This document shows, piece after piece, positions 1-64,000 of a stretch of DNA of 64,000 nucleotides (the stretch's first letter is position 1; every line of letters begins with the position of its first letter). The DNA is taken from contig JALEGL010000014.1 of the NCBI GenBank assembly GCA_022763185.1, positions 62,001 to 126,000 on the forward strand, given 5' to 3'. The DNA is from a bacterium. GTDB taxonomy: Bacteria > Bdellovibrionota_G > JALEGL01. Position numbers and translations under genes: made by a program. Below the pieces are notes generated by a model, which worked only from the letters and a program-made list of their open reading frames with translations, was not told where the DNA came from and did not search any database.

Positions 1-494
1 CAAGAATTATATATGTTGCCAGTTTTTCTAAGTCTTGTTCAAATCCTGTAGCCTTTGTTGCAGCAAATAAGAATATAATTCAATGCTTAGATAATTCTGC
101 GCCATTTTTAATTTTTAGTGGGCCGCCATCTAATTTCCATTGTGTTATATCAAATAGACATTTAGATTCGTTTGACAGTAGTGTTTATAAAGATAAGAGA
201 GAAAAAATTAAAAGGTATTCTTCTAAGCTTCATGGTAAATGTAAAAACCTTGGATTAGAAACGTTTAGTGAAAAAGAATCGCCTATTATTTCCATCAAGA
301 TTTCGTCAAGAAACTTTAATGCGCTTTCTGATAAGGTCTTTGATATTGGTTTGATAGGGAAAGGGGTCATTTATCCAGCTGTAAGAAAAGGAGATGAAGC
401 TATGCGATTTACAATCACATCAAAACATAAACAAAGTGAGATTGAAATGTTAGGAAAAGTCTTTGAAGTAATAAAGGAATATAACAATGAATAA
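1..494 (+). CDS. Alpha-oxoamine-synthase-type PLP enzyme, C-terminal part (partial)
   Basis: An open frame enters from the left edge, with its first full codon at base 3, and stops with TAA at 492-494, leaving about 163 residues. Near the start is SFSKS, which fits the PLP-lysine motif of the AONS/glycine C-acetyltransferase family. It is followed by the family pattern of a buried FVA strand, a PFLIFSGPP segment, SPIISIKI and a final small domain ending in RFTITSKHK (family: RLRxTxTAxHT). Such enzymes condense an amino acid with an acyl thioester. The substrate cannot be read here. The stop overlaps the next gene's start (487), so the two are translationally coupled. It could also be a plain class I/II aminotransferase, since the N-terminal half is missing. 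Confidence 0.75.
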   Translation, partial: RIIYVASFSKSCSNPVAFVAANKNIIQCLDNSAPFLIFSGPPSNFHCVISNRHLDSFDSSVYKDKREKIKRYSSKLHGKCKNLGLETFSEKESPIISIKISSRNFNALSDKVFDIGLIGKGVIYPAVRKGDEAMRFTITSKHKQSEIEMLGKVFEVIKEYNNE

Positions 495-1686
495 TACTGA
501 GAAGTTCTTAGAAAGATTCGAGAAAAATAGCAATATACCTAGACATATTATTTCTAAGTATCCAAATATATTTCCATATAAAAAAAAACAAGATTTTGAA
601 TTTTTTAGTGAGTTGGTTAAGGATCTAGCTAACTTTTTTAACAATAGAGAGGAAATCTGTACTAAAGAAGAGGTTAAAGTTTTAGAGAAAATTAGCTACT
701 CCAATACAATTGAAATTCCAAATAAAAATACTATTTTTGCTAGGCCTGATGGTTTTTGGAATGAATATTTTCAAATGATAGAAATCAATATAGGAAACTC
801 TATTGGTGGTCTATTGGCAATAGATAAATTGGGACAATATTATAGTTCAATTACAGAGAATATAGAGTTTAATTCAATTGTTGAGGGCTTATTTCATATG
901 TGGAAGCCTTATAATGATCAAAAGAATCCAATTATTTTGCATAGAAATATTGGTGAGCATGAGCGTTATGAAAGACAAAATATTGAGCTTGTATCTTTAC
1001 TCAAGGAACGTGGGCTAAATATAGAGTTTTCAGATACCAAAAAGCTATATCAACAACTGAAAAATAATGAACTAAAACCAAGTCTTTTGGTTACTAGGCA
1101 AGATATATTAGACAATAAAGAAAGTCATGATCTTATTTTTAAATTTGAAGACCTAGCGAAACAAAAAGGTTTTAGGTTGTTTTGTGATAATAGAAATATT
1201 GATATTTTAAACAGTAAAGTTTTACTAGCGTTGTTTAGAGAATACATGCAGTCAAAATATATAGTACCATCTTTTTGGTTAGGTAATGTAGCAACAAAAA
1301 GTTTAGATAAGTTTCGTTTGAGAATAGAGAGTATTATAAGTGACAAAAATAAATTTATGATTAAAAAAGATTGCAGTTATCAAGGAAAAGATGTCTTTTT
1401 TGGTGATGAGTGTTCTGATGCTGAATGGGAAAAGTTAATTAATAATGCAATTAATGATGGGGTATGGATAGCTCAATTTGTGCAGTCGGGTCAGAGTTTT
1501 ATCTTTTACGACACAAAAGGTAGCTCTGAAAAGGAATATCCAGCAGTAGTTAGTCCGTATTATTTTTCTGGAAAAGCAAATGCTGTAGCACTAAGGTATC
1601 GTTTGTCTGAACAGAGTAAAGTTTGTTCAATGCCAGGGAGTAGTAAGACAGTTTTTGGAATGTTGGGGTTTAAAAATGCTAATTAA
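487..1686 (+). CDS. Circularly permuted ATP-grasp-like protein
   Basis: The 399-residue protein has no signal peptide. Residues 86-101 (RPDGFW, then EIN) resemble the acidic ligand segment found N-terminally in circularly permuted ATP-grasp proteins such as the glutathionylspermidine-synthase group. Residues 291-306 (MIKKDCSYQGKDVFFG) look like the ATP-binding lysine plus glycine loop, and an IAQFVQ hinge follows near residue 330. I infer an ATP-dependent carboxylate-amine ligase acting on a small molecule or peptide. It overlaps the preceding PLP enzyme by 8 nt and its stop lies 8 nt past the MFS start, so the genes form an operon. Family assignment is by motif only, and the substrate is unknown. 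Confidence 0.5.
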   Translation: MNNTEKFLERFEKNSNIPRHIISKYPNIFPYKKKQDFEFFSELVKDLANFFNNREEICTKEEVKVLEKISYSNTIEIPNKNTIFARPDGFWNEYFQMIEINIGNSIGGLLAIDKLGQYYSSITENIEFNSIVEGLFHMWKPYNDQKNPIILHRNIGEHERYERQNIELVSLLKERGLNIEFSDTKKLYQQLKNNELKPSLLVTRQDILDNKESHDLIFKFEDLAKQKGFRLFCDNRNIDILNSKVLLALFREYMQSKYIVPSFWLGNVATKSLDKFRLRIESIISDKNKFMIKKDCSYQGKDVFFGDECSDAEWEKLINNAINDGVWIAQFVQSGQSFIFYDTKGSSEKEYPAVVSPYYFSGKANAVALRYRLSEQSKVCSMPGSSKTVFGMLGFKNAN

Positions 1687-2821
1687 TGTTTTACCACATT
1701 TTTTCTATTCATTTATTTTATGGATGTTGTTTTCAAAAATACCTGAGATGCAGTCCGATCCATTTGATCAGCCTACGTATTTACTAATCATTGGTATGAT
1801 AAAGTATACACCCGTATTCCTTTTTGCTATTTTAGGTGGGCATATTGTTAAAGAGTATGCAAAAAAAGGATTTATAGTTGGTTTGATCGCTGTTCAAATG
1901 GTCATAATCTTTTTTCTAAAAACATACACGCAGGATTCCTATGCAAGCCTAATATTGCTTGGAAGTTTTGTGATTTTTTCGTTGATCTATGAGCCTTTGA
2001 TTGACTACTTAACAGCCTATTACTCTGAAAAAAAAGGAGAGTACATCTATATGAACAGTATTGTGTCTCTCAGTAGAACATCTGCAAGACTGTTGGCTCC
2101 AATGATGTTTGTATATGTTATTGCAAAAAATAATGGAGATATTTTTTCGACTACACAAATTATGTATTTGATATTGGCAGTGTCCATTATGTTTATTGAT
2201 TTTCCAAAGTTAGAGAGTGGTGAAAAAAAACAAAAAAAAAGCTTAATAGTGTGTATGAAAAATATTATCAGCAATAAAACAGCTTTGGGCATTTTGTTAA
2301 TTTACTGTGTGTTTTATTTAGGAATAAACTATTTAGAATATATAGTTGTGATCTCCCAAAAATTTGCATCAGTTCAGTTGGGTGATTTATTTATGACTAT
2401 GGGGGCAGGCTTTGTTTGTGCAAATGCTAGTTTATTAATCTTAAAAGATAAGATTAAATCAATCCATATGATGACATTTAGCCTAGGTTTAAGCGGTACG
2501 ATGTTGATAATGTTACCTTGGATAGAGGTTAAGTATTTAGTTTTCATGGCTTTGTTTTTGATTGGTTGCGGTAATGGTTTGGCCGTGCCCATATCAATGG
2601 GCTATGCTCAAAAATTACTTAAAAAAGATTTGATACCCTATTTTAGTGGCTTGTTGGATACAGCTATTAATGTTTGCGCTATTGTTTCAGTTGGAATTGG
2701 GTTTGTTTTAATGAAAACGCTTGGTGCAAAAGGAGTCTTTCTGTTTGATGGTTTGTTTTTGCTGATGTCAATGCTGATATGGGTATCGTTAAATAAAAAT
2801 ACACTTGGAGAAATAAAATGA
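1676..2821 (+). CDS. MFS transporter
   Basis: This hydrophobic protein of about 381 residues has 10-12 predicted membrane segments and no soluble domain. It resembles major facilitator superfamily exporters, with a conserved-looking central loop after TM6 (PKLESGEKKQKK) and a second half beginning at about residue 190. I chose ATG 1676 over the TTG at 1655 because it gives a normal MFS N-terminus (MLINVLPHFF) and follows a GGGG-containing stretch. It overlaps the end of the ATP-grasp-like gene and its own stop overlaps the next ATG (ATGA at 2818). The position suggests export of the cluster's product or import of its signal or substrate. Confidence 0.75.
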   Translation: MLINVLPHFFYSFILWMLFSKIPEMQSDPFDQPTYLLIIGMIKYTPVFLFAILGGHIVKEYAKKGFIVGLIAVQMVIIFFLKTYTQDSYASLILLGSFVIFSLIYEPLIDYLTAYYSEKKGEYIYMNSIVSLSRTSARLLAPMMFVYVIAKNNGDIFSTTQIMYLILAVSIMFIDFPKLESGEKKQKKSLIVCMKNIISNKTALGILLIYCVFYLGINYLEYIVVISQKFASVQLGDLFMTMGAGFVCANASLLILKDKIKSIHMMTFSLGLSGTMLIMLPWIEVKYLVFMALFLIGCGNGLAVPISMGYAQKLLKKDLIPYFSGLLDTAINVCAIVSVGIGFVLMKTLGAKGVFLFDGLFLLMSMLIWVSLNKNTLGEIK

Positions 2822-3561
2822 ATTTAGCAAATAAAAGTGAAGACTCTTTTTTAAGGCATTTTTGTGAGATTAAACCCTCCGAGTGCTCTTCAATTTATTA
2901 TTGGAAAGATGGAGTTCAGTGGCCAAAATTTACTTTTATTAGAGTTCATGTAGCTGAAAAATATGATGAAAAAGACTTTGAAAGTGACTCTGTATTTTTT
3001 ATAGACAAATTGAAATTAAGTAAGCGAGAAATTTATATTAAAGTAAGCGATGATTTAGAAAAATCGAGCTATATTAAAGAAAACTTTAAATTAAGTGGTT
3101 CTAGGTTGGCTTATTTTTCATTTAAAAAGAATAATGGCGCATGTTCATTAGAGAAAGATGAAAAATTTGTAGAGTGCAAAAATGAAAGAGATTTAGAAAA
3201 TTTTTGGCTTATAAACTCTAGTGGACGATCAAGAAAAGATCCCTTTTTAAGCCCTTTATGGCCGATTATAAAAAATTCTTTTTTAAAAGGAACCAGATAC
3301 TTTGTTCTAGAAAAAAATAATATTCCAGTTTCGGGTGCTGCATTAGATATCTTTGAAGGTGGTTATAATTTATGGGGATTGGCCACTGTAGAGAGTGCAA
3401 AAAGAAAAGGATTTATGAAAAAATGTATTTATAATATTATGCAAATATGCAAGGGTGATTTTTATGCTCAAACTAATTATGATTCAATAACACATCAATA
3501 TTTTTTAAAACACCATGAAGCAGAGTTTTTAGGTTCAGAAACTTGGTATGTGCATAAATAA
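2818..3561 (+). CDS. GNAT-like N-acetyltransferase
   Basis: This 247-residue soluble protein's C-terminal half looks like a GNAT fold. A strand (VLEKNNIPVSGAALDI) is followed by YNLWGLATVES and then AKRKGFMKKC at residues 194-203, in the position of the acetyl-CoA pyrophosphate loop (R/QxxGxG/A). Glycine is only partly kept in that loop. The N-terminal half is less recognisable, so a tandem or degenerate GNAT is possible. The ATGA overlap with the MFS gene and the 14-nt overlap with the following gene mark one operon. In small-molecule clusters a GNAT often modifies the product or gives self-protection, but that role is inference here. Confidence 0.5.
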   Translation: MNLANKSEDSFLRHFCEIKPSECSSIYYWKDGVQWPKFTFIRVHVAEKYDEKDFESDSVFFIDKLKLSKREIYIKVSDDLEKSSYIKENFKLSGSRLAYFSFKKNNGACSLEKDEKFVECKNERDLENFWLINSSGRSRKDPFLSPLWPIIKNSFLKGTRYFVLEKNNIPVSGAALDIFEGGYNLWGLATVESAKRKGFMKKCIYNIMQICKGDFYAQTNYDSITHQYFLKHHEAEFLGSETWYVHK

Positions 3562-5074
3562 AAAAAATATATATACCTCCCTTTTTGTTGGAATTTTTTT
3601 AGTCGTTTTATTTAAGGTTTTTCAAGAAAATAATAAGACAGTTGTAAAAGTTATTTTTGAAACAGAGTTGGAAAAAATTTTACCTTTAAAGACTCAAGCA
3701 AAAGATTGGAGCGAAGTTTCTAATCAAATTTTTGAGAGACCTTTCTTTTTTTCGAGAGAAGGTAAGTTAAAACCACAGCTTGCAGATGATTGGAATTATG
3801 AAAATAACTATAAAGATTTGATTATTAGTTTGAAAAAGAATGTGTTTTTTCATAATGGCAAAAAATTGAAAGCTGAAGATTTTGTTTATAGTATAAAAAA
3901 ACTAAAAGAAATTAATTCTTATCTAGAGTCTTCAATTATGTTTGATCTAATCAAAGATGTTAAAGAAGAATCAGATTATATAGTAAGAATACTTTTAACA
4001 GAAGCGAATCACGATTTTTTATATTTTTTAGCAAGCTCTAATATTAAAATTTTTCCAAAGGATATTTTTGATAATTATAAAAAAGTAGAGGGTGCATGGG
4101 TTGGTACAGGGGCATTTAAACTTAAAGAATTTACAAATAAATCTATTATTTTAGAAAAATTTACTGATTATCGAGATAGTGTAAAAATAGATGAGCTGCA
4201 TTTTGTAGTATCTAATGATCCAAAACAAGATTTGATAAATGGAAAGCTTGATCTTATTCATATAGATAGAAAAGACATAGACTTTTTTTCTAAGCAGAAA
4301 AACTATACAACTTATAGCTTTCCAATCTTGGGAAGTTTTTATGTAGGGTTTAATTTGAAAAATAAAAAATTTTCATCCGATTTTAGGCAAGCTCTTTTTT
4401 ATATGTTGAATAGAAAAGAAATAGTGCAAAATGTTAAAATTGAAGATGAATTGATACCAAAAAATATTATTCCTTTTGGTATGATAGGTTATAAATCTTC
4501 AGGGAGTACTCATAATGAAAAAAAAGCTTTTGAGTATATTAATAAAATCCCCAAGCACTTATTACCTAAAAAAGAGGATTTGACGATATCTTTGCCAAGA
4601 AATGCCCATCCTATGGCGGTTTATGCAGCAAAAAAAATATCGAAAGCATGTGTTGACTTGGGGTTGCCTGAGCTTGAAATTAAATACGTTCAAGAAAACT
4701 ATGGACAAGGAAAGATCGGAGATTTTTATACTCATTTGAACAAGAATAAAGATTTTAATATGTATATTCGGGCAGTTATTATGTCATACCCATCTACACT
4801 TTTTTTGTTGAAACAAGTGTTTCTTCCAGAATCTAGGATGAATTTTGGTGGTTACAGTAATAACGAAGTTTCTAAAAACTTAAGGAAAACACCTGAAAGT
4901 TTTTATAGTGAAGATTTGAGAGTATATTATGAAAAATCATTGAAGTACATTGAGGAAGATATTCCAGTTATACCTTTAGCAAATTTAAAAAATAATATTG
5001 TATATAGTAATAAGTACCCATTAAAGGTACATACTATGAGCCCTGCATTTTTTTTATATAAAGATAGTTTATGA
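3548..5074 (+). CDS. Family-5 extracellular solute-binding protein (OppA-like), orphan
   Basis: The 508 residues begin with a short basic N-terminus and one hydrophobic segment (about residues 9-24), so the protein is probably secreted or membrane-anchored. The body matches the SBP_bac_5 pattern: LADDWNYENNYKDLIISLKK (residues about 78-97), the FHNGKKLKAEDFVYSIKK motif, GTGAFKLKEF, and a late DIPVIPLA segment. These proteins bind peptides or other small solutes for ABC importers, but no ABC permease or ATPase gene is nearby. Instead the stop overlaps the start of the histidine kinase (ATGA, 5071-5074). I infer a ligand receptor working with that kinase, or a binding protein for a transporter encoded elsewhere. 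Confidence 0.8.
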   Translation: MCINKKNIYTSLFVGIFLVVLFKVFQENNKTVVKVIFETELEKILPLKTQAKDWSEVSNQIFERPFFFSREGKLKPQLADDWNYENNYKDLIISLKKNVFFHNGKKLKAEDFVYSIKKLKEINSYLESSIMFDLIKDVKEESDYIVRILLTEANHDFLYFLASSNIKIFPKDIFDNYKKVEGAWVGTGAFKLKEFTNKSIILEKFTDYRDSVKIDELHFVVSNDPKQDLINGKLDLIHIDRKDIDFFSKQKNYTTYSFPILGSFYVGFNLKNKKFSSDFRQALFYMLNRKEIVQNVKIEDELIPKNIIPFGMIGYKSSGSTHNEKKAFEYINKIPKHLLPKKEDLTISLPRNAHPMAVYAAKKISKACVDLGLPELEIKYVQENYGQGKIGDFYTHLNKNKDFNMYIRAVIMSYPSTLFLLKQVFLPESRMNFGGYSNNEVSKNLRKTPESFYSEDLRVYYEKSLKYIEEDIPVIPLANLKNNIVYSNKYPLKVHTMSPAFFLYKDSL

Positions 5075-7164
5075 AGCAGTATAGTATCCTCAAAAAAGTC
5101 AATACTACTTACGTTGTTATTCTTGTGTTAGCTTTTTTATTTCCGTTAGGTTTTAATGCATATTTTAATATTTCAAAGTATAATTTAGAAAAGATTAGGT
5201 TAATCAAAATTTCTAATGATTTTTCGTCAGATAAAATAAGTGAAGCATATCTTTTAAATAATTTAGCTTTGGTTAATCAAACTTTAAGAAATTTATGTGT
5301 AGAACTTGATTTAGCTACTTGTGAGTTTTTAAATTCAAAAAAGGACCAAATTTACTTTTTTAAATTAAAAAATATATCTAAAAATAGTTTATCAACATAT
5401 AAATACCCTCTTATATATAACGGTAAAACTTTGGGTTGGTTAAACTTTTCATATCAACCATTGTCTTTCTGGAGAGGTTTGTTCAGTAAAAACATTCATC
5501 TAGTCCCATGGTTGGTTTTATTTATGTTTTTGAGCACCTCTTTTTTAAGGAACTTGATTAAAAGTTCTTTAGAGAGGTTTAATGATATTTCTAAAGCAAT
5601 GGAAGACCCAAATCTTTCATTAATCATTGAGAATATTAAAGCTATGAGTTTTTCTATGAAAGAGGTTGAGAGTCTGAAAATTAAAATTCAAAATAATTTA
5701 GAAAAAGTTAAAGATTATGAGGAAATTTCTAAAGAAACAGAAAAGCTGAAAGTTGAAACAAGTATAGCTCGACAAGTAGCCCACGACATACGCTCACCGT
5801 TAACGGCGTTGAATGTGGTATCTAAGGATTTGTCAGGTTTACAAGAGGGGTCTCGGGTATTGTTGCGGTCATCTATTCAGAGGATACAAGACATTGCCAA
5901 TAATCTAGTAAGTAAGAGTGATGTGAATGCTCAAGATGAAGGTGAAAGTTCAGAACAAGAGATATTAGAGTCAGTTTTACTATTACCTATTATAGAAGAG
6001 ATAGTGTCAGAGAAAAGGTATCAGCAAAGAAGCAAAGCAGATGTGGATATTGTATTAGAGAGTGATAAAGCCTATGGTTTGTTTGCTAAAGTGGATGAGC
6101 ATGTTTTAAAAAGAGTCATATCTAATCTGATTAATAACAGTGTGGAAGCATTTAAAGGTACTGGTGAGGTTGTAGTTCAAGTTGCTAAATGTTTGAATAG
6201 TGACGAGATTGTAATCAGCGTTAAAGACAATGGTAAAGGAATTCCAAAAGATGTTTTGCCAAAGTTGGGAGAAAGAGGTGCTTCTTTTGGTAAAGAAGGC
6301 CATAAAGAGTCAGGCTCAGGCTTGGGCTTGTACCATGCTAAAAGTAATGTAGAGAAATGGGGCGGGAGGTTTGTTATAGAGTCTGAACAAGGAAAAGGTA
6401 CAGAGATTCAACTTTATTTGCCTAAAACAGAAGCTCCGGATTGGTTTGTGCCCAGAATTAACCTTCAAGGCATAAAAAGCATCGTTATCTTGGATGATGA
6501 CGAGTCTATCCATCAAGTGTGGGATAAGCGCTTAGATGTTTACATAAAAGAACATAATATAGATTTGAAACACGCCCGCTGTCCAGAGGCATTTGAAAAG
6601 CTGGTGCAAGATAGAGAAGGTTTGTTGTGTTTGTGTGATTATGAGCTTTTGGGCTATGAAGAAACGGGTTTGGATCTTATTGAGAGGAATAAATTAGAGA
6701 ATATAGCTATACTGATCACCAGCAGGTATGCTGAAGAAACTGTTCAGGGGCGCTGTAAAAAACTTGGGATAAAACTTATCCCAAAAACATCTGCGGATTT
6801 AGTGCCGTTAACCATTGAGAAAAGCCAGAACAAGGTGCAGTACGATGCAGTATTGATTGATGATGATGAGATGATTCGGAATGTATGGCAGATGGCAGCA
6901 GATGATGACAATAAGCGTATCTTAACCTTTGCGGATCCAGCATTGTTTGATGAACAGGTGAAAAAGATAGATCTTCAGACGCCAATTTATATAGATCAGA
7001 ACTTAAAGAATAAGCAGCTGGGTACTGAAGTGGCAAAGAGCATCGCTAAACGAGGATTTAAAAATTTGTATTTGGCCACTGGTGAAGAGGCGTATAGAGT
7101 TAAGCAAACGCATGATACCTCCATCTTTACTAAGATTGTCGATAAAAACCCGCCTTGGGTTTAG
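5071..7164 (+). CDS. Hybrid sensor histidine kinase with two receiver domains
   Basis: Of 697 residues, TM1 (about 12-30) and TM2 (about 144-160) enclose a short extracytoplasmic loop. A coiled stretch follows, then the H-box VAHDIRSPL with His238, the N-box NLINNSVEA (352-360), DNGKGIP and SGSGLGLYHAK. Two response-regulator receivers follow: one at about 468-585 (DDDES, likely phospho-Asp523, Lys572) and one at about 591-697 (IDDDE, likely Asp642, a late Lys). It is coupled to the solute-binding protein by an ATGA overlap. Base composition becomes less AT-rich from about nt 5770 (residue 234), suggesting that the sensor part and kinase core have different histories. No separate output regulator is adjacent. 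Confidence 0.9.
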   Translation: MKQYSILKKVNTTYVVILVLAFLFPLGFNAYFNISKYNLEKIRLIKISNDFSSDKISEAYLLNNLALVNQTLRNLCVELDLATCEFLNSKKDQIYFFKLKNISKNSLSTYKYPLIYNGKTLGWLNFSYQPLSFWRGLFSKNIHLVPWLVLFMFLSTSFLRNLIKSSLERFNDISKAMEDPNLSLIIENIKAMSFSMKEVESLKIKIQNNLEKVKDYEEISKETEKLKVETSIARQVAHDIRSPLTALNVVSKDLSGLQEGSRVLLRSSIQRIQDIANNLVSKSDVNAQDEGESSEQEILESVLLLPIIEEIVSEKRYQQRSKADVDIVLESDKAYGLFAKVDEHVLKRVISNLINNSVEAFKGTGEVVVQVAKCLNSDEIVISVKDNGKGIPKDVLPKLGERGASFGKEGHKESGSGLGLYHAKSNVEKWGGRFVIESEQGKGTEIQLYLPKTEAPDWFVPRINLQGIKSIVILDDDESIHQVWDKRLDVYIKEHNIDLKHARCPEAFEKLVQDREGLLCLCDYELLGYEETGLDLIERNKLENIAILITSRYAEETVQGRCKKLGIKLIPKTSADLVPLTIEKSQNKVQYDAVLIDDDEMIRNVWQMAADDDNKRILTFADPALFDEQVKKIDLQTPIYIDQNLKNKQLGTEVAKSIAKRGFKNLYLATGEEAYRVKQTHDTSIFTKIVDKNPPWV

Positions 7165-7195
7165 AAAGCTTTATTTTTAAAGAGAGGCATTTGCA

Positions 7196-7309
7196 ATGAC
7201 TTTAGATATTGATCATTTTAATATCACATTGGGCGATGAAGTATTTGAAGAAATAAAAAAGTTTAAGGTGCGGGTATCAAAAAATACAACATTAAATGTA
7301 CTTTCCTAA
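7196..7309 (+). CDS. Possible 37-residue small ORF
   Basis: ATG 7196 is preceded by AGAGAGG with 7-8 nt spacing, and the frame runs 37 codons to TAA at 7307-7309. The peptide starts MTLDIDHFNITLGDE and ends TTLNVLS. It sits 31 nt behind the kinase and overlaps the 3' end of the convergent HAD gene by 18 nt. It could be a genuine small protein, the truncated start of a longer gene cut by the arrival of the minus-strand cluster, or a peptide connected with the neighbouring ATP-grasp genes. No core or leader motif that I know is visible. The ribosome-binding site is the main support. Confidence 0.3.
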   Translation: MTLDIDHFNITLGDEVFEEIKKFKVRVSKNTTLNVLS

Positions 7310-8077
7310 GCCTGTATTAACCAACAATGTCTGCATGCCCAGTGTTTCTGCTGGGATGATATCACATCGCAAAGAGTCTCCAATATAAAGAATAGAGTTG
7401 TAGTCTAGAGTATTAAAGTATTTTAGAGCAGCATAACAAAACCCTTCAAGGCTTGGTTTTCCAATTAATTGGTAATGTAGTTTTTTGTTTAAATCTTTAA
7501 AAGAAGAAATGAAACATTGTAATATCGAGCCTGCACATAAAGAGTATTGATTTTGTTGAGGAGAATATAAATAATCAGGGTTAACAATATAGAATGGAAT
7601 ATGAGAGTTAATGATTAGATAACTCATTAACTTAGAATAGTTTTCTAAAGGAATAGTAGAATCCTCACCAAGTATAATAGCATCATATTTATCAAAAGTA
7701 TTCCAATAAATTTTATAGTTAGATATACGCTTATCTGATAAAATAGATGCTTCAGGTTTTCCAAAATATAAAATGTTTTTGGCATCAATTTTTTTTAGCT
7801 TAATTTTTAATAAGTCTGCTGAAGTTGTAACTCTATTGTTTGCACATTGAATTCCAAGATTTTTGAGATTAAATGCTTTTTCTTTTCCTAAAGTTGAGGA
7901 GTCATTTGATAGAAAACCATACTCGATATTTTTTGTATTTAGATATTCAAATACATCAAGTATATTTTTTGATATTTTTCTATTTATTAAAACTGTTCCA
8001 TCAATATCAAAGATTATTCTTTTTGGGTTATACGACTTTAAAAGATCAACGTTTAATTTTTTTGACTTATGTTCCAT
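7292..8077 (-). CDS. HAD-superfamily phosphatase, NagD-like (subfamily IIA)
   Basis: The 261-residue soluble protein has the HAD nucleophile motif FDIDGT at 23-28, the NagD-type cap following LSNDSS (motif II), and a C-terminal GDSLRCDI motif with the acidic pair that binds magnesium. Such enzymes remove phosphate from small metabolites. The length is normal, though the end after the last motif is short. It is the last gene of the minus-strand set, 22 nt after the racemase-like gene, so it probably dephosphorylates a pathway intermediate. That specific role is inferred from position. Confidence 0.8.
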   Translation of the reverse strand: MEHKSKKLNVDLLKSYNPKRIIFDIDGTVLINRKISKNILDVFEYLNTKNIEYGFLSNDSSTLGKEKAFNLKNLGIQCANNRVTTSADLLKIKLKKIDAKNILYFGKPEASILSDKRISNYKIYWNTFDKYDAIILGEDSTIPLENYSKLMSYLIINSHIPFYIVNPDYLYSPQQNQYSLCAGSILQCFISSFKDLNKKLHYQLIGKPSLEGFCYAALKYFNTLDYNSILYIGDSLRCDIIPAETLGMQTLLVNTGLGKYI

Positions 8078-8099
8078 ATCTCAAAAAATTGTTGTTTTT

Positions 8100-9158
8100 T
8101 TACTGAGTGCTACAATTTATTCTACTGATTAATTCAAATTCACTTGTATTAAGTTCAGTAGCGAGTTTTGATATGATATTGCCTTCAATACAAGGTTCAT
8201 AAAAGCATATATTTTTTAAGTTTGATTTGTACTTGGTAATCTTATCAAACAATATGTATCCAAAAGACATGAAGTTAGGCCCAATTAGTTTAGCTTTGCC
8301 AATGTTAGATTGGACTTCTAATATAAAATCACTGGGAAGTTTTAAAAAATTATCAAAACCTAGGTTTGATATTCCTATATATCCATCACTGGTTAACTTT
8401 GTTCTAGGGGAATATCCAATTTTATCATGTTTAGAGACTTTTTTTAACTGATATATGTCAAATTCAATTGAAATAGAACAAACAAGACCTAAGTTTTTAA
8501 TCCTTATAGAATCTTTCCAAAGTCCAAATATAAGTTGACCAACTCTGGGAATTCCAACTCTGTTTTGATAATTTTTTTCAAATGTTGAAGAAGTTTCTAA
8601 AGAAACTGATGCCTTTGGGAAATATCGACTTTTAATTCCTAAAAGTTCTTTCTGAGTTGCAATGTTTTCTGATGCATATGGGTTAAGCCTATTGATATAC
8701 TGAGACCATATACTTACAATATTTATTCTTGATTCATAAAGTCTTGCTAAATAACTTTCTGAATTGAGTAAATCTAAACCCTCTCTTTTAAGACCACTAT
8801 CAAAAACTAAAATTGCCGATTGAGAATAATCCATATCTAATAAGATGTTTAACTCTTCAACTGACTTTATAGTTGGAAGTATATTATATTGAGAAAGTAA
8901 TTTAACATCTAAGTCCCAGCCATAATATACGCAAGCGCCGCGATAGCCATTATTCCTCAAAATAATTAGGTCCTCAAGCTTATTGCAGGCAATATAAGCT
9001 AGCATGCTATTTATGTCTTCAGCAATTAGGGCGATATTATGTATGTTAAGGTTATATGCATTATCTTTTAAGAAAAGTCCGATTTTATTGTTTTTGTTGT
9101 CTTTAAATAAAGTGCTTATATTATGAAGAATCGCACTACTATTAATTTGAATTGACAT
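8100..9158 (-). CDS. Alanine-racemase-fold PLP protein lacking the catalytic Tyr
   Basis: The 352 residues follow the two-domain alanine racemase plan. The expected PLP lysine is K31 in LKDNAYNLN (family: VVKANAYGHG), GLKREGL at 123-129 fits GMxRLG, and PRVGQLIFGLW at 204-214 fits the RPGxxLYG segment with the pyridine-contacting Arg. In the C-terminal domain the family motif GYADG is GFDN here (F268), so the tyrosine that abstracts the L-face proton appears replaced. The family CMDQ segment reads FMSF (297-300). I infer a changed or lost racemase activity, such as a binding protein, decarboxylase or one-face PLP enzyme. It overlaps the upstream ATP-grasp gene by 17 nt. Confidence 0.7.
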   Translation of the reverse strand: MSIQINSSAILHNISTLFKDNKNNKIGLFLKDNAYNLNIHNIALIAEDINSMLAYIACNKLEDLIILRNNGYRGACVYYGWDLDVKLLSQYNILPTIKSVEELNILLDMDYSQSAILVFDSGLKREGLDLLNSESYLARLYESRINIVSIWSQYINRLNPYASENIATQKELLGIKSRYFPKASVSLETSSTFEKNYQNRVGIPRVGQLIFGLWKDSIRIKNLGLVCSISIEFDIYQLKKVSKHDKIGYSPRTKLTSDGYIGISNLGFDNFLKLPSDFILEVQSNIGKAKLIGPNFMSFGYILFDKITKYKSNLKNICFYEPCIEGNIISKLATELNTSEFELISRINCSTQ

Positions 9159-10353
9159 ATTCTATATTAATACTTTCCAATAAATCAAAGTACTGGTCTT
9201 TTATGGCTCTAGTTGAGTCACCTAAAATGATAAAACTACCTAATCTACAATCATTGTCAGTGAGTTGTTCAATAGCAATCGGAAGTTTAACAGTTCTCAT
9301 AAGTTCAAAGTTATCTTTGCAATATGTGATGCTTTCAATGTGGCCCAGATGTTTTGGAATAATCTGACCCATAGCTTTAATATTATTAGATAATTTTTTA
9401 TGATTAATATTAATTGGATTAGATAAATAAGAATTAATCCAAAGATCTGCTACATCTATGTTTAATGTTTCATATATAAGTTCAACAATCCTGTCGCCAG
9501 GCAATCTTGGATTAATTTCTATGAGTTTAGCAATACCATTATCAATTTTAAACTCAATGTGTGCAACTGAACAATCTAGGTTAACAGAATTTAACCAGTT
9601 CAATATAATTGAACGATTTACTTCTTGGTTGGGAATAGTAACATTGCAAATATCCAAAAGTTCAACGCAGTTTTCATTAATATGTAAGTCTTTTGAAGTG
9701 TATTTTTTAATATAAGTAAGTATTTCCCACTGGTCTTCATTCCAATAACACTCTGCAGAGTACTCAATGCCCTCTATAAATTCTTCAATTTGACAGCCAC
9801 GTTTAAACTGATACCCATAGTTGTTTTTTTTCTGATCAAAATATAAAGGAGAGACTCTATTTAATTCGTTTTGATTGCTTACAACATAAACATCACAGCT
9901 TCCACTGCCATTGATAGGTTTAATAATTGCCGGATATGTTTTCCAATGGTTTACATCTTCACTTTTATCAATGCTTTTATAATCAACAGATGATTTTGAA
10001 TTATTGGTTAATTTTCGTGTTTTATCCTTGTATTTACAATTACATATAGCATTGTATTTAGGGCCATAGCCTTTAAGGTTTGCGTTGATTTGAGAACATA
10101 CTTCTAATTGATAATCTCCGGGAGCAATTAAACAATCAATATTATTATTTTTACAAAGCTTTGTTACTTCATCAACTGAATATGAATTTCCTACAATTAA
10201 AGTTTCAGTTAAAAGCGCTGGATTAAGTTCAAGATGGTGATACTTATTGATGTCCGTTGTTATAAACACTGCTTCAAAATTATTCTTTTGCAGTGCCTTA
10301 ATTAAGAACCAGCCATTACCTGAAGAATTTGTTTCTAATATACCAATTTTCAT
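9142..10353 (-). CDS. ATP-grasp carboxylate-amine ligase
   Basis: This 403-residue soluble ligase has an N-terminal pre-ATP-grasp half with a short Rossmann-like start (KIGILETNSSGNG). The ATP-binding lysine loop is PAIIKPINGSGSCDV (K145), an EEFIEGIEYSAEC hinge is present, and the metal-binding IEINPRLPGD motif lies at about 272-281. This is the L-amino-acid ligase/BacD and carbamoyl-phosphate-synthase-like arrangement, which activates a carboxylate as acyl phosphate and joins it to an amine. ATG 10353 is supported by TAGGAGGATGAT just upstream. It is the second ATP-grasp enzyme in this operon, suggesting two ligation steps. Substrates are unknown. Confidence 0.8.
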   Translation of the reverse strand: MKIGILETNSSGNGWFLIKALQKNNFEAVFITTDINKYHHLELNPALLTETLIVGNSYSVDEVTKLCKNNNIDCLIAPGDYQLEVCSQINANLKGYGPKYNAICNCKYKDKTRKLTNNSKSSVDYKSIDKSEDVNHWKTYPAIIKPINGSGSCDVYVVSNQNELNRVSPLYFDQKKNNYGYQFKRGCQIEEFIEGIEYSAECYWNEDQWEILTYIKKYTSKDLHINENCVELLDICNVTIPNQEVNRSIILNWLNSVNLDCSVAHIEFKIDNGIAKLIEINPRLPGDRIVELIYETLNIDVADLWINSYLSNPININHKKLSNNIKAMGQIIPKHLGHIESITYCKDNFELMRTVKLPIAIEQLTDNDCRLGSFIILGDSTRAIKDQYFDLLESINIEYVNSN

Positions 10354-10362
10354 ATCATCCTC

Positions 10363-11454
10363 CTAAAAACTATCTAAAATACGATTCATTTCATTCCCCA
10401 CAATATCAATATCATTGATTTTACATGATTCTAATGGCATACCCAGTATACTTCTTACACTATCCTGGCATTGTTTTGTAAAATGAACGGTGCCTTCTGC
10501 GTCAATTTTTTCTATTCCATCGTACTTTTGACCTTCAATATTTACTCTTATCATTTCATTTAATTCATTATGATTATCGTAGTGAACAGAGTTGGTTGAT
10601 GGATTTATAGGATATCCTCCTTCAAGACCATTTATTCCTGGAGCATGAATATTGCCTAAATTAAAACCAAGCTTAGTTAAAATAACTGAAGCTGCAGAAT
10701 GTGCGGTCATTGTTTGTCCCTCTAGACCGGTAATTCTCTGAAATTTATGGTAGGTATTTTTTAAAATAAAATTTTTGTTTGACTCTATATCTAAAGATCT
10801 ACCTTCTATGTTAGCTTTAATATAAATTGGAGCTCCATTCGTAGTGCCTGATCTAGTTATTGGAAACCCAGCGGCATGATGTCCTGCAACTTTTAAATTG
10901 ATTTTTTCTGGATTAACATTAAAAAAATCTGCAATTGAATATTTTATTGCAGGAACTGAGTTAGCAATATTCCCAATTCCAATACTTGGTGACATGTCAT
11001 AACGCTTTAAAACTGGATTAGTCACGTCAGGATAACAAGCATTGATCACATCTGTTTTTATTTTTATATCATTCAGTATTTTCATTAACTTTATCGTATT
11101 AGGTGCAAGAAAAGGATACCAAGCACCGGGTAAAACTGATTTTAGTTCTGCATACCTTTTAGAATTACTATTTTTCCATAAAGGTCGAAGTGGAGCAGTT
11201 TGCAATATATAATCTGGTGATATTTCACTAAGATACGTAGAGATTTGATCAGAATTATTTAAATCACCTTCTTTAAATTTAATAATACTATATTTGTTTA
11301 TTTGTGCATTTGTCAGTTTAAGATGATTGATCCTTTTTTTTACTGACTCGTAATTTCTAGATATGATCCATAATTCTATATTAGTTCTTGCGGTTACAAT
11401 CCGTAAGGTTTCATAGGCTAAGTTTCCAAATCCGAATACTAATAGTCTTTTCAT
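10363..11454 (-). CDS. Rossmann-fold NAD(P)-dependent dehydrogenase-like protein
   Basis: The 363 residues start with a dinucleotide-binding strand and glycine loop (VFGFGNLAYETL, residues 6-17), followed by a saccharopine- or opine-dehydrogenase-like first domain. Further on are DVINACYPDVTNPVL and AGHHAAGFP, whose spacing loosely recalls the NPV and histidine motifs of lactate/malate or opine dehydrogenases. A reductase or dehydrogenase acting on an amino-acid-derived intermediate is the likely role. It lies 9 nt upstream of the second ATP-grasp gene and 1 nt after the aminotransferase gene. I cannot assign a named family. Confidence 0.5.
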   Translation of the reverse strand: MKRLLVFGFGNLAYETLRIVTARTNIELWIISRNYESVKKRINHLKLTNAQINKYSIIKFKEGDLNNSDQISTYLSEISPDYILQTAPLRPLWKNSNSKRYAELKSVLPGAWYPFLAPNTIKLMKILNDIKIKTDVINACYPDVTNPVLKRYDMSPSIGIGNIANSVPAIKYSIADFFNVNPEKINLKVAGHHAAGFPITRSGTTNGAPIYIKANIEGRSLDIESNKNFILKNTYHKFQRITGLEGQTMTAHSAASVILTKLGFNLGNIHAPGINGLEGGYPINPSTNSVHYDNHNELNEMIRVNIEGQKYDGIEKIDAEGTVHFTKQCQDSVRSILGMPLESCKINDIDIVGNEMNRILDSF

Positions 11455-11455
11455 T

Positions 11456-12835
11456 TTAATGATCTCCTAAAAATTTATCTATGATTGGAAATACTTGTGT
11501 ATTAAATATTTTTATTATCTTTTCCGTGCCCATTTTGAATACTTCTCCACCCTTTTCTTTATAAGATTTAATTTTAGAACTATTTATTTTAGAATCTCGC
11601 TCAAGTTTAGTTTGATAATCATAGTGATCAGATGCACCATAGCAACCATAGGCTAGTCTATGGTAACCAGGTAATCCATGTGAAGAACCAGGAGCAAATG
11701 ATACTTTTGCATATTTTTGTAAGTAAAGAGTAATATCTACATCAGTGTTTAATTTCTTTTTTCCATCTTTCTTAAATTTTAAGGCGTTGAATGAAATTAA
11801 AAGAGAATGTCCAGAGTATGGTGAGTGAGCAATCTCAATGGGGTCATAGTCAATAATAAATTTATTTTTAGCCTGTACATTATAAGAAATGATTTCTTCT
11901 TCAATTTTTCTTACGCGATCTTTTAAGCATTGATTGTTTTGAAGATAGTACCAGTTTGGTGATCTTAATGCCGTTATAGCAGCATGTTGATTGATCATAG
12001 TTACAGTGCCATATGTTAGGCGGTTATAATTTTTGAGATCATTAACGATTTTTTTGCTTCCACACATCCAGCCAAGCCTTAAATTAGCCAAGTTAAATTT
12101 TTTTGAAAGCCCTGAGCACACAAGAATAGGGTTTTTTAAGTGTTTTGATGAGGCAATAAGTTTGCTTTCTTCTTTAAACTCTGTTCCTCCAAAAACATTA
12201 TCTTCAATAATTGTAATGTCGTATTTACCAAGCTCTTTAGCAAGGGAATCGATTTCATTTTTTGTATACACCGATCCAGTATATCCTGGATTGAATAAGA
12301 CCAGTGTTGATACTTTTGTCATGCTGTATTTTTGGCAGTAGTGATTAATTTCTTTAGGAGTAAGTTTAAAATCATTATCTTTTCTTGTTTTAATTATATG
12401 GAGAGGAAGGTTGTTTTCGTGACACCAAGCAATAAGAGGATGGTAAATAGGAGCCGAAGTTAAAACGACTGAATTTTTTGGACATATTTTATTTAAATAG
12501 CTAGTTATGATTCTTGTTACACTGCCTTCTATACTGATATTTTTACTTAGATGCTCAGGAACTCCTTTTTCATTATATGACTTAATAATAATTGACTCCA
12601 ACTCTTCATGGACTTTTAGATGGTGATAATCTTCAAGTGAAAATCGTTTTGCATCATACACTGCTTCACAAATCTGTTGTGTGACTTCAAAGTAAGGCCT
12701 TCTACAACCATCTCCATGTGAAAATGAACTGATGTTTGGTGAAAACATTGACTCAGAGTAAAGTTCGCCATCTATATTTTTTCCTTCAAGCGCAAGCCTT
12801 GCGTTTGATAATATTTTCATATTAGATTTATACAT
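11456..12835 (-). CDS. Class I/II PLP-dependent aminotransferase
   Basis: This 459-residue fold type I enzyme has LVLFNPGYTGSVY at 178-190 (family NPxNPTG), TIIEDNVFGG at 208-217 with Asp212 contacting the PLP ring nitrogen, and the PLP lysine K245 in SGLSKKF followed by LRLGW. It transfers an amino group between an amino acid and a keto acid. ATG 12835 is preceded by AAGG at a suitable distance, and the start overlaps the MFS gene end by 8 nt. In the cluster it could make the non-standard amino acid that is then ligated, as BacF does for bacilysin. That comparison is an analogy only. Confidence 0.85.
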   Translation of the reverse strand: MYKSNMKILSNARLALEGKNIDGELYSESMFSPNISSFSHGDGCRRPYFEVTQQICEAVYDAKRFSLEDYHHLKVHEELESIIIKSYNEKGVPEHLSKNISIEGSVTRIITSYLNKICPKNSVVLTSAPIYHPLIAWCHENNLPLHIIKTRKDNDFKLTPKEINHYCQKYSMTKVSTLVLFNPGYTGSVYTKNEIDSLAKELGKYDITIIEDNVFGGTEFKEESKLIASSKHLKNPILVCSGLSKKFNLANLRLGWMCGSKKIVNDLKNYNRLTYGTVTMINQHAAITALRSPNWYYLQNNQCLKDRVRKIEEEIISYNVQAKNKFIIDYDPIEIAHSPYSGHSLLISFNALKFKKDGKKKLNTDVDITLYLQKYAKVSFAPGSSHGLPGYHRLAYGCYGASDHYDYQTKLERDSKINSSKIKSYKEKGGEVFKMGTEKIIKIFNTQVFPIIDKFLGDH

Positions 12836-13982
12836 TTATAATCCTTTTTGTTGATGATTGGTAAAATGATAGTGATCCAAAAATAGAAATAAATAGAAAA
12901 ATGCTTAAGCTTACTATTAGGTTTTTGTTTACAATAATTGCACCAAGGTACTGTCCAGCTCCTAATCCAAAACCACTGCAAAATAAGTTGTATTCAGCCA
13001 TAGATGATAATTGGTCTAAAGATGAACTCAAAACTTCATTCTGAATGTGTACTGAACAAATAATTTCTCCTAGAGAAAATATTACTGCTGAAAATATAAT
13101 AATATATGCATTTAAATTTGGATTAACTCTAAGAGAAGCCAATCCTATAAATGTTAATAGAAAACCTAAAAAAACCATATGATGTGATTTTTTGGCTTTA
13201 AATAGTTTAATAACAAAATAGCTCAAAGAAACTATAATTGAAGAATTTAAAAATAGATAAAATGAAGTCCAATATTTACCATTAGAAATAGATTTTAAAA
13301 GTAAAAGAGGTATAAAACTATAAAGCATACCTGCTAAAACAAAGTAAGCGAGTCCAGACAATAGTAACCCTATATTTTCAAAAGGTCTTTTTCTAGCTTT
13401 ATTGATTGAGTTTTTTTTAATTTGCTTGCCTGAAACAGATATGCTGATGCACATGGCAATAAAAAATAAAGCACTACTCATTAATATTGTTTTTGAATAA
13501 TTATAGCGGGCAATTAAAAATGAAAATCCCAAAGGAGCTAAAGTACCACTAAGTCCCAGTACAATATGGAGTTGCGATAGCATTGCTTTTAGAGAAGTGT
13601 TTTTGCCTGACACTTTAGACGCAACTACTCGTGAGCTGATCACGTAAAATGAAGAAAATAATCTAAATATTAGAATCAAGCATGAAAAAATAATAATACT
13701 AATTGCATATTTTTCCGAGATTCCAAGCATTGCTGTGGAAAGTGATAAAATAAAAATTGATCCAGTAAAAACGCTAAAAACATTAAATGATAATGTGGAA
13801 GTGATAATTAAATAGCTTGCAATTGCACCAATATAGGTAGAAGCCATTAGAATAAACCCAATGTTTTTGGATTCTATTTTAAATTCAGTAGACCCAATGG
13901 ATATTAAATATGGAAATATCATCTGAGTTGCTAAAGCTACAAGAAAACAACAAAAAAGAAATAAGATAGCCTTATGATTCAT
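12828..13982 (-). CDS. MFS transporter
   Basis: This integral membrane protein of about 384 residues has about 12 hydrophobic segments in two halves separated by a basic loop (GKQIKKNSINKARKRP). I use ATG 13982 (MNHKAILFLF) and not the TTG at 14039, because it gives a normal start at the first membrane segment. It lies between an ATP-grasp gene and the aminotransferase gene in one direction, the place expected for an efflux pump of the product. The 120-bp gap before it holds inverted repeats at 14062-14098 that could control it. The substrate is unknown. Confidence 0.75.
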   Translation of the reverse strand: MNHKAILFLFCCFLVALATQMIFPYLISIGSTEFKIESKNIGFILMASTYIGAIASYLIITSTLSFNVFSVFTGSIFILSLSTAMLGISEKYAISIIIFSCLILIFRLFSSFYVISSRVVASKVSGKNTSLKAMLSQLHIVLGLSGTLAPLGFSFLIARYNYSKTILMSSALFFIAMCISISVSGKQIKKNSINKARKRPFENIGLLLSGLAYFVLAGMLYSFIPLLLLKSISNGKYWTSFYLFLNSSIIVSLSYFVIKLFKAKKSHHMVFLGFLLTFIGLASLRVNPNLNAYIIIFSAVIFSLGEIICSVHIQNEVLSSSLDQLSSMAEYNLFCSGFGLGAGQYLGAIIVNKNLIVSLSIFLFISIFGSLSFYQSSTKRIINV

Positions 13983-14061
13983 TACAAAGACTAAACATTT
14001 CAATTTATATGCCAAAAAAAAGCACTGATTCTCTAACAATAAGTAGAGTTATATAAATTTA

Positions 14062-14098
14062 GTCCAAAAATTGGACATCACGGTGTCATATTTTGGAC
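14062..14098. promoter_or_regulatory. Pair of inverted-repeat half-sites
   Basis: GTCCAAAAATTGGAC (14062-14076) is a near-perfect palindrome. It is followed after 8 nt by GTCATATTTTGGAC (14085-14098), a related imperfect copy. Both lie in the gap between the first ATP-grasp gene and the MFS gene. The arrangement suggests a repressor or activator operator. No T-run follows, so a terminator is less likely. Confidence 0.4.
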
Positions 14099-14102
14099 AG
14101 TA

Positions 14103-15299
14103 TTAATCTTGATATTCAAAAGTTATTTTTGAGATCAGTTCTTTACATTTATTCATGGCTGACTGAGCAGTATTTCCGGTGCAAATTACATAACCAACCC
14201 TATCATGAGATGATCTTACAATTGGTGTTGTATCTCCTGGTTTAAGATTAATATTGATTTCTACAACATTGGGTTCAAATTTATATTTTGTTAATCCTGA
14301 AATTGATTTTAATATTTTATTAGGTGGTATATTGAAATAACGTATTGCAGCTCCCCGCAAACTCTTAATTGACTCTGAGGGTATCTCCATAAGTTTTAAA
14401 GGCCATTTTATGGCGTAGTCATATAAATCATGTCCTGTCGATAGCCTTACAAGATTTGCAATATTATCTCCGCCATTTCGATTATGGGTTTCAATTATGT
14501 ATATAGTTTTATCTTTAATTATAATTTCGGTATGAGCTAAACCATCTTTGAGTTCCATAATATCTAAAAATTTTGAAATATACTCTTGCAAATATTTATT
14601 GCTTACTGAGAGTTTAGTTGGCAATTGATGACCTATTTCAATAAACTCCCCATCATATTCATTTTTTGCGAGGGCTTTTTTTGTAACTGAAAATATCCTA
14701 TGATTACCATTAAAACTAAATGTTTCTATTGAGTATTCATTGCCGTCAATATACTGTTCAACAATTAAATCTGATTCAAATATTTTTTTATTCAGTTGAT
14801 GTATATCTTCCAAACAGTCTATTTTGTAGATATCTTTACTACCAGAACCTTCAGTTGGTTTTAAAATAAAAGGATAATTCTTTCCATGAATAAATCTAAT
14901 TAAATCATTGAAAGAGTGTATTATACAATAATCTACATTATTAAAGCCATGTTCAGTAAGTTTTTTGCGCATTAAATGTTTATTTTTAATGCACTCAACA
15001 GACTTTATCGATGTACTGACAATATCAAGTTTTTCGTTTAATACTGCGGTGGGATAAAGACCTTTTTCAGTAATAGATAAAACATGCTCTATTTTTTGGT
15101 TTTCGTTTATTTTTTTAAGCTTTTTTAAAGTATTTGGCGAAGAATAATCTGAAACATATATTGTTTTAGGGTCAATGATCTTTAATTTTGGGTATTTTGT
15201 TTTATTATTTAAGATCAATATATAGTCAATATCAAGTAATTTTGCTCTGTCACACAACACTTCATTTGCTCCGAGGAGTACTATTAATTTTTTTCTCAT
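14103..15299 (-). CDS. ATP-grasp ligase, first gene of the minus-strand set
   Basis: This 398-residue ATP-grasp protein has the ATP-binding lysine and glycine loop in PFILKPTEGSGSKD (K147), a VEQYIDGNEYS hinge, and the metal motif IIETHNRNGGD near residues 270-280. A C-terminal domain contains NLKPGDTTP, as in BacD-type L-amino-acid ligases. It probably forms an amide bond using acyl-phosphate chemistry. ATG 15299 is preceded by AAAGGAAG. It is the first gene of the leftward set, so the promoter should lie in 15,300-15,420. It differs clearly in sequence from the ATP-grasp at 9142-10353, so the two probably catalyse different steps. Confidence 0.8.
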   Translation of the reverse strand: MRKKLIVLLGANEVLCDRAKLLDIDYILILNNKTKYPKLKIIDPKTIYVSDYSSPNTLKKLKKINENQKIEHVLSITEKGLYPTAVLNEKLDIVSTSIKSVECIKNKHLMRKKLTEHGFNNVDYCIIHSFNDLIRFIHGKNYPFILKPTEGSGSKDIYKIDCLEDIHQLNKKIFESDLIVEQYIDGNEYSIETFSFNGNHRIFSVTKKALAKNEYDGEFIEIGHQLPTKLSVSNKYLQEYISKFLDIMELKDGLAHTEIIIKDKTIYIIETHNRNGGDNIANLVRLSTGHDLYDYAIKWPLKLMEIPSESIKSLRGAAIRYFNIPPNKILKSISGLTKYKFEPNVVEININLKPGDTTPIVRSSHDRVGYVICTGNTAQSAMNKCKELISKITFEYQD

Positions 15300-15416
15300 A
15301 AATCTTCCTTTTGCAGCTGTTTATCCGCTATAAAATGCAAAATTAATACCAAGCAATAAAAAGTGAATTAAAGGAAATATTAATTTAGGCTAGATCGCAC
15401 CGTATATTAATGCATG

Positions 15417-15447
15417 AACATAACCTGCTTGCAGCAACGGTTATGTT
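15417..15447. repeat. Inverted repeat (9-bp arms)
   Basis: AACATAACC (15417-15425) and GGTTATGTT (15439-15447) are exact reverse complements separated by 13 nt, with a smaller TGC/GCA pairing inside. No T-run follows directly, so it may be an operator or an mRNA structure more than a terminator. Confidence 0.45.
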
Positions 15448-15523
15448 TGCCTTAATAATGAATTTTTAAAACCTTGGATTGTGTTAAATATAAAAAAACA
15501 CAAAAAAAAGTAACGATTGCCCC

Positions 15524-15551
15524 TTGACTTATGGTCGCGGATGGTTAACTT
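15524..15551 (+). promoter_or_regulatory. Putative sigma70 promoter for fmdB-groESL
   Basis: TTGACT (15524-15529) and TAACTT (15546-15551) are spaced by 16 bp and lie about 75 bp before the fmdB start. The -35 match is good and the -10 match fair. No heat-shock-type CIRCE palindrome is present. Confidence 0.4.
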
Positions 15552-15624
15552 AGCCGCAGTATTTGCAGTGCGTAAGTGCTGAGGTATGGTTTTTTTGTTA
15601 ACTATTTAATTATTAAGGTTTTTT

Positions 15625-15894
15625 ATGCCGCTTTACGATTATCAATGTTTAGACTGTGACAAGCATTTTGAAGTATTTTGTAAAGTTACTGATACAGCCA
15701 ATATAAAGTGTGAGGCCTGTGGGTCTTTACAGGTTAAAAAAGCAGTATCAGCGCCTTCTTTTCAACTAAAAGGAGGGGGATGGTATAAAGATGGCTATGC
15801 CAGTGTGCCAAAGACTGATTCAAACAGTCCAAAGCCAACATCTGAAGCCAAAAGCCAAAATAATAAAAGTAGTGAAGCAAAAAATAGTAGTTAA
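15625..15894 (+). CDS. FmdB-family zinc-ribbon protein
   Basis: This 89-residue protein begins [15 protein letters not shown], the standard FmdB/CxxC_CXXC_SSSS start, with a second cysteine pair in KCEACGS, so it probably binds one zinc. After a conserved [13 protein letters not shown] stretch, the tail is Ser/Lys/Asn-rich and probably disordered. The family's function is not established. It lies 25 nt upstream of groES and reads the same way, so the three genes are probably co-transcribed. Confidence 0.85.
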
Positions 15895-15919
15895 CCCTGT
15901 CAATAATAAGGATGGATGT

Positions 15920-16207
15920 ATGAATATTAGACCTTTACACGACCGTGTTCTTGTCAAAAGACTTGACCAAGAAGAAAAAACCCAAGGGGGTATCATTATT
16001 CCTGATTCAGCAAAAGAAAAGCCTATGCAAGGTGAAGTCGTTTCTGTTGGATTGGGCAAAGTGCTAGAAGATGGTAAAACCCGAGAAATGCAAGTTAAAA
16101 CTGGGGATAAAGTTTTATTTGCAAAATATGCAGGTACAGAAGTAAAAATTGGTGGCGAGAATCATTTGATTTTCAGCGAAGATGAAATCTTGGGTATCAT
16201 TGAATAA
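15920..16207 (+). CDS. groES: Co-chaperonin GroES
   Basis: The 95-residue protein starting [14 protein letters not shown] is GroES. It keeps the mobile-loop region ([18 protein letters not shown]) that docks on GroEL, and ends in the usual [13 protein letters not shown]. The start is ATG 15920, preceded by AAGGATGG. A longer in-frame extension to 15791 is out of keeping with the family and overlaps fmdB. GroEL follows after 27 nt. It forms the heptameric lid of the cytoplasmic folding chamber. Confidence 0.97.
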
Positions 16208-16225
16208 TAAATTTAAATTAAGTGA

Positions 16226-17890
<1,665 letters not shown>

Positions 17891-17932
17891 CATTTCATTT
17901 ATGTTAAGCCTCTGATGCTTAGCTTAAAAAAG

Positions 17933-17965
17933 GCCGTGCTTATAAAACAGCACGGCTTTTTTTTT
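17933..17965 (+). terminator. Rho-independent terminator after groEL
   Basis: GCCGTGCT (17933-17940) and AGCACGGC (17949-17956) form an 8-bp GC-rich stem with an 8-nt loop, followed by nine T residues (17957-17965). It ends the fmdB-groES-groEL transcript. Confidence 0.92.
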
Positions 17966-18046
17966 GCTTTGTCAGTATGCCTATAAATTAAAGCGCTGTG
18001 TATAAAAAAATATGCGTTTTTTTTAAACTTGGTATGCTTGTATCTT

Positions 18047-18805
18047 ATGTCTTTTACGATTAATAACTGTTCTCTTGTTTTTCCTCTATATAATGAGCAA
18101 AGTAGAGTTAAACAGCTTGTTGAAAAATTAATATTAGAGATTGATGCTGCATCAAAAAATTTTGAAGTTATTTTTGTTCTGGATGGCTGTAAAGATAAAA
18201 CTCTAGAGTATCTAAAAAATGCGCTTAAAGATAACGCAACCTTTGTATACAGCGTTGCAGCATTAAAAAAAAATTTGGGAAAAGGTGGAGCTATTCGCCA
18301 TGGTTTTGCTTTAGCTCAATATGAAAATCTAGCGTTTTTAGATGCTGATTTATCAATTGGTATCAAAGATCTTTCTGAAGCGTTAATGCAGTTTCAACAA
18401 AATCCATCTGCAAGTTTGTTGATGGCACAAAGACAAAATGTTTTAAAAAATAAAGGGCATCAAAACCCCCAACGACGTTGGGCCAGTTTTGGGTTTCGCT
18501 GGCTGGTCTGTAAAATGTTTTTTAAAAAAATAATTGATACCCAAGCCCCTTTAAAAATTATAAAACAAAGTGCCTACAAAAAAATAGAATGTCTTTTATC
18601 TGAAAATGGATATTTATTTGATATTGATTTATATTTAGCAGCGAATATAGAGGGTTATACTACCGTTGAGTACCCAATAGCCATCTGGTTGAATAAAGAT
18701 GATTCAAAAATAAGGCTGTTAAGAGATTCACTAAAAATGTTTAAAAGTTTAGTGGCTTTAAAGTACAAATACATGAAGATAAACAGTGCTAGTAGAGTTG
18801 AGTAA
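18047..18805 (+). CDS. Family 2 glycosyltransferase (polyprenyl-phosphate type)
   Basis: This protein of about 252 residues starts at ATG 18047, since an upstream TTG (18029) is less likely. It has the GT-A nucleotide-sugar fold: SLVFPLYNEQ, a VLDGCKDKT acidic motif, NLGKGGAIRHG and AFLDADLS. This is the dolichyl/undecaprenyl-phosphate glucose or mannose synthase pattern (Alg5/DPM1-like). It should charge a lipid carrier with a sugar in the cytoplasm for use by a GT-C enzyme such as the membrane protein at 19680-21845. No C-terminal membrane segments are present. The pilin gene begins 15 nt after its stop. Confidence 0.85.
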   Translation: MSFTINNCSLVFPLYNEQSRVKQLVEKLILEIDAASKNFEVIFVLDGCKDKTLEYLKNALKDNATFVYSVAALKKNLGKGGAIRHGFALAQYENLAFLDADLSIGIKDLSEALMQFQQNPSASLLMAQRQNVLKNKGHQNPQRRWASFGFRWLVCKMFFKKIIDTQAPLKIIKQSAYKKIECLLSENGYLFDIDLYLAANIEGYTTVEYPIAIWLNKDDSKIRLLRDSLKMFKSLVALKYKYMKINSASRVE

Positions 18806-18819
18806 TGGAGGAAACAGGA

Positions 18820-19683
18820 ATGTATAGGAAAAATGGGTTTACAATTTTAGAGTTGGTTGTGGGTGTGGCTATTGTGAGTTTATTGGCAGCAGTTTCCATT
18901 TCTTCTTATCAAAAGTACGTTAAGCGAGCTAAAGAGGCTGAAGGCTACATCATGCTGCGTAAAATAGTAGACTCTGAATTGGCTTTTGCAGCAAGTCCTT
19001 TATACACAAATCAATCAGGACAAACCTGCCGTTTTTATACAGGCTTTATTCAAGTTAAATCATACCATGAAGATAATAACAATAACAATTGGTACTCCGC
19101 ATTACCTCCAAAAGGTAAAAAATCAGACACCATAAGTTTTTATGGTCGAGATATGAGCGCGAATACCGTTATGCCCAATCAGTTAGGGCACTGTGCTGCT
19201 GCGCCGATGGTTACTGGTTACGGCTTATATGATGCGCCGCAACTTTTAAACTTAGGCGATTCATACCAAAGATTTGCATCCAACAGCTCTCTCCTGAAAA
19301 GTGATTACTTGGAACCAGGCTATTTTTTATATACTGCAACCAAGAGTAACTCTGTTGCTGCAGAAACAGGTTATCAACACGCATACATGGTGCAAGCGAT
19401 TGCAGATTTGGATGGTGTCAGCCCAGATAGCGGAATTGGAGCGATGGAGTGGTTGGCGGATATTAATTTATCAAAAACCTATTACACCATCCTTGCCCGG
19501 GGTATTTATATTGATGCTAATGGTGAGCCAAAGGCACAACCTGGAATATATAAGCAAAGAGAGCAAGCTTATTCTGCTGCAAGCTATGAATCTTCTACAT
19601 ACTATGGTGGTGGATCTTCAAGCAATAACTGTGATTATCTAGAAGAAGTTTACGGTATTGATTACTGTAATAAGTACTATTAA
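18820..19683 (+). CDS. Type IV pilin-like protein
   Basis: The protein has about 287 residues from ATG 18820, which is preceded by GGAGGAAACAGG. That site makes 18820 a better start than the ATG at 18805 that overlaps the glycosyltransferase stop. The N-terminus MYRKNGFTILELVVGVAIV is a class III prepilin signal: cleavage after Gly, Phe at +1, Glu at +5 and a 20-residue hydrophobic helix. The remainder is a large globular domain with Asn-rich loops and a pair of cysteines close to the C-terminus. It is larger than typical major pilins, so a minor pilin or pseudopilin is possible. No pilus assembly genes are adjacent. Confidence 0.85.
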   Translation: MYRKNGFTILELVVGVAIVSLLAAVSISSYQKYVKRAKEAEGYIMLRKIVDSELAFAASPLYTNQSGQTCRFYTGFIQVKSYHEDNNNNNWYSALPPKGKKSDTISFYGRDMSANTVMPNQLGHCAAAPMVTGYGLYDAPQLLNLGDSYQRFASNSSLLKSDYLEPGYFLYTATKSNSVAAETGYQHAYMVQAIADLDGVSPDSGIGAMEWLADINLSKTYYTILARGIYIDANGEPKAQPGIYKQREQAYSAASYESSTYYGGGSSSNNCDYLEEVYGIDYCNKYY

Positions 19684-21845
19684 CGACAAAAGATAGGCTT
19701 TTTAAAAAAAGGTGTTTCAATGATTTGCAGGCTGCGATCATGCTCTATTTTAAACTGAGCATCATCAAAAATGAAATATTGTTTAAGTTTAGGAATCCAG
19801 GTTTTTCCTAAGTTTTTATGCTCATTAATTTTTTTAAGACCACCTTGTGACTCATTTTCAATAAATATTTTTATGTTAATTTTATGCTGCTTCAAAAGAG
19901 CTCTTATTTTTTGTTCATAAACTTCAGGTAAAATGAGTATACCCTTATTTTGATGGATGTGTTTTATAGCGCAAGCAACAGCTTCATCATCAAACTTTGG
20001 ATGCATGTAATACAATTTATATTCTGATATTTTATTTGAAAACAAAATATTCTCATAAAATGTGACAAACTCCATGTCAGACAAAGAATTTCTTACTTTT
20101 GCACCAAGTTCAGCATAGAGTAATATTGGAGTTCTTAAGTTGTTATGGACTAAAGGAACGGCATAAACTGTCCACCAGTAACTTTTTGAGACGATTTGTA
20201 AGGGATGTGATGTGTTTTTCAAAGTTGCACACAAGCCTTTTTTAGCTTTTGTCGGGCAAGCAATAAAACCTATATTAAACTCGTTAAGAATTTCAACATA
20301 ACCATCCAAACCAACAGACTGAAGTAGAAGGTCATTGTGGTATTTAGGGATATAAAATAAGCCGCCTGGTTTTTCCAATATCAATTGACTTCGGACAGGT
20401 TCTATCAGTTGCTGAATAACTGAGTTTTCATGGTAGCCGTTAAAATCAATTTTAATGGCACTGCGCACAGCTTGAATTTTAAGGTCAGAAGCTACTGTCC
20501 GAGCCACCCAATTATCATTAAACGTAGGTACCATAAAGACCTTGTCTTTATATATTGAATGCTGTTGCTGAAATTGACGGATGTCATGAACAAGAGCTTT
20601 GTTTTCAGTATGATAATGGCGGTTGACAAAGATTGTATTGTAATTGCTTAAAAATATGAGGCTGTTAAATCCAAGGAAAATTATACCTAATGTCAAAGGA
20701 CTTACACATTTTAACTTTGATGTTTTTAAGTTGTCTTTATATTCAGCAGCTAAAACTAGAAATGTTGCAATAACCACATAAGGCCAGTATCGAGAAAATT
20801 GTATGGGTAGGTTGGTCAAAAAATTAAAGACTTCAAAGTCTCTGAGAAAATCATGGCTTAAAGTCCAAAAAATACATTGTGAAATAAATAGAAAAGCAAT
20901 GGTCCAAAAAATTGTATACTTAAAGCGGCGTAAATAGAGCAAAGAAAGAATGATTAAGCAGTATGTGTAGAGTAAACTGGCTTCAATGTAGTGATATAAA
21001 GCCATGGTTTTCATTTTAGACGGTGAAAAGGTCGTGATTTTTGTAAATGGGATGAGCCAAGGGCTAATGCTTAAAAGGGCCAATATAAAAGGGATGTAGC
21101 GTTTAAACTGTTTAAGTCTGTCTGTATAGATGATGTATGCAAGGACAGATAGACTTAAGGGGAAGGCAAGAATATTTGACCAATAACATAAGCTTAAAAA
21201 TAATGTTGAGGCTGCAAGATTTATCCAGTTGATATTTGAACGAATTATCAGCCTGGTAAACGTAGAAAAAAGACATGTAAATAAAAGTTGAGCATACAGG
21301 CCAACAATAATAACAGAAAAATAACTGACGCCTTTTTCAGGCATGGAGTAATCACTGAACAGAACAGCGCTTAGTGTGAGCCAAAAAAACCAAGATATAT
21401 GAATATTTTCACTGTAAGGTCCTATGCAGTACTTAAACCATTGTTGGATTTCATATAAGAGGTATAAAAAACAAACAAAAATGATCATCATGCAAGCTAT
21501 TGCCCAGGGCAAGCCAAAGATTATGGATAATATTGAGCATAAAATATGGAATAGGGGAGGATATTTATCGGGGAAACGGGCATTGTAGCCAATTTCTGGA
21601 ACTTTATTGCTTAACAGGTTTTTTATGCCACCTTCTTTAAGTTTTTGCGTGTATATTTCACCAAACATTTGATGGGTTGGGCCATCAACACTATTGACTA
21701 AGGCATCTGGATAATAATTAACAATGGAAAAGAGGTTGGGCCCGGTGAATATAAGGATTTGTACTAAAATTAATAACAGTAAAGCTGCTCTAGACTGAAC
21801 AAGGCGTGTAACAAAGTTAGATGAAAAGTGTTGTGTGAGTTTCAT
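19680..21845 (-). CDS. Multi-pass membrane protein, GT-C/PTPS-related-like
   Basis: This protein of about 721 residues starts at ATG 21845 and not at the TTG further upstream. It has roughly 11-12 membrane segments in its first 420 residues and a soluble C-terminal domain of about 300. After TM1 comes a loop with Asp and Glu (VDGPTHQMFGEIY) and a FPDKYPPLFHIL motif. This is the layout of lipid-linked-sugar-dependent GT-C transferases and the PTPS_related membrane family. It probably moves a sugar onto a periplasmic acceptor. Convergent with the pilin gene (4-nt overlap), it is close to a GT2 that could supply the lipid-linked donor. Pilin glycosylation is a guess from this arrangement. Confidence 0.6.
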   Translation of the reverse strand: MKLTQHFSSNFVTRLVQSRAALLLLILVQILIFTGPNLFSIVNYYPDALVNSVDGPTHQMFGEIYTQKLKEGGIKNLLSNKVPEIGYNARFPDKYPPLFHILCSILSIIFGLPWAIACMMIIFVCFLYLLYEIQQWFKYCIGPYSENIHISWFFWLTLSAVLFSDYSMPEKGVSYFSVIIVGLYAQLLFTCLFSTFTRLIIRSNINWINLAASTLFLSLCYWSNILAFPLSLSVLAYIIYTDRLKQFKRYIPFILALLSISPWLIPFTKITTFSPSKMKTMALYHYIEASLLYTYCLIILSLLYLRRFKYTIFWTIAFLFISQCIFWTLSHDFLRDFEVFNFLTNLPIQFSRYWPYVVIATFLVLAAEYKDNLKTSKLKCVSPLTLGIIFLGFNSLIFLSNYNTIFVNRHYHTENKALVHDIRQFQQQHSIYKDKVFMVPTFNDNWVARTVASDLKIQAVRSAIKIDFNGYHENSVIQQLIEPVRSQLILEKPGGLFYIPKYHNDLLLQSVGLDGYVEILNEFNIGFIACPTKAKKGLCATLKNTSHPLQIVSKSYWWTVYAVPLVHNNLRTPILLYAELGAKVRNSLSDMEFVTFYENILFSNKISEYKLYYMHPKFDDEAVACAIKHIHQNKGILILPEVYEQKIRALLKQHKINIKIFIENESQGGLKKINEHKNLGKTWIPKLKQYFIFDDAQFKIEHDRSLQIIETPFFKKPIFCR

Positions 21846-22017
21846 GATGTTAATTTCCAAAAAATCATATTATTGAAGCCATACAATTAAAATGATTTTA
21901 TATGTAAAAAAAATTATAGACACAAGGTTGATGCACTTTTTAGTAAATTTAATGTATTTTTAATAAGATAAAAACGTAATTTGAAAGCTGAGCATAAATT
22001 TGTTATTCAGAGGGGTC

Positions 22018-22584
22018 ATGACTTATAAGCAGCTCATTGAGAAATTAAGAAATGTATGTGTGTGTAACAATACCGTTGTGGATAGTACGCAGATCAAACA
22101 GTACTTTTTAGGTTTAGATAAGTCCGATGAAGATTTACAAAAAATACTCAATGAATACAGCTATGCTCAACTGCCAGTGAACGCAGTGATTCATAGAGAA
22201 CAGGGGTTTGAAATTAAACTTCTGCAAACGGGAGTTGATTTTGACAGTGAAATTCATGACCATCCTTATCGAGATGTTCATGGTTATGTGGTTGAGGGAA
22301 GTATCAATATGACTGTTTTTGACTTAAAAAAGCAAGTCAACCCTGAATGCAAGCAAATAGAAAAGGTGTCTGAACAAAATTACAATGAAGGCGATTACTT
22401 TTTAATTGGTAGAGACAAAAACAACTATCATCGTGTTAAAAGTGATCAGCCAGCAGTTGTCCTTGAGCTGGTAACTCCTGCAATCACGGCCAAGTTAGAT
22501 GAAGATACTTTAAAATATCAAGTTGATAAGGTGTTGGAAGGTGACCTTATTCAGGTTGTGAAACTTGATGATAATGTGGCGTAA
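22018..22584 (+). CDS. Cupin-fold protein
   Basis: This protein of about 188 residues is placed at ATG 22018 behind AGAGGGG. The segment EIHDHPYRDVHGYVVEG at about 79-95 fits cupin motif 1 (HxH...G) and NYHRVKSD near residue 140 supplies the late histidine of motif 2. Together they suggest a metal-binding jelly-roll, distantly like cysteine dioxygenase. No substrate can be inferred. Its stop lies 8 bp from the convergent end of the SDR fusion gene, and no co-directional partner is present. Confidence 0.6.
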   Translation: MTYKQLIEKLRNVCVCNNTVVDSTQIKQYFLGLDKSDEDLQKILNEYSYAQLPVNAVIHREQGFEIKLLQTGVDFDSEIHDHPYRDVHGYVVEGSINMTVFDLKKQVNPECKQIEKVSEQNYNEGDYFLIGRDKNNYHRVKSDQPAVVLELVTPAITAKLDEDTLKYQVDKVLEGDLIQVVKLDDNVA

Positions 22585-22592
22585 CATAGAGC

Positions 22593-23957
22593 TTAATCGA
22601 ATAACTGCTGGGTTGTTTTTTTTCTGTATTCAAAGATTTTCATAATATCTTTAAGAATCCAGTTGCCCAGTGCAAGCAAGCCCAGCCGACCAAAAGGGAT
22701 TTGATAAATGACATCGTCCAACATCAGTGTTCCCTTCGAATGGGGTTCAAATGCATGCGTATGTTCCCATTGTTTGTAAGGACCTTTTTGCTGAACATCT
22801 GTAAACGAGACATTTTTTTCCCAGGCTTTAATTAATGTCCGCCATCGTGTGGGTACACCGTGAATTTTAAGCTTGTAGTTTATTATAGTGCCTTTTGTAA
22901 TGTTTGGCGTTGATTGATTGAGGACTTTAAACTCAAGCAGGGGTGGGGTGATTTTTTCTAAATTTTTTGCTTCACAAAAAAATGGAAAAATTGCGTCAAC
23001 CGGTTTATCAAACCATTGTGAGGCACTGAAGATTTGTTGATACCGTTGACTATGCCATGCATAAAGGTCTTTAAATGCACTGTCTAAATCAGGGTATTGA
23101 AATTCAAAGTCATGATCTAGCAATTTTTGCGAGATGACTTTCTGGCTGCCTAGAGCCAGGATAGACATTTCACCCAATAGCAGTTTAAGTGCAAGTGAAG
23201 GAACAGGCAAAAAAGGTTTTTGCTGCAGTGTTTTTGCCAATTTTTGCGTAAAATCACGATTGGTCACAGCTTGGGGAGCCACAATATTAATGGCGCCTTG
23301 AATTTTTGATTCATTTAGGCAAAAAAGCGTTGCTTTGACCAGGTCGTCGATGTGAACCCAACTCATCCATTGTTTGCCATGCCCAATTTTACCTGCTAGA
23401 CCCGTTGAAAATAAAGGCCCCATTTTTTTTAAAAAGCCGTCACGAGGGTCAAAGACTAAGCCAAATCTTAAAAGCACTCTTCGGCAATGCTTTTCAAGCG
23501 GTAAAGAGCTTTTTTCCCATTGTTCACACACATCAGAAAGAAAGCCTGTGCCTTTGGGTGAGTTTTCATCAAAAGCTGTATCCATGCAGTAAGGGTAATA
23601 GCCAATAGCAGCGGCAGACAGAAAAGTTTTTGGGTAATCGCCTATACGATCAAAGTAATCAACCAAGGCCTCTGTTGTCTTTACCCTTGAATCAATAATG
23701 ATTTGCTTTTGTTTTTTAGTCCAGCGCCCTCCAGCTATGGATGCACCTGCAAGGTGGATAACCGCATCAATATTCAAGTTATGCTTTAGTTTTTTTAAAT
23801 CATCCCAGCTGTAATACGCGCAAGGCAAAGTAAATTGCTCTCTGAAAGTTTTTTCTTCTGATCGACCGACAACGATAAGATCATGGTTATTTTTTAACAA
23901 AGCCAAGCTCAACTTACCGCCGACAAAACCTGTGGCACCTGTAATTAAAATAGTCAT
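22593..23957 (-). CDS. TIGR01777-type SDR epimerase fused to an SRPBCC domain
   Basis: The 454 residues contain two domains. Residues 1-300 are the SDR family TIGR01777/YfcH: glycine motif TGATGFVGG at 7-15, HLAGASIAGGRW, a YYPY catalytic-site region and a DUF1731-like end. Residues about 305-454 match the SRPBCC (START/Bet v1-like) ligand-binding fold, beginning ASQWFDKPVDAIFPFF and containing YKQWEHTHAFEP. Homologues occur in proteobacterial light or singlet-oxygen regulons. The ATG overlaps the stop of the glutathione peroxidase gene (ATGA), making it the last gene of the leftward operon. The substrate is unknown. Confidence 0.85.
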   Translation of the reverse strand: MTILITGATGFVGGKLSLALLKNNHDLIVVGRSEEKTFREQFTLPCAYYSWDDLKKLKHNLNIDAVIHLAGASIAGGRWTKKQKQIIIDSRVKTTEALVDYFDRIGDYPKTFLSAAAIGYYPYCMDTAFDENSPKGTGFLSDVCEQWEKSSLPLEKHCRRVLLRFGLVFDPRDGFLKKMGPLFSTGLAGKIGHGKQWMSWVHIDDLVKATLFCLNESKIQGAINIVAPQAVTNRDFTQKLAKTLQQKPFLPVPSLALKLLLGEMSILALGSQKVISQKLLDHDFEFQYPDLDSAFKDLYAWHSQRYQQIFSASQWFDKPVDAIFPFFCEAKNLEKITPPLLEFKVLNQSTPNITKGTIINYKLKIHGVPTRWRTLIKAWEKNVSFTDVQQKGPYKQWEHTHAFEPHSKGTLMLDDVIYQIPFGRLGLLALGNWILKDIMKIFEYRKKTTQQLFD

Positions 23958-24541
23958 GGCGTATCTTTTAATGCTTTTTCAATAGCAGTTAGAATTTTAG
24001 CATCCATTGGATCGGTTGATGAACGAAAGCGAGCGACAACCTCTTGTTTGCGATTCACTAAAAATTTTTCAAAATTCCACTGAACATCGATTGATTTTCC
24101 ATCCTTTGGCGCCATTTGAGTAAGTTGATGAAATAAATCACTTTGCTCATCACCCAGAGCATCTCTTTTAGAAAGTATGGGAAAAGTAACGGTGTAACCT
24201 TTTTCAGCAAGAAATTGCTTTATTTCTTCGGCTGTACCGGGCTCTTGGTTGCCAAAGTTATTGCAAGGTATAGCAATAACTGTAAAGCCCTGAGTTTCAT
24301 AACGTTCATGCAGCTGTTGAAGTTCTTTGTACTGACTGGTGTATCCGCAGTAGGAAGCGGTGTTAACAAATAAAATAACTTTACCAGCAAAATCATTAAG
24401 ATTTATTTTTTGGCCGTTAAGCAGGGTTGTGGTTTGATTAAGAAGCATGGCATGTCCTTTCTTTGCTGCATAAGCTGTGTTTAAATGTGCTGTGAAAAAA
24501 ACAGACACGCACAAAAAACTTTTAAACACTGATTTAATCAT
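23954..24541 (-). CDS. Glutathione peroxidase-family thiol peroxidase
   Basis: This protein of about 195 residues has an N-terminal signal peptide (MIKSVFKSFLCVSVFF to TAYAA) and a thioredoxin-fold peroxidase domain. The catalytic Cys is in NTASYCGYT, with PCNNFGNQEPG and WNFEKFLV completing the active site, so it is the cysteine and not the selenocysteine type. It removes hydroperoxides, probably in the periplasm. I chose ATG 24541 because GAGG lies 6 nt upstream and the start overlaps the preceding stop (ATGATTAA). Starts at 24547 and 24571 are also possible. It overlaps the next gene by 4 nt. Confidence 0.88.
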   Translation of the reverse strand: MIKSVFKSFLCVSVFFTAHLNTAYAAKKGHAMLLNQTTTLLNGQKINLNDFAGKVILFVNTASYCGYTSQYKELQQLHERYETQGFTVIAIPCNNFGNQEPGTAEEIKQFLAEKGYTVTFPILSKRDALGDEQSDLFHQLTQMAPKDGKSIDVQWNFEKFLVNRKQEVVARFRSSTDPMDAKILTAIEKALKDTP

Positions 24542-24794
24542 CTTCATCCTCAGTAACAGTAATGTTTTCATGGTGGCTATTGTTTTGTGATTGAGATGAA
24601 GTTTTGTCTATTTTGGAACGCTGTTTTTTTAAAAAGCTTCCAAGCGCTTCTAGACCATCAATTGAAAAATCAAGAGAGTCTTTGGCCCATGTCTTATCTT
24701 TACTGTTGCAAGCAAAGTATTCTTTGAGTAGGCCATAAACTTCGCTGAGGTTTTGTTTAATATCAGACTCGATATCTTTTTTGTTGCGTTTCAT
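24534..24794 (-). CDS. Small conserved-looking hypothetical protein
   Basis: The 86 residues are basic and helical at the N-terminus (KDIESDIKQNLSEVYGLLKE) and end in a Ser/His/Asp/Glu-rich tail (TVTEDEDD). There is no signal peptide or membrane segment. It starts inside the stop of the ArsA-like gene (ATGA) and its stop overlaps the glutathione peroxidase start, so it is certainly part of the operon. I recognise no family. Tight coupling to the ArsA-like ATPase suggests a partner role, which is inference. Confidence 0.7.
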   Translation of the reverse strand: MKRNKKDIESDIKQNLSEVYGLLKEYFACNSKDKTWAKDSLDFSIDGLEALGSFLKKQRSKIDKTSSQSQNNSHHENITVTEDEDD

Positions 24795-25981
24795 GCGGAT
24801 GCTCCTTTGGTAAAGGTGATGTTTAAATGTTCTTTTTTTATTTTTGCGCTTAAAATTTTTTCATTCAAGATTGCGCGAGGCAGGAGTAGTTGTCTTTTAA
24901 AATTACCTACCCGGAGAGTAAGGTAGTCTTGGTGACGGTTTAAATCAATGGATTTTTGTCCAAGATTCGGGGTTTTTAAGGTTAAGGTATACTGGGTTTC
25001 ATCTTCAGTGATTTTAAAAGGAGCTTCTGAGCTAAGCGTTGAGCTTGCGTCTTGATTAGGGTAAAGTTCAGTGCCAATGGTTTTTAGATTTTCAAGCCCA
25101 ATCATTTCTTGAGAGTACCACGGAACCTTTCTTAGAGGGACTTGGCCGAAGTGTTCATTCAAACTTGAAATATGTTTTTGTTGCACCTCATACCAAGTAT
25201 TGTGGAGAGCATTGTCTTTGTTGATGACTTTATTGATGATAATGAGGTCGCACATCACACCATACAAAGAAAAGTAGGTAAAGGCGCGCTGTGTTTCACG
25301 AACAATCATTTTTTCAGGTGAGGTTACCAGCCGGACAGAAGTGACTTTTGGATCAAGTAGAATTTTTTCTACGCCGTTGAGTCCATCAAAGAGCTTCTCA
25401 ATGGCAGCAAAATATGTTTCTTCCGGCATGGGAAGTTTGGTGAGGGTTTTAGCTATAGGGCGAATGGCTTTTAAAGCAGTACGCTCCACTTTAAAAATTT
25501 TCTCCATGTACCACTCTAAGGTGGTAGGAAGGCTGACAAAACGTAATGATTCTCCGGTAGGGGGGCAATCAAGAACAAGCACATCGTACGTGTTCTCTCG
25601 AACAAATTGATTTATGTACAGTAAGGCCACAACATCTTCCATTCCCGGAAACACGGCCAGTTCTTGTGCTACAACATTGCTTAGCCCTGAGGTTTTAAGC
25701 ACAGCTGAAAAAAAAGAGTAGATGTCTTTCCAGTATGTTTTTAATTCCTCTTGCACATCTATTTCTTGGAAACTTAGATTTGGAGAGAGTTCTTGAATGC
25801 GACCATTTTTTTTGTCAAACAAGTCACTGGGCAAGTCTAAAGCATCAGCCAAGGAGTGAGCGCTGTCCAGTGATATAAGGTGTGTTTTTTTACCTTCTTT
25901 AGCGCAGGCAGCAGCTGTAGCTGCCGCAACCGTTGTTTTGCCTACGCCGCCTTTGCCTGAAATTAATATTACGCGAGGCAT
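24791..25981 (-). CDS. ArsA/Get3-like ATPase with C-terminal HSP20-like domain
   Basis: The 396-residue P-loop ATPase has a deviant Walker A GKGGVGKTTVAAATA at residues 8-22, SLDSAHSLADAL (switch I) and LDCPPTGESLR (switch II), as in ArsA/Get3. The last 70 residues (FKITEDETQYTLTLKT, then strand-rich sequence) look like the ArsA HSP20-like domain. There is one ATPase half, so it should work as a homodimer. In bacteria with no arsenic genes nearby, as here, such proteins have uncertain roles, and membrane-protein or redox-linked targeting is possible. It overlaps both neighbours, one of five tightly packed genes. Confidence 0.85.
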   Translation of the reverse strand: MPRVILISGKGGVGKTTVAAATAAACAKEGKKTHLISLDSAHSLADALDLPSDLFDKKNGRIQELSPNLSFQEIDVQEELKTYWKDIYSFFSAVLKTSGLSNVVAQELAVFPGMEDVVALLYINQFVRENTYDVLVLDCPPTGESLRFVSLPTTLEWYMEKIFKVERTALKAIRPIAKTLTKLPMPEETYFAAIEKLFDGLNGVEKILLDPKVTSVRLVTSPEKMIVRETQRAFTYFSLYGVMCDLIIINKVINKDNALHNTWYEVQQKHISSLNEHFGQVPLRKVPWYSQEMIGLENLKTIGTELYPNQDASSTLSSEAPFKITEDETQYTLTLKTPNLGQKSIDLNRHQDYLTLRVGNFKRQLLLPRAILNEKILSAKIKKEHLNITFTKGASA

Positions 25982-26364
25982 TATGACGGATCCTTGTCTT
26001 GTTTTGGATTTATCTCACAAACGTTTTTTTTAGGGAGGTAAACCCTAAGTTTAGCAAAGCAAGCGTAAGCAATTTTTGCCAAACCATAAATGATCGGGAG
26101 TTTAATAATTTTTGAGAAATACGGATAAGGTTTGGGTAAGTGGTTCCAAATTAAAATAAACGAGTCAACGCCTTTGTAAACTGTTCCATGTTCATCAATG
26201 GTGTGCAATGACGCGTCGACCTCTTGTGCTGTAAGCTGATATTTCTCGGCGTCAAAGCCTGGTTCAGCGATATTGATCCATTCGATACGGCTGTTGTGCT
26301 TTTTATAAAGATTAACTTCTCCATCGCATACATAGCATGCGCCGTCATAAAATGCTTTGACCAT
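25981..26364 (-). CDS. DCC-family thiol-disulfide oxidoreductase-like protein
   Basis: The 127-residue protein begins MVKAFYDGACYVCDGEV, the DxxCxxC (YDGxCxxC) motif that defines the DCC/DUF393 family, with a thioredoxin-like following region and a basic C-terminus. A redox role is inferred from the CxxC. It is the first gene of the leftward operon and its stop overlaps the ArsA-like start by 1 nt. Its start is 92 bp from that of the divergent regulator, with a palindromic operator between. Confidence 0.85.
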   Translation of the reverse strand: MVKAFYDGACYVCDGEVNLYKKHNSRIEWINIAEPGFDAEKYQLTAQEVDASLHTIDEHGTVYKGVDSFILIWNHLPKPYPYFSKIIKLPIIYGLAKIAYACFAKLRVYLPKKNVCEINPKQDKDPS

Positions 26365-26384
26365 GTCTTCTTTTTAGTTTAATA

Positions 26385-26423
26385 TTGATTAAAAATCAAA
26401 TTATATTTTATATATTTGATTTT
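26385..26423. promoter_or_regulatory. Palindromic operator in the divergent promoter region
   Basis: AAAATCAAAT (26392-26401) and ATTTGATTTT (26414-26423) are perfect 10-bp inverted repeats around a 12-bp AT spacer that is itself self-complementary. A second palindrome TTGATTAAAAATCAA (26385-26399) overlaps the left arm. The site lies between the DCC and GbsR/MarR genes, so it probably binds that regulator and controls both operons. Confidence 0.6.
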
Positions 26424-26456
26424 ATTGATTATTGTTAATATAGGAAATGTAGTTTT

Positions 26457-27029
26457 ATGATTGCTAAACAAGAAAATATTAAAGCTAAGGCCTTGTTTCA
26501 TCCTGTCGTCAATGAATTTGCTCAGGCAGTGGGGGATTTCATCGCTTATTGGGGCTTCTCTGAAACAGATGGAAAAATCTGGTCATATATCTATATCCAA
26601 GAAGAGCCCGTAGAAACCCCAGATATTATTGAGTTCGTTAAAAAAAGTAAGGCAAGTGTGAGTATATCCATTACTAAGCTTTTGAACTATGGTTTGATTG
26701 AAAAAAAGAGCCTGGGTCGAGCTGGAACTGTGCGTTATGTGGCTGCTCAGGACGTATCTAAGGTTATTTTTTCAGTTTTAAGGCAGCGCGAGTTGAAGTT
26801 GTTGAGTCATGCCAAAGAATCGATGGAGTTATTGCAAGCAACCAAAGCAAACTGCAAAACCATGCCAAACCTTTCTCAGCAAAAGCTTGATGAACTTCAA
26901 GACATGATTGAGCTCAGTCACAAAATTCTTAAATTGATTTTATCCATGGATAAACAAACTATCCACGGGCTCAATACAATGCTGCGTGGCTACATTAACT
27001 TAAAACAATCAAAGTTGGTTAAATCTTAA
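26457..27029 (+). CDS. GbsR/MarR-family transcriptional regulator
   Basis: The 190 residues carry a winged helix in the N-terminal half (FSETDGKIWSYIYI, then KASVSISITKLLNYGLIEKK as recognition helix and wing) and a long helical C-terminal part for dimerisation. This fits the GbsR branch of MarR regulators. It is the first gene of the rightward operon and faces the DCC gene across an inverted-repeat operator. It is therefore the likely controller of the whole divergent island. The ligand or signal is not evident, since no metal or cysteine cluster is conserved. Confidence 0.8.
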   Translation: MIAKQENIKAKALFHPVVNEFAQAVGDFIAYWGFSETDGKIWSYIYIQEEPVETPDIIEFVKKSKASVSISITKLLNYGLIEKKSLGRAGTVRYVAAQDVSKVIFSVLRQRELKLLSHAKESMELLQATKANCKTMPNLSQQKLDELQDMIELSHKILKLILSMDKQTIHGLNTMLRGYINLKQSKLVKS

Positions 27030-27033
27030 ATTT

Positions 27034-27399
27034 ATGATTTTGGATAAGACAGAAAAAATATGTTTGTCGTGTTATCGTTATTTTAGCTACAGAAAAAAAT
27101 GGGCAGGTGTTTGGAGTGACGTCAAATACTGCAGTGAAAAATGTAAAAAATATAAACTGAAATACAAAGACCATGAATACTGTGTTCAATTAAAGCTTTA
27201 TATTAGAGCGGAACATCCTAAAAAAATTTTTACGAATCATCTGAGTGGTTTTATGGGTGAACGGAATAAAAATTTATTGAATACTATGATTAGAAAACTT
27301 TACATTGACAATACAATCAGTGTCTTTGATCAAAAAGGAAAAAAAGTGTCTCCCTTGTTGGAAAAGGGACCTTATTACATTGCCTTGAGTTCGATATAG
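27034..27399 (+). CDS. DUF2256-DUF3253 fusion protein
   Basis: Of 121 residues, the first 45 match the DUF2256 zinc-finger-like motif (KICLSCYRYF, RKKWAGVW, VKYCSEKCK) with four cysteines. The remainder fits the small DUF3253 winged-helix-like domain. DUF2256 genes typically accompany photolyase/cryptochrome genes, as here. It begins 4 nt after the regulator stop, in the same operon. Function is unknown, and nucleic-acid or metal binding is inferred from the cysteines. Confidence 0.75.
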   Translation: MILDKTEKICLSCYRYFSYRKKWAGVWSDVKYCSEKCKKYKLKYKDHEYCVQLKLYIRAEHPKKIFTNHLSGFMGERNKNLLNTMIRKLYIDNTISVFDQKGKKVSPLLEKGPYYIALSSI

Positions 27400-27403
27400 T
27401 TTT

Positions 27404-28573
27404 ATGAATAAAAAGTTTGGAAATAATATGCATGAGCTGGCCAAAGACGCCCTCAATCGGTTTATGAATGAGGCTCTCTTAAACTATGCCCATCAAAGAA
27501 ACTTTGATTTAGGCAAGGAAAATCATAACAATGTCAGTCGTTTGTCACACTTCATCAGAAAACGGCTTATTTCTGAAGAGCGGGTTGTAAAAAAAATATT
27601 GAGTTCCTTTGACCTTGGCCCGGTTGAAAAATATATACAAGAGGTTTGCTGGCGGACTTATTGGAAGGGCTGGCTCTGCCATTATCCAAGTGTGTGGGAT
27701 AACTATAGGTCTGAGCTTGATCAACTCTTAAAAAATGCTGATGCAATAACTTTTTCAAAAATAAAAGACCTTGAAATGTCAAACTCTGAGTTCGAGTGCC
27801 TAAATGACTGGAGTGAAGAGTTACAAGAAACTGGATATCTGCATAACCATGCCAGAATGTGGTTTGCTAGTATTTGGGTTCATACCCTTCAACTTCCTTG
27901 GCAACTTGGGGCACACTTTTTCATGCAGCATTTGTTAGATGGAGATGAAGCCTCAAATACTTTAAGTTGGCGTTGGGTTGCAGGTCTTCACACAAAAGGT
28001 AAAGCTTATTTAGCCTCAGCAAAAAATATTAAAAAGTTTACGCACTCACGCTACGAAAAAATACCAGAAATGGCTGCTCGAGCAGTTCAACTGGAGTATC
28101 AAGCCCCCAGCTTTGAGAATATTGAATTGAAATCTCCAGCAAATACCAAGGGCAAAGTTCACTTGCTTGTTCATGGCAATGATTTGGAAAGTTTGGGTGC
28201 ACTTGTTAAGCGCTATAAGCCAGAAGTAATTTATATTTTGTCTTTAAGGCATTTGAATAAGCAACTTAAGATTTATAGCGAAAAAGTTTTAAAATTTGAT
28301 GATCAAGCCTTGGAACAAACATTGCATCAATTGAGTTTAAGTCAGGACTTTAAAGTTATATCCATAGAAGATGATATTAGCTTTGATCAAAATGTTGACT
28401 ATGTAAGTTACTTCCCCGGTCAAGGTTATATGATGGATTATCTTCAAGATAAAATTCCTAATTTAAAGTATGTTTATAAACCATGGGATCAAAAACTGTT
28501 TCCCTATGCCAACAAAGGGTTTTTTCCGTTTTGGAAAAAAGTTAAGCAATTTCTTAAGCAAGAGGATATTTAA
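27404..28573 (+). CDS. Photolyase/cryptochrome FAD-domain protein
   Basis: The 389 residues begin directly with the helical FAD-binding domain of the photolyase superfamily (RLSHFIRKRLISEERVV, ECWR-like EVCWRTYWKGW, HNHARMWFASIW, DGDEASNTLSWRWVAG). The usual N-terminal antenna domain is absent. After residue about 245 comes an alpha/beta region (KVHLLVHGNDLESLG onward) that could be a relocated Rossmann-like domain. Members of this branch occur in light and singlet-oxygen regulons. DNA repair cannot be assumed. The stop overlaps the next start by 1 nt. Confidence 0.85.
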   Translation: MNKKFGNNMHELAKDALNRFMNEALLNYAHQRNFDLGKENHNNVSRLSHFIRKRLISEERVVKKILSSFDLGPVEKYIQEVCWRTYWKGWLCHYPSVWDNYRSELDQLLKNADAITFSKIKDLEMSNSEFECLNDWSEELQETGYLHNHARMWFASIWVHTLQLPWQLGAHFFMQHLLDGDEASNTLSWRWVAGLHTKGKAYLASAKNIKKFTHSRYEKIPEMAARAVQLEYQAPSFENIELKSPANTKGKVHLLVHGNDLESLGALVKRYKPEVIYILSLRHLNKQLKIYSEKVLKFDDQALEQTLHQLSLSQDFKVISIEDDISFDQNVDYVSYFPGQGYMMDYLQDKIPNLKYVYKPWDQKLFPYANKGFFPFWKKVKQFLKQEDI

Positions 28574-29160
28574 TGCAAGCGTTTTATCAGGATTACTATG
28601 ATAAAGCTTGGCAGTTGATGGCCTTAGGTCAAAAAAGCCGTAAGTCTTGCTTTAGAACAGCTGCGTTTTCTACGATATCTTCAGATTTTCCAGAGCTTAG
28701 AACTGTGGTGATACGAAAAACAGATCAAGCAAGTCAAACAATAGTGTTTCATACAGACACAAGAAGCCAGAAAGTAAATGAACTTAAAAACAATCCTAAC
28801 TGTTGTTTATTGTTCTACAGTAAGCCGCATGCAGTTCAAATTAGAGTTTATGCGCAAGCACGGATTCATACAAATAATAAAACAGCTGAGCAGCGCTGGA
28901 AGACAATGATCCCATTGTCAAAAAGATGTTATATTGCAAAAGCACCGGGAACAGTTTTAGCTGTTGATGAGTCTGAGCACGCTAAACAGCTTCAAACAAG
29001 AGAGCCTTTGCCCCATGAGCATGAACAGGGTTATCATAACTTTGCAGTTGTTCAGTGCAAGGTTGAAAAAATAGATTATCTTGATTTAAATTTTGAAGGT
29101 CATACTCGCATTGTATTTGATTTGAGTTCCCACATTTTAGCTAAAAAGGTGGCCCCCTGA
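28573..29160 (+). CDS. Pyridoxamine 5'-phosphate oxidase-family flavoprotein
   Basis: The 195 residues have the split-barrel FMN-binding layout: SCFRTAAFSTIS, ELRTVVIRKTD, VFHTDTRSQKVNEL and RVYAQARIH, followed by ERW-like EQRWKTM. This resembles PNPOx-like oxidoreductases. The last part carries VVQCKVEKIDYLDL, a barrel strand, but the typical PdxH C-terminal motif is not obvious. It is probably an FMN enzyme in stress defence and not the vitamin B6 enzyme. Single-base overlaps on both sides place it firmly in the operon. Confidence 0.75.
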   Translation: MQAFYQDYYDKAWQLMALGQKSRKSCFRTAAFSTISSDFPELRTVVIRKTDQASQTIVFHTDTRSQKVNELKNNPNCCLLFYSKPHAVQIRVYAQARIHTNNKTAEQRWKTMIPLSKRCYIAKAPGTVLAVDESEHAKQLQTREPLPHEHEQGYHNFAVVQCKVEKIDYLDLNFEGHTRIVFDLSSHILAKKVAP

Positions 29161-30161
29161 TGACGTCAAAAAAAAAGCCAAAAATAGCCATGGTTGGCGC
29201 TGGTGCATGCAGTACATTTTTATCTCAAATGTTGACGCCTTATTTTCAAATAGACTGTTTTGAAAAATCCAGAGGTATCGGGGGGAGGGCCGCATACAGG
29301 CGGTACAGCGATACAAACTTTATTCACGGAGCACAGGCTTTCAGGGTTAGAGATCAATCATTTTTTCAATACTTAAACCCTATGATTGAAGGTGACTTAC
29401 TTTATGAATGGGTGCCAAAGCTGATTAGTTATGATGAATTTGGCAAAACCTTTAAAAGACTGTGGTATGAAAAACGTTATTCACATTGTCACAGTATTGC
29501 GCATTTTTTAAAAGATATTGCTTGTTTTGATTCTTTGTATACACAGGCAAAAATTAATTCTATTGCTGTAGATAATAGAGATCATGTTGTTTTAGCGACT
29601 GATGATGAGGTTTTTAAAGGCTATTCCTTTTGCCTCATTACAGCGCCACCGGTTCAGGCAAAGCAGCTGTTGAGTCTCAACACAGAGCAAGAACCAAAGA
29701 TAAAAAAAATTCAATCTCAATATGTATCAATGTTAAGTTTAACTCAAGACAACCGTTCACAGTGGGAAGTTGCTTATGGTCAGAACATGTTCTTAGAAAA
29801 AATTATAAGAATGAAACACGAACAAAACTTAAGCAACAACTATGTTGTGTTTTCTGAAATTTTAGATAACCCCAATGACTTTGACAAGAACTCTTTAAGA
29901 CCCAACGCTTATGATAAAATGAAATTAGAGTTTTTTAACTTCCTTAAATCTGATGAAGATCAACTTGAACATGAAGAGCATCATTATTGGCGATACAGAA
30001 AAACAATGATGGATACAGATCAAAAATTTTACTGTGATAAGAGTGAAAAAATATATATTTGTGGTGATAGCTTTTTTGAATCCAACGATATTCAAGCAGC
30101 ATTTTTAAGCGCGCAAGCTGTGGTGAATGACCTTAAGAAAAAAGGAGTTCTTCTTGTTTAA
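29160..30161 (+). CDS. FAD-dependent amine-oxidase/renalase-like oxidoreductase
   Basis: The 333 residues start with an FAD-binding Rossmann motif (IAMVGAGACSTFL), then EKSRGIGGRAAYRR, the characteristic GG-doublet motif of the renalase/amine oxidase group, and end with YICGDSFFESNDIQAAFLS, the second FAD motif. It matches COG3380-type predicted NAD/FAD oxidoreductases that cluster with photolyase-like genes in proteobacteria. Substrate unknown. The start overlaps the upstream stop, and it overlaps the next gene. Confidence 0.85.
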   Translation: MTSKKKPKIAMVGAGACSTFLSQMLTPYFQIDCFEKSRGIGGRAAYRRYSDTNFIHGAQAFRVRDQSFFQYLNPMIEGDLLYEWVPKLISYDEFGKTFKRLWYEKRYSHCHSIAHFLKDIACFDSLYTQAKINSIAVDNRDHVVLATDDEVFKGYSFCLITAPPVQAKQLLSLNTEQEPKIKKIQSQYVSMLSLTQDNRSQWEVAYGQNMFLEKIIRMKHEQNLSNNYVVFSEILDNPNDFDKNSLRPNAYDKMKLEFFNFLKSDEDQLEHEEHHYWRYRKTMMDTDQKFYCDKSEKIYICGDSFFESNDIQAAFLSAQAVVNDLKKKGVLLV

Positions 30162-30396
30162 GTTGCGCTATGAAAAACTGAGCCCAGGAGATATTTCAAA
30201 AATAATTAAACGTGCATTGGGCGATGAGTTTTCATTTGATGACATTTGCAAAGACTATGACCTGGTGCATGGAGATATTATAAAAATAATGCGCAAAAAT
30301 ATATCAAGGCGTGCATTTAAAAACTGGAGACAAAGAAGTACCAGTACACTTAGAAATGGAAAAAAACACAGTAAAAAACAAACTGCTTTGTCTTAA
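30154..30396 (+). CDS. TIGR03643/DUF2805-family small protein
   Basis: The protein has about 80 residues. A TTG start at 30154 is preceded by AAGGAG at 6-nt spacing. An ATG at 30127 is in frame but adds residues absent from the family. The core SPGDISKIIKRAL, DIIKIMRKNIS and AFKNWRQR fits the small helical TIGR03643 family, with a basic tail. It overlaps the end of the FAD oxidoreductase gene by 8 nt and ends the rightward operon. No function is known. Confidence 0.8.
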   Translation: MFKLRYEKLSPGDISKIIKRALGDEFSFDDICKDYDLVHGDIIKIMRKNISRRAFKNWRQRSTSTLRNGKKHSKKQTALS

Positions 30397-30424
30397 AAAG
30401 AAAAAAGTCTTTAGACGGTGAAGG

Positions 30425-31423
30425 TCAGATTTCTTTTTCTGCCCCCTGATAAAGAATAGCATTAAGAGCATCTTTTAGAGGTTTGTGTTCATAGATGGCC
30501 TGATAAATTTGCATCATAATAACGCTTTGAGTTCCCATCTTTTGAATCATTTTATAAGCAGATTTTGTGGTTCTTATACCTTCAGCAACTTGTCCTAATT
30601 GTTTGATAGTCTGTCGCAAGGATAAACCACTTGCGAGCATCTTTCCAACCCGTCTATTTCTTGATAAATCACTGGTGCAGGTTAAAAGTAAATCGCCAAG
30701 CCCTGCTAAGCCAGAAAACGTTTCTACTTTTGCTCCTTGTGCTAAACCTATTCTTATGATTTCTGCTAAACCCCTTGTAATCAGTGCTGAACGAGCGCTT
30801 GGCCCAAGCTTCAAGCCATCACAAACACCAGCAGCAATAGCAATAACGTTTTTCAAAGCCCCCGCCAACTCTACGCCAATAACATCATCTGTACGGTAAG
30901 CGTGAAACGTTGGGCAATGAAATGCTTGTTGCACTTTTATTGCAGTAGAGGTGTTGTAAGTTGCAACTGTGACCGCTGTTGGCTTTTGACGGATGACATC
31001 GTGAGCAAAGCTTGGACCAGAAAGTGTTGCAAAGCGTTTTTTTATCCAATCTATTCCATATAAGTCAGTAAGGCTTTGGCTAACAGTTTTTAAACTTGTA
31101 TTGTGAATACCTTTAGCTGTGGAGACAAAAATAGTTTGATCATTGATGTTGAGTTCAAGTTTAAGCAATACTTTTTTTACAGCATACGAAGGACAAGCGT
31201 AAACAATAATATCAAAGCTTTCTGTTATATTAGTCTGGCTGGTAAATTGAATGGTGTTGGGTAGCTCAATGTCTGGGTGATAGTTGGGGTTGTTTGAGTT
31301 TTGTTTCAACTGGTCAATATGTTCTGGGTTTCTGCTCCACATTAAAACAGTATTTCCATTTTTTGCCAAAACACTCGCTAAAGCTGTTCCCCAGCTCCCA
31401 GTGCCTATGACCAAAACATTCAT
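30425..31423 (-). CDS. gpsA: Glycerol-3-phosphate dehydrogenase [NAD(P)+]
   Basis: The enzyme has 332 residues from ATG 31423 (MNVLVIGTGSWGTALA). The extra 28 upstream codons do not belong to the family. It has the N-terminal dinucleotide motif GTGSWG, STAKGI, LSGPSFAHDV, ELAGALKNVIAIAAG with catalytic Lys, and GLGDLLLTC. It reduces dihydroxyacetone phosphate to sn-glycerol-3-phosphate for phospholipid synthesis in the cytoplasm. Convergent with the stress operon, it is divergent from recN with 113 bp between starts. Confidence 0.95.
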   Translation of the reverse strand: MNVLVIGTGSWGTALASVLAKNGNTVLMWSRNPEHIDQLKQNSNNPNYHPDIELPNTIQFTSQTNITESFDIIVYACPSYAVKKVLLKLELNINDQTIFVSTAKGIHNTSLKTVSQSLTDLYGIDWIKKRFATLSGPSFAHDVIRQKPTAVTVATYNTSTAIKVQQAFHCPTFHAYRTDDVIGVELAGALKNVIAIAAGVCDGLKLGPSARSALITRGLAEIIRIGLAQGAKVETFSGLAGLGDLLLTCTSDLSRNRRVGKMLASGLSLRQTIKQLGQVAEGIRTTKSAYKMIQKMGTQSVIMMQIYQAIYEHKPLKDALNAILYQGAEKEI

Positions 31424-31536
31424 GACAAGTTCATAACAAGTAACGCAAGGAAATGCCAATGATTGATGTTTATTGTTCAAGAATAAATTACGAATGTAAA
31501 TCGACAATCGAGTAGGGTTATGCTAATCCAGACTCA

Positions 31537-33264
31537 ATGCTGGAATGGATAAAAATTCAGGATTTGGCTATTATTTCTCAAGCTTATGTAGACTTTAAGT
31601 CTGGGCTTAATGTCTTGACGGGAGAAACAGGGGCAGGAAAGTCAATTTTGATTGATTCGATTGAATTTTTATCTGGTAAGCGGGCATCGTCTTTGGATGT
31701 GAGGCATGGGTCACCGTATGCAGTTATTGAAGGAAGTCTTAATGTTTCTGCTAAGGCTTCGCCTATGTGGATGATCATGGAAGAGTTGGGCTTGCCAAGA
31801 GATGACAATACGATTCATTTAAAAAGAGTCATATCGGCCAGCGGCAAAAGTAAAGCCTTTGTTAATCTGAGCCCCTGTACAGTCGGCACTCTAACAGAAC
31901 TGGCCAAACATTGGTTGGATATGACAGGGCAACATAGTCAGAGTCAATTGGCAGATGAGAAGAACTACTTGGATCTCTTAGATCAATTCTGTAACCACAC
32001 TGAACTCCTCAACGAATACAAATCCAAATTTGATCAGTTAAAAGCGATTGATCAAGATATTTCCGATTTAAAAGAGCAAGAAAAACGATTTGAACAAGAA
32101 AAAGATTTTTTAGAATACCAATATACAGAGCTTGAAAAAGCAGGCTTGGAGTTGGGAGAGCTACAAGAGTTGTCTGACCAAGAAAAAGTATTGAAAAATG
32201 CTGAGAAACTGGCGGATGGTATTCAAGCGGCTACAGCTTTGCTGGAAGACCCAGAGGGTATTTTAGATAAAGTGAATGCTTTATCCTTGGTTATTGACCA
32301 AATGAGAAAAGCACACAGCGACAGCAAAACACAAAATATCACTGAACAACTGGCTTTAGTTTTAGAACCTTTGAATCAAATATCTTTGGATCTGTCATTG
32401 CTGCAAAGTAATTTAGAGTTTGAGCCAGAACATATTGAAAAAATCAATGAGCGTTTATCTGTTCTGCAGGCAATCAAAAGAAAATATGGAAGCATAGAGA
32501 CGGCAATTACTGAAAGAGATCGGCTAAAAGGGTTGATTGACAAGCAAATGGATTTGGCAGCCAGTTTTGAGGAGCTGGAGAAATCAAAAGAAGCTGTGCT
32601 TAAATTGTGTCGTCAATTGGCTAAAGAAATCCACCAAAACCGCATCAAAAATGGAGAGCAGTTTGCTAGCAAGATTAGTAACGAACTTAAAAAGCTTGGT
32701 ATGGATCAAGCGGAATTTTTGGTTGAGGTGTTGCCTGGTCAAGAAGGTTATTTTGATCAAAAAACCAAACAGGTATTTAGCGCTAAGGGGACAGATAAAG
32801 TAGGATTTTTATTTTCACCTAATCTTGGTGAAGGTAAAAAGCCCTTGGAAAGTATTGCCTCAGGGGGCGAACTTTCAAGGATTTTGTTGGCAATCAAGAG
32901 TATTGCTGCTTTAGAGCAAGGTAATCAAAAAGTATTTTTATTTGATGAAGTGGATACTGGTATTGGTGGTGAAACCGCTGAACGTGTTGGTATCCATCTT
33001 AAGCAGTTGTCATTCAGTTCTCAAGTGTTATGTGTGACGCACCTGGCTCAAGTTGCATGTTATGCCGATCATCACTTATACATTGAAAAACAAGCTCAAG
33101 AAGGTAGAACGCAAGCATTGGTCAAAAGCCTCACTACAGAAGATCAAAAACAAGAGATTGCACGCATGATTGGTGGAATTAATATCACTTCAAAAGTTAT
33201 TGAGCATGCCACAGAGTTGCTTAATCGTAAAAATGAAATGCAGCAGTTGAATAAAAGTATATGA
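31537..33264 (+). CDS. recN: DNA repair protein RecN
   Basis: The SMC-like ATPase has 575 residues: Walker A GETGAGKSILIDSIEFL at residues 29-45, a long coiled-coil middle (KEQEKRFEQEKDFLEYQYTE onward), signature ASGGELSRILLAIK near 448, and Walker B VFLFDEVDTGIGG. It acts in double-strand-break repair and sister-chromatid cohesion. Length and architecture are normal. No LexA-type box that I can identify lies upstream. Confidence 0.96.
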   Translation: MLEWIKIQDLAIISQAYVDFKSGLNVLTGETGAGKSILIDSIEFLSGKRASSLDVRHGSPYAVIEGSLNVSAKASPMWMIMEELGLPRDDNTIHLKRVISASGKSKAFVNLSPCTVGTLTELAKHWLDMTGQHSQSQLADEKNYLDLLDQFCNHTELLNEYKSKFDQLKAIDQDISDLKEQEKRFEQEKDFLEYQYTELEKAGLELGELQELSDQEKVLKNAEKLADGIQAATALLEDPEGILDKVNALSLVIDQMRKAHSDSKTQNITEQLALVLEPLNQISLDLSLLQSNLEFEPEHIEKINERLSVLQAIKRKYGSIETAITERDRLKGLIDKQMDLAASFEELEKSKEAVLKLCRQLAKEIHQNRIKNGEQFASKISNELKKLGMDQAEFLVEVLPGQEGYFDQKTKQVFSAKGTDKVGFLFSPNLGEGKKPLESIASGGELSRILLAIKSIAALEQGNQKVFLFDEVDTGIGGETAERVGIHLKQLSFSSQVLCVTHLAQVACYADHHLYIEKQAQEGRTQALVKSLTTEDQKQEIARMIGGINITSKVIEHATELLNRKNEMQQLNKSI

Positions 33265-33365
33265 TGGTAGATAAAATTGGTTATAATAAAGCAAGGTTAC
33301 TTTTTGTAAGAATTCAAAAAAGAATTTCGGCATTGGTACACTTTGCAGTATAAGAGAAGGTATTC

Positions 33366-34145
33366 ATGAGGATTGTTTCTTGCGGTATAACGGATATTGG
33401 ACAAAAGCGCCAGCGTAATGAGGATAGCTATTTACTCAATGATGAGCTCAAGCTTTATGTCGTTGCCGATGGCATGGGTGGTCATGTTGGTGGTGAGTTT
33501 GCCAGTAGAATTGCCGTGAAAACGGTTGAAGATATTATCAAAGGCGATGATCGAAAGTTTTCTGGTGTTGAAGACGATACTTACCTGGACAGTGAGCCGC
33601 CAAAAGCAACAGATGATACCAAACAGGAGCGCTTAAGGGATGCGATTACCCGTGCTGGGTGTATGATTGCACAAAAAGCGCAAGAAGAACCGGAATTAAG
33701 AGGCATGGGCACAACCACGACGGTGGCCTATTTTGACGAAGGCAAGGCTTACTTTGCGCATGTTGGAGACAGCAGAGCTTACTGTATTCGTAATAAAAAA
33801 ATATCCCAAATAACAGAAGATCACTCTTTGGTTCATGAACAGTTGAAAAGTGGTTTAATCACAGAAGAAGAAGCAAAAAATCACCAACTAAAAAATATCA
33901 TAACAAGATCTGTAGGCGTGCAAGAAGAGGTAGAAACTGATACAATAGTATGGAAGGTGCAAAAAGATGATATTTACCTCCTGTGCTCGGACGGTTTATC
34001 AAACATGGTAACAAATAAAGAAATGCAAGATATTGTCGCTTCAACAGACACGGAAACGGCGTCAAGAGCTTTAGTAGACTTGGCCAATGAACGTGGTGGA
34101 GATGACAATATTAGCGTTATTTTAATAAGAATAGATGAACTTTAG
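33366..34145 (+). CDS. PP2C-family serine/threonine phosphatase
   Basis: The 259 residues have the bacterial PP2C motifs in order: GQKRQRNEDSY, VVADGMGGHVGGE, GMGTTTTVAYF, AHVGDSRAY, ITEDHSL, LLCSDGLSNMV and GGDDNISVI. The aspartates for the two metals are all kept. This is the Stp/PrpC type that reverses Hanks-type kinase phosphorylation. No partner kinase gene is in the window. The region 25-80 holds an acidic insertion (DDTYLDSEPPKATDDTK) compared with shorter homologues. Confidence 0.93.
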   Translation: MRIVSCGITDIGQKRQRNEDSYLLNDELKLYVVADGMGGHVGGEFASRIAVKTVEDIIKGDDRKFSGVEDDTYLDSEPPKATDDTKQERLRDAITRAGCMIAQKAQEEPELRGMGTTTTVAYFDEGKAYFAHVGDSRAYCIRNKKISQITEDHSLVHEQLKSGLITEEEAKNHQLKNIITRSVGVQEEVETDTIVWKVQKDDIYLLCSDGLSNMVTNKEMQDIVASTDTETASRALVDLANERGGDDNISVILIRIDEL

Positions 34146-34267
34146 GGCAAGCTTTATACTGTTAATCAAGAGGCATTCATTGCAATTTTTGCCCATTAAG
34201 GTAGTAAGCATTTTGTGCAAAGGTTTTTAGCAAGTTGTTGAAATAATTCAAAAAAGAAAGTTATAGC

Positions 34268-35200
34268 ATGAAAAAACAGAAAAAAAGTACGGTTTTTACC
34301 TTCATGTTCATTCCTGAGCGGCATTGGGGCGTTAAAAAGTGGATTGTCAGCAGAAAATGGCTGAAAAATGCGGCTATAGCCATGGCTTGCTTTACCGTTA
34401 TTTCAGCAATTTCTATAACGTACAGTGCGCGGGACGTATTTTTGTCTTTATCACAAGAAAAAAAAGAAGATCGTATTGAGTTACTTGAAAGCAAAATACG
34501 GGTTTTAAAAACAGAGTTGTATGAAGCTCAGGTAACTCTAGCGCGTTTGGATACTTTTGAGCAAAAACTTAGAACGATGGCTCGTGTTGAAAAGAGTGGT
34601 TTAGCCATTGGTCCTTTAACGGAAGAAGAGCAAAATATCATTGACCACAAAGAAAATCCTTTGGATTTTTCACAAATTGGAGAAATCAAAGAGGATGATT
34701 TTGCTGCACTTGAGATGACCGCAAAAAATATTCAGAGAAAAGCCAGCATCAGGGAGCAGAGCTTGCAGCATTTGTATGAATTGTTAAGAGATCAGAGCTC
34801 ATTGATTGCCGCTACACCATCAATTTGGCCAGTCCGTGGTTGGGTGTCCTCCCACTATGGTAAGAGGATTTCACCTTTTACTGGGCAAGTAAAGCATCAT
34901 CATGGGGTTGATATTCCGGCACCAATTGGCACAAAGGTATTGGCAGCGGCAGATGGCGTTGTTATAAAAGTTGCTACAGAAAGTGGCTATGGCAAAGTGG
35001 TTAGTATCCGCCATGGCTATGGCATGGTGACGCGTTATGGACATAATTCAAAAAATTTAGTGAAAGTTGGACAAAAAGTGAAGCGTGGAGAAGTTGTTGC
35101 TGAAGTTGGGAACACAGGACGTTCTACTGGCCCACACCTTCATTATGAAGTTAGAATCAATGGGGTTCCAGTCAACCCTATGAAGTATATGGTTGACTAA
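34268..35200 (+). CDS. M23-family peptidoglycan peptidase (LytM domain)
   Basis: The 310 residues include a short cytoplasmic basic N-terminus, one membrane segment (about 37-56, KNAAIAMACFTVISAISITY), a coiled coil (65-105) and a C-terminal LytM domain. Zinc ligands are visible in HHGVDIP and HLHYEVR, with GYGNxVxIxH-like GYGKVVSIRHG between. It cuts cell-wall peptide bridges in the periplasm or activates an amidase. The HxxxD and HxH pairs are complete, so it is probably active. It lies 71 bp upstream of secA in the same direction. Confidence 0.92.
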   Translation: MKKQKKSTVFTFMFIPERHWGVKKWIVSRKWLKNAAIAMACFTVISAISITYSARDVFLSLSQEKKEDRIELLESKIRVLKTELYEAQVTLARLDTFEQKLRTMARVEKSGLAIGPLTEEEQNIIDHKENPLDFSQIGEIKEDDFAALEMTAKNIQRKASIREQSLQHLYELLRDQSSLIAATPSIWPVRGWVSSHYGKRISPFTGQVKHHHGVDIPAPIGTKVLAAADGVVIKVATESGYGKVVSIRHGYGMVTRYGHNSKNLVKVGQKVKRGEVVAEVGNTGRSTGPHLHYEVRINGVPVNPMKYMVD

Positions 35201-35271
35201 AAAGCTTTGGGGGATAGCTTATAAGTCTACTTAAGTTCACCCATTATAGATTTTAGGGAAATGGTATTGAT

Positions 35272-37863
35272 ATGTTGGCAAACATCACAAAAAAAATTTT
35301 TGGTACGCAAAACGATAGAGACTTAAAAGCTTTTCAACCATGGGTAGATAAAATTAATCTTTTGGAGCCAGAGATGATGGCTTTGAGTGATCAAGCTTTA
35401 AAAGCGAAAACCCAACAGTTTAAAGAGCATTTAGCGCAAATAGCCGATGAAGATAAGCAAATAGCTGAATTGGATAAACTGTTACCAGAAGCCTTTGCTG
35501 TATGTAGAGAAGCGGGTAGAAGAGCTTTAGGAATGCGGCACTTTGATGTTCAGTTGATTGGTGGCATAGCGCTTCACCAAGGAAAAATTGCCGAGATGCG
35601 CACGGGTGAAGGTAAGACTTTGGTGGCAACTTTACCAGTTTATCTAAATGCCTTGTTGGGAAAAGGTGTTCATGTTGTAACCGTTAATGATTACTTGGCT
35701 AAGCGTGATTCAGAGTGGATGGGGCAACTGTATAACTTTTTAGGCTTAACTGTGGGTAATGTTGTCAACGGTATGATGGACGAAGAGCGTAGGGATGCCT
35801 ATGCCTGTGATGTAACTTATGGTCAGAATAATGAATTTGGTTTTGATTACTTAAGAGATAACATGAAGTATCGTTTGGAAGACTATGTTCAACGTGAGCA
35901 TTATTTTGCCATTGTTGATGAAGTTGACTCTATTCTAATTGATGAGGCCAGAACGCCTCTTATTATTTCTGGTCCAACCGATGATTCTACAGATAAATAT
36001 TATGTAGTTAACAAAGTGATTCCGCATTTGACCAACGAAAAAGATTATACACTGGATGAAAAAACCAAAAGTGCCTTGCTGACGGAGCAAGGTGTTGCCA
36101 AAGTTGAAGAACTGTTAAAAATAGAGAATTTATATGCTCCAGAACATATGGAGTTGGTTCACCACGTTAACCAAGCTTTAAGAGCACATACTTTATTTCA
36201 TAAAGATGTAGACTACATGGTTAAAGATGGTGAAGTTATGATTGTTGATGAGTTCACCGGTCGTTTAATGCAGGGTAGACGCTGGTCAGATGGTTTACAC
36301 CAGGCTATAGAAGCAAAAGAAAATGTTAATATTGAAAACGAGAATCAAACTTTAGCCTCAATTACGTTCCAAAATTACTTTAGGATGTTTAAGAAACTTT
36401 CTGGGATGACAGGTACTGCAGAAACGGAAGCTGAAGAGTTTCATAAAATATATAAGCTTGATGTTATGGTTATTCCAACCAATAAGCCTATTGCCAGATT
36501 GGATGACCCTGATATCATTTACAGAACAGAACAAGATAAATTTAAATATATTGCAGATGATATCAAGGAAAAAAATGTTCTTGGACAGCCTGTTTTGGTG
36601 GGAACCGTTTCTATTGAGAAGTCAGAAAAACTTTCTAATTATCTTAAACGTTTGGGTGTAAAACACAATGTTCTCAATGCAAAGCAACATGAAAATGAGG
36701 CGGGTATTGTTAAGCATGCTGGACAAAAAGGCCAAGTGACGATTGCTACAAATATGGCCGGTCGTGGAACAGATATTGTCTTGGGTGAGGGCGTTGTTGA
36801 TTTAGGTGGTTTGCATATTATTGGTACTGAAAGACATGAGTCAAGACGTATTGATAACCAGCTTAGAGGACGTGCTGGTCGGCAAGGTGATCCTGGGTCC
36901 TCACGTTTTTACTTGTCACTAGAAGATGACTTGATGCGTATTTTTGCCAGCGATTGGGTGCAAAAACTGCTTGATTGGGCTGGTATGAAAGACGGCGAAG
37001 CCATTGAGCATAAAATGACAACCAAAGCCATTGAAAATGCGCAAAGAACCATTGAAGGGCAAAACTTTGATATTCGTAAGCACCTTTTAAAATATGACGA
37101 TGTCATGAATCAACAACGGCAAGTTATTTATTCTCAACGTAAAGCGGTTTTAGGTGAAGGTGCTATTGATAAAATTCTAGAAGACGACATAGAAGCTGTA
37201 GCGGAAGAGCTGGTTCTACAACATACAAACCAGGGTGATAGTCAAGAGTGGGATTGGGACAGCTTAGAAGACAACTTAAAGCGGGTTTTTAACTTTAGTG
37301 ATGATCAACTCAATACAATTAAAACGGGTCAATACAAAAGCCAGGAAGACTTAAGAGATGTGTTGTGCGATGAAGCTCTGGCTAACCTTAAGGACAAGCA
37401 GGAACAACACTCTTCTGAGTTGATGGATGCTATTAAAAGAGAAATAAAACTCAGAACCATAGATGGCCTGTGGAAAGATCATTTATTGAATATGGATCAC
37501 CTTAAAGAAGCTGTTGGTTGGGAAGGCTACGCACAAAAAGATCCCTTGGTAGTCTATAGGATTAAGGGTTTTGAGATGTTTTCTCAGATGCTGTACTCGA
37601 TTTCGCAGACAAGTTTGGAAAGAATATTTCATGTTCAAGTCAATGTTTCAGAGCAGGATGATGCACAAGAAATGTTTGCTCAAAGAAGTCAACAAAGATC
37701 AAAAACAGGTCGAGGCCAAGGAATAGCTTTGCCCAATAGACCAAAAGCCAATGATACCAATATTCATACAACTGTTCGCAGAGAGGGTGAAAAGGTAGGC
37801 AGGAATGACCCCTGTCCATGTGGCTCGGGTAAAAAATATAAAAAATGTCATGGAGCAGACTGA
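35272..37863 (+). CDS. secA: Preprotein translocase ATPase SecA
   Basis: The 863 residues contain Walker [15 protein letters not shown], the DEAD-like [19 protein letters not shown], the preprotein cross-linking domain, motif [22 protein letters not shown], and a C-terminal SEC-C zinc motif [13 protein letters not shown]. It drives secretion through SecYEG. The size is normal for SecA1. The end overlaps the start of hemQ, so the zinc-motif codons also lie under an HemQ reading frame. Confidence 0.98.
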
Positions 37864-38704
37864 AGTGAAAGACACAGATCAACATCAAGCAGAGTGTATA
37901 GTCCCAGAAACCTTTGAAGGTTGGGCAACTTTACATTTAATGTACACCATTGACTGGAGAAAGTGGTCTCTTTTAAGTGAAGGTGAGCAAGAGCAAAACT
38001 TGGGACAGCTGCAGCATTTCTTAGAAAATAATGAGACGCTTGACAATGAACAAGGACATTCAGCCATCTTTGCTCAGCTGGGTCATAAAGGTGACTTGAT
38101 GTTGCTGCATTTTCGTAAAACTTTAGAGCAGTTAAAACAGGTAGAAAATGAATTTGCTTTACTCAATATTGCAGACTTTTTAGAAAAAAAACATTCTTAT
38201 GTGTCTTATGTAGAGCTTGGCATGTATGCATTTACCCATAAATTACATGCGGAATTATTGGATAAGGGTTTAAAACCAAACTCAGATGAGTGGCAAAGCG
38301 CATGGACAGAAAATATGAAAGAGCAAGAGGCGCGCGTTCATAACCGTTTATTTACAAATATTCCAGATGAAAAGTATCTTTGTTTTTACCCCATGAATAA
38401 ACTGCGCAACGATGTGAATAACTGGTACACCGTTCCGTTTGAAAAACGTCAGAGTATGATGCTTGAACATGGCATGATTGGTCGAAAGTACGCAGGTAAA
38501 GTCAATCAAATTATATCTGGCAGTATTGGTTTTGATGACTGGGAGTGGGGTGTAGATTTGTTTGCCAATGATCCCATTGTATTTAAAAAGCTGGTTTATG
38601 AAATGCGCTATGATGAAGCCAGTGCTCTTTACGGTGAGTTTGGTCCATTTTATATTGCCTACAGACTCAGACCCAATGATCTTGAAGGTTTTTTTGTGAG
38701 TTAA
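37850..38704 (+). CDS. hemQ: HemQ-like coproheme decarboxylase (chlorite dismutase family)
   Basis: The protein has about 284 residues from ATG 37850. GTG 37865, just after the secA stop and 9 nt behind GGAG, is an equally good start. It matches the chlorite-dismutase-fold family used in coproporphyrin-dependent heme synthesis: [56 protein letters not shown] and a late [10 protein letters not shown]. The conserved tyrosine and proximal histidine regions are visible. It converts coproheme to heme b using peroxide. No other heme gene is close. It is unusual to find it translationally coupled to secA. Confidence 0.85.
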
Positions 38705-38852
38705 AAAAGCCAGTTAAGCCAAAGGCCATGATGCAGTGATCTTGGATAAAGTTTAATGCTTACATCAATAGGGCTATTGTATCAGCTATTTTAAGCCTAT
38801 GATTTTTGAGTGCATTGAAACTAAACAACTGCTTTTCAAATTATTAAATAAA

Positions 38853-39695
38853 TTATTTTTTCTCAACCGTTACAGGTTTGTTATTGCTTTTTACGGGGTT
38901 GGGAATAGGTTTTTTTACGCGTTTACTTGGTTTTTTATCATCGTCGTTGAATGGCTTATGTTTAAACTTCTTTTTACCGTTGCCTTTTCTCTTCTTACCC
39001 TTTTTGGCATTGTTTTTTTCGTCGTTGCGATGGTCTTTTTCTTTTTGAACAATGATATAGTCAGCCAAGAAAATCAGTTCCCCCACTTCTAAGGCAAACT
39101 TTGGAGTTTTTTCTTCTTCTTTATCTTTCTTCAAAGCAGTCACTTTTCTTAAGCGGTCTTGCATTTTTGGATTCACCACTCTACTGGCATCAATAGCTAA
39201 ATTGAAACGATCTTCATTTTTCCAAGAAAATTCAGTTTTTAAAGCTTCAAGCAATTGCGGTCTTAATGCTTCAGCACGGTCTTTCCAACTGGGTCTTTTG
39301 GGTTTTAAAGCTTCTGCATTGTTACCTGGAGATGATTGAGCAGCATCATTTTGATTGTTTTGTTCATCTGCATGGCTGGCTTCGGTGTCTGGAGTTTTTG
39401 TTGTATCACCTTGCTCTTTTGGAGCCGCAGTTTCTTGATTTTCAGTGCTGGTTTCTTGGTTTACAGTAATGGCTTGATCTTCTTCAGTAGAAGAAGTATC
39501 TGGGGATGTGTTTTCTTGAAGGTCTTGAGATGTCTCAGTATTGTTTTGTTCAAGCTGTTCATCTAACGCAACTTTTTCTTGGATTTTCTCCTCAGGTTTA
39601 GAGACAGACTTTGTTTCATGTGTTTTCATCAGCTGAGATTGGATTGTTAGTAGCTTTTTTATTTCTAGACCTGTAAATTCAGTTACTGTTTTCAT
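38853..39695 (-). CDS. Low-complexity acidic/basic hypothetical protein
   Basis: The protein has about 280 residues from ATG 39695 (AAAGG upstream). An extended frame to 39767 adds sequence with no support. Residues 30-150 are rich in Glu, Gln, Thr, Ser and Asn and look disordered. Residues about 155-230 form a plausible folded segment (RPSWKDRAEALRPQLLEA and FALEVGELIFLADYIIVQKE), and the last 55 are very Lys-rich. It has no signal peptide. The acidic-then-basic pattern could suit nucleic-acid or protein binding. I recognise no family. Confidence 0.65.
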   Translation of the reverse strand: MKTVTEFTGLEIKKLLTIQSQLMKTHETKSVSKPEEKIQEKVALDEQLEQNNTETSQDLQENTSPDTSSTEEDQAITVNQETSTENQETAAPKEQGDTTKTPDTEASHADEQNNQNDAAQSSPGNNAEALKPKRPSWKDRAEALRPQLLEALKTEFSWKNEDRFNLAIDASRVVNPKMQDRLRKVTALKKDKEEEKTPKFALEVGELIFLADYIIVQKEKDHRNDEKNNAKKGKKRKGNGKKKFKHKPFNDDDKKPSKRVKKPIPNPVKSNNKPVTVEKK

Positions 39696-39884
39696 CTTAT
39701 CGTTACCTTTTATTTTATTATGCACTGTTTGAGCGTTAAAACGCCAAGTACCACACAAATTGCGCATTTTGCTAGACTTGTCAATGTAATTTCTTCATTT
39801 AACAGGACGCTGTAGGTTATGGCTAATAAAATCCAAGCTCAAATGCATAGAAATGTTTGCAAGGATAAGATTTTTTGTTAGTTC

Positions 39885-40799
39885 ATGCATATGAGACAAG
39901 TTACTATTTTATCTACGCTTTTTGTTTTGAGTCTTTTTTTTATTCCTCTATCTTCAGCCATGACCAATAAGTCGGTGACCAAAGAAAAAGACATAGAGAC
40001 AGAGAAAATTAAATATTCATGGGATGATCAAGAATTTCATGGCTATTTGGCCAAGCCTAAAAAATTAAAAAAGCATACACCCGCGATATTGATTGTGCAC
40101 GAGTGGTGGGGGCACAATGCCTACGCTCAAAAAAGAGCGGAAATGTTGGCAGAGGAAGGCTATATTGCTTTGGCTATTGATATGTATGGTAATGGAGAAA
40201 AAGCTCAGCACCCGTCTGAAGCAGGCAAAATGGCATCGCGCGTGAGTGGAAATATTGATTTAATGAAAAAAAGATTTCATGCAGGTATGAAAATTTTATC
40301 ATCACAAGCGATGGTTGATGGTGATCGTATTGCTGCTCTGGGGTACTGCTTTGGCGGTGGAGTTGTTTTGCAAATGGCGCGAGAACGTTTACCGTTAACT
40401 GCAGTTATCAGCTATCACGGCAGTCTTTCTACAAGCCAGCCTGTAAAAGGTACAGAAGAAATGCCTAAGGTTTTAGTTTTTCATGGCAGTGACGATCCAT
40501 TGGTTAGTGAGGAAGATCTAGAGAAATTTAAACAAGAAATGAAGGCTGCACAAGCAGACTATGATGTAGTTGAGTTTCCTGGAGTTAAACATGCTTTTAC
40601 CAACCCTGATGCAACGGAATTAGGTGAGAAATTTTCTCTGCCTCTAGAGTATAACAAAAAAGCAGATCAAGCGTCATGGGAACGAAGTTTGATGTTTCTT
40701 AAGAACGTTTTTACCCAGACCAAACAAAAAACAGTTAAAGCAAAAGTAGTTAATGAAAACCAAAAAGCCGAACCCAAAGAAGAAAAAAAAGAGCTGTAA
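39885..40799 (+). CDS. Secreted dienelactone hydrolase-family protein
   Basis: The 304 residues have a signal peptide (MRQVTILSTLFVLSLFF to SSA) and an alpha/beta-hydrolase domain. VHEWWGHNAY supplies the oxyanion region, ALGYCFGGGV contains the nucleophile Cys, HGSDDPLV the Asp and VKHAFTNP the His. The Cys-Asp-His triad is that of dienelactone hydrolases. The Lys/Glu-rich C-terminal 35 residues are a probable flexible tail. An in-frame ATG at 39891 is an alternative start. It probably hydrolyses an ester or lactone in the periplasm. Confidence 0.88.
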   Translation: MHMRQVTILSTLFVLSLFFIPLSSAMTNKSVTKEKDIETEKIKYSWDDQEFHGYLAKPKKLKKHTPAILIVHEWWGHNAYAQKRAEMLAEEGYIALAIDMYGNGEKAQHPSEAGKMASRVSGNIDLMKKRFHAGMKILSSQAMVDGDRIAALGYCFGGGVVLQMARERLPLTAVISYHGSLSTSQPVKGTEEMPKVLVFHGSDDPLVSEEDLEKFKQEMKAAQADYDVVEFPGVKHAFTNPDATELGEKFSLPLEYNKKADQASWERSLMFLKNVFTQTKQKTVKAKVVNENQKAEPKEEKKEL

Positions 40800-40826
40800 G
40801 CTGGTGTAAAACAAACCCTTACGTCC

Positions 40827-41726
40827 ATGCACAAAAAAAGTAAAAAGACTCGTTCTCGTCTGGTTTTTGAAAAAGGAAGAGTCTTATCACATAGGCCCAA
40901 GCTTAATTTTCAAAAAACCCAATCCCAATTTTTACGGGATCCTTATTTTTATTTGTTGGATTCAGGCTGGTCAAGTTACTTCATTTTTTTTGTAATGGCT
41001 TTTGTTTTAGTTAATGCTTTATTTGCAGGTCTTTACTGTTACAGCTCTGCTCAAATTTCAGCTTTAGATAAAAATAGTTTTCTGCAGGGCTTTTTTTTTA
41101 GTGTACAAACTTTTTCTACAGTGGGTTATGGCATGATGTCACCACAAAATGCAGTAGCCAACACACTGGTATCCATACAAATTATGGTAGGGGTTCTATA
41201 TACAGCTGGTTTTACAGGTTTGTTTTTTGCTAAACTCTCCAAACCTAAAGTCAAAATTATGTTCAGTAAAAATATGTTAATCCATAAACAAAATGGTCAA
41301 GATGTTTTAATGTTTAGAGTCGCCAACCAAAGAGCCAATGCTATTGTTATGGCAGAAATGACGGTGAATGCTTTAATTGATGAGATCAGCCAAGAAGGAG
41401 AGCATAGTAGAACCATTAAAAATCTAAAACTACAAAGAAAAAAAACATCTCTATTTGCGCTGTCTTGGAGCGTTTATCATGTTATTAATGATGATAGTCC
41501 TTTGCATGATTTTAGAGAAAACAAAGATGAACATCCGATGATTGCTTTATCTGTTATGTTAACCGGTTATGATGGAACCCAATCACAAACCATTTATAAA
41601 AACCATGTTTATTATCCTGAAGATATAAAATTTGATGCTTATTTTGAGGATATTGTTGAAGTGAATGATATGGAAGAGCTGAGTATTAGATACGAAAACT
41701 TTCATCAAATAAAAAACAAGGGCTAA
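40827..41726 (+). CDS. KirBac-type inward-rectifier potassium channel
   Basis: The 299 residues have a cytoplasmic N-terminus, a slide-helix/TM1 region (about 45-72), a pore helix with selectivity filter STVGYG at 97-102, and TM2 (about 112-135). The C-terminal beta-rich domain contains FRVANQRANAIVMAEM and FALSWSVYHVINDDSPL, a signature of Kir channels. It forms a tetrameric K+ channel in the inner membrane. The gene lies 27 bp after the hydrolase gene and could share its transcript. Confidence 0.93.
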   Translation: MHKKSKKTRSRLVFEKGRVLSHRPKLNFQKTQSQFLRDPYFYLLDSGWSSYFIFFVMAFVLVNALFAGLYCYSSAQISALDKNSFLQGFFFSVQTFSTVGYGMMSPQNAVANTLVSIQIMVGVLYTAGFTGLFFAKLSKPKVKIMFSKNMLIHKQNGQDVLMFRVANQRANAIVMAEMTVNALIDEISQEGEHSRTIKNLKLQRKKTSLFALSWSVYHVINDDSPLHDFRENKDEHPMIALSVMLTGYDGTQSQTIYKNHVYYPEDIKFDAYFEDIVEVNDMEELSIRYENFHQIKNKG

Positions 41727-41806
41727 AGAAATTTTCTTTTGGCGTTCAGTTTCTGAAAAACAGTATAAATATTTAATATAATTGCATTATTGTGTATAAT
41801 GGAAGT

Positions 41807-42484
41807 ATGCGTTATTTTAGTTTGTTTAACTTATGGATTCTTTTATTTTTTGCGAGTTCGTGCAGTCAAAGTAACAGTCCCTACAAGCTAAGAACTTTTC
41901 ATACCAGCCCAGATTTAGGGGCGTTTAAATTAACAGTAGATGATAAAGAGCATGCTGAACAACTTAGTTACGCTGAAGTAACACCATATAAAGCAGTTAA
42001 TAAAAAAATTCTTGATTATAAAGCTTACAATGAACAAGAAGAGCTTCTTTTTGCTATATCGCATACCTTTAGTCAGAAGGGGGACTATACATTAGTTGTT
42101 TCAGGTTACAGTAATGATTTAGACTTTATTATTATTGATGATGAAAAGCCTGAAATTAATAGCAATCAAACGGCTATGCGCTTTTGGAATGGGGTATTAT
42201 CTAGCTCTGCTTATGATATATATGTTACTTTGCCTGGATCTGGTTTAAATGAAGCGACGATAGATTTTTTGAACTTTGATTATGCAACGGCTTCAACATA
42301 TTTGAAATTAACATCGGGTAGCTATCAAGTAAGAATCACGGAACCGGGAAGTACTAGCAACCTTGTAGCCAATGAAATTATGAGTTTTTCTGCTGGTAAG
42401 GTTTATACGATAGCCTTAATTGAAAAAGCAGGAGGTGGGACTCCTTATGAGCTTGTAGTGTTGGAAGACAATAGTTTATTTTAA
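41807..42484 (+). CDS. DUF4397-like lipoprotein
   Basis: The protein has about 225 residues from ATG 41807. The GTG at 41792 is a weaker start. The N-terminus MRYFSLFNLWILLFFASSC has a lipobox ending in Cys, so it is lipid-anchored. The rest is two strand-rich repeats (VSGYSNDLDFIIIDDE; RFWNGVLSSSAYDIYVTLPG) fitting the DUF4397 beta-sandwich. Function unknown. Its TAA touches the ATG of the next gene, so the two are co-transcribed. Confidence 0.8.
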   Translation: MRYFSLFNLWILLFFASSCSQSNSPYKLRTFHTSPDLGAFKLTVDDKEHAEQLSYAEVTPYKAVNKKILDYKAYNEQEELLFAISHTFSQKGDYTLVVSGYSNDLDFIIIDDEKPEINSNQTAMRFWNGVLSSSAYDIYVTLPGSGLNEATIDFLNFDYATASTYLKLTSGSYQVRITEPGSTSNLVANEIMSFSAGKVYTIALIEKAGGGTPYELVVLEDNSLF

Positions 42485-43234
42485 ATGTCACCAGTAGAAA
42501 AAAAAATATTACTTTTGGGTAAAGGTTATGTAGCGCAAGCTTTTGCCCAAAGAATATCAGACGATTTCCCTTGGATAAATTTGACAATCACCTCTAGAGA
42601 GAAGCCGGAATGTGTTTATTTTGAACTAGAAAAACAAGCCTCTTGGGAAAATATTACTGATGAGTATGATGCCTGTGTTTGGACTTTTCCTGTCTATGAC
42701 TTGAAACTGTTTCAACAGTTTTTTAATCAAAAGAAGAGTCTTTTTAAAAAGTTTATTCTACTTGGAACAACAAGCAGTTACAACATTGATTATGATCAGC
42801 AAATGATTCATGAGCAATCTGATTTGGATGTTGAGCACAAACGCTACGCTGTTGAAAAGTATCTTTTGCAGCATGAAGGAATCATTTTACGCTGTGCCGG
42901 TATTTATGGGCCAGAAAAGAACCCTTTAAACTGGGTAAAGCAAGGAAAAATTAAATCACCTCCCCAAAAATATGTAAACTGGATACATGTTTCTGACTTG
43001 GTACAGTTTATTGTCCATGCAATCCTGTATGGAAAAATGGGTGAAAGCTATATTGCAGCAGATGGATGTCCCGTCCAATGGCAAGCGTTTTATGATTATT
43101 ACAAGGTGAGGCCAGTAGAAAATAAAACAAACTCAAAAAAGCTATCTAAAAAAATCAATAATCAATGGACTCTAGAACAGTTAAAAGTTGATCTCAATTA
43201 CCCTAGTATTTTGCTAGGGCAGTGTAAATCTTAA
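42485..43234 (+). CDS. NAD-dependent epimerase/SDR-like protein (YeeZ-like)
   Basis: The 249 residues include a Rossmann start ILLLGKGYVAQAFA with a GxGxxA/G-type loop, FILLGTTSSYN, LRCAGIYGPEKNPL and a NWIHVSDLVQ segment, as in extended SDR epimerases. The usual YxxxK catalytic pair is not clear, though KRYAVEKYL may be it. It acts on a nucleotide sugar or small carbonyl substrate. Immediately preceded by the lipoprotein stop. Convergent with the degraded small gene and typA. Confidence 0.75.
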   Translation: MSPVEKKILLLGKGYVAQAFAQRISDDFPWINLTITSREKPECVYFELEKQASWENITDEYDACVWTFPVYDLKLFQQFFNQKKSLFKKFILLGTTSSYNIDYDQQMIHEQSDLDVEHKRYAVEKYLLQHEGIILRCAGIYGPEKNPLNWVKQGKIKSPPQKYVNWIHVSDLVQFIVHAILYGKMGESYIAADGCPVQWQAFYDYYKVRPVENKTNSKKLSKKINNQWTLEQLKVDLNYPSILLGQCKS

Positions 43235-43480
43235 TTAAGCTGTTGCCGCTCAAATTCAAATAAAAACTTGAAGGTGAGTTTGGCAGATTCATCCTCAGCA
43301 AAGCAATTTAAATGGACCTGGATGTACTTCTTCTATGGAGTTTAAAGTAATAGATAGCATATCAGATGGACATAGTACAAAAGGGTCTGTGCAGTTTTCG
43401 AGTGTTATTTTATTATTTGATGTGGCAGATTTGATGTTTATGAACAACAAAACTAAAGCACAACAACAATATACGCATTT
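43231..43480 (-). pseudogene. Probable frameshifted small secreted protein
   Basis: Three minus-strand frames give protein-like pieces in the order of one gene: a signal-like start (MRILLLCFSFVV, ATG 43478), a middle (TSNNKITLENCTDPFVLC onward, to about 43310), and an end (VHLNCFAEDESAKLTFKFLF onward) stopping at 43231-43233. The pieces need at least one and probably two frameshifts, near 43440 and 43315. Either the gene is decayed or the sequence has indel errors. The region between it and typA (to 43596) shows no other gene. No family recognised. Confidence 0.35.
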
Positions 43481-43596
43481 TTTTTTGCAAATTGGTCTCC
43501 CCAAGACAATAACAGTATTTTATCGTAAGGATCCAGCATGCAATAATTCTACGTGTCAAGCTGCAAAACGTTGTTTAACAAGGACAATTCAATTAA

Positions 43597-45465
43597 CTAT
43601 TTACGTTTAACACTTCGCATATTAGCAGCGAGAATCTTTTTACGCATTCTAATGGTGCTGGGTGTGATTTCAATCCATTCGTCATCATCAATCCACTCAA
43701 TGCTGTCTTCAAGGCTCATTTTTTTTGTTCCTGCTAAAGTCACTAACACATCAGCATTGGCAGCTCTAAAGTTGGTCAGTTTTTTTTCGCGACAAACATT
43801 AATATTGAGATCAGTGTCTTTGTTAAATTGCCCCACAATCATGCCTTCATAAACTTTGGTGCCTGGATCAATAAAAAATATTCCTCTGTCTTCTAGCCCT
43901 AATAAAGCATACTCTGTAGAGTCTCCCGTTCTGTCAGCAATCAAAGCACCTTGACTCCTATGTAAAAAAGATTTGGTATTTTCTTTATATCCGTCCAATT
44001 GAGAACTCATCAAGCCTTGACCTTTGGTGATGGATAAAAACTTGGAACGCGTTCCTAAAAGACCTTTGGTTGGGATAGTAAATTCAAGGCGAACTCGCTG
44101 TTGAGATGTGTCTTGCGTGTTGGCATTGGCTTCATATTTACTCAAAACGCCACCACGGTTTTGAAACAATTGAGAAAGGTCACCCACAGACTCTTCAGGA
44201 ACATCCAGAACTGCAATTTCATAGGGCTCCAATGTTTTGCCATTTTCATCTTGTTGCGTTAAAACCAAAGGTTTTCCCACTAAAAACTCAAGCCCTTCAC
44301 GGCGCATTTGTTCAATTAAAATAGCCAACTGCAATTCACCGCGCGCTAAAACTCTAAATTGGTCAGAGCTTTCTGTTTCTTCAAAGCGTAAAGCAACGTT
44401 TTGTCTGACTTCTCGCAGTAAGCGTTCGCGTAATTTTCTGGACTGGATAGCTTCACCATCTTGACCGGAAAATGGCGAGTTATTGATAGAGAAAATCATC
44501 GATAAGGTAGGCTTTTCAACATTGATACGTTCAAGAGCAGCAATATCTGCGTTAGCAGCAAGTGTATCACCAATTTCAAACTTGTCAGTCCCAGCCACAA
44601 TACCAATATCTCCAGCATGCAACTGATCAACATCAACTTGCTTTAGACCTTGATAAGTAAAAAGTTTGGTAACGGTAAAGTTTTCTTGCAGAGGCTCTTG
44701 ATGATTTTTCAGTCCATGGCGAACAATTTTTTGTCCTTTTTGGATAGTGCCGGAATTGATTTTACCAATAGCTAAGCTACCAACGTAGTCAGAGTAAGCC
44801 AGGTTTGAAATTAGCATTTGAAAATCTTGGTCAGCAACAATTTTTGGAGCTGGAAAGTCATCAAGAATCAGCTCAAACAGAGGCTTTAAGTCAGCGGTTT
44901 TATTGCCTGCAACCAAATCTTCAATTTCATCTTTATCATTTGTACACCAGCCTTCACGACCACAAGCATAAATAATTGGGAAATCTAGTTGTTCATCTGT
45001 CGCTTCAAGCTCCATAAATAACTCTAAGACTTCATCAACCACTTCTGAGATTCGGTTAGAATGCCTACACTCGTTCCGATCAACCTTATTAATAACCAGA
45101 GCAATTTTATGACCTTTAGCCAAAGCTTTTTGGAGAACAAAGCGAGTTTGAGGCAGTGGCCCCTCTGCGGCATCAACCAAAAGAATGGCACCATCAACCA
45201 TATTCATGATACGTTCAACTTCACCGCCAAAGTCAGCGTGTCCAGGCGTGTCTACAATGTTGACTTTAATATCACCAACAGTGATTGATGTGTTTTTGGC
45301 TAAAATAGTGATCCCGCGCTCGCGCTCAAGGTCCATGGAGTCCATAACACGTTCATCTACACTTTGATGTTCAGCAAAAGTTCCTGCTTGTTTTAATAAA
45401 AAGTCAACCAAAGTGGTTTTGCCGTGGTCAACGTGGGCAATGATACAAACGTTTCTAAAATTCAT
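43597..45465 (-). CDS. typA: Ribosome-associated GTPase TypA/BipA
   Basis: The protein has about 622 residues from ATG 45465. G1 is [16 protein letters not shown]2 [13 protein letters not shown]3 [15 protein letters not shown] and G4 NKVD. EF-G-like domains follow, and the BipA-specific C-terminus ([25 protein letters not shown]) is present. It is a translational GTPase for ribosome assembly and stress adaptation. Upstream in-frame starts (45492, 45519) add a basic extension without a ribosome-binding site. Confidence 0.96.
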
Positions 45466-45628
45466 TGGCGGGAGTTTACGGCTTTTTTTCATAAGGTCAA
45501 GGCAAAACTTGCCGAGCAAGGTGTTTTTTGGCTAATGTCGCATTTGAAAAACTATGTAAATATTTTGTAGGGGTAAGTAGCTAAAATTAAAAGAAATCAT
45601 TTGGCATTAAGGTTGCTGTATATTGATT

Positions 45629-46390
45629 ATGATAGTGAAAAATAATTATAATAAAAAAAAGAATTTGGTTTTTTTTCTTAGCATTCTTTTTTCTAGCTTT
45701 GTTTATGCTCAGACTGTCAGCCAATATTGGGATTCATTCCAAGCCAATCAAATGAATTCTGAAATATCAGGTGATCAAATAAAACTATGCATGACATTAA
45801 AGATGCTCGTTTTACCTGAAGCAAAAAAAAATACCGATTACTTGCGAGATGTTTCTGCTAGCGGAAATGTTTTTCGCTATATGAGAAGTCATTGCCAAGC
45901 AAAATACTTTAATAGATATTTAGAGTTACTTGATGATTTGCAGAAAGATATTTTAATTACCCAAAAAATTTTGAAGAAGGATTTTTCAAAAAATTGGACC
46001 ATGAAAAGTTTGCAAAAAACATTTACGGATTATTGGCGAGCAGATCCTCAGTATGATTTAAACTGTTATGCTAAAAATATAAAGTTGAATGTTGAACAAA
46101 AATATATTTTATATTTAGCAATAACTGAATTAAAGCATAAATTTTTTTTAGGGCTTGAAGTCAACGGTTCTAGTCAGAGACAAATTATATTAAAATTGTA
46201 TGAACGTGTTTATGGTCTGAAAAAAAAGATTGATAAAAAATATCAACTTGACCCTGAGCTTGCAAAAATGATTCTAGAGTTAAAAGAGGAAGCTTTGTTG
46301 GAAGCAAAAGATCATCACCTTATTCATGAAGCTCTGATTAATGAGCTAATTGCAAAAGTTCTAAGATCTAGATCTAATATTATTGAATGA
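45629..46390 (+). CDS. Secreted hypothetical protein
   Basis: The protein has about 253 residues. The N-terminus is basic (KNNYNKKK) followed by a hydrophobic LVFFLSILFSSFVYA signal peptide. The mature part is Lys-rich and helical with four scattered cysteines (in IKLCMTL, SHCQAKY and LNCYAKN among others). The start may be ATG 45629 or GTG 45635, and no clear ribosome-binding site helps. It stands alone between typA (divergent) and the SulP gene (convergent, 15 bp from its end). I recognise no family. Confidence 0.6.
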   Translation: MIVKNNYNKKKNLVFFLSILFSSFVYAQTVSQYWDSFQANQMNSEISGDQIKLCMTLKMLVLPEAKKNTDYLRDVSASGNVFRYMRSHCQAKYFNRYLELLDDLQKDILITQKILKKDFSKNWTMKSLQKTFTDYWRADPQYDLNCYAKNIKLNVEQKYILYLAITELKHKFFLGLEVNGSSQRQIILKLYERVYGLKKKIDKKYQLDPELAKMILELKEEALLEAKDHHLIHEALINELIAKVLRSRSNIIE

Positions 46391-46405
46391 ATATAAAAAG
46401 AAGGC

Positions 46406-47965
46406 TCAGCTATCTTTAATAGGGTCATCAATATCGTCTGGCAATTTATATTTATCAGCTGTATTTGCTTTACCTTTGGTGTATCGATCAAATAGAGTGT
46501 CCCACTCTAATTCAACATGCCCACCGTTTACTTCATGTCTGTGTTTGAAAGCAGACAATAACTCTAGACAGGCATGGTCAATAAATGCCAAGTTTTCAAC
46601 GTGAAAACAGACGTTTGTCCCAGTATCAATGGTTTCTAATTCATGTCCCAGCTCAGGGAGCGCCAAAAAAGTAGCAGAGCCGTGCAGTATAATTTCTATA
46701 GTATTGTTGTTTACTTTTCTTTCAATGTCTAAGTGAGAAAGAGAGTAGACCAACTTGACTGTGGATAAAACTAAACCAATAACAATACCGTTGAGTAGGT
46801 TTAAACACACGATACCTAAAATAGTAGCTGAAAAAATAAATATAACGGGCTTACCGTATTTGAATAAAGATCGAATTGCAGGGATATTAAGTAATTTAAA
46901 ACCGACATAAATTAATATTGCCGCTAAACTTGCGTTTGGGATTAACGCCAATAAACTGGGAAAAAATAAGATGAACACCAGTATCCAGAGGGCATGCAGT
47001 ATAGAAGAAGCGTTGGATGAGGCTCCTGCATCAACATTAGCTGTGGATCTGCTGATCACACCAGTTACTGGAGAAGCACCTAAAATGCCACAAATGACAT
47101 TGGCGATACCTTGGGCAACAAGCTCTTTACTATAATTGGTTCTTGGACCATTATGCATACGTGCTACAGCACTTGCACACAGCAATGTTTCAGTGGTACC
47201 AATAAAGGCAAGGGCTACGGCGGCCATAATGATATCGCCGCTAAAACTCTTGGTCCAAAGATCCAATTTAGGCAGGTTTATGATGTTTAAGATACTGCTG
47301 GGTACATCAACGTATTGAATATCCAAAGCCATAAGTTGAGAAACAGCAACTGCTGATAAAACACCCAACAATGCACCTGGGAGCGCTTTAAGATGTTTTG
47401 GTTTGAAACGCTCCCAAAATATTAATACAAGCAGAGTTAGGGTGCCAATCAGAGCAGCACTACTTTGGCTTGGATCAGAGCGGGTAACAAATGCATTAAA
47501 AATAGCATGAGGAATCATGATAAGGTTTTTTAACCCGCTTTCATACAGTTGAGCATCAAGAACAACATGCATTTGGCCAACAATAATTAAAACCCCAATG
47601 CCTGAAAGCATACCTCTAATCACCGCTGGAGATACAGCTCTAAAGTAGCGGCCTAGTTTAAGGAAGCCCCCCAAAAATTGCATTAGCCCACTTAAAACGA
47701 CAATCAATGCAAATACTTCAAGACCATATTTCTGTACCATTTCAAAGATAATGACAGCAAGTCCCGCAGACGGTCCTGATATCTGTAAGGGGGCGCCACC
47801 AAGAAAACCAACAACAATGCCTCCGACTATTCCGGTAATTAGTCCTAATGCGGGAGGTAAACCTGAAGCCAGAGCAACCCCCATACCCAAAGGTAATGAG
47901 ATTAAAAAAACAACCAAAGATGGACTTAAGTCTTTGATTGTTTTTATGTACAGAGAGTGCAACAT
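46406..47965 (-). CDS. SulP-family anion transporter with STAS domain
   Basis: The 519 residues have about 10-12 membrane segments in the first 400, with the SulP signature region SGLPPALGLITGIVGG and SGPSAGLAVI near residues 35-70, GMLSGIGVLII, and CGILGASPVTGVISRSTAN. The C-terminal 90 residues form a short STAS domain containing VCFHVENLAFIDHACLELL. These proteins import sulfate, bicarbonate or dicarboxylates. Sequence alone does not tell which. It is close to bicarbonate/sulfate-type SulPs of marine bacteria in size. Confidence 0.9.
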   Translation of the reverse strand: MLHSLYIKTIKDLSPSLVVFLISLPLGMGVALASGLPPALGLITGIVGGIVVGFLGGAPLQISGPSAGLAVIIFEMVQKYGLEVFALIVVLSGLMQFLGGFLKLGRYFRAVSPAVIRGMLSGIGVLIIVGQMHVVLDAQLYESGLKNLIMIPHAIFNAFVTRSDPSQSSAALIGTLTLLVLIFWERFKPKHLKALPGALLGVLSAVAVSQLMALDIQYVDVPSSILNIINLPKLDLWTKSFSGDIIMAAVALAFIGTTETLLCASAVARMHNGPRTNYSKELVAQGIANVICGILGASPVTGVISRSTANVDAGASSNASSILHALWILVFILFFPSLLALIPNASLAAILIYVGFKLLNIPAIRSLFKYGKPVIFIFSATILGIVCLNLLNGIVIGLVLSTVKLVYSLSHLDIERKVNNNTIEIILHGSATFLALPELGHELETIDTGTNVCFHVENLAFIDHACLELLSAFKHRHEVNGGHVELEWDTLFDRYTKGKANTADKYKLPDDIDDPIKDS

Positions 47966-48198
47966 AAAACAGATCTATAAAGTACTTTCTAGGTTTAATA
48001 AAGTTATTACTACTTATGTTTTTGTACTGAATAGAAATTCTGGTTGAGCATGATTGGCGAAAAGTCAACAAGCTATTTTTAGTAAAGAGAACCATGTTAA
48101 ATTTAAACAAATCTAAAATATAAATTGTCAAAAACATCCATAAAACATTATGTTGTGTTGTATTAATATACAGATTTTATTTTTAAGGAGGTCATATC

Positions 48199-48660
48199 AT
48201 GGGTTTATTTAATTTTATTAAAGATGTAGGTGCCAGTGTTTTAGGTGCAAGTAACGAAGAGCAAAACAATGAGCAAATAGAAAAAAAGATTATTGGCTTT
48301 GTAACCAAAGATTTACAGTTGGCTGTGGTGGACTTTAATGTAGATGTTCAAGGAGAAACTGCTTATCTAAAAGGAGAAGCTGGTAACTCTGAGCAACGAG
48401 AAAAGTTGATTCTTGCGGTTGGGAATATTGAAGGCATTGCTCAAGTTAATGATGATGCAATGACAACTTTTAAAGTGTCAACGGTAGAGCCAAGGTTTTA
48501 TACTGTCAAAAAGGGCGACTCATTATCTAAGATTGCTAAAGAGTACTATAATGACCCGATGAAGTATCAACAAATTTTTGAAGCCAATAAACCGATGTTA
48601 GCTGATCCAGATAAAATTTATCCTGGGCAAACTTTGAGAATTCCACAAGATATAGCTTAA
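48199..48660 (+). CDS. BON-LysM domain protein (YgaU-like)
   Basis: The 153 residues begin with MGLFNFIKDVGASVLG, then a BON domain (about 30-95: LQLAVVDFNVDVQGETAYL) and a C-terminal LysM domain (about 103-150: FYTVKKGDSLSKIAKEYY, ending GQTLRIPQ). It matches the E. coli YgaU/Kbp potassium-binding protein layout. A strong AAGGAGG 14 nt before the ATG suggests good expression. It is monocistronic. Confidence 0.92.
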   Translation: MGLFNFIKDVGASVLGASNEEQNNEQIEKKIIGFVTKDLQLAVVDFNVDVQGETAYLKGEAGNSEQREKLILAVGNIEGIAQVNDDAMTTFKVSTVEPRFYTVKKGDSLSKIAKEYYNDPMKYQQIFEANKPMLADPDKIYPGQTLRIPQDIA

Positions 48661-48718
48661 AAAAGACCGTTATAGTTAGCTCAAAGACAAAATCAGGTTG
48701 ATTTGCTTTGGGCGCTAT

Positions 48719-49159
48719 TTAGGGTTTAGAAATTAAAAATGTTCCTATTAAGAGTAAGATGATGCCCAAGGTTTTTGTTGGGGTAATGATGATGGTTTTG
48801 CCCAATAGACCAAAGTGATCATAAAAAAGGGAAGCCATCAACTGCACCGCAATTAAGGTGCTAAAAAAAATCAGTCCACCCATTTTAGGAACAAAAACTA
48901 GACTTGCAAAAATATAAAAAGCTCCAACAAAACCACCCATTAATAAATAACTGTGTTTAACATGCAGTTGAGAAAAGTTTGGTCTGTCTAAACCTGTAAA
49001 AATGATTATTGTGCTGATGCAGCTGATAGCAATGATAAAGTTAAACAAGGCTCCCCATAGAGGGTGACCAAGTTTATCACCCAGTTTAGCATTGGCAATG
49101 GCCTGCAAGGGAACAATAAGACCTAAAATAATAGGAATGAAGTACTGTATTGATTTCAT
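48719..49159 (-). CDS. DMT-superfamily DUF606/YdcZ-like membrane protein
   Basis: The 146 residues have four to five membrane segments (IQYFIPIILGLIVPLQ start, then NFIIAISCIS, YLLMGGFVGAFYIFASLVF, LMASLFY and ending TLGIILLLIGTFLI). This is the half-size DMT family DUF606. Small-molecule transport is presumed. AGGAG directly abuts the ATG. Its start is only 29 bp from that of the divergent lipoprotein gene. Confidence 0.8.
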   Translation of the reverse strand: MKSIQYFIPIILGLIVPLQAIANAKLGDKLGHPLWGALFNFIIAISCISTIIIFTGLDRPNFSQLHVKHSYLLMGGFVGAFYIFASLVFVPKMGGLIFFSTLIAVQLMASLFYDHFGLLGKTIIITPTKTLGIILLLIGTFLISKP

Positions 49160-49188
49160 CTCCTGTGTTTTATATAATGAAAGGCTGC

Positions 49189-49968
49189 ATGCACCAATTG
49201 TTTAACACTATTTTTTTACTTTTTGTTGTTTTTTTGGTGTCTTGTGCAAGAGTAGATCCGCAAAAGGAATATATCAATAAGCTTTTTTCTGATCAAACCG
49301 AAACAGTATTCATTGAGCTTGATTATATGCAGGGGACATTGCCAGAAACAATTGATCAGAATAGTGGTTTGCCCGTATGGGAGCTTCTACGCTATAATCT
49401 AAACTATATTTTTTCTGGGACAAAAAACTTGCTTATTCCCTTAACTTCTTCAGATATGGATGAGATCCCTGCCGAGAATAAAAATTATAACAGGCAAGAT
49501 TTGGTTCACCTTGCAATGCAACATCGAGCCAGTTCCGCTTGGGATGGTAAACAAGCATCTATTTATATTTTATGGGTAGATGGTTACTTTCAGAATGATC
49601 AACAAGAGACTGAAACCAGTGTTTTAGGTTTGTCTATATCTGGGCAAGCCATGCTTGTTGTATTCAAACCAGCAGTAGAGTTGGCTTCAAGTAGTTTCCC
49701 TCATTATGAAGCGTATGCCCAACAAATTGTTGTTAATCATGAAATTGGCCATGTTATTGGTTTGGTTAACAATGGCTTACCCATTACATCAAATCATCTA
49801 GATGATAATGCCTCACATGGATCTGCACATTGCAATAATCTCAGTTGTATTATGTACTGGCAAAATGAATCCAGAGTTCATGATATTGCCAATTATGTTG
49901 AAGTAAGTAACGACTTCAATATGTTGCTGTTTGGTCCATTTTGTCTAGAGGATGTTAATACTTTTTAA
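49189..49968 (+). CDS. Metzincin-like metalloprotease lipoprotein
   Basis: The protein has about 259 residues from ATG 49189 (AAGG just upstream; 49177 is an alternative). The signal MHQLFNTIFLLFVVFLVSC ends in a lipobox Cys, so it is anchored in a membrane. The C-terminal half has HEIGHVIG, the HExxHxxG zinc site of metzincins, followed some 30 residues later by SCIMYWQ, which could be the Met-turn. The middle resembles secreted predatory-bacterium metalloproteases in style only. A protease acting outside the cytoplasm is likely. Confidence 0.7.
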   Translation: MHQLFNTIFLLFVVFLVSCARVDPQKEYINKLFSDQTETVFIELDYMQGTLPETIDQNSGLPVWELLRYNLNYIFSGTKNLLIPLTSSDMDEIPAENKNYNRQDLVHLAMQHRASSAWDGKQASIYILWVDGYFQNDQQETETSVLGLSISGQAMLVVFKPAVELASSSFPHYEAYAQQIVVNHEIGHVIGLVNNGLPITSNHLDDNASHGSAHCNNLSCIMYWQNESRVHDIANYVEVSNDFNMLLFGPFCLEDVNTF

Positions 49969-50010
49969 AAGAAGATTTAAGTGCTTTTTAGACTGGATGT
50001 TTTTATAGAA

Positions 50011-50469
50011 TTAACGGTTGTAGCGTAATAAATCTCTTTCAACATCACGCTGTTTAATGCTTTCACGTTTATCATGGGCTTTTTTACCTTTTCCAAGAGC
50101 TAGCTCCAGTTTGATTTTTCCATGCTTCAGATAAAGTTTCATAGGAATTAAGCTTAAACGCTGTTGAGCCATTTGCATGGCTAGGTTTTGAATCTGCTTT
50201 TTATGCATCAGCAATTTTCTTGTTCGCACAGACTTTGGCACAACATGTCCACCCGTGTGTTCGTAGGGTTTGATATAGACACCCTCCAAAAAAAGTTCAT
50301 CTTTTACAATAGTAGCGTAGCCTTCTTTAAGTTGAACATTGCCTTGGCGTATAGACTTGACTTCACTGCCCAAAAGAACGCAGCCGACTTCAAAGCTATC
50401 TAAGATTTGATAGTTATGTTTGGCTTGTCGGTTATAAGCGAATTGTGTGGAAGTTGGTTTTTTTGTCAT
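50011..50469 (-). CDS. smpB: SsrA-binding protein SmpB
   Basis: The 152 residues match SmpB throughout: FAYNRQAKHNYQI, SEVKSIRQGNVQLKEGY, YEHTGGHVVPKSVRTRKLL and the C-terminal tail KGKKAHDKRESIKQRD. It binds tmRNA and rescues stalled ribosomes. I find no ssrA gene close by. The start overlaps the stop of the DUF502 gene by one base (TAATG), so they are co-transcribed. Confidence 0.96.
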   Translation of the reverse strand: MTKKPTSTQFAYNRQAKHNYQILDSFEVGCVLLGSEVKSIRQGNVQLKEGYATIVKDELFLEGVYIKPYEHTGGHVVPKSVRTRKLLMHKKQIQNLAMQMAQQRLSLIPMKLYLKHGKIKLELALGKGKKAHDKRESIKQRDVERDLLRYNR

Positions 50470-51134
50470 TATAAAACCTCAGGATTTTCGTAATCAACAT
50501 TGACCATTCCACCAGATATCACAAGCTTAAAGGCTGCTTCAATACCAAAGTTTGTGGGGATGGTTTCATCTTCGGGAACTAGAATTAAATAACCGCTAGT
50601 TGGATTTGGAGACGTGGGTACAAAAACATTCAAGAGTTTTTTTCCTGTTACTTGTGAAAAGTATTTTTGTTGGTCACTGGTAACAAAAGCCATGGTGTAT
50701 AAGCCTTTTCTAGGGTACTCAATTAAAATAACTCTTTTGTATTGGTTGTAATGTTCTTCAGCTGTAAAGTTTTTTAAGACCTCTTTGGCTACTCTATGAA
50801 TAGAACGAGCAAGAGGGATTTGATCAATGATACGGTCACCTATTCTAATCAAAGTATGTCCAAAATAATTTCGACTTAAAATACCCACTAAGATAACAAA
50901 CAGAATGGTGATTACGATATCTAAACCTGGAACTTTGTAGCCCAGTAAATAATTGGGATGAAAATCTGCTGGGATGATATAAAGAAAGGTCCCATTGTCA
51001 ATCCGTAAGATGCTTTCAAAAAAACCAAAAACCAGCATGAAAAATTTCAATGTGATGTAAAAAGGTAAGAGGACAAACAAACCCAACAAAAAGTAGCGTT
51101 TTAAAATTTTTTTAAGTGCGTTGAAAATTCTCAT
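50469..51134 (-). CDS. DUF502-family membrane protein
   Basis: The 221 residues have two membrane segments (about 13-38 and 72-92) and a conserved cytoplasmic part starting RIGDRIIDQIPLARSIH and PRKGLYTMAFVTSD. This matches DUF502. Function is unknown. It is in one operon with smpB, and its start is 35 bp from that of purM on the other strand. Confidence 0.9.
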   Translation of the reverse strand: MRIFNALKKILKRYFLLGLFVLLPFYITLKFFMLVFGFFESILRIDNGTFLYIIPADFHPNYLLGYKVPGLDIVITILFVILVGILSRNYFGHTLIRIGDRIIDQIPLARSIHRVAKEVLKNFTAEEHYNQYKRVILIEYPRKGLYTMAFVTSDQQKYFSQVTGKKLLNVFVPTSPNPTSGYLILVPEDETIPTNFGIEAAFKLVISGGMVNVDYENPEVL

Positions 51135-51169
51135 AGACTCTTTCTTTGGGCTGAGTTACAAGCTATCAC

Positions 51170-52192
51170 ATGTCTGAAAAAAGTTTAAGTTATAGTGATG
51201 CTGGTGTTGATATAAAAAAAGGTGATGGCTTTGTAAACAATATTAAACCTTTGGCTAAAGAAACCTTTCATCAGTATGTGCAAAATAGTATAGGCGGATT
51301 TGCTTCTGTGGCAAGTATTCCAAGTGAATACAAAGAGCCTATGATTGTGACTGGAACGGATGGTGTAGGAACCAAGTTACTTTTGGCTAAACAAATGAAT
51401 GATTATCGCTACTTGGGTCAAGATTTAGTGGCTATGTGCGTAAATGACTTGTTAACCTTAGGGGCGAGACCTTTTTTATTTTTAGATTATTATGCTTGTG
51501 AGTCTATTAATCCTGATCAAGCAACAGAACTGATTAAAAGTATTGCAAGTGCCTGCAAGTTGTCTGGCTGCGCATTGGTTGGTGGAGAGACTGCAGAAAT
51601 GCCTGGTTTGTACGCCAAAAATGATTTTGATTTAAGTGGTTTTTGCGTGGGCTTGGTCGAAAAAAGCAAGATCATTGATGGCCAAAACATAGAAGAGGGG
51701 GATGTTATTCTAGCTTTGCCTTCGTCTGGTGTTCACTCCAACGGCTTCAGTTTGGTTAGAAAAGTGATTGAGCACGCTCAATTGGATTTAAATGAAACGT
51801 ATCCTGGTTTTGATGTTACTTTGGGGCAGAGTTTATTGGAAGGCACTCGAATTTATGTGCCAACAATTGTATCTTTGCTTGAACAAAATGTTCAAATCAA
51901 AGGCATGGCGCATATCACCGGTGGAGGTATAGCAGGTAATTTAAGCCGAGTGTTGCCTAAGAACTGTGATGCCATCATTCAAAAAGACGCTTGGCAAGTG
52001 CCTAGGCTATTTTCTTTTTTGCAAGAAAAAGGCAATATCCATGAAGACGAAATGTTTAAGACTTTCAATATGGGCTTAGGGTATGTGTTGGTTTGCAGTG
52101 CAGAAGAGAAGGATAAAATAGTTCATAGTTGTCCAGATGCTTTGCTGGTAGGGTCTATCCAAGAAGGACATCAAGAGGTCAATGTTGTATAA
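51170..52192 (+). CDS. purM: Phosphoribosylformylglycinamidine cyclo-ligase (AIR synthase)
   Basis: The 340-residue cytoplasmic enzyme of de novo purine synthesis converts FGAM to AIR with ATP. Motifs: SYSDAGVDIKKGDGFV, GTDGVGTKLLLAK, CVNDLLTLGARPFLFLDYYA, GGETAEMPGLY, LPSSGVHSNGFSLVR and AHITGGGIAGNLSRVLP. The length is normal. Other pur genes are not next to it. Confidence 0.97.
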   Translation: MSEKSLSYSDAGVDIKKGDGFVNNIKPLAKETFHQYVQNSIGGFASVASIPSEYKEPMIVTGTDGVGTKLLLAKQMNDYRYLGQDLVAMCVNDLLTLGARPFLFLDYYACESINPDQATELIKSIASACKLSGCALVGGETAEMPGLYAKNDFDLSGFCVGLVEKSKIIDGQNIEEGDVILALPSSGVHSNGFSLVRKVIEHAQLDLNETYPGFDVTLGQSLLEGTRIYVPTIVSLLEQNVQIKGMAHITGGGIAGNLSRVLPKNCDAIIQKDAWQVPRLFSFLQEKGNIHEDEMFKTFNMGLGYVLVCSAEEKDKIVHSCPDALLVGSIQEGHQEVNVV

Positions 52193-52285
52193 AACTAAAA
52201 TTTATAGAAATCTTTGACAACCCACCGTACTCAGAAGCCCCAATGGTTTAATGAGTTTGATCTGTAGTTAAATTGTGGTGCTGAA

Positions 52286-52525
52286 CTAAGATCTGTTTAG
52301 AGCAGGATCTTTGCCTCTGTAGGTTATGAGACCGTGGCTTGGGTCATAAGGAGAAACACCAACAGTAACATGATCGCCAAGGATAACGCGAATGTGTTTT
52401 CTTCTGAGTTTGCCGGCAAGTTTTGCTGCGATACGCATGCCGTTAGGGCCTTCAACCATAAAGTTACCACCAGCTGCGACCTCGATCACTTTTCCTTCAA
52501 TCAAAACTAAATCTTCTCTTGCCAA
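52286..52525 (-). CDS. infA: Translation initiation factor IF-1 with TTG start
   Basis: The protein has 79 residues from TTG 52525, which is preceded by AAGGAG at 8-nt spacing. The first residues AREDLVLIEGKVIEV align with the family start MAKEDxIEVEG, while the upstream in-frame ATG adds 17 residues with no family support. The S1/OB-fold core (VEGPNGMRIAAKLAGKLRRK, RVILGDHVTVGVSPYD) is complete. It binds the 30S A site with IF-2 and IF-3. The tail GKDPALNRS is slightly longer than usual. Confidence 0.93.
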   Translation of the reverse strand: MAREDLVLIEGKVIEVAAGGNFMVEGPNGMRIAAKLAGKLRRKHIRVILGDHVTVGVSPYDPSHGLITYRGKDPALNRS

Positions 52526-52666
52526 ACGAAATACTCCTTGTTTACAAAACCGTACAGTCAATATTGTATGACGCATATTTATTGAATTTAAAGCAAAAGA
52601 TCAAGTTCTTCTTTAGTTTTCATCGGTCTTATTTGTTTTGAGGTTAATTGAATAAGACATAAAAGA

Positions 52667-54166
52667 TTACTTTTTTGGATGATCAATTAATCCAAGTAAC
52701 GTAAAAAAATTTTTAAGCGTACGAATTTTAAAACTTTGACTGATTTTTTGTATTTTTTTCAAAGCCGTACTTTTTGAAAAATATTGGTTTTTTTTCAAAA
52801 CTTTTTCTAAACAAATATAATCGTCAAGATGTTTAATCTTATAAAACATCCCTTTGTTTAACTTTTGATTTTGTAGGTGCTCTGTGAAAAGCTTTGGTGA
52901 ATTGACTAAAACTGTATCATAGGCATACTCTTTAAATATGGAGTCAGTTTGGATAAAGTTTTTCTTTTCAACAACTTTATCAAGCAACAGTTGAGCTACA
53001 AAAGTTTGTTTTACGTTTTGCATACGCAGAAAAGCTTTATGCTGCTGTTCTTTTGTCTGGTCATAGAGGTTTTCAATAAGCCAGGCGCATACATCTTGAT
53101 GGTGGGAATAAGGTAAGAGCAGCTTAAGTAACTGCTTTTTGTTGAGAGGGCCTAGCTGTTTTGTCATGGCCATGATCAGCATTGGGTCTATGCTAGAGTT
53201 AAGAATATATGTAAGCTTGAGCAGTGATTTTTTGTATATTCTTCTGTAGCCCTTATCAGGTGAAAAGTTAAAAATCTTCTGTAAAAAACCACTGTCACCT
53301 CTGTGAATTCTAGCCAAGTATCGAATGAAAATCATTTTTGAAGGGTGTAGATTGAATTGTTCTATCAAATTAAAGCACAGCAAGAAGCGTTCGCTTGGAA
53401 TACTGCTTAAAAGATTTTCGCATGCTTCTTCATGTTCTGCTAATAGTTTAAAAAATTTCAGGTGGTGTAAAGTTTTAGTGATTAGGTTTGGTGACCATAA
53501 GCTGTGGGTATTTTTAAGAGTGTAATTTTGGGGCGTATAGCTTTCAATTAAAATTAATGCATCATGATAAAGTTGACTCTTCACTAGTGCGAAAACGATT
53601 GTTTCTAAGTCATCCCTAAGCTTGGGTGTTTCGGGATAAGTTTTAAGTGTTTTTAAAAAAGAGAAAATGTGTGTATTGGTATCAACGTCAATGTTTAAAG
53701 TTTCAAAGTTTTTACTGGCTTTTTTTATAGCGCTTTTAAAAGATAACCGGACGGTTTTTTTAAAGTAAAGCCCAAAGCTAAGAGTGTCATATTGATGCGT
53801 TTTGATAGGTGTTTTATCGACGCTGGCAGTCAAAAGAGACAAGAGCGTATTGAAACTTTCAAAGTTAAGACTATTAAGGATGCGTATCTTGTATAAGCCC
53901 ATGCTAAATAATTTTGCAAAAGGTGATGTTTTGTCAAAGGTATAGTTTTCAAGGCTTTGATAAGAAATAGAAAGCTTATGAAAATTAAATTGTATAATAA
54001 ATTTGGGTACCGCCTTGAGTTTATCATGCAGGCTTTCAATTAATCTTTGATTTTTGCTAGCGTTTTGTCCGAGCTTAAGGTAATTTTGCAAAGCATCTAG
54101 GAAAATAAAGTAGGGACTTTGCTCTATGTGTTGGTCTTCTTTTATTTTGAGTTGCTCTGTAGGCAT
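52667..54166 (-). CDS. Large helical hypothetical protein
   Basis: The protein has about 499 residues from ATG 54166 (an upstream TTG extends it by 5). It is rich in Leu, Lys, Phe and Asn, with no signal peptide, membrane segment or known catalytic motif. Many amphipathic helices of 20-30 residues (for example FNTLLSLLTASVDKTP and MLIMAMTKQLGPLNKKQLL) suggest an alpha-helical repeat scaffold. It has no co-directional neighbour. The base composition matches surrounding core genes. I do not recognise it. Confidence 0.6.
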   Translation of the reverse strand: MPTEQLKIKEDQHIEQSPYFIFLDALQNYLKLGQNASKNQRLIESLHDKLKAVPKFIIQFNFHKLSISYQSLENYTFDKTSPFAKLFSMGLYKIRILNSLNFESFNTLLSLLTASVDKTPIKTHQYDTLSFGLYFKKTVRLSFKSAIKKASKNFETLNIDVDTNTHIFSFLKTLKTYPETPKLRDDLETIVFALVKSQLYHDALILIESYTPQNYTLKNTHSLWSPNLITKTLHHLKFFKLLAEHEEACENLLSSIPSERFLLCFNLIEQFNLHPSKMIFIRYLARIHRGDSGFLQKIFNFSPDKGYRRIYKKSLLKLTYILNSSIDPMLIMAMTKQLGPLNKKQLLKLLLPYSHHQDVCAWLIENLYDQTKEQQHKAFLRMQNVKQTFVAQLLLDKVVEKKNFIQTDSIFKEYAYDTVLVNSPKLFTEHLQNQKLNKGMFYKIKHLDDYICLEKVLKKNQYFSKSTALKKIQKISQSFKIRTLKNFFTLLGLIDHPKK

Positions 54167-54324
54167 GGTTGATATTAACAATTGTATATAAAAAGAGTTA
54201 GAAATGATACAAGTTTGGTTATTATACCCTGAACTTATTCATTAAGTCAGCATATCAGCATAAAAGGCTGTTAAGCCAACTTGGTTTTAAACTCTTTAAA
54301 TAAATTTAAGCATGAATTATTTTT

Positions 54325-54921
54325 ATGAAATTCACAACAAATAAGCAAAAAGTTTATTATATTGGCTTTCCATTGGCAGTCTTTTTTTTATGCTTTGTTT
54401 CCTATAAAATTGGTTATCAAAAGGGCATTTATAAAGTTACATACAACGAGTCACTTGAGACAATCGTTGATAGAAAGGTTATTAAAAGACCTGAGCAGCT
54501 CATCTTTTACGACGAGTTGAATAAGAAAGCTGATACAACAGATAATGCAAATCATAAAAGTTTGTTGGTCAAAAAAAAACCCAAAAAAGCTGAACAAGAG
54601 CCAGTGGCAATGCAAGCGCCTGTTATTCGGCAAGATGAATTAGACTCAAAAAGTACCTTGGATAGCGCAAAGACGGATTTCCCAGATAGTTTGGTTATTC
54701 AGTTAAGTGCATTTAAAGATAAAGAGAAAGCCCAAGAACAGGTGGATCGCTTGCAGTCTAAAGGCTTTTTAGCTTTTTTAATATCTCAAGAGGGTGATCA
54801 GCTGTGGCATAGAGTTTTTGTTGGTCCTTATGATAACCGGATCAAAGCCAATGAAATGATACAGAAGTTAGAGCAAAAAGGGTTTGGACGTGGCTTTATT
54901 GTAGATAAGCCCATTCAATAA
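54325..54921 (+). CDS. SPOR-domain membrane protein
   Basis: The 198 residues have a short cytoplasmic start, one membrane segment (about 11-29), a linker rich in Lys and Asp, and a C-terminal SPOR domain (about 125-195) with VIQLSAFKDKEKAQEQVDRL and WHRVFVGPYDNRIKA. SPOR domains bind denuded glycan strands at division sites. It lies 14 nt upstream of a SpoU methyltransferase in the same direction. Confidence 0.88.
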   Translation: MKFTTNKQKVYYIGFPLAVFFLCFVSYKIGYQKGIYKVTYNESLETIVDRKVIKRPEQLIFYDELNKKADTTDNANHKSLLVKKKPKKAEQEPVAMQAPVIRQDELDSKSTLDSAKTDFPDSLVIQLSAFKDKEKAQEQVDRLQSKGFLAFLISQEGDQLWHRVFVGPYDNRIKANEMIQKLEQKGFGRGFIVDKPIQ

Positions 54922-54935
54922 GGAATCAGAATATA

Positions 54936-55694
54936 ATGAAGCAGCAACAGCATGAATTGGATCTTTTTACATTAAGACAACTTGAATACGCCGTTTATTC
55001 CAAGTACTGCCAAGTTTTGTCTGTTAGTGTGAGCAAACAGTTTGCTGAGTCTCAAACGTATAATAAGTACAGCGTTTTGTTCTCAAAATTAGGGGGTAAA
55101 CTCAAACAAGTTAATGGTTTAGAGTTTAAAAGAGGTAAAAAAGACAGAGGCCAGTTGCACGCTAAAGTAAGGTTGCGCACTTTTCATTCAAGCAAGGCTT
55201 GGATGCAGGAGTGTAAAAGTAAAGCTGGAGCTAAACGCGTTTTGCTTTTAGATCAAGTTCAAGATCCGCAAAATTTTGGTGCGATGGTAAGAACAGCAAT
55301 GTTTTTTTCCTACGATGCAGTCATGATTCCAACAAGGAATAGTGCTCCAATGACTGCTACAGTTGTTCAAGCGTCAAGCGGGGCCTTGTTCAGTTTGCCC
55401 ATTATTTGTGTCAATAACCTAAAGCGTGAGATTGATTTTTTAAAACAACAGTATTTTTTTTGTTTAGGCTTGGATGTGAGCGCAACAAAAACTTTGGAAG
55501 ACTCTAAGTTTTTAAATGAAGATCTTATTATTGTCATGGGTAATGAAGGTAAAGGGATGCGTTCATTAACCCTGAATGCATGTGATGAGGTGTATAAAGT
55601 TTCCAATCAACCTGCTTTTGAAAGTTTAAATGTAAGTGCAGCAGCAGCAATAGCCATGTATCATTTTGACCATCAGAAAAATAAACTTGGATAA
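54936..55694 (+). CDS. SpoU/TrmH-family RNA 2'-O-methyltransferase (RlmB-like)
   Basis: The 252 residues include an N-terminal substrate-binding part with reduced similarity and a SPOUT domain: LLLDQVQDPQNFGAMVRTAMFF (the Asn and Arg motif), IVMGNEGKGMRS and FESLNVSAAAAIAMYH. All three SpoU motifs are complete. It methylates ribose in rRNA or tRNA, probably 23S rRNA G2251 as RlmB. Related tRNA enzymes cannot be excluded by motifs alone. Confidence 0.88.
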   Translation: MKQQQHELDLFTLRQLEYAVYSKYCQVLSVSVSKQFAESQTYNKYSVLFSKLGGKLKQVNGLEFKRGKKDRGQLHAKVRLRTFHSSKAWMQECKSKAGAKRVLLLDQVQDPQNFGAMVRTAMFFSYDAVMIPTRNSAPMTATVVQASSGALFSLPIICVNNLKREIDFLKQQYFFCLGLDVSATKTLEDSKFLNEDLIIVMGNEGKGMRSLTLNACDEVYKVSNQPAFESLNVSAAAAIAMYHFDHQKNKLG

Positions 55695-55794
55695 AGATGA
55701 GTTCAAGTTGACGTAATGAAAAGCTTTATATAAGTAATTAATATAAAAAAGTTTTTTAAAGAAAATATATCAAATTTAAACTTTTCCTAAATGG

Positions 55795-55823
55795 TTGACA
55801 AACATAAAAAAACAAAGTACTGG
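55795..55823 (+). promoter_or_regulatory. Putative promoter of the tRNA-tuf operon
   Basis: A consensus TTGACA (55795-55800) is followed after 17 bp by TACTGG (55818-55823) and a G+C-rich discriminator (GTGCGC). The tRNA-Thr gene starts 65 bp downstream. The -10 match is weak but the discriminator is typical of stringently controlled stable-RNA promoters. Confidence 0.5.
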
Positions 55824-55887
55824 GTGCGCTTTGTTATTAGTCTTTAAAAAATGGCCGAACAAAGTTTTAGAGACTAATTTAAGCTAG

Positions 55888-55963
55888 GCTGGTGTAGCTC
55901 AACTGGTAGAGCAGCTGATTTGTAATCAGCAGGTTGCGGGTTCAAGTCCCATCACCAGCTCCA
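55888..55963 (+). tRNA. tRNA-Thr (anticodon TGT)
   Basis: A 7-bp acceptor stem (GCTGGTG with CACCAGC), D-loop GTAGCTCAACTGGTAGAGC, anticodon loop TTTGTAA giving TGT, T-arm GGTTCAAGTCC and encoded CCA (55961-55963). It decodes ACA and is the first of four tRNA genes before tuf. Confidence 0.95.
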
Positions 55964-56070
55964 CTTTGCAAAAAGTGACATAGTGAAAAAATAAAACCAG
56001 GTTTTTATTTTTTTGTGTTGGTGGATGCCATGGGTAGTAAAATTGTAAAATGTTTTACTAAAGTTTAGAT

Positions 56071-56156
56071 GGAGAGGTGGCCGAGTGGTTAAAGGCATCA
56101 GACTGTAAATCTGACGGTTAACGCCTACGTAGGTTCGAATCCTATCCTCTCCACCA
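56071..56156 (+). tRNA. tRNA-Tyr (anticodon GTA)
   Basis: An acceptor stem (GGAGAGG with CCTCTCC), anticodon loop CTGTAAA giving GTA, a long variable arm (CGGTTAACGCCTACG region) as expected for class II tRNA-Tyr, T-arm GGTTCGAATCC and encoded CCA (56154-56156). Confidence 0.95.
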
Positions 56157-56186
56157 CTATGGCTTGATAAGGAATACGCTGTGCTT

Positions 56187-56262
56187 GCGGGGATAGCTCA
56201 ATTGGTAGAGCATCAGCCTTCCAAGCTGAGGGCTGCGGGTTCGAGTCCCGTTCCCCGCTCCA
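56187..56262 (+). tRNA. tRNA-Gly (anticodon TCC)
   Basis: The acceptor GCGGGGA pairs with TCCCCGC. The anticodon loop CTTCCAA gives TCC, and T-arm GGTTCGAGTCC and encoded CCA (56260-56262) follow. It decodes GGA and GGG. Confidence 0.95.
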
Positions 56263-56293
56263 AACATTGATTTTATGATCAAAGTTTGTTATT

Positions 56294-56368
<75 letters not shown>

Positions 56369-56431
56369 GATGAAAAAAGCTTTTTAGAAAACTAAAAGGC
56401 AAAGTAAAAAACTGTAGGAGAAAGAAAGAAA

Positions 56432-57628
56432 ATGGCAAAAGAAAAATTTGAAAGAACGAAACCGCACGTTAATGTTGGTACCATCGGTCACGTTGACCAC
56501 GGTAAGACAACAACTACTGCGGCGATTACTTGTGTTTTAGCAACAAAAGGCATGGCTGACTATAAAGCTTATGATGATGTAGCTAAAGCTGATGCAAAAT
56601 CATTTAGAAGAGATGCGACAAAAATTCTTACAGTTGCTTTGTCTCACGTTGAGTATGAGTCAGAAACACGTCACTATGCGCACATTGATTGTCCTGGTCA
56701 CGCTGACTACATTAAAAACATGATCACAGGTGCTGCTCAGATGGACGGTGCTATTTTGGTTGTGAGTGCTCACACAGGTCCAATGCCTCAAACAAAAGAG
56801 CACGTACTGTTGGCTCGTCAGGTGAACGTACCTTCAATTACAGTATTTTTAAACAAGTGTGACTTGGTTGAAGACGAAGAGCTGTTAGAGTTGGTTGAAA
56901 TGGAAGTGACAGAACTTCTAGAAAAGTATGACTTTAAAGATTCCAAAATTATTCGTGGTAGTGCAACTAAAGCTATTGAAGATCCTGAAGGTGAAGGCGG
57001 AAAGTGCATTTGGGACTTGATTGCTGCTTTAGATGAGAGCATTCCTGAGCCAAAACGTGAAACTGATAAGCCTTTCTTGATGCCTGTTGAGGATATCTTC
57101 TCAATTGAAGGCCGTGGTACAGTTGTAACCGGTAAAATCGAGCGTGGTATTATTAAAGTTGGTGAAGAGATTGAAATCGTTGGCTTAAATGACACACAAA
57201 AAACCACTGTAACAGGTGTTGAGATGTTCAAAAAGCTTCTTGATGAAGGTCAAGCTGGTGATAACGTGGGTCTTTTGGTTCGTGGTATCAAGCGTGATGA
57301 GGTTGAGCGTGGACAGGTTTTATGTAAGCCCGGTTCAGTAACTCCTCACAAAAGATTTAAAGCCAGTGCTTATATTCTAAATAAAGAAGAAGGTGGTAGA
57401 CATACTCCATTCTTTAAAGGATATAGACCTCAGTTTTATTTTAGAACAACTGATGTGACCGGTGATTGTAAGCTGCCTGATAATGTTGAGATGGTTATGC
57501 CAGGTGACAACATTGAAATGGAAGTTGAGCTTATGAAGCCAGTTGCTATGGAAAAAGAAGTGCGTTTTGCTATCCGTGAAGGTGGTAAAACTGTTGGTGC
57601 CGGTGTGGTATCAGAAATTATTGAATAA
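56432..57628 (+). CDS. tuf: Elongation factor Tu with non-canonical switch I
   Basis: The 398 residues contain G1 [11 protein letters not shown] at 19-29, G3 DCPGHAD, G4 NKCD, G5 SATKA, and domains 2-3 of ordinary EF-Tu ([20 protein letters not shown]). Switch I does not match the usual APEEKERGITI: residues 50-70 read [21 protein letters not shown], about five residues longer. Thr67 probably stands for the magnesium-binding Thr. I recall RDATK-type switch I from planctomycete EF-Tu. It delivers aminoacyl-tRNA to the ribosome. A ribosome-binding GTAGGAG precedes ATG 56432. Confidence 0.97.
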
Positions 57629-57649
57629 TTATTAATTGTTTGTTATATG

Positions 57650-57694
57650 CCTCCCCCAGCTCAAGAAATTGACTTGGGGAGGTATAAGCTTTTT
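57650..57694 (+). terminator. Weak hairpin between tuf and secE
   Basis: CCTCCCC (57650-57656) pairs with GGGGAGG (57676-57682) across a 19-nt loop, and five T residues follow after 7 nt (57690-57694). It is an imperfect terminator, so partial termination or attenuation between tuf and secE is likely. Confidence 0.45.
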
Positions 57695-57711
57695 AAGGGT
57701 GAGTGTTTGTC

Positions 57712-58092
57712 ATGTCGGGTGATAAAAAATGGATAAATCTTAGTTTTGTTACATTGGCTTTAATTTTAGCTTGGGTTTTAAATCAAGCGTTTTTAATGGT
57801 CGCGCGGTATGCAAAGTTACAAAATCCTGTGTTTTTAGATACTTTGCCAGCGTCTACAGTATTAGCTTTATTGGTGGCGTGTTTGGGAGTGTTTTTGTAC
57901 ACAAGGCAAGCAAAGGTGCAAAGCTTTGCCTATGAAGTTTTACAAGAGATTAAAAAGGTTATATGGCCAACCCAAAAAGTGGCTTATCTCTCAACCGTGG
58001 TGGTTTTAATTTTGGTGGTTATTTCTGCAAGTATATTGGGAGTGTTTGATTGGTTGTGTACAGGTCTAATTGGCTTGGTACTGAAAGTGTGA
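57712..58092 (+). CDS. secE: Protein translocase subunit SecE
   Basis: The protein has about 126 residues from ATG 57712 (GTG 57703 is in frame and possible). Three membrane segments (about 9-30, 47-65, 92-117) and the SecE motif EVLQEIKKVIWPTQK before the last one match the long proteobacterial form. It stabilises SecY in the translocon. NusG begins 6 nt after its stop. Confidence 0.92.
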   Translation: MSGDKKWINLSFVTLALILAWVLNQAFLMVARYAKLQNPVFLDTLPASTVLALLVACLGVFLYTRQAKVQSFAYEVLQEIKKVIWPTQKVAYLSTVVVLILVVISASILGVFDWLCTGLIGLVLKV

Positions 58093-58098
58093 TTGAGT

Positions 58099-58776
58099 AT
58101 GTTTTTTAATGAAGAACAGTCGAATGCTAGCGGCAATAACAACAGTGAAGAGTTGAACGATTCTTCTGTTGAGGTTTCTGCAGACAATGTGGAAGAAACC
58201 AAGGTCGCTGATGATGATCAGGGTCAATCAGAGGTGAAAAACCCAAGGTTTAAGTGGTATGTTGTTCATGTTTATTCAGGTTATGAACAAAGAGTAAAAG
58301 AAGGTCTTTTGGAGCGAATTAAATCTTTGTCAGCTGAAGATAATTTTGGAGAGGTTTTGATTCCAACTGAGAATGTTGTAGAGATGGTTCAGGGGCAAAA
58401 AAAATCTTCTAAAAGAAAGTTTTTTCCAGGTTATATACTGGTTGAGATGGATTTAACCGATGATATGTGGCACTTGGTAAAAGGAACACCAAAAGTTACT
58501 GGTTTTGTTGGCGGTGCGTCAAGGAAGCCAACGCCAGTGCCTGAAAAAGAAGTTTTAAGGTTAACGCAGCAAATTAGTGAAGGTGTGGTTAATCCAAAAT
58601 TAAAGATGAGCTTTGAAAAGGGTGAGAATGTTCGTGTTGTCGAGGGTCCTTTTCAAAACTTTAATGGTATAGTGGATGAAGTTAAGCCTGATAAAGGTAA
58701 ATTAAGAGTGCTTGTGAGTATTTTTGGTCGTTCAACCCCTGTTGAGCTTGACTATGCACAAGTAGAAAAAAGTTGA
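58099..58776 (+). CDS. nusG: Transcription factor NusG with acidic N-terminal extension
   Basis: The protein has about 225 residues from ATG 58099. The first 45 residues are Asn-, Glu- and Asp-rich and absent from most NusG proteins. The NGN domain ([30 protein letters not shown]) and the KOW domain ([20 protein letters not shown]) follow. It couples RNA polymerase with Rho and the ribosome. The extension looks disordered. It overlaps the upstream region of rplK by a few bases. Confidence 0.95.
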
Positions 58777-58784
58777 GGTATAAG

Positions 58785-59213
58785 ATGGCAGATAAAAAAG
58801 TGCAAGCATTTATCAAATTGCAGATTCCAGCTGGAAAGGCTAATCCAGCTCCTCCTGTGGGTCCGGCATTGGGTCAGCATGGGGTAAATATCATGGATTT
58901 CTGTAAAGCATTCAATGCAGATACTCAAAAAATGGGTGATGCGGTGGTGCCTGTTGTTATAACAGTTTATCAGGATAGAACTTTTTCGTATATTACAAAG
59001 ACACCTCCGGCTTCTAACTTATTAAAAAAGGCTGCTGGAATTGCTAAAGGTTCTGGAGAGCCACATAAGAATAAAGTGGGTAAGGTGACGGATGCGCAAG
59101 TTGAAGAAATTGCAAAAACCAAAATGCCAGACCTTAATGCTGCAGGCTTAGATGCAGCAAAGAAAATTGTAGCAGGAACAGCCCGTAGTATGGGTATAGA
59201 CGTGATTGGCTAG
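58785..59213 (+). CDS. rplK: 50S ribosomal protein L11
   Basis: The protein has 142 residues from ATG 58785 with GAGG 6 nt upstream. [20 protein letters not shown] and the C-terminal RNA-binding [11 protein letters not shown] match L11. It forms the GTPase-associated centre with L10 and L12. It begins 8 nt after nusG. Confidence 0.97.
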
Positions 59214-59225
59214 GAGATAAATACA

Positions 59226-59921
59226 ATGGCGACAATGACAGGAAAAAGGTATGCAGCAAATAGTGAGAAAGTTGCTGCTGATAAAAAATATGCGGCTCAA
59301 GAAGCCTTTGAAACTCTAAAAAGTTTTTCTGGGCCAAAATTTGATGAGACCATTGACTTGTGTGTGCGTTTGGGTGTTGATCCAAAGCAGGCAGACCAAA
59401 TGGTTAGAGCTTCAGTGAAGTTGCCTCACGGTACAGGAAAAGATGTCAAAGTTGTGGTGATTGCTAAGGCAGATAAAGCTGAGCAAGCTAAAGCTGCAGG
59501 TGCAGACGTAGTCGGTGACCAGGATGTTTTAGATAAGATTGCTAAGGGTTGGTTTGATTTTGATAAGCTCATTGCAACACCTGACATGATGGCCGCTGTT
59601 GGTAAATTGGGTTCTGCTTTGGGTCCAAGAGGTTTGATGCCCAATCCAAAAACTGGAACAGTGACTTTTGAAGTTGAAAAAGCGGTTAAAGATATCAAAG
59701 CCGGTAAAGTTGACTTCCGTGTTGATAAGACAGGTAATATTCACACAGTGGTCGGGCGTATGTCTTTTGATGCTGAAAAGTTGACACAGAACTTATCAGC
59801 GCTTATGGAGTCTATTGTTAAGGCTAAGCCTTCTTCAGCAAAAGGTATTTACATTAAAAACATCAGTGTTTCCGGGACAATGAGTCCTTCTGTAACGCTT
59901 GACCCAGGGCAGTTTCAGTAA
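59226..59921 (+). CDS. rplA: 50S ribosomal protein L1
   Basis: The 231 residues match L1: IDLCVRLGVDPKQADQMVR, the SALGPRGLMPNPKTGTV motif, and FRVDKTGNIHTVVGRMSF. L1 forms the mobile stalk at the E site and can repress its own operon. It starts 12 nt after rplK. Confidence 0.97.
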   Translation: MATMTGKRYAANSEKVAADKKYAAQEAFETLKSFSGPKFDETIDLCVRLGVDPKQADQMVRASVKLPHGTGKDVKVVVIAKADKAEQAKAAGADVVGDQDVLDKIAKGWFDFDKLIATPDMMAAVGKLGSALGPRGLMPNPKTGTVTFEVEKAVKDIKAGKVDFRVDKTGNIHTVVGRMSFDAEKLTQNLSALMESIVKAKPSSAKGIYIKNISVSGTMSPSVTLDPGQFQ

Positions 59922-59951
59922 TTTTTAACTGGTATAAGTGGAGTATTAAGT

Positions 59952-60488
59952 ATGCCGAGTCAAAATAGAATAAAAAAACAAGAGCAAGTTGCTTTGTATA
60001 AAGAAAAGTTTTCTAAATCAAAAGCAGCAGTTTTGTCTCTGTGCACTGGAATCAGTGTTGAAGATATCACTGCATTTAGAGCAAAGCTACGCTCTGAAAA
60101 TGTAGAGTTTAAAGTTTTAAAAAATACAATTGCGTCACGAGCTATAGAAGGGACTGACCTTGAACCTTTGAAGAGTGAATTTTCAGGGCAGACGGCAGTT
60201 GCTTTTACGGAAAGTGACCCAGTTGTTTTAGCAAAAATCATTTCTGATTTTGCAAAAGAGCAAGAAACATTTTCTATTAAAGCGGGAGTCTTGGATGGAA
60301 AATTGTTGGATGCAAAAAATGTAGATGCATTGGCCAACATTCCTAGTAGGGAAGTGTTGTTGGGAAAATTGGCTGGATCACTTCAGTCACCCTATGCCGG
60401 TATGGTTTACGGTTTATCAGGTATTCTTCGGAAGTTTGTTTATGTCCTTGACGCTGTCCGAAGAGAAAAAGAAAGTAAGGGCGAGTAG
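59952..60488 (+). CDS. rplJ: 50S ribosomal protein L10
   Basis: The 178 residues match L10 with TAFRAKLRSENVEFKVLKNT near the N-terminus and a C-terminal helix for L12 dimers. The gap to rplA is only 30 nt, so the long L10 leader seen in enterobacteria is absent here. It is part of the rplKAJL-rpoB transcript. Confidence 0.95.
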   Translation: MPSQNRIKKQEQVALYKEKFSKSKAAVLSLCTGISVEDITAFRAKLRSENVEFKVLKNTIASRAIEGTDLEPLKSEFSGQTAVAFTESDPVVLAKIISDFAKEQETFSIKAGVLDGKLLDAKNVDALANIPSREVLLGKLAGSLQSPYAGMVYGLSGILRKFVYVLDAVRREKESKGE

Positions 60489-60514
60489 TCTTTTAATATA
60501 TTGGGAGAGAAAAA

Positions 60515-60901
60515 ATGGCTGAAAAAATGACAAAAGAACAGTTTGTTGAAAACGTAAAGGCAATGTCTGTTTTAGAACTTAAAGAGTTGGTAGACATATT
60601 TGAAGAAGAATTCGGTGTGTCTGCAGCGCCTGTTGCAGTTGCAGGTGGTGCAGCTCCAGCTGCTGGTGGTGAAGCCGCTGCGGCTGAAAAAACAGAGTTT
60701 AACGTAATGTTAAAAGCTGCTGGCGATAAGAAAATCCAAGTGATTAAAGTTGTAAGATCAATTACGGGTCTTGGTTTGAAAGAAGCAAAAGATTTAGTTG
60801 ATGGCGCTCCAAAAGCAATTAAAGAAAATGTTGCTAAGGAAGAAGCTGAAAAAATGAAAGCTGATCTTGAGCAAGAAGGCGCAACTGTAGAGCTTTCTTA
60901 A
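60515..60901 (+). CDS. rplL: 50S ribosomal protein L7/L12
   Basis: The 128 residues have an N-terminal dimer domain, an Ala/Gly-rich hinge ([16 protein letters not shown] at about 45-60) and a C-terminal domain [20 protein letters not shown]-like that recruits translation factors. ATG 60515 follows GGGAGAG. It ends 294 bp before rpoB, where several hairpins lie. Confidence 0.97.
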
Positions 60902-60912
60902 TAGCGCTTAGT

Positions 60913-60960
60913 CAAACCTAAGCTTTCAGTTTGTTTGTTTAGGTTTGCGAGCAATTTTTT
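60913..60960 (+). terminator. Attenuator-like hairpin after rplL
   Basis: CAAACCTAA (60913-60921) and TTAGGTTTG (60939-60947) form a 9-bp stem with a 17-nt loop, and six T residues follow at 60955-60960. It is consistent with partial termination between rplL and rpoB. Confidence 0.6.
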
Positions 60961-60965
60961 GGAGG

Positions 60966-60990
60966 CGTAAATGAATTTAGTTCATTTACG
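60966..60990 (+). promoter_or_regulatory. Perfect 10-bp hairpin in the rplL-rpoB leader
   Basis: CGTAAATGAA (60966-60975) and TTCATTTACG (60981-60990) pair perfectly around a 5-nt loop. TTTCTTATTT follows, so it may act with the preceding hairpin as an attenuator or as an RNase III processing site. Confidence 0.5.
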
Positions 60991-61022
60991 TTTCTTATTT
61001 ATAAGATTAAGTTGTTTTTTGT

Positions 61023-61041
61023 TAACTCAGTTGTTGAGTTA
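61023..61041 (+). promoter_or_regulatory. Third small hairpin before rpoB
   Basis: TAACTCA (61023-61029) and TGAGTTA (61035-61041) form a 7-bp stem with a 5-nt loop. It is weaker and without a T-run. It belongs to the structured 294-nt leader. Confidence 0.35.
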
Positions 61042-61195
61042 CGAAAAAATTTAGTCGGTCTATGATAAAGGTATTTTAGTTTGTGCCTTTGTCTTGAAAA
61101 TAAAGTTTGGTAAGAGCCAAGCTTTGCTGCATAAAGCTCACAGTGTTGATTTTGTGTAGACGTTGAATAAAAATATATATTTTAGGAGTTTTTGG

Positions 61196-64000
61196 ATGGC
61201 CTCATTTGTAAACCACTTACATCGACCCCGTAAAAATTTTTCAAAAATTAATAAGGTTATCGATGTACCAAACCTTATTGATATTCAAAAAAGATCATAT
61301 GAGAGGTTTTTGCAAATAGGAGTTCCTGAAGACCAGAGAGAGGATATTGGTTTACAGGCTGTTTTTAAGTCGGTCTTTCCAATTAAAGATTTTAATGAAA
61401 CAGCTTCCCTTGAGTTTGTTTCTTATAAGTTAGAAGAACCAAAATATGATGTAGATGAATGCTTGCAAAGAGGTATGACTTACGCATGCCCGGTGCGAGT
61501 TGTTGTTCGTTTGGTTGTGTGGGATACATCTGAAGGAGCGCCTCCTGGAGCGATTCGAGATGTTAAAGAGCAGGAAGTATATTTTGGTGAGATTCCTCTG
61601 ATGACCGGCGACGGTACCTTTATCAATAATGGTACTGAACGTGTTGTTGTAAGTCAATTGCACCGCTCTCCAGGTGTTTTCTTTGAATCGGCTAGTGCTA
61701 CGGCAGTATCAAGAAGTAATGTGTTGTATTCAGCCAGAATGCTTCCTTATCGTGGTTCTTGGTTAGACTTTGAGTATGATCACAGAGATGTGTTGTATGT
61801 AAGGATAGACCGTCGTAGAAAAATGCCGGCAACTATTTTGTTAAGAGCATTAGGTTATTCTGAAGAGGATTTATTAAACTTCTTTTACAAGTCTGAAACC
61901 GTCAGTTTTAAAGGTAAGGATATTTTTAAGAGCGTTGTGCTTGATCTACTGCCAGGGCAAATGGCAAGCTTTGATGTTAAAGACCCCAAATCAGGTGAGG
62001 TCTTGGTTAAAGCGGGCAAGAAGTTTACAAAGTTTTCATTAAAAAGGTTAGAGCGCTCTAATATTGATGCAATAAAGATTAATGCTGAAGATATTATTGG
62101 TCGTTTTGCTGCCAAAGATGTTGTCAATAAAGACACCGGTGAGGTTATTCTGGGTGTGAATCAGGAGTTGACTGCAGAAATTTTTGATGACATTAAAACA
62201 GCTGGTATTGAATCGTTTGATTTGCTTTATATTGATGGTGTTAATGTCAATGCTGCACTAAGAAATACCTTGATGGCGGATAAAATGTCTACGCAAGATG
62301 AATCCATCTTGGAAATATATTCAAGATTGCGTCCTGGCGAGCCACCTACACTTGAAACGGCAACAGCTTATTTTGAAAGTTTATTTTTTAACCCCGATCG
62401 TTATGACTTGTCACATGTTGGCCGTTTAAAAATTAACCATAAGTTTGGCTTTGATACTGAATTGGAAACCAGAACTTTACAAAAAGAAGATATTCTTCAT
62501 TCAGTAAAGTACCTTTCTGGCTTAAAAGATGGTTTGGGCGTAACTGATGATATTGATCATCTAGGTAACAGGCGTGTGCGTACGGTAGGTGAGTTGGTTG
62601 AAATTCAGTACCGCATAGGTCTTGTCCGTATGGAAAGAGCTATAAAAGAGCGCATGAGTTTGCAAGATGTTGAGACGCTGATGCCACATGAGTTGATTAA
62701 TTCTAAACCCGTGTCTGCAGTTGTAAAAGAGTTTTTTAGTTCAAGTCAGTTGTCACAGTTTATGGATCAAACCAACCCTTTGTCTTCAACAACGCACAAA
62801 AGAAGATTGTCGGCTTTAGGACCAGGTGGTTTAACCAGAGAGAGAGCCGGTTTTGAGGTTCGTGATGTTCATACCACGCACTATGGACGTATTTGTCCTA
62901 TTGAAACACCTGAGGGACCCAATATTGGTTTGATTACCTCTTTATCAACTTTTGCAAGAGTTAATGACTATGGCTTTATTGAAACACCATACAGAAAAGT
63001 TGTTAACGGTGTTGTCACAGATGAAGTGAACTTTTATTCGGCTTTGGAAGAGGAAAAGCATATTATCGCTCAGGCCAATGCGCCCATTAATGCCAAAGGA
63101 AAGTTTACAGGTGATTTAGTTCAGTGTAGGCAAGCCGGTGAAACAATTTCTGTTGATCCAGCTGAAGTGACATTGATGGACGTTTCTCCAAACCAACTTG
63201 TTTCCGTTGCAGCGTCGCTGATTCCGTTTTTAGAGAATGATGATGCTAACCGTGCTTTGATGGGGTCAAACATGCAACGGCAAGCCGTTCCATTGCTTTC
63301 AGCTAGTGCACCAATTGTGGGTACAGGTATGGAAAGTATTGTTGCGCGTGACTCAGGTGCAGCTCTGGTTGCAGTCAATGACGGTGTTGTTGAATCTGTT
63401 GATGCTGGAAGAATTGTGATTCGTTCTAAAGCAGGTTCTAAGGTTTCTGGTCCAGAGGTTGATATTTATAACTTGGTGAAGTACCAGCGCTCCAATCAGG
63501 CGACCTGTGTTAACCAAAAACCTATCGTTAGAAAAGGTGATGAGGTTTTACGTGGTCAAGTGATTGCGGATGGTCCATCAACATCAAAAGGTGAGCTTGC
63601 GCTTGGGAAAAACGTTATTGTGGCGTTTATGCCTTGGCAAGGTTATAACTTCGAAGATTCTATCCTGCTATCAGAAAGACTCGTGACTGAAGATGTTTAT
63701 ACATCAGTACATATTGAGACTTTTGAATTGTTTGCTAGGGACACCAAGTTAGGTAAGGAAGAAGTTACTCGAGATATTCCTAATGTTGGTGAGGATGCAT
63801 TGAGAGATCTAGATGACTCAGGTGTTGTTCGTATTGGTGCAGAAGTTTCTTCTGGTGATATTTTGGTGGGTAAAGTGACACCAAAAGGAGAAACACAGCT
63901 TTCTCCAGAAGAAAAACTGTTAAGGGCAATTTTTGGCGATAAAGCGGGTGATGTTAAAGATACATCGCTTAGAATGCCACCAGGAGCTAAAGGAACAGTT
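61196..64000 (+). CDS. rpoB: RNA polymerase beta subunit (partial at right edge)
   Basis: ATG 61196 follows TTTAGGAG, and 935 codons are open to the window end. The start [18 protein letters not shown] is that of a beta subunit. Later parts include the lobe regions, the rifampicin pocket ([20 protein letters not shown] near residue 521) and [18 protein letters not shown]-like sequence, and the sequence breaks off at GAKGTV. The rifampicin-pocket Asp, His and Ser positions look wild-type. The rest, with rpoC, lies beyond the right edge. Confidence 0.97.

Follow-up and report, generated by a model that had tools for sequence, protein, structure and literature searches.

Small peptides made independently of NRPS usually act as antimetabolites, and to our knowledge few of the pathways that lead to them have been worked out. 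Phosphonoalamide tripeptides are made with one aminotransferase and two ATP-grasp enzymes, and the two-ligase route described in most detail has one ATP-grasp forming dipeptides and the second joining them to an unusual residue (PMC11867202). Phosphonoalamide biosynthesis (pnaABCD) has the closest described logic to that of a seven-gene cluster in a 64,000-nucleotide stretch of bacterial DNA, here termed the window, with which it shares a dedicated AAT-superfamily aminotransferase, two distinct ATP-grasps, a transporter and NRPS independence. However, PepM, the PEP mutase that forms the C-P bond, is obligatory in phosphonoalamide biosynthesis and absent from the genome of the window, and the cluster adds a dehydrogenase of predicted lactate/malate dehydrogenase (LDH/MDH) fold, a racemase-like enzyme and a HAD phosphatase to the phosphonoalamide set.

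The initial annotation of the window had likened the cluster to bacilysin-type loci. This likeness to bacilysin (bacABCDEFG) held for the generic logic of aminotransferase, dehydrogenase, ATP-grasp ligase and MFS exporter, but not in its particulars, and the phosphonoalamide type is closer. BacD is distantly related to the window ligases, of which ligase 1 scored 24.1 bits against the BacD equivalog (NF053745, cut-off 850) and ligase 2 fell below threshold, and neither the prephenate decarboxylase BacA nor the BacB isomerase was found among the seven genes. Bacilysin uses one ligase, in contrast to two in the window, where racemase-like and HAD genes are also additional. Judged by these sequences, the cluster is not that of bacilysin.

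Organisation of the seven-gene cluster

Seven uninterrupted and densely spaced ORFs occupy the minus strand from 7292 to 15299 and are given in order of transcription in Table 1. The intergenic gaps along the cluster are 63, -8, 1, 9, -17 and 22 bases, and ribosome sites of the AGGAGA/AGGAGG type lie ahead of the dehydrogenase and ATP-grasp ligase 2 genes. The listed start of the MFS gene is TTG, with an ATG 19 codons further in. G+C content is 29.8% in the cluster versus 37.5% for positions 15300-64000, and the lowest-G+C 8-kb stretch of the window begins at about 7.5 kb. On its right side the cluster adjoins fmdB, groES and groEL, which a relative (G001) has in this order too, but with other upstream neighbours; on its left side lies a convergent sensor kinase, ending at 7164. 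Thus the initial description of a tightly packed, unidirectional cluster in the most AT-rich part of the window and next to core genes was borne out throughout. The phylum from which the cluster comes has few sequenced members in the genome collection.

Table 1. Genes of the cluster, in order of transcription
Gene product	Position	Strand	Basis of assignment
ATP-grasp ligase 1, putative L-amino-acid-ligase type with LAL_C2	14103..15299	-	PF13535, PF18603
MFS transporter, presumed exporter	12828..14039	-	MFS_1 below curated cut-off
Class-I (fold type I) PLP aminotransferase-like enzyme	11456..12835	-	PF00155
Predicted LDH/MDH-fold NAD(P) dehydrogenase 'ROSS'	10363..11454	-	predicted structure; no family over cut-off
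ATP-grasp ligase 2, subfamily unlike ligase 1	9142..10353	-	PF13535
Alanine-racemase-like fold-type III PLP enzyme	8100..9158	-	PF01168
HAD subfamily IIA phosphatase	7292..8077	-	TIGR01460, PF13344, motifs

Enzymes encoded by the cluster

The functions originally assigned to the genes agreed with their families, save that the Rossmann dehydrogenase matched none. Both ligases matched PF13535 ATP-grasp_4 (62.4 bits for ligase 1 and 63.8 bits for ligase 2, cut-off 27) and are, by domain, members of the ATP-grasp superfamily with putative L-amino acid ligase activity. As had been claimed, the two are dissimilar, with 23% identity when aligned and with LAL_C2 (PF18603, cut-off 29.4) at 55.7 bits in ligase 1 and absent from ligase 2. 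A solved relative of ligase 1 is the L-amino acid ligase 3vot (E 1.8e-19), and a profile of both ligases and their counterparts in an alphaproteobacterial locus (L098, see below) retrieved BL00235, BacD and other L-amino acid ligases from the solved structures. Each window ligase matched its own L098 counterpart best (110 versus 56 bits and 126 versus 45 bits). In the tree, ligase 2 was sister to the second L098 ligase (support 100/99), and ligase 1 grouped with its L098 counterpart plus a ligase from a phosphonate locus of Priestia (85/87), a grouping whose long branches call for caution.

The best match of ATP-grasp 1 in a plasmid search (34%) likewise lay in a Priestia megaterium cluster, which carries PEP mutase and two ATP-grasps. 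Together with the similar aminotransferase and two-ligase architecture of described phosphonopeptides (PMC11867202), this would suit a phosphonoalamide-, valinophos- or rhizocticin-like product. The PEP mutase gene would then lie in another part of the genome, with a phosphonate 2-oxo acid as the substrate of the aminotransferase and with amino acids added by the ATP-grasps. However, the Priestia locus is without counterparts of the window aminotransferase and dehydrogenase, and no PEP mutase was found in the 97% complete genome, where the sole PF13714 match over cut-off (32 bits) reads as PanB. The phosphonate route is thus largely refuted, the product should not be a phosphonate, and we regard a phosphonopeptide as highly improbable.

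The aminotransferase belongs to PF00155 Aminotran_1_2 (74.6 bits) and carries an N-terminal HGDG-RRP motif. Its best NCBIfam model was that of the cyclodehydratase GntC (NF041364), at 92.3 against a cut-off of 415, and its top models include VioD; GntC and VioD are both cyclising PLP enzymes. The enzyme may therefore not transaminate. A plasmid search with it returned generic aminotransferases only.

The dehydrogenase, ROSS, reached the cut-off of no Pfam or NCBIfam family. An AlphaFold model from a 22-sequence alignment had a pLDDT of 90, and the top Foldseek matches of this model were exclusively lactate/malate dehydrogenases and close kin (probability 1.00, E 3e-9, TM about 0.5). ROSS is thus predicted to have the lactate/malate dehydrogenase fold and to represent a rare, uncharacterised family. 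It shares with the LDH/MDH superfamily this predicted fold, a GxG nucleotide motif and an invariant His that coincides with LDH His195 to within one residue, but not membership at the level of sequence, nor Asp168 and Arg171, which align, in a weak sequence alignment, to Asn165 and Pro168 of ROSS, both of which vary little or not at all across the family. These replacements make a plain 2-oxo acid doubtful, and the substrate is probably of another kind.

The MFS protein scored 25 bits against MFS_1 (E 1.1e-5), under the curated cut-off, and is assumed to work as an exporter, with its direction presumed. Were it instead an importer, the cluster could serve the catabolism or detoxification of an unusual amino acid or peptide, with the ATP-grasps as modifying or resistance enzymes. 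Some ROSS relatives do lie in catabolic-looking loci, with MttB, DhaK and FAD oxidoreductases. Two ATP-consuming ligases, in an operon without a peptidase or a ring-opening or deaminating enzyme, argue against catabolism, which we hold to be very unlikely.

The racemase-like protein matched PF01168 Ala_racemase_N (54.8 bits) and, at 61.9 against a cut-off of 168 for the alanine racemase equivalog TIGR00492, is no alanine racemase by the curated model. It retains the PLP Lys31 and Tyr249, invariant in the alignment, which correspond to Lys39/Tyr265, the catalytic pair of Geobacillus alanine racemase, in the numbering of that enzyme. Several other positions are changed, including Tyr284 to Phe; loss of the catalytic tyrosine was considered and rejected, the changed position being Tyr284 and Tyr265 being retained. 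A racemase together with an ATP-grasp looks like a supply of D-Ala-D-Xaa, and D-Ala-D-Ala ligase profiles match weakly, as would suit a role in the envelope or in primary metabolism in which the ligases and the racemase-like enzyme would provide peptidoglycan, or some other surface polymer, with an unusual D-amino acid or dipeptide. However, the same genome already holds three other full-length alanine racemases over cut-off, its dcw region (L062) is apparently normal, with another ATP-grasp in the place of ddl on our interpretive reading, and an exporter lies within the cluster itself, which is rare and absent from relatives. We thus consider this role improbable. The HAD protein scored 95.2 bits against TIGR01460 HAD-IIA (cut-off 100.15) and 48.4 bits against PF13344 (Hydrolase_6), and has four HAD motifs, DIDGT, SN, GKPS and GDSLRCD.

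Recurrence of the gene set in other genomes

Five of the seven genes were found in one run, in a different order, in an alphaproteobacterium of the class of Roseibium (L098; G1133, 2.3-Mb genome). Identities to the window were 30% for ROSS, 27% for the aminotransferase, 26% for ligase 2, 25% for ligase 1 (best match at 3280-4503) and 22% for the MFS protein. As these five genes stand together in another class, their grouping is not due to chance. The racemase and phosphatase lie outside this conserved core: L098 lacks their genes, which may lie beyond the end of this 11.4-kb contig, and none was seen in a second locus of 70% G+C (L099, G871), so that their roles rest on associations in Roseibium and rhizobia. 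L099 holds a LAL-type ATP-grasp, a glutathione-synthetase-like ATP-grasp, an MFS protein, a haem-oxygenase-like oxidase and an aminotransferase, and no ROSS.

Overlapping subsets were found elsewhere. In Roseibium/Labrenzia (L010/L011) ROSS, the aminotransferase, HAD-IIA and an EamA exporter stand together, and in Mycobacterium barrassiae (L035) a MetRS-like protein, ROSS and a HAD hydrolase accompany a divergent MFS-like protein. In the window, in L098 and in Roseibium, ROSS and the aminotransferase are the constant pair; an exporter recurs across loci, as do enzymes that activate amino acids, either two ATP-grasps or the MetRS-like protein, and a HAD phosphatase is found again beside ROSS in Roseibium, in rhizobia and in Mycobacterium. 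The aminotransferases of the window, L098, L099 and Roseibium form one clade (support 93/91), and all three alphaproteobacterial relatives of the enzyme (E <1e-30, 385 genomes) lie in clusters of this kind. Across the domain the clade was present in 1 of 385 genomes, the window's own, and in the class of Pseudomonas in 0 of 293, by a search run without a positive control.

About 25 rhizobial loci (L002, L003, L009-L043; uncharacterised) hold HAD-IIA, a DMT exporter, an alanine racemase and a divergent ROSS, often with a gene of the C45 peptidase/acyltransferase family. This quartet shares the ROSS family, HAD-IIA, a racemase-family gene and an exporter with the window, but lacks an ATP-grasp and an aminotransferase of the window clade and has a DMT exporter versus the MFS protein; its racemases are 16-21% identical to that of the window, with no specific relation. 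The dehydrogenase, racemase-like enzyme and exporter could accordingly be imagined to yield an opine-like compound or another secreted small molecule, such as a metal chelator, which the ATP-grasps would decorate. The combination of racemase, dehydrogenase and EamA exporter is reminiscent of staphylopine and pseudopaline loci, and the rhizobial dehydrogenase does have an alanine racemase, a HAD phosphatase and an EamA/DMT exporter as neighbours, with some loci adjoining FAD/2Fe-2S oxidases and opine-type amino-acid ABC importers. Nevertheless, neither a nicotianamine-synthase-like gene nor a TonB receptor adjoins the window cluster, ROSS has an LDH fold by prediction and no opine dehydrogenase Pfam match, and in three genomes two ligases take a central place. 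An opine-like product is thus unlikely.

ROSS is rare, with 3 positives in a domain-wide sample of 385 genomes, and its relatives are about 30% identical. Eight distant relatives, when aligned, had no stretch conserved enough, and four closer ones were used instead; a single-protein scan of genome contigs with ROSS gave no match, and nothing was found in the viral contigs searched. DUF6002, which accompanies the distant dehydrogenases of actinomycetes, shows no relation to the window aminotransferase and has no solved relative. Since the deep branching of the ROSS tree was not resolved, we make no claim on the history of the family. ROSS and the aminotransferase were absent from four searched relatives of the phylum, as for a laterally acquired, accessory pathway.

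The initial annotation had named recurrence of the set in unrelated genomes with no known product as what would support it, and such recurrence was seen for five of the seven genes and for overlapping subsets. No curated family names the gene set, and no description of the combination was found in the literature searched. Given the five-gene recurrence, the overlapping subsets and the lack of a curated family naming the set, an amino-acid or short-peptide pathway is well supported as a candidate, while the overall interpretation is partly supported.

A putative pathway to an exported short peptide

The recurring ROSS-aminotransferase pair, exporter, activating enzymes and HAD phosphatase are most economically read as amino-acid building, ATP-grasp ligation and export. 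It is likely, in our estimation, that the operon directs the synthesis of an exported, ligase-made and NRPS-independent short peptide, and the pathway is probably a real and undescribed one for a small-peptide natural product. The product would most likely be a di- or tripeptide based on a non-proteinogenic amino acid. ROSS and the aminotransferase-like PLP enzyme would make this residue, with the HAD phosphatase probably stripping phosphate off an intermediate; the series of dehydrogenase, aminotransferase and phosphatase would follow the logic of SerA-SerC-SerB. The racemase-like enzyme would probably set or alter the stereochemistry at one residue, both ATP-grasps would couple at least two residues via acyl-phosphates, and the MFS protein would send the product out. 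The phosphorylated intermediate, the racemisation, the order of reactions, the peptide product and its export are all inferred.

A wider proposal, possible but doubtful, is that the cluster represents a new class of NRPS-independent tri- or dipeptide antimetabolites, in which ROSS, as a new dehydrogenase family, and the PLP enzyme would build the defining residue from a phosphorylated precursor, a second feature would be a residue of changed configuration, and the pathway would have spread laterally between phyla. In rhizobia, Roseibium, pseudomonads and actinomycetes, the ROSS module would then make other derivatives of amino acids for export. The ROSS family occupies loci for exported metabolites in rhizobia, Roseibium, Pseudomonas, Mycobacterium and Streptomyces-like actinomycetes, and the five-gene core as defined here is usable in genome mining for small NRPS-independent peptides.

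Gene runs in the window and its genome

To the left of the seven-gene cluster, a plus-strand run of genes with short overlaps occupies the start of the window, and could have a role in peptide sensing or import. The window's own genome (G000; 2.25 Mb) carries a second cluster with an ATP-grasp pair, L058, whose product may possibly be a further natural product built by ligases, and a single run, L059, in which a GARS-like ATP-grasp is encoded together with an alanine racemase. Three full-length alanine racemases of G000 scored above the curated cut-off.

Neighbours of the dehydrogenase family

In rhizobial loci (L009-L043), relatives of the cluster's LDH-fold dehydrogenase lie in a conserved, uncharacterised four-gene set, often accompanied by a C45 peptidase-family gene. 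In five Pseudomonas loci (L026, L027, L033, L036 and L040) a transaldolase-like protein and a sulfotransferase adjoin the family member, with an SDR also present in several of these and, in L026, a methyltransferase and an APS kinase in addition. Distant members in large actinomycete genomes adjoin DUF6002 (PF19465) proteins, which are possible partners of this uncharacterised family. A homologue with 25% identity is encoded by Vibrio phage Va2.

Loci with a PEP mutase or a related motif

A cluster of phosphonate type was observed on a Priestia megaterium plasmid. Two Mesorhizobium loci carry, roughly 5 kb away from the dehydrogenase, a PEP-mutase/phosphonopyruvate-hydrolase motif that adjoins an aminotransferase; this pair perhaps serves in phosphonoalanine breakdown.

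Coordinates and contents of the loci described
Feature	Locus	Position	Strand	Contents
Overlapping run	window	487-7164	+	unknown protein, MFS, unknown protein, SBP_bac_5 peptide-binding protein, hybrid sensor kinase
Second ATP-grasp-pair cluster	L058 (G000:C11:22000-34383)	4846-11760	+	acyl-CoA dehydrogenase, FlK-type thioesterase, MFS, two ATP-grasps, TauD dioxygenase, SDR
Single run	L059 (G000:C14:300000-316000)	6067-11059	-	alanine racemase, GARS-like ATP-grasp, amino-acid kinase, Na+/H+ antiporter family protein
Alanine racemases	G000	C14:307729; C3:156886; C6:321371		
Rhizobial quartet	L009-L043	about 7000-11100		HAD-IIA, DMT exporter, alanine racemase, divergent LDH-fold dehydrogenase (in this order)
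DUF6002 proteins	L076; L077; L078	6398-7768; 7578-8960; 7014-8360		
Phage Va2 homologue	L008	7917-9068		
Priestia plasmid cluster	L110	6754-16760		PEP mutase, ThDP decarboxylase genes, ornithine carbamoyltransferase, two ATP-grasps
Mesorhizobium motif	L024; L043	16015-16043; 16073-16101
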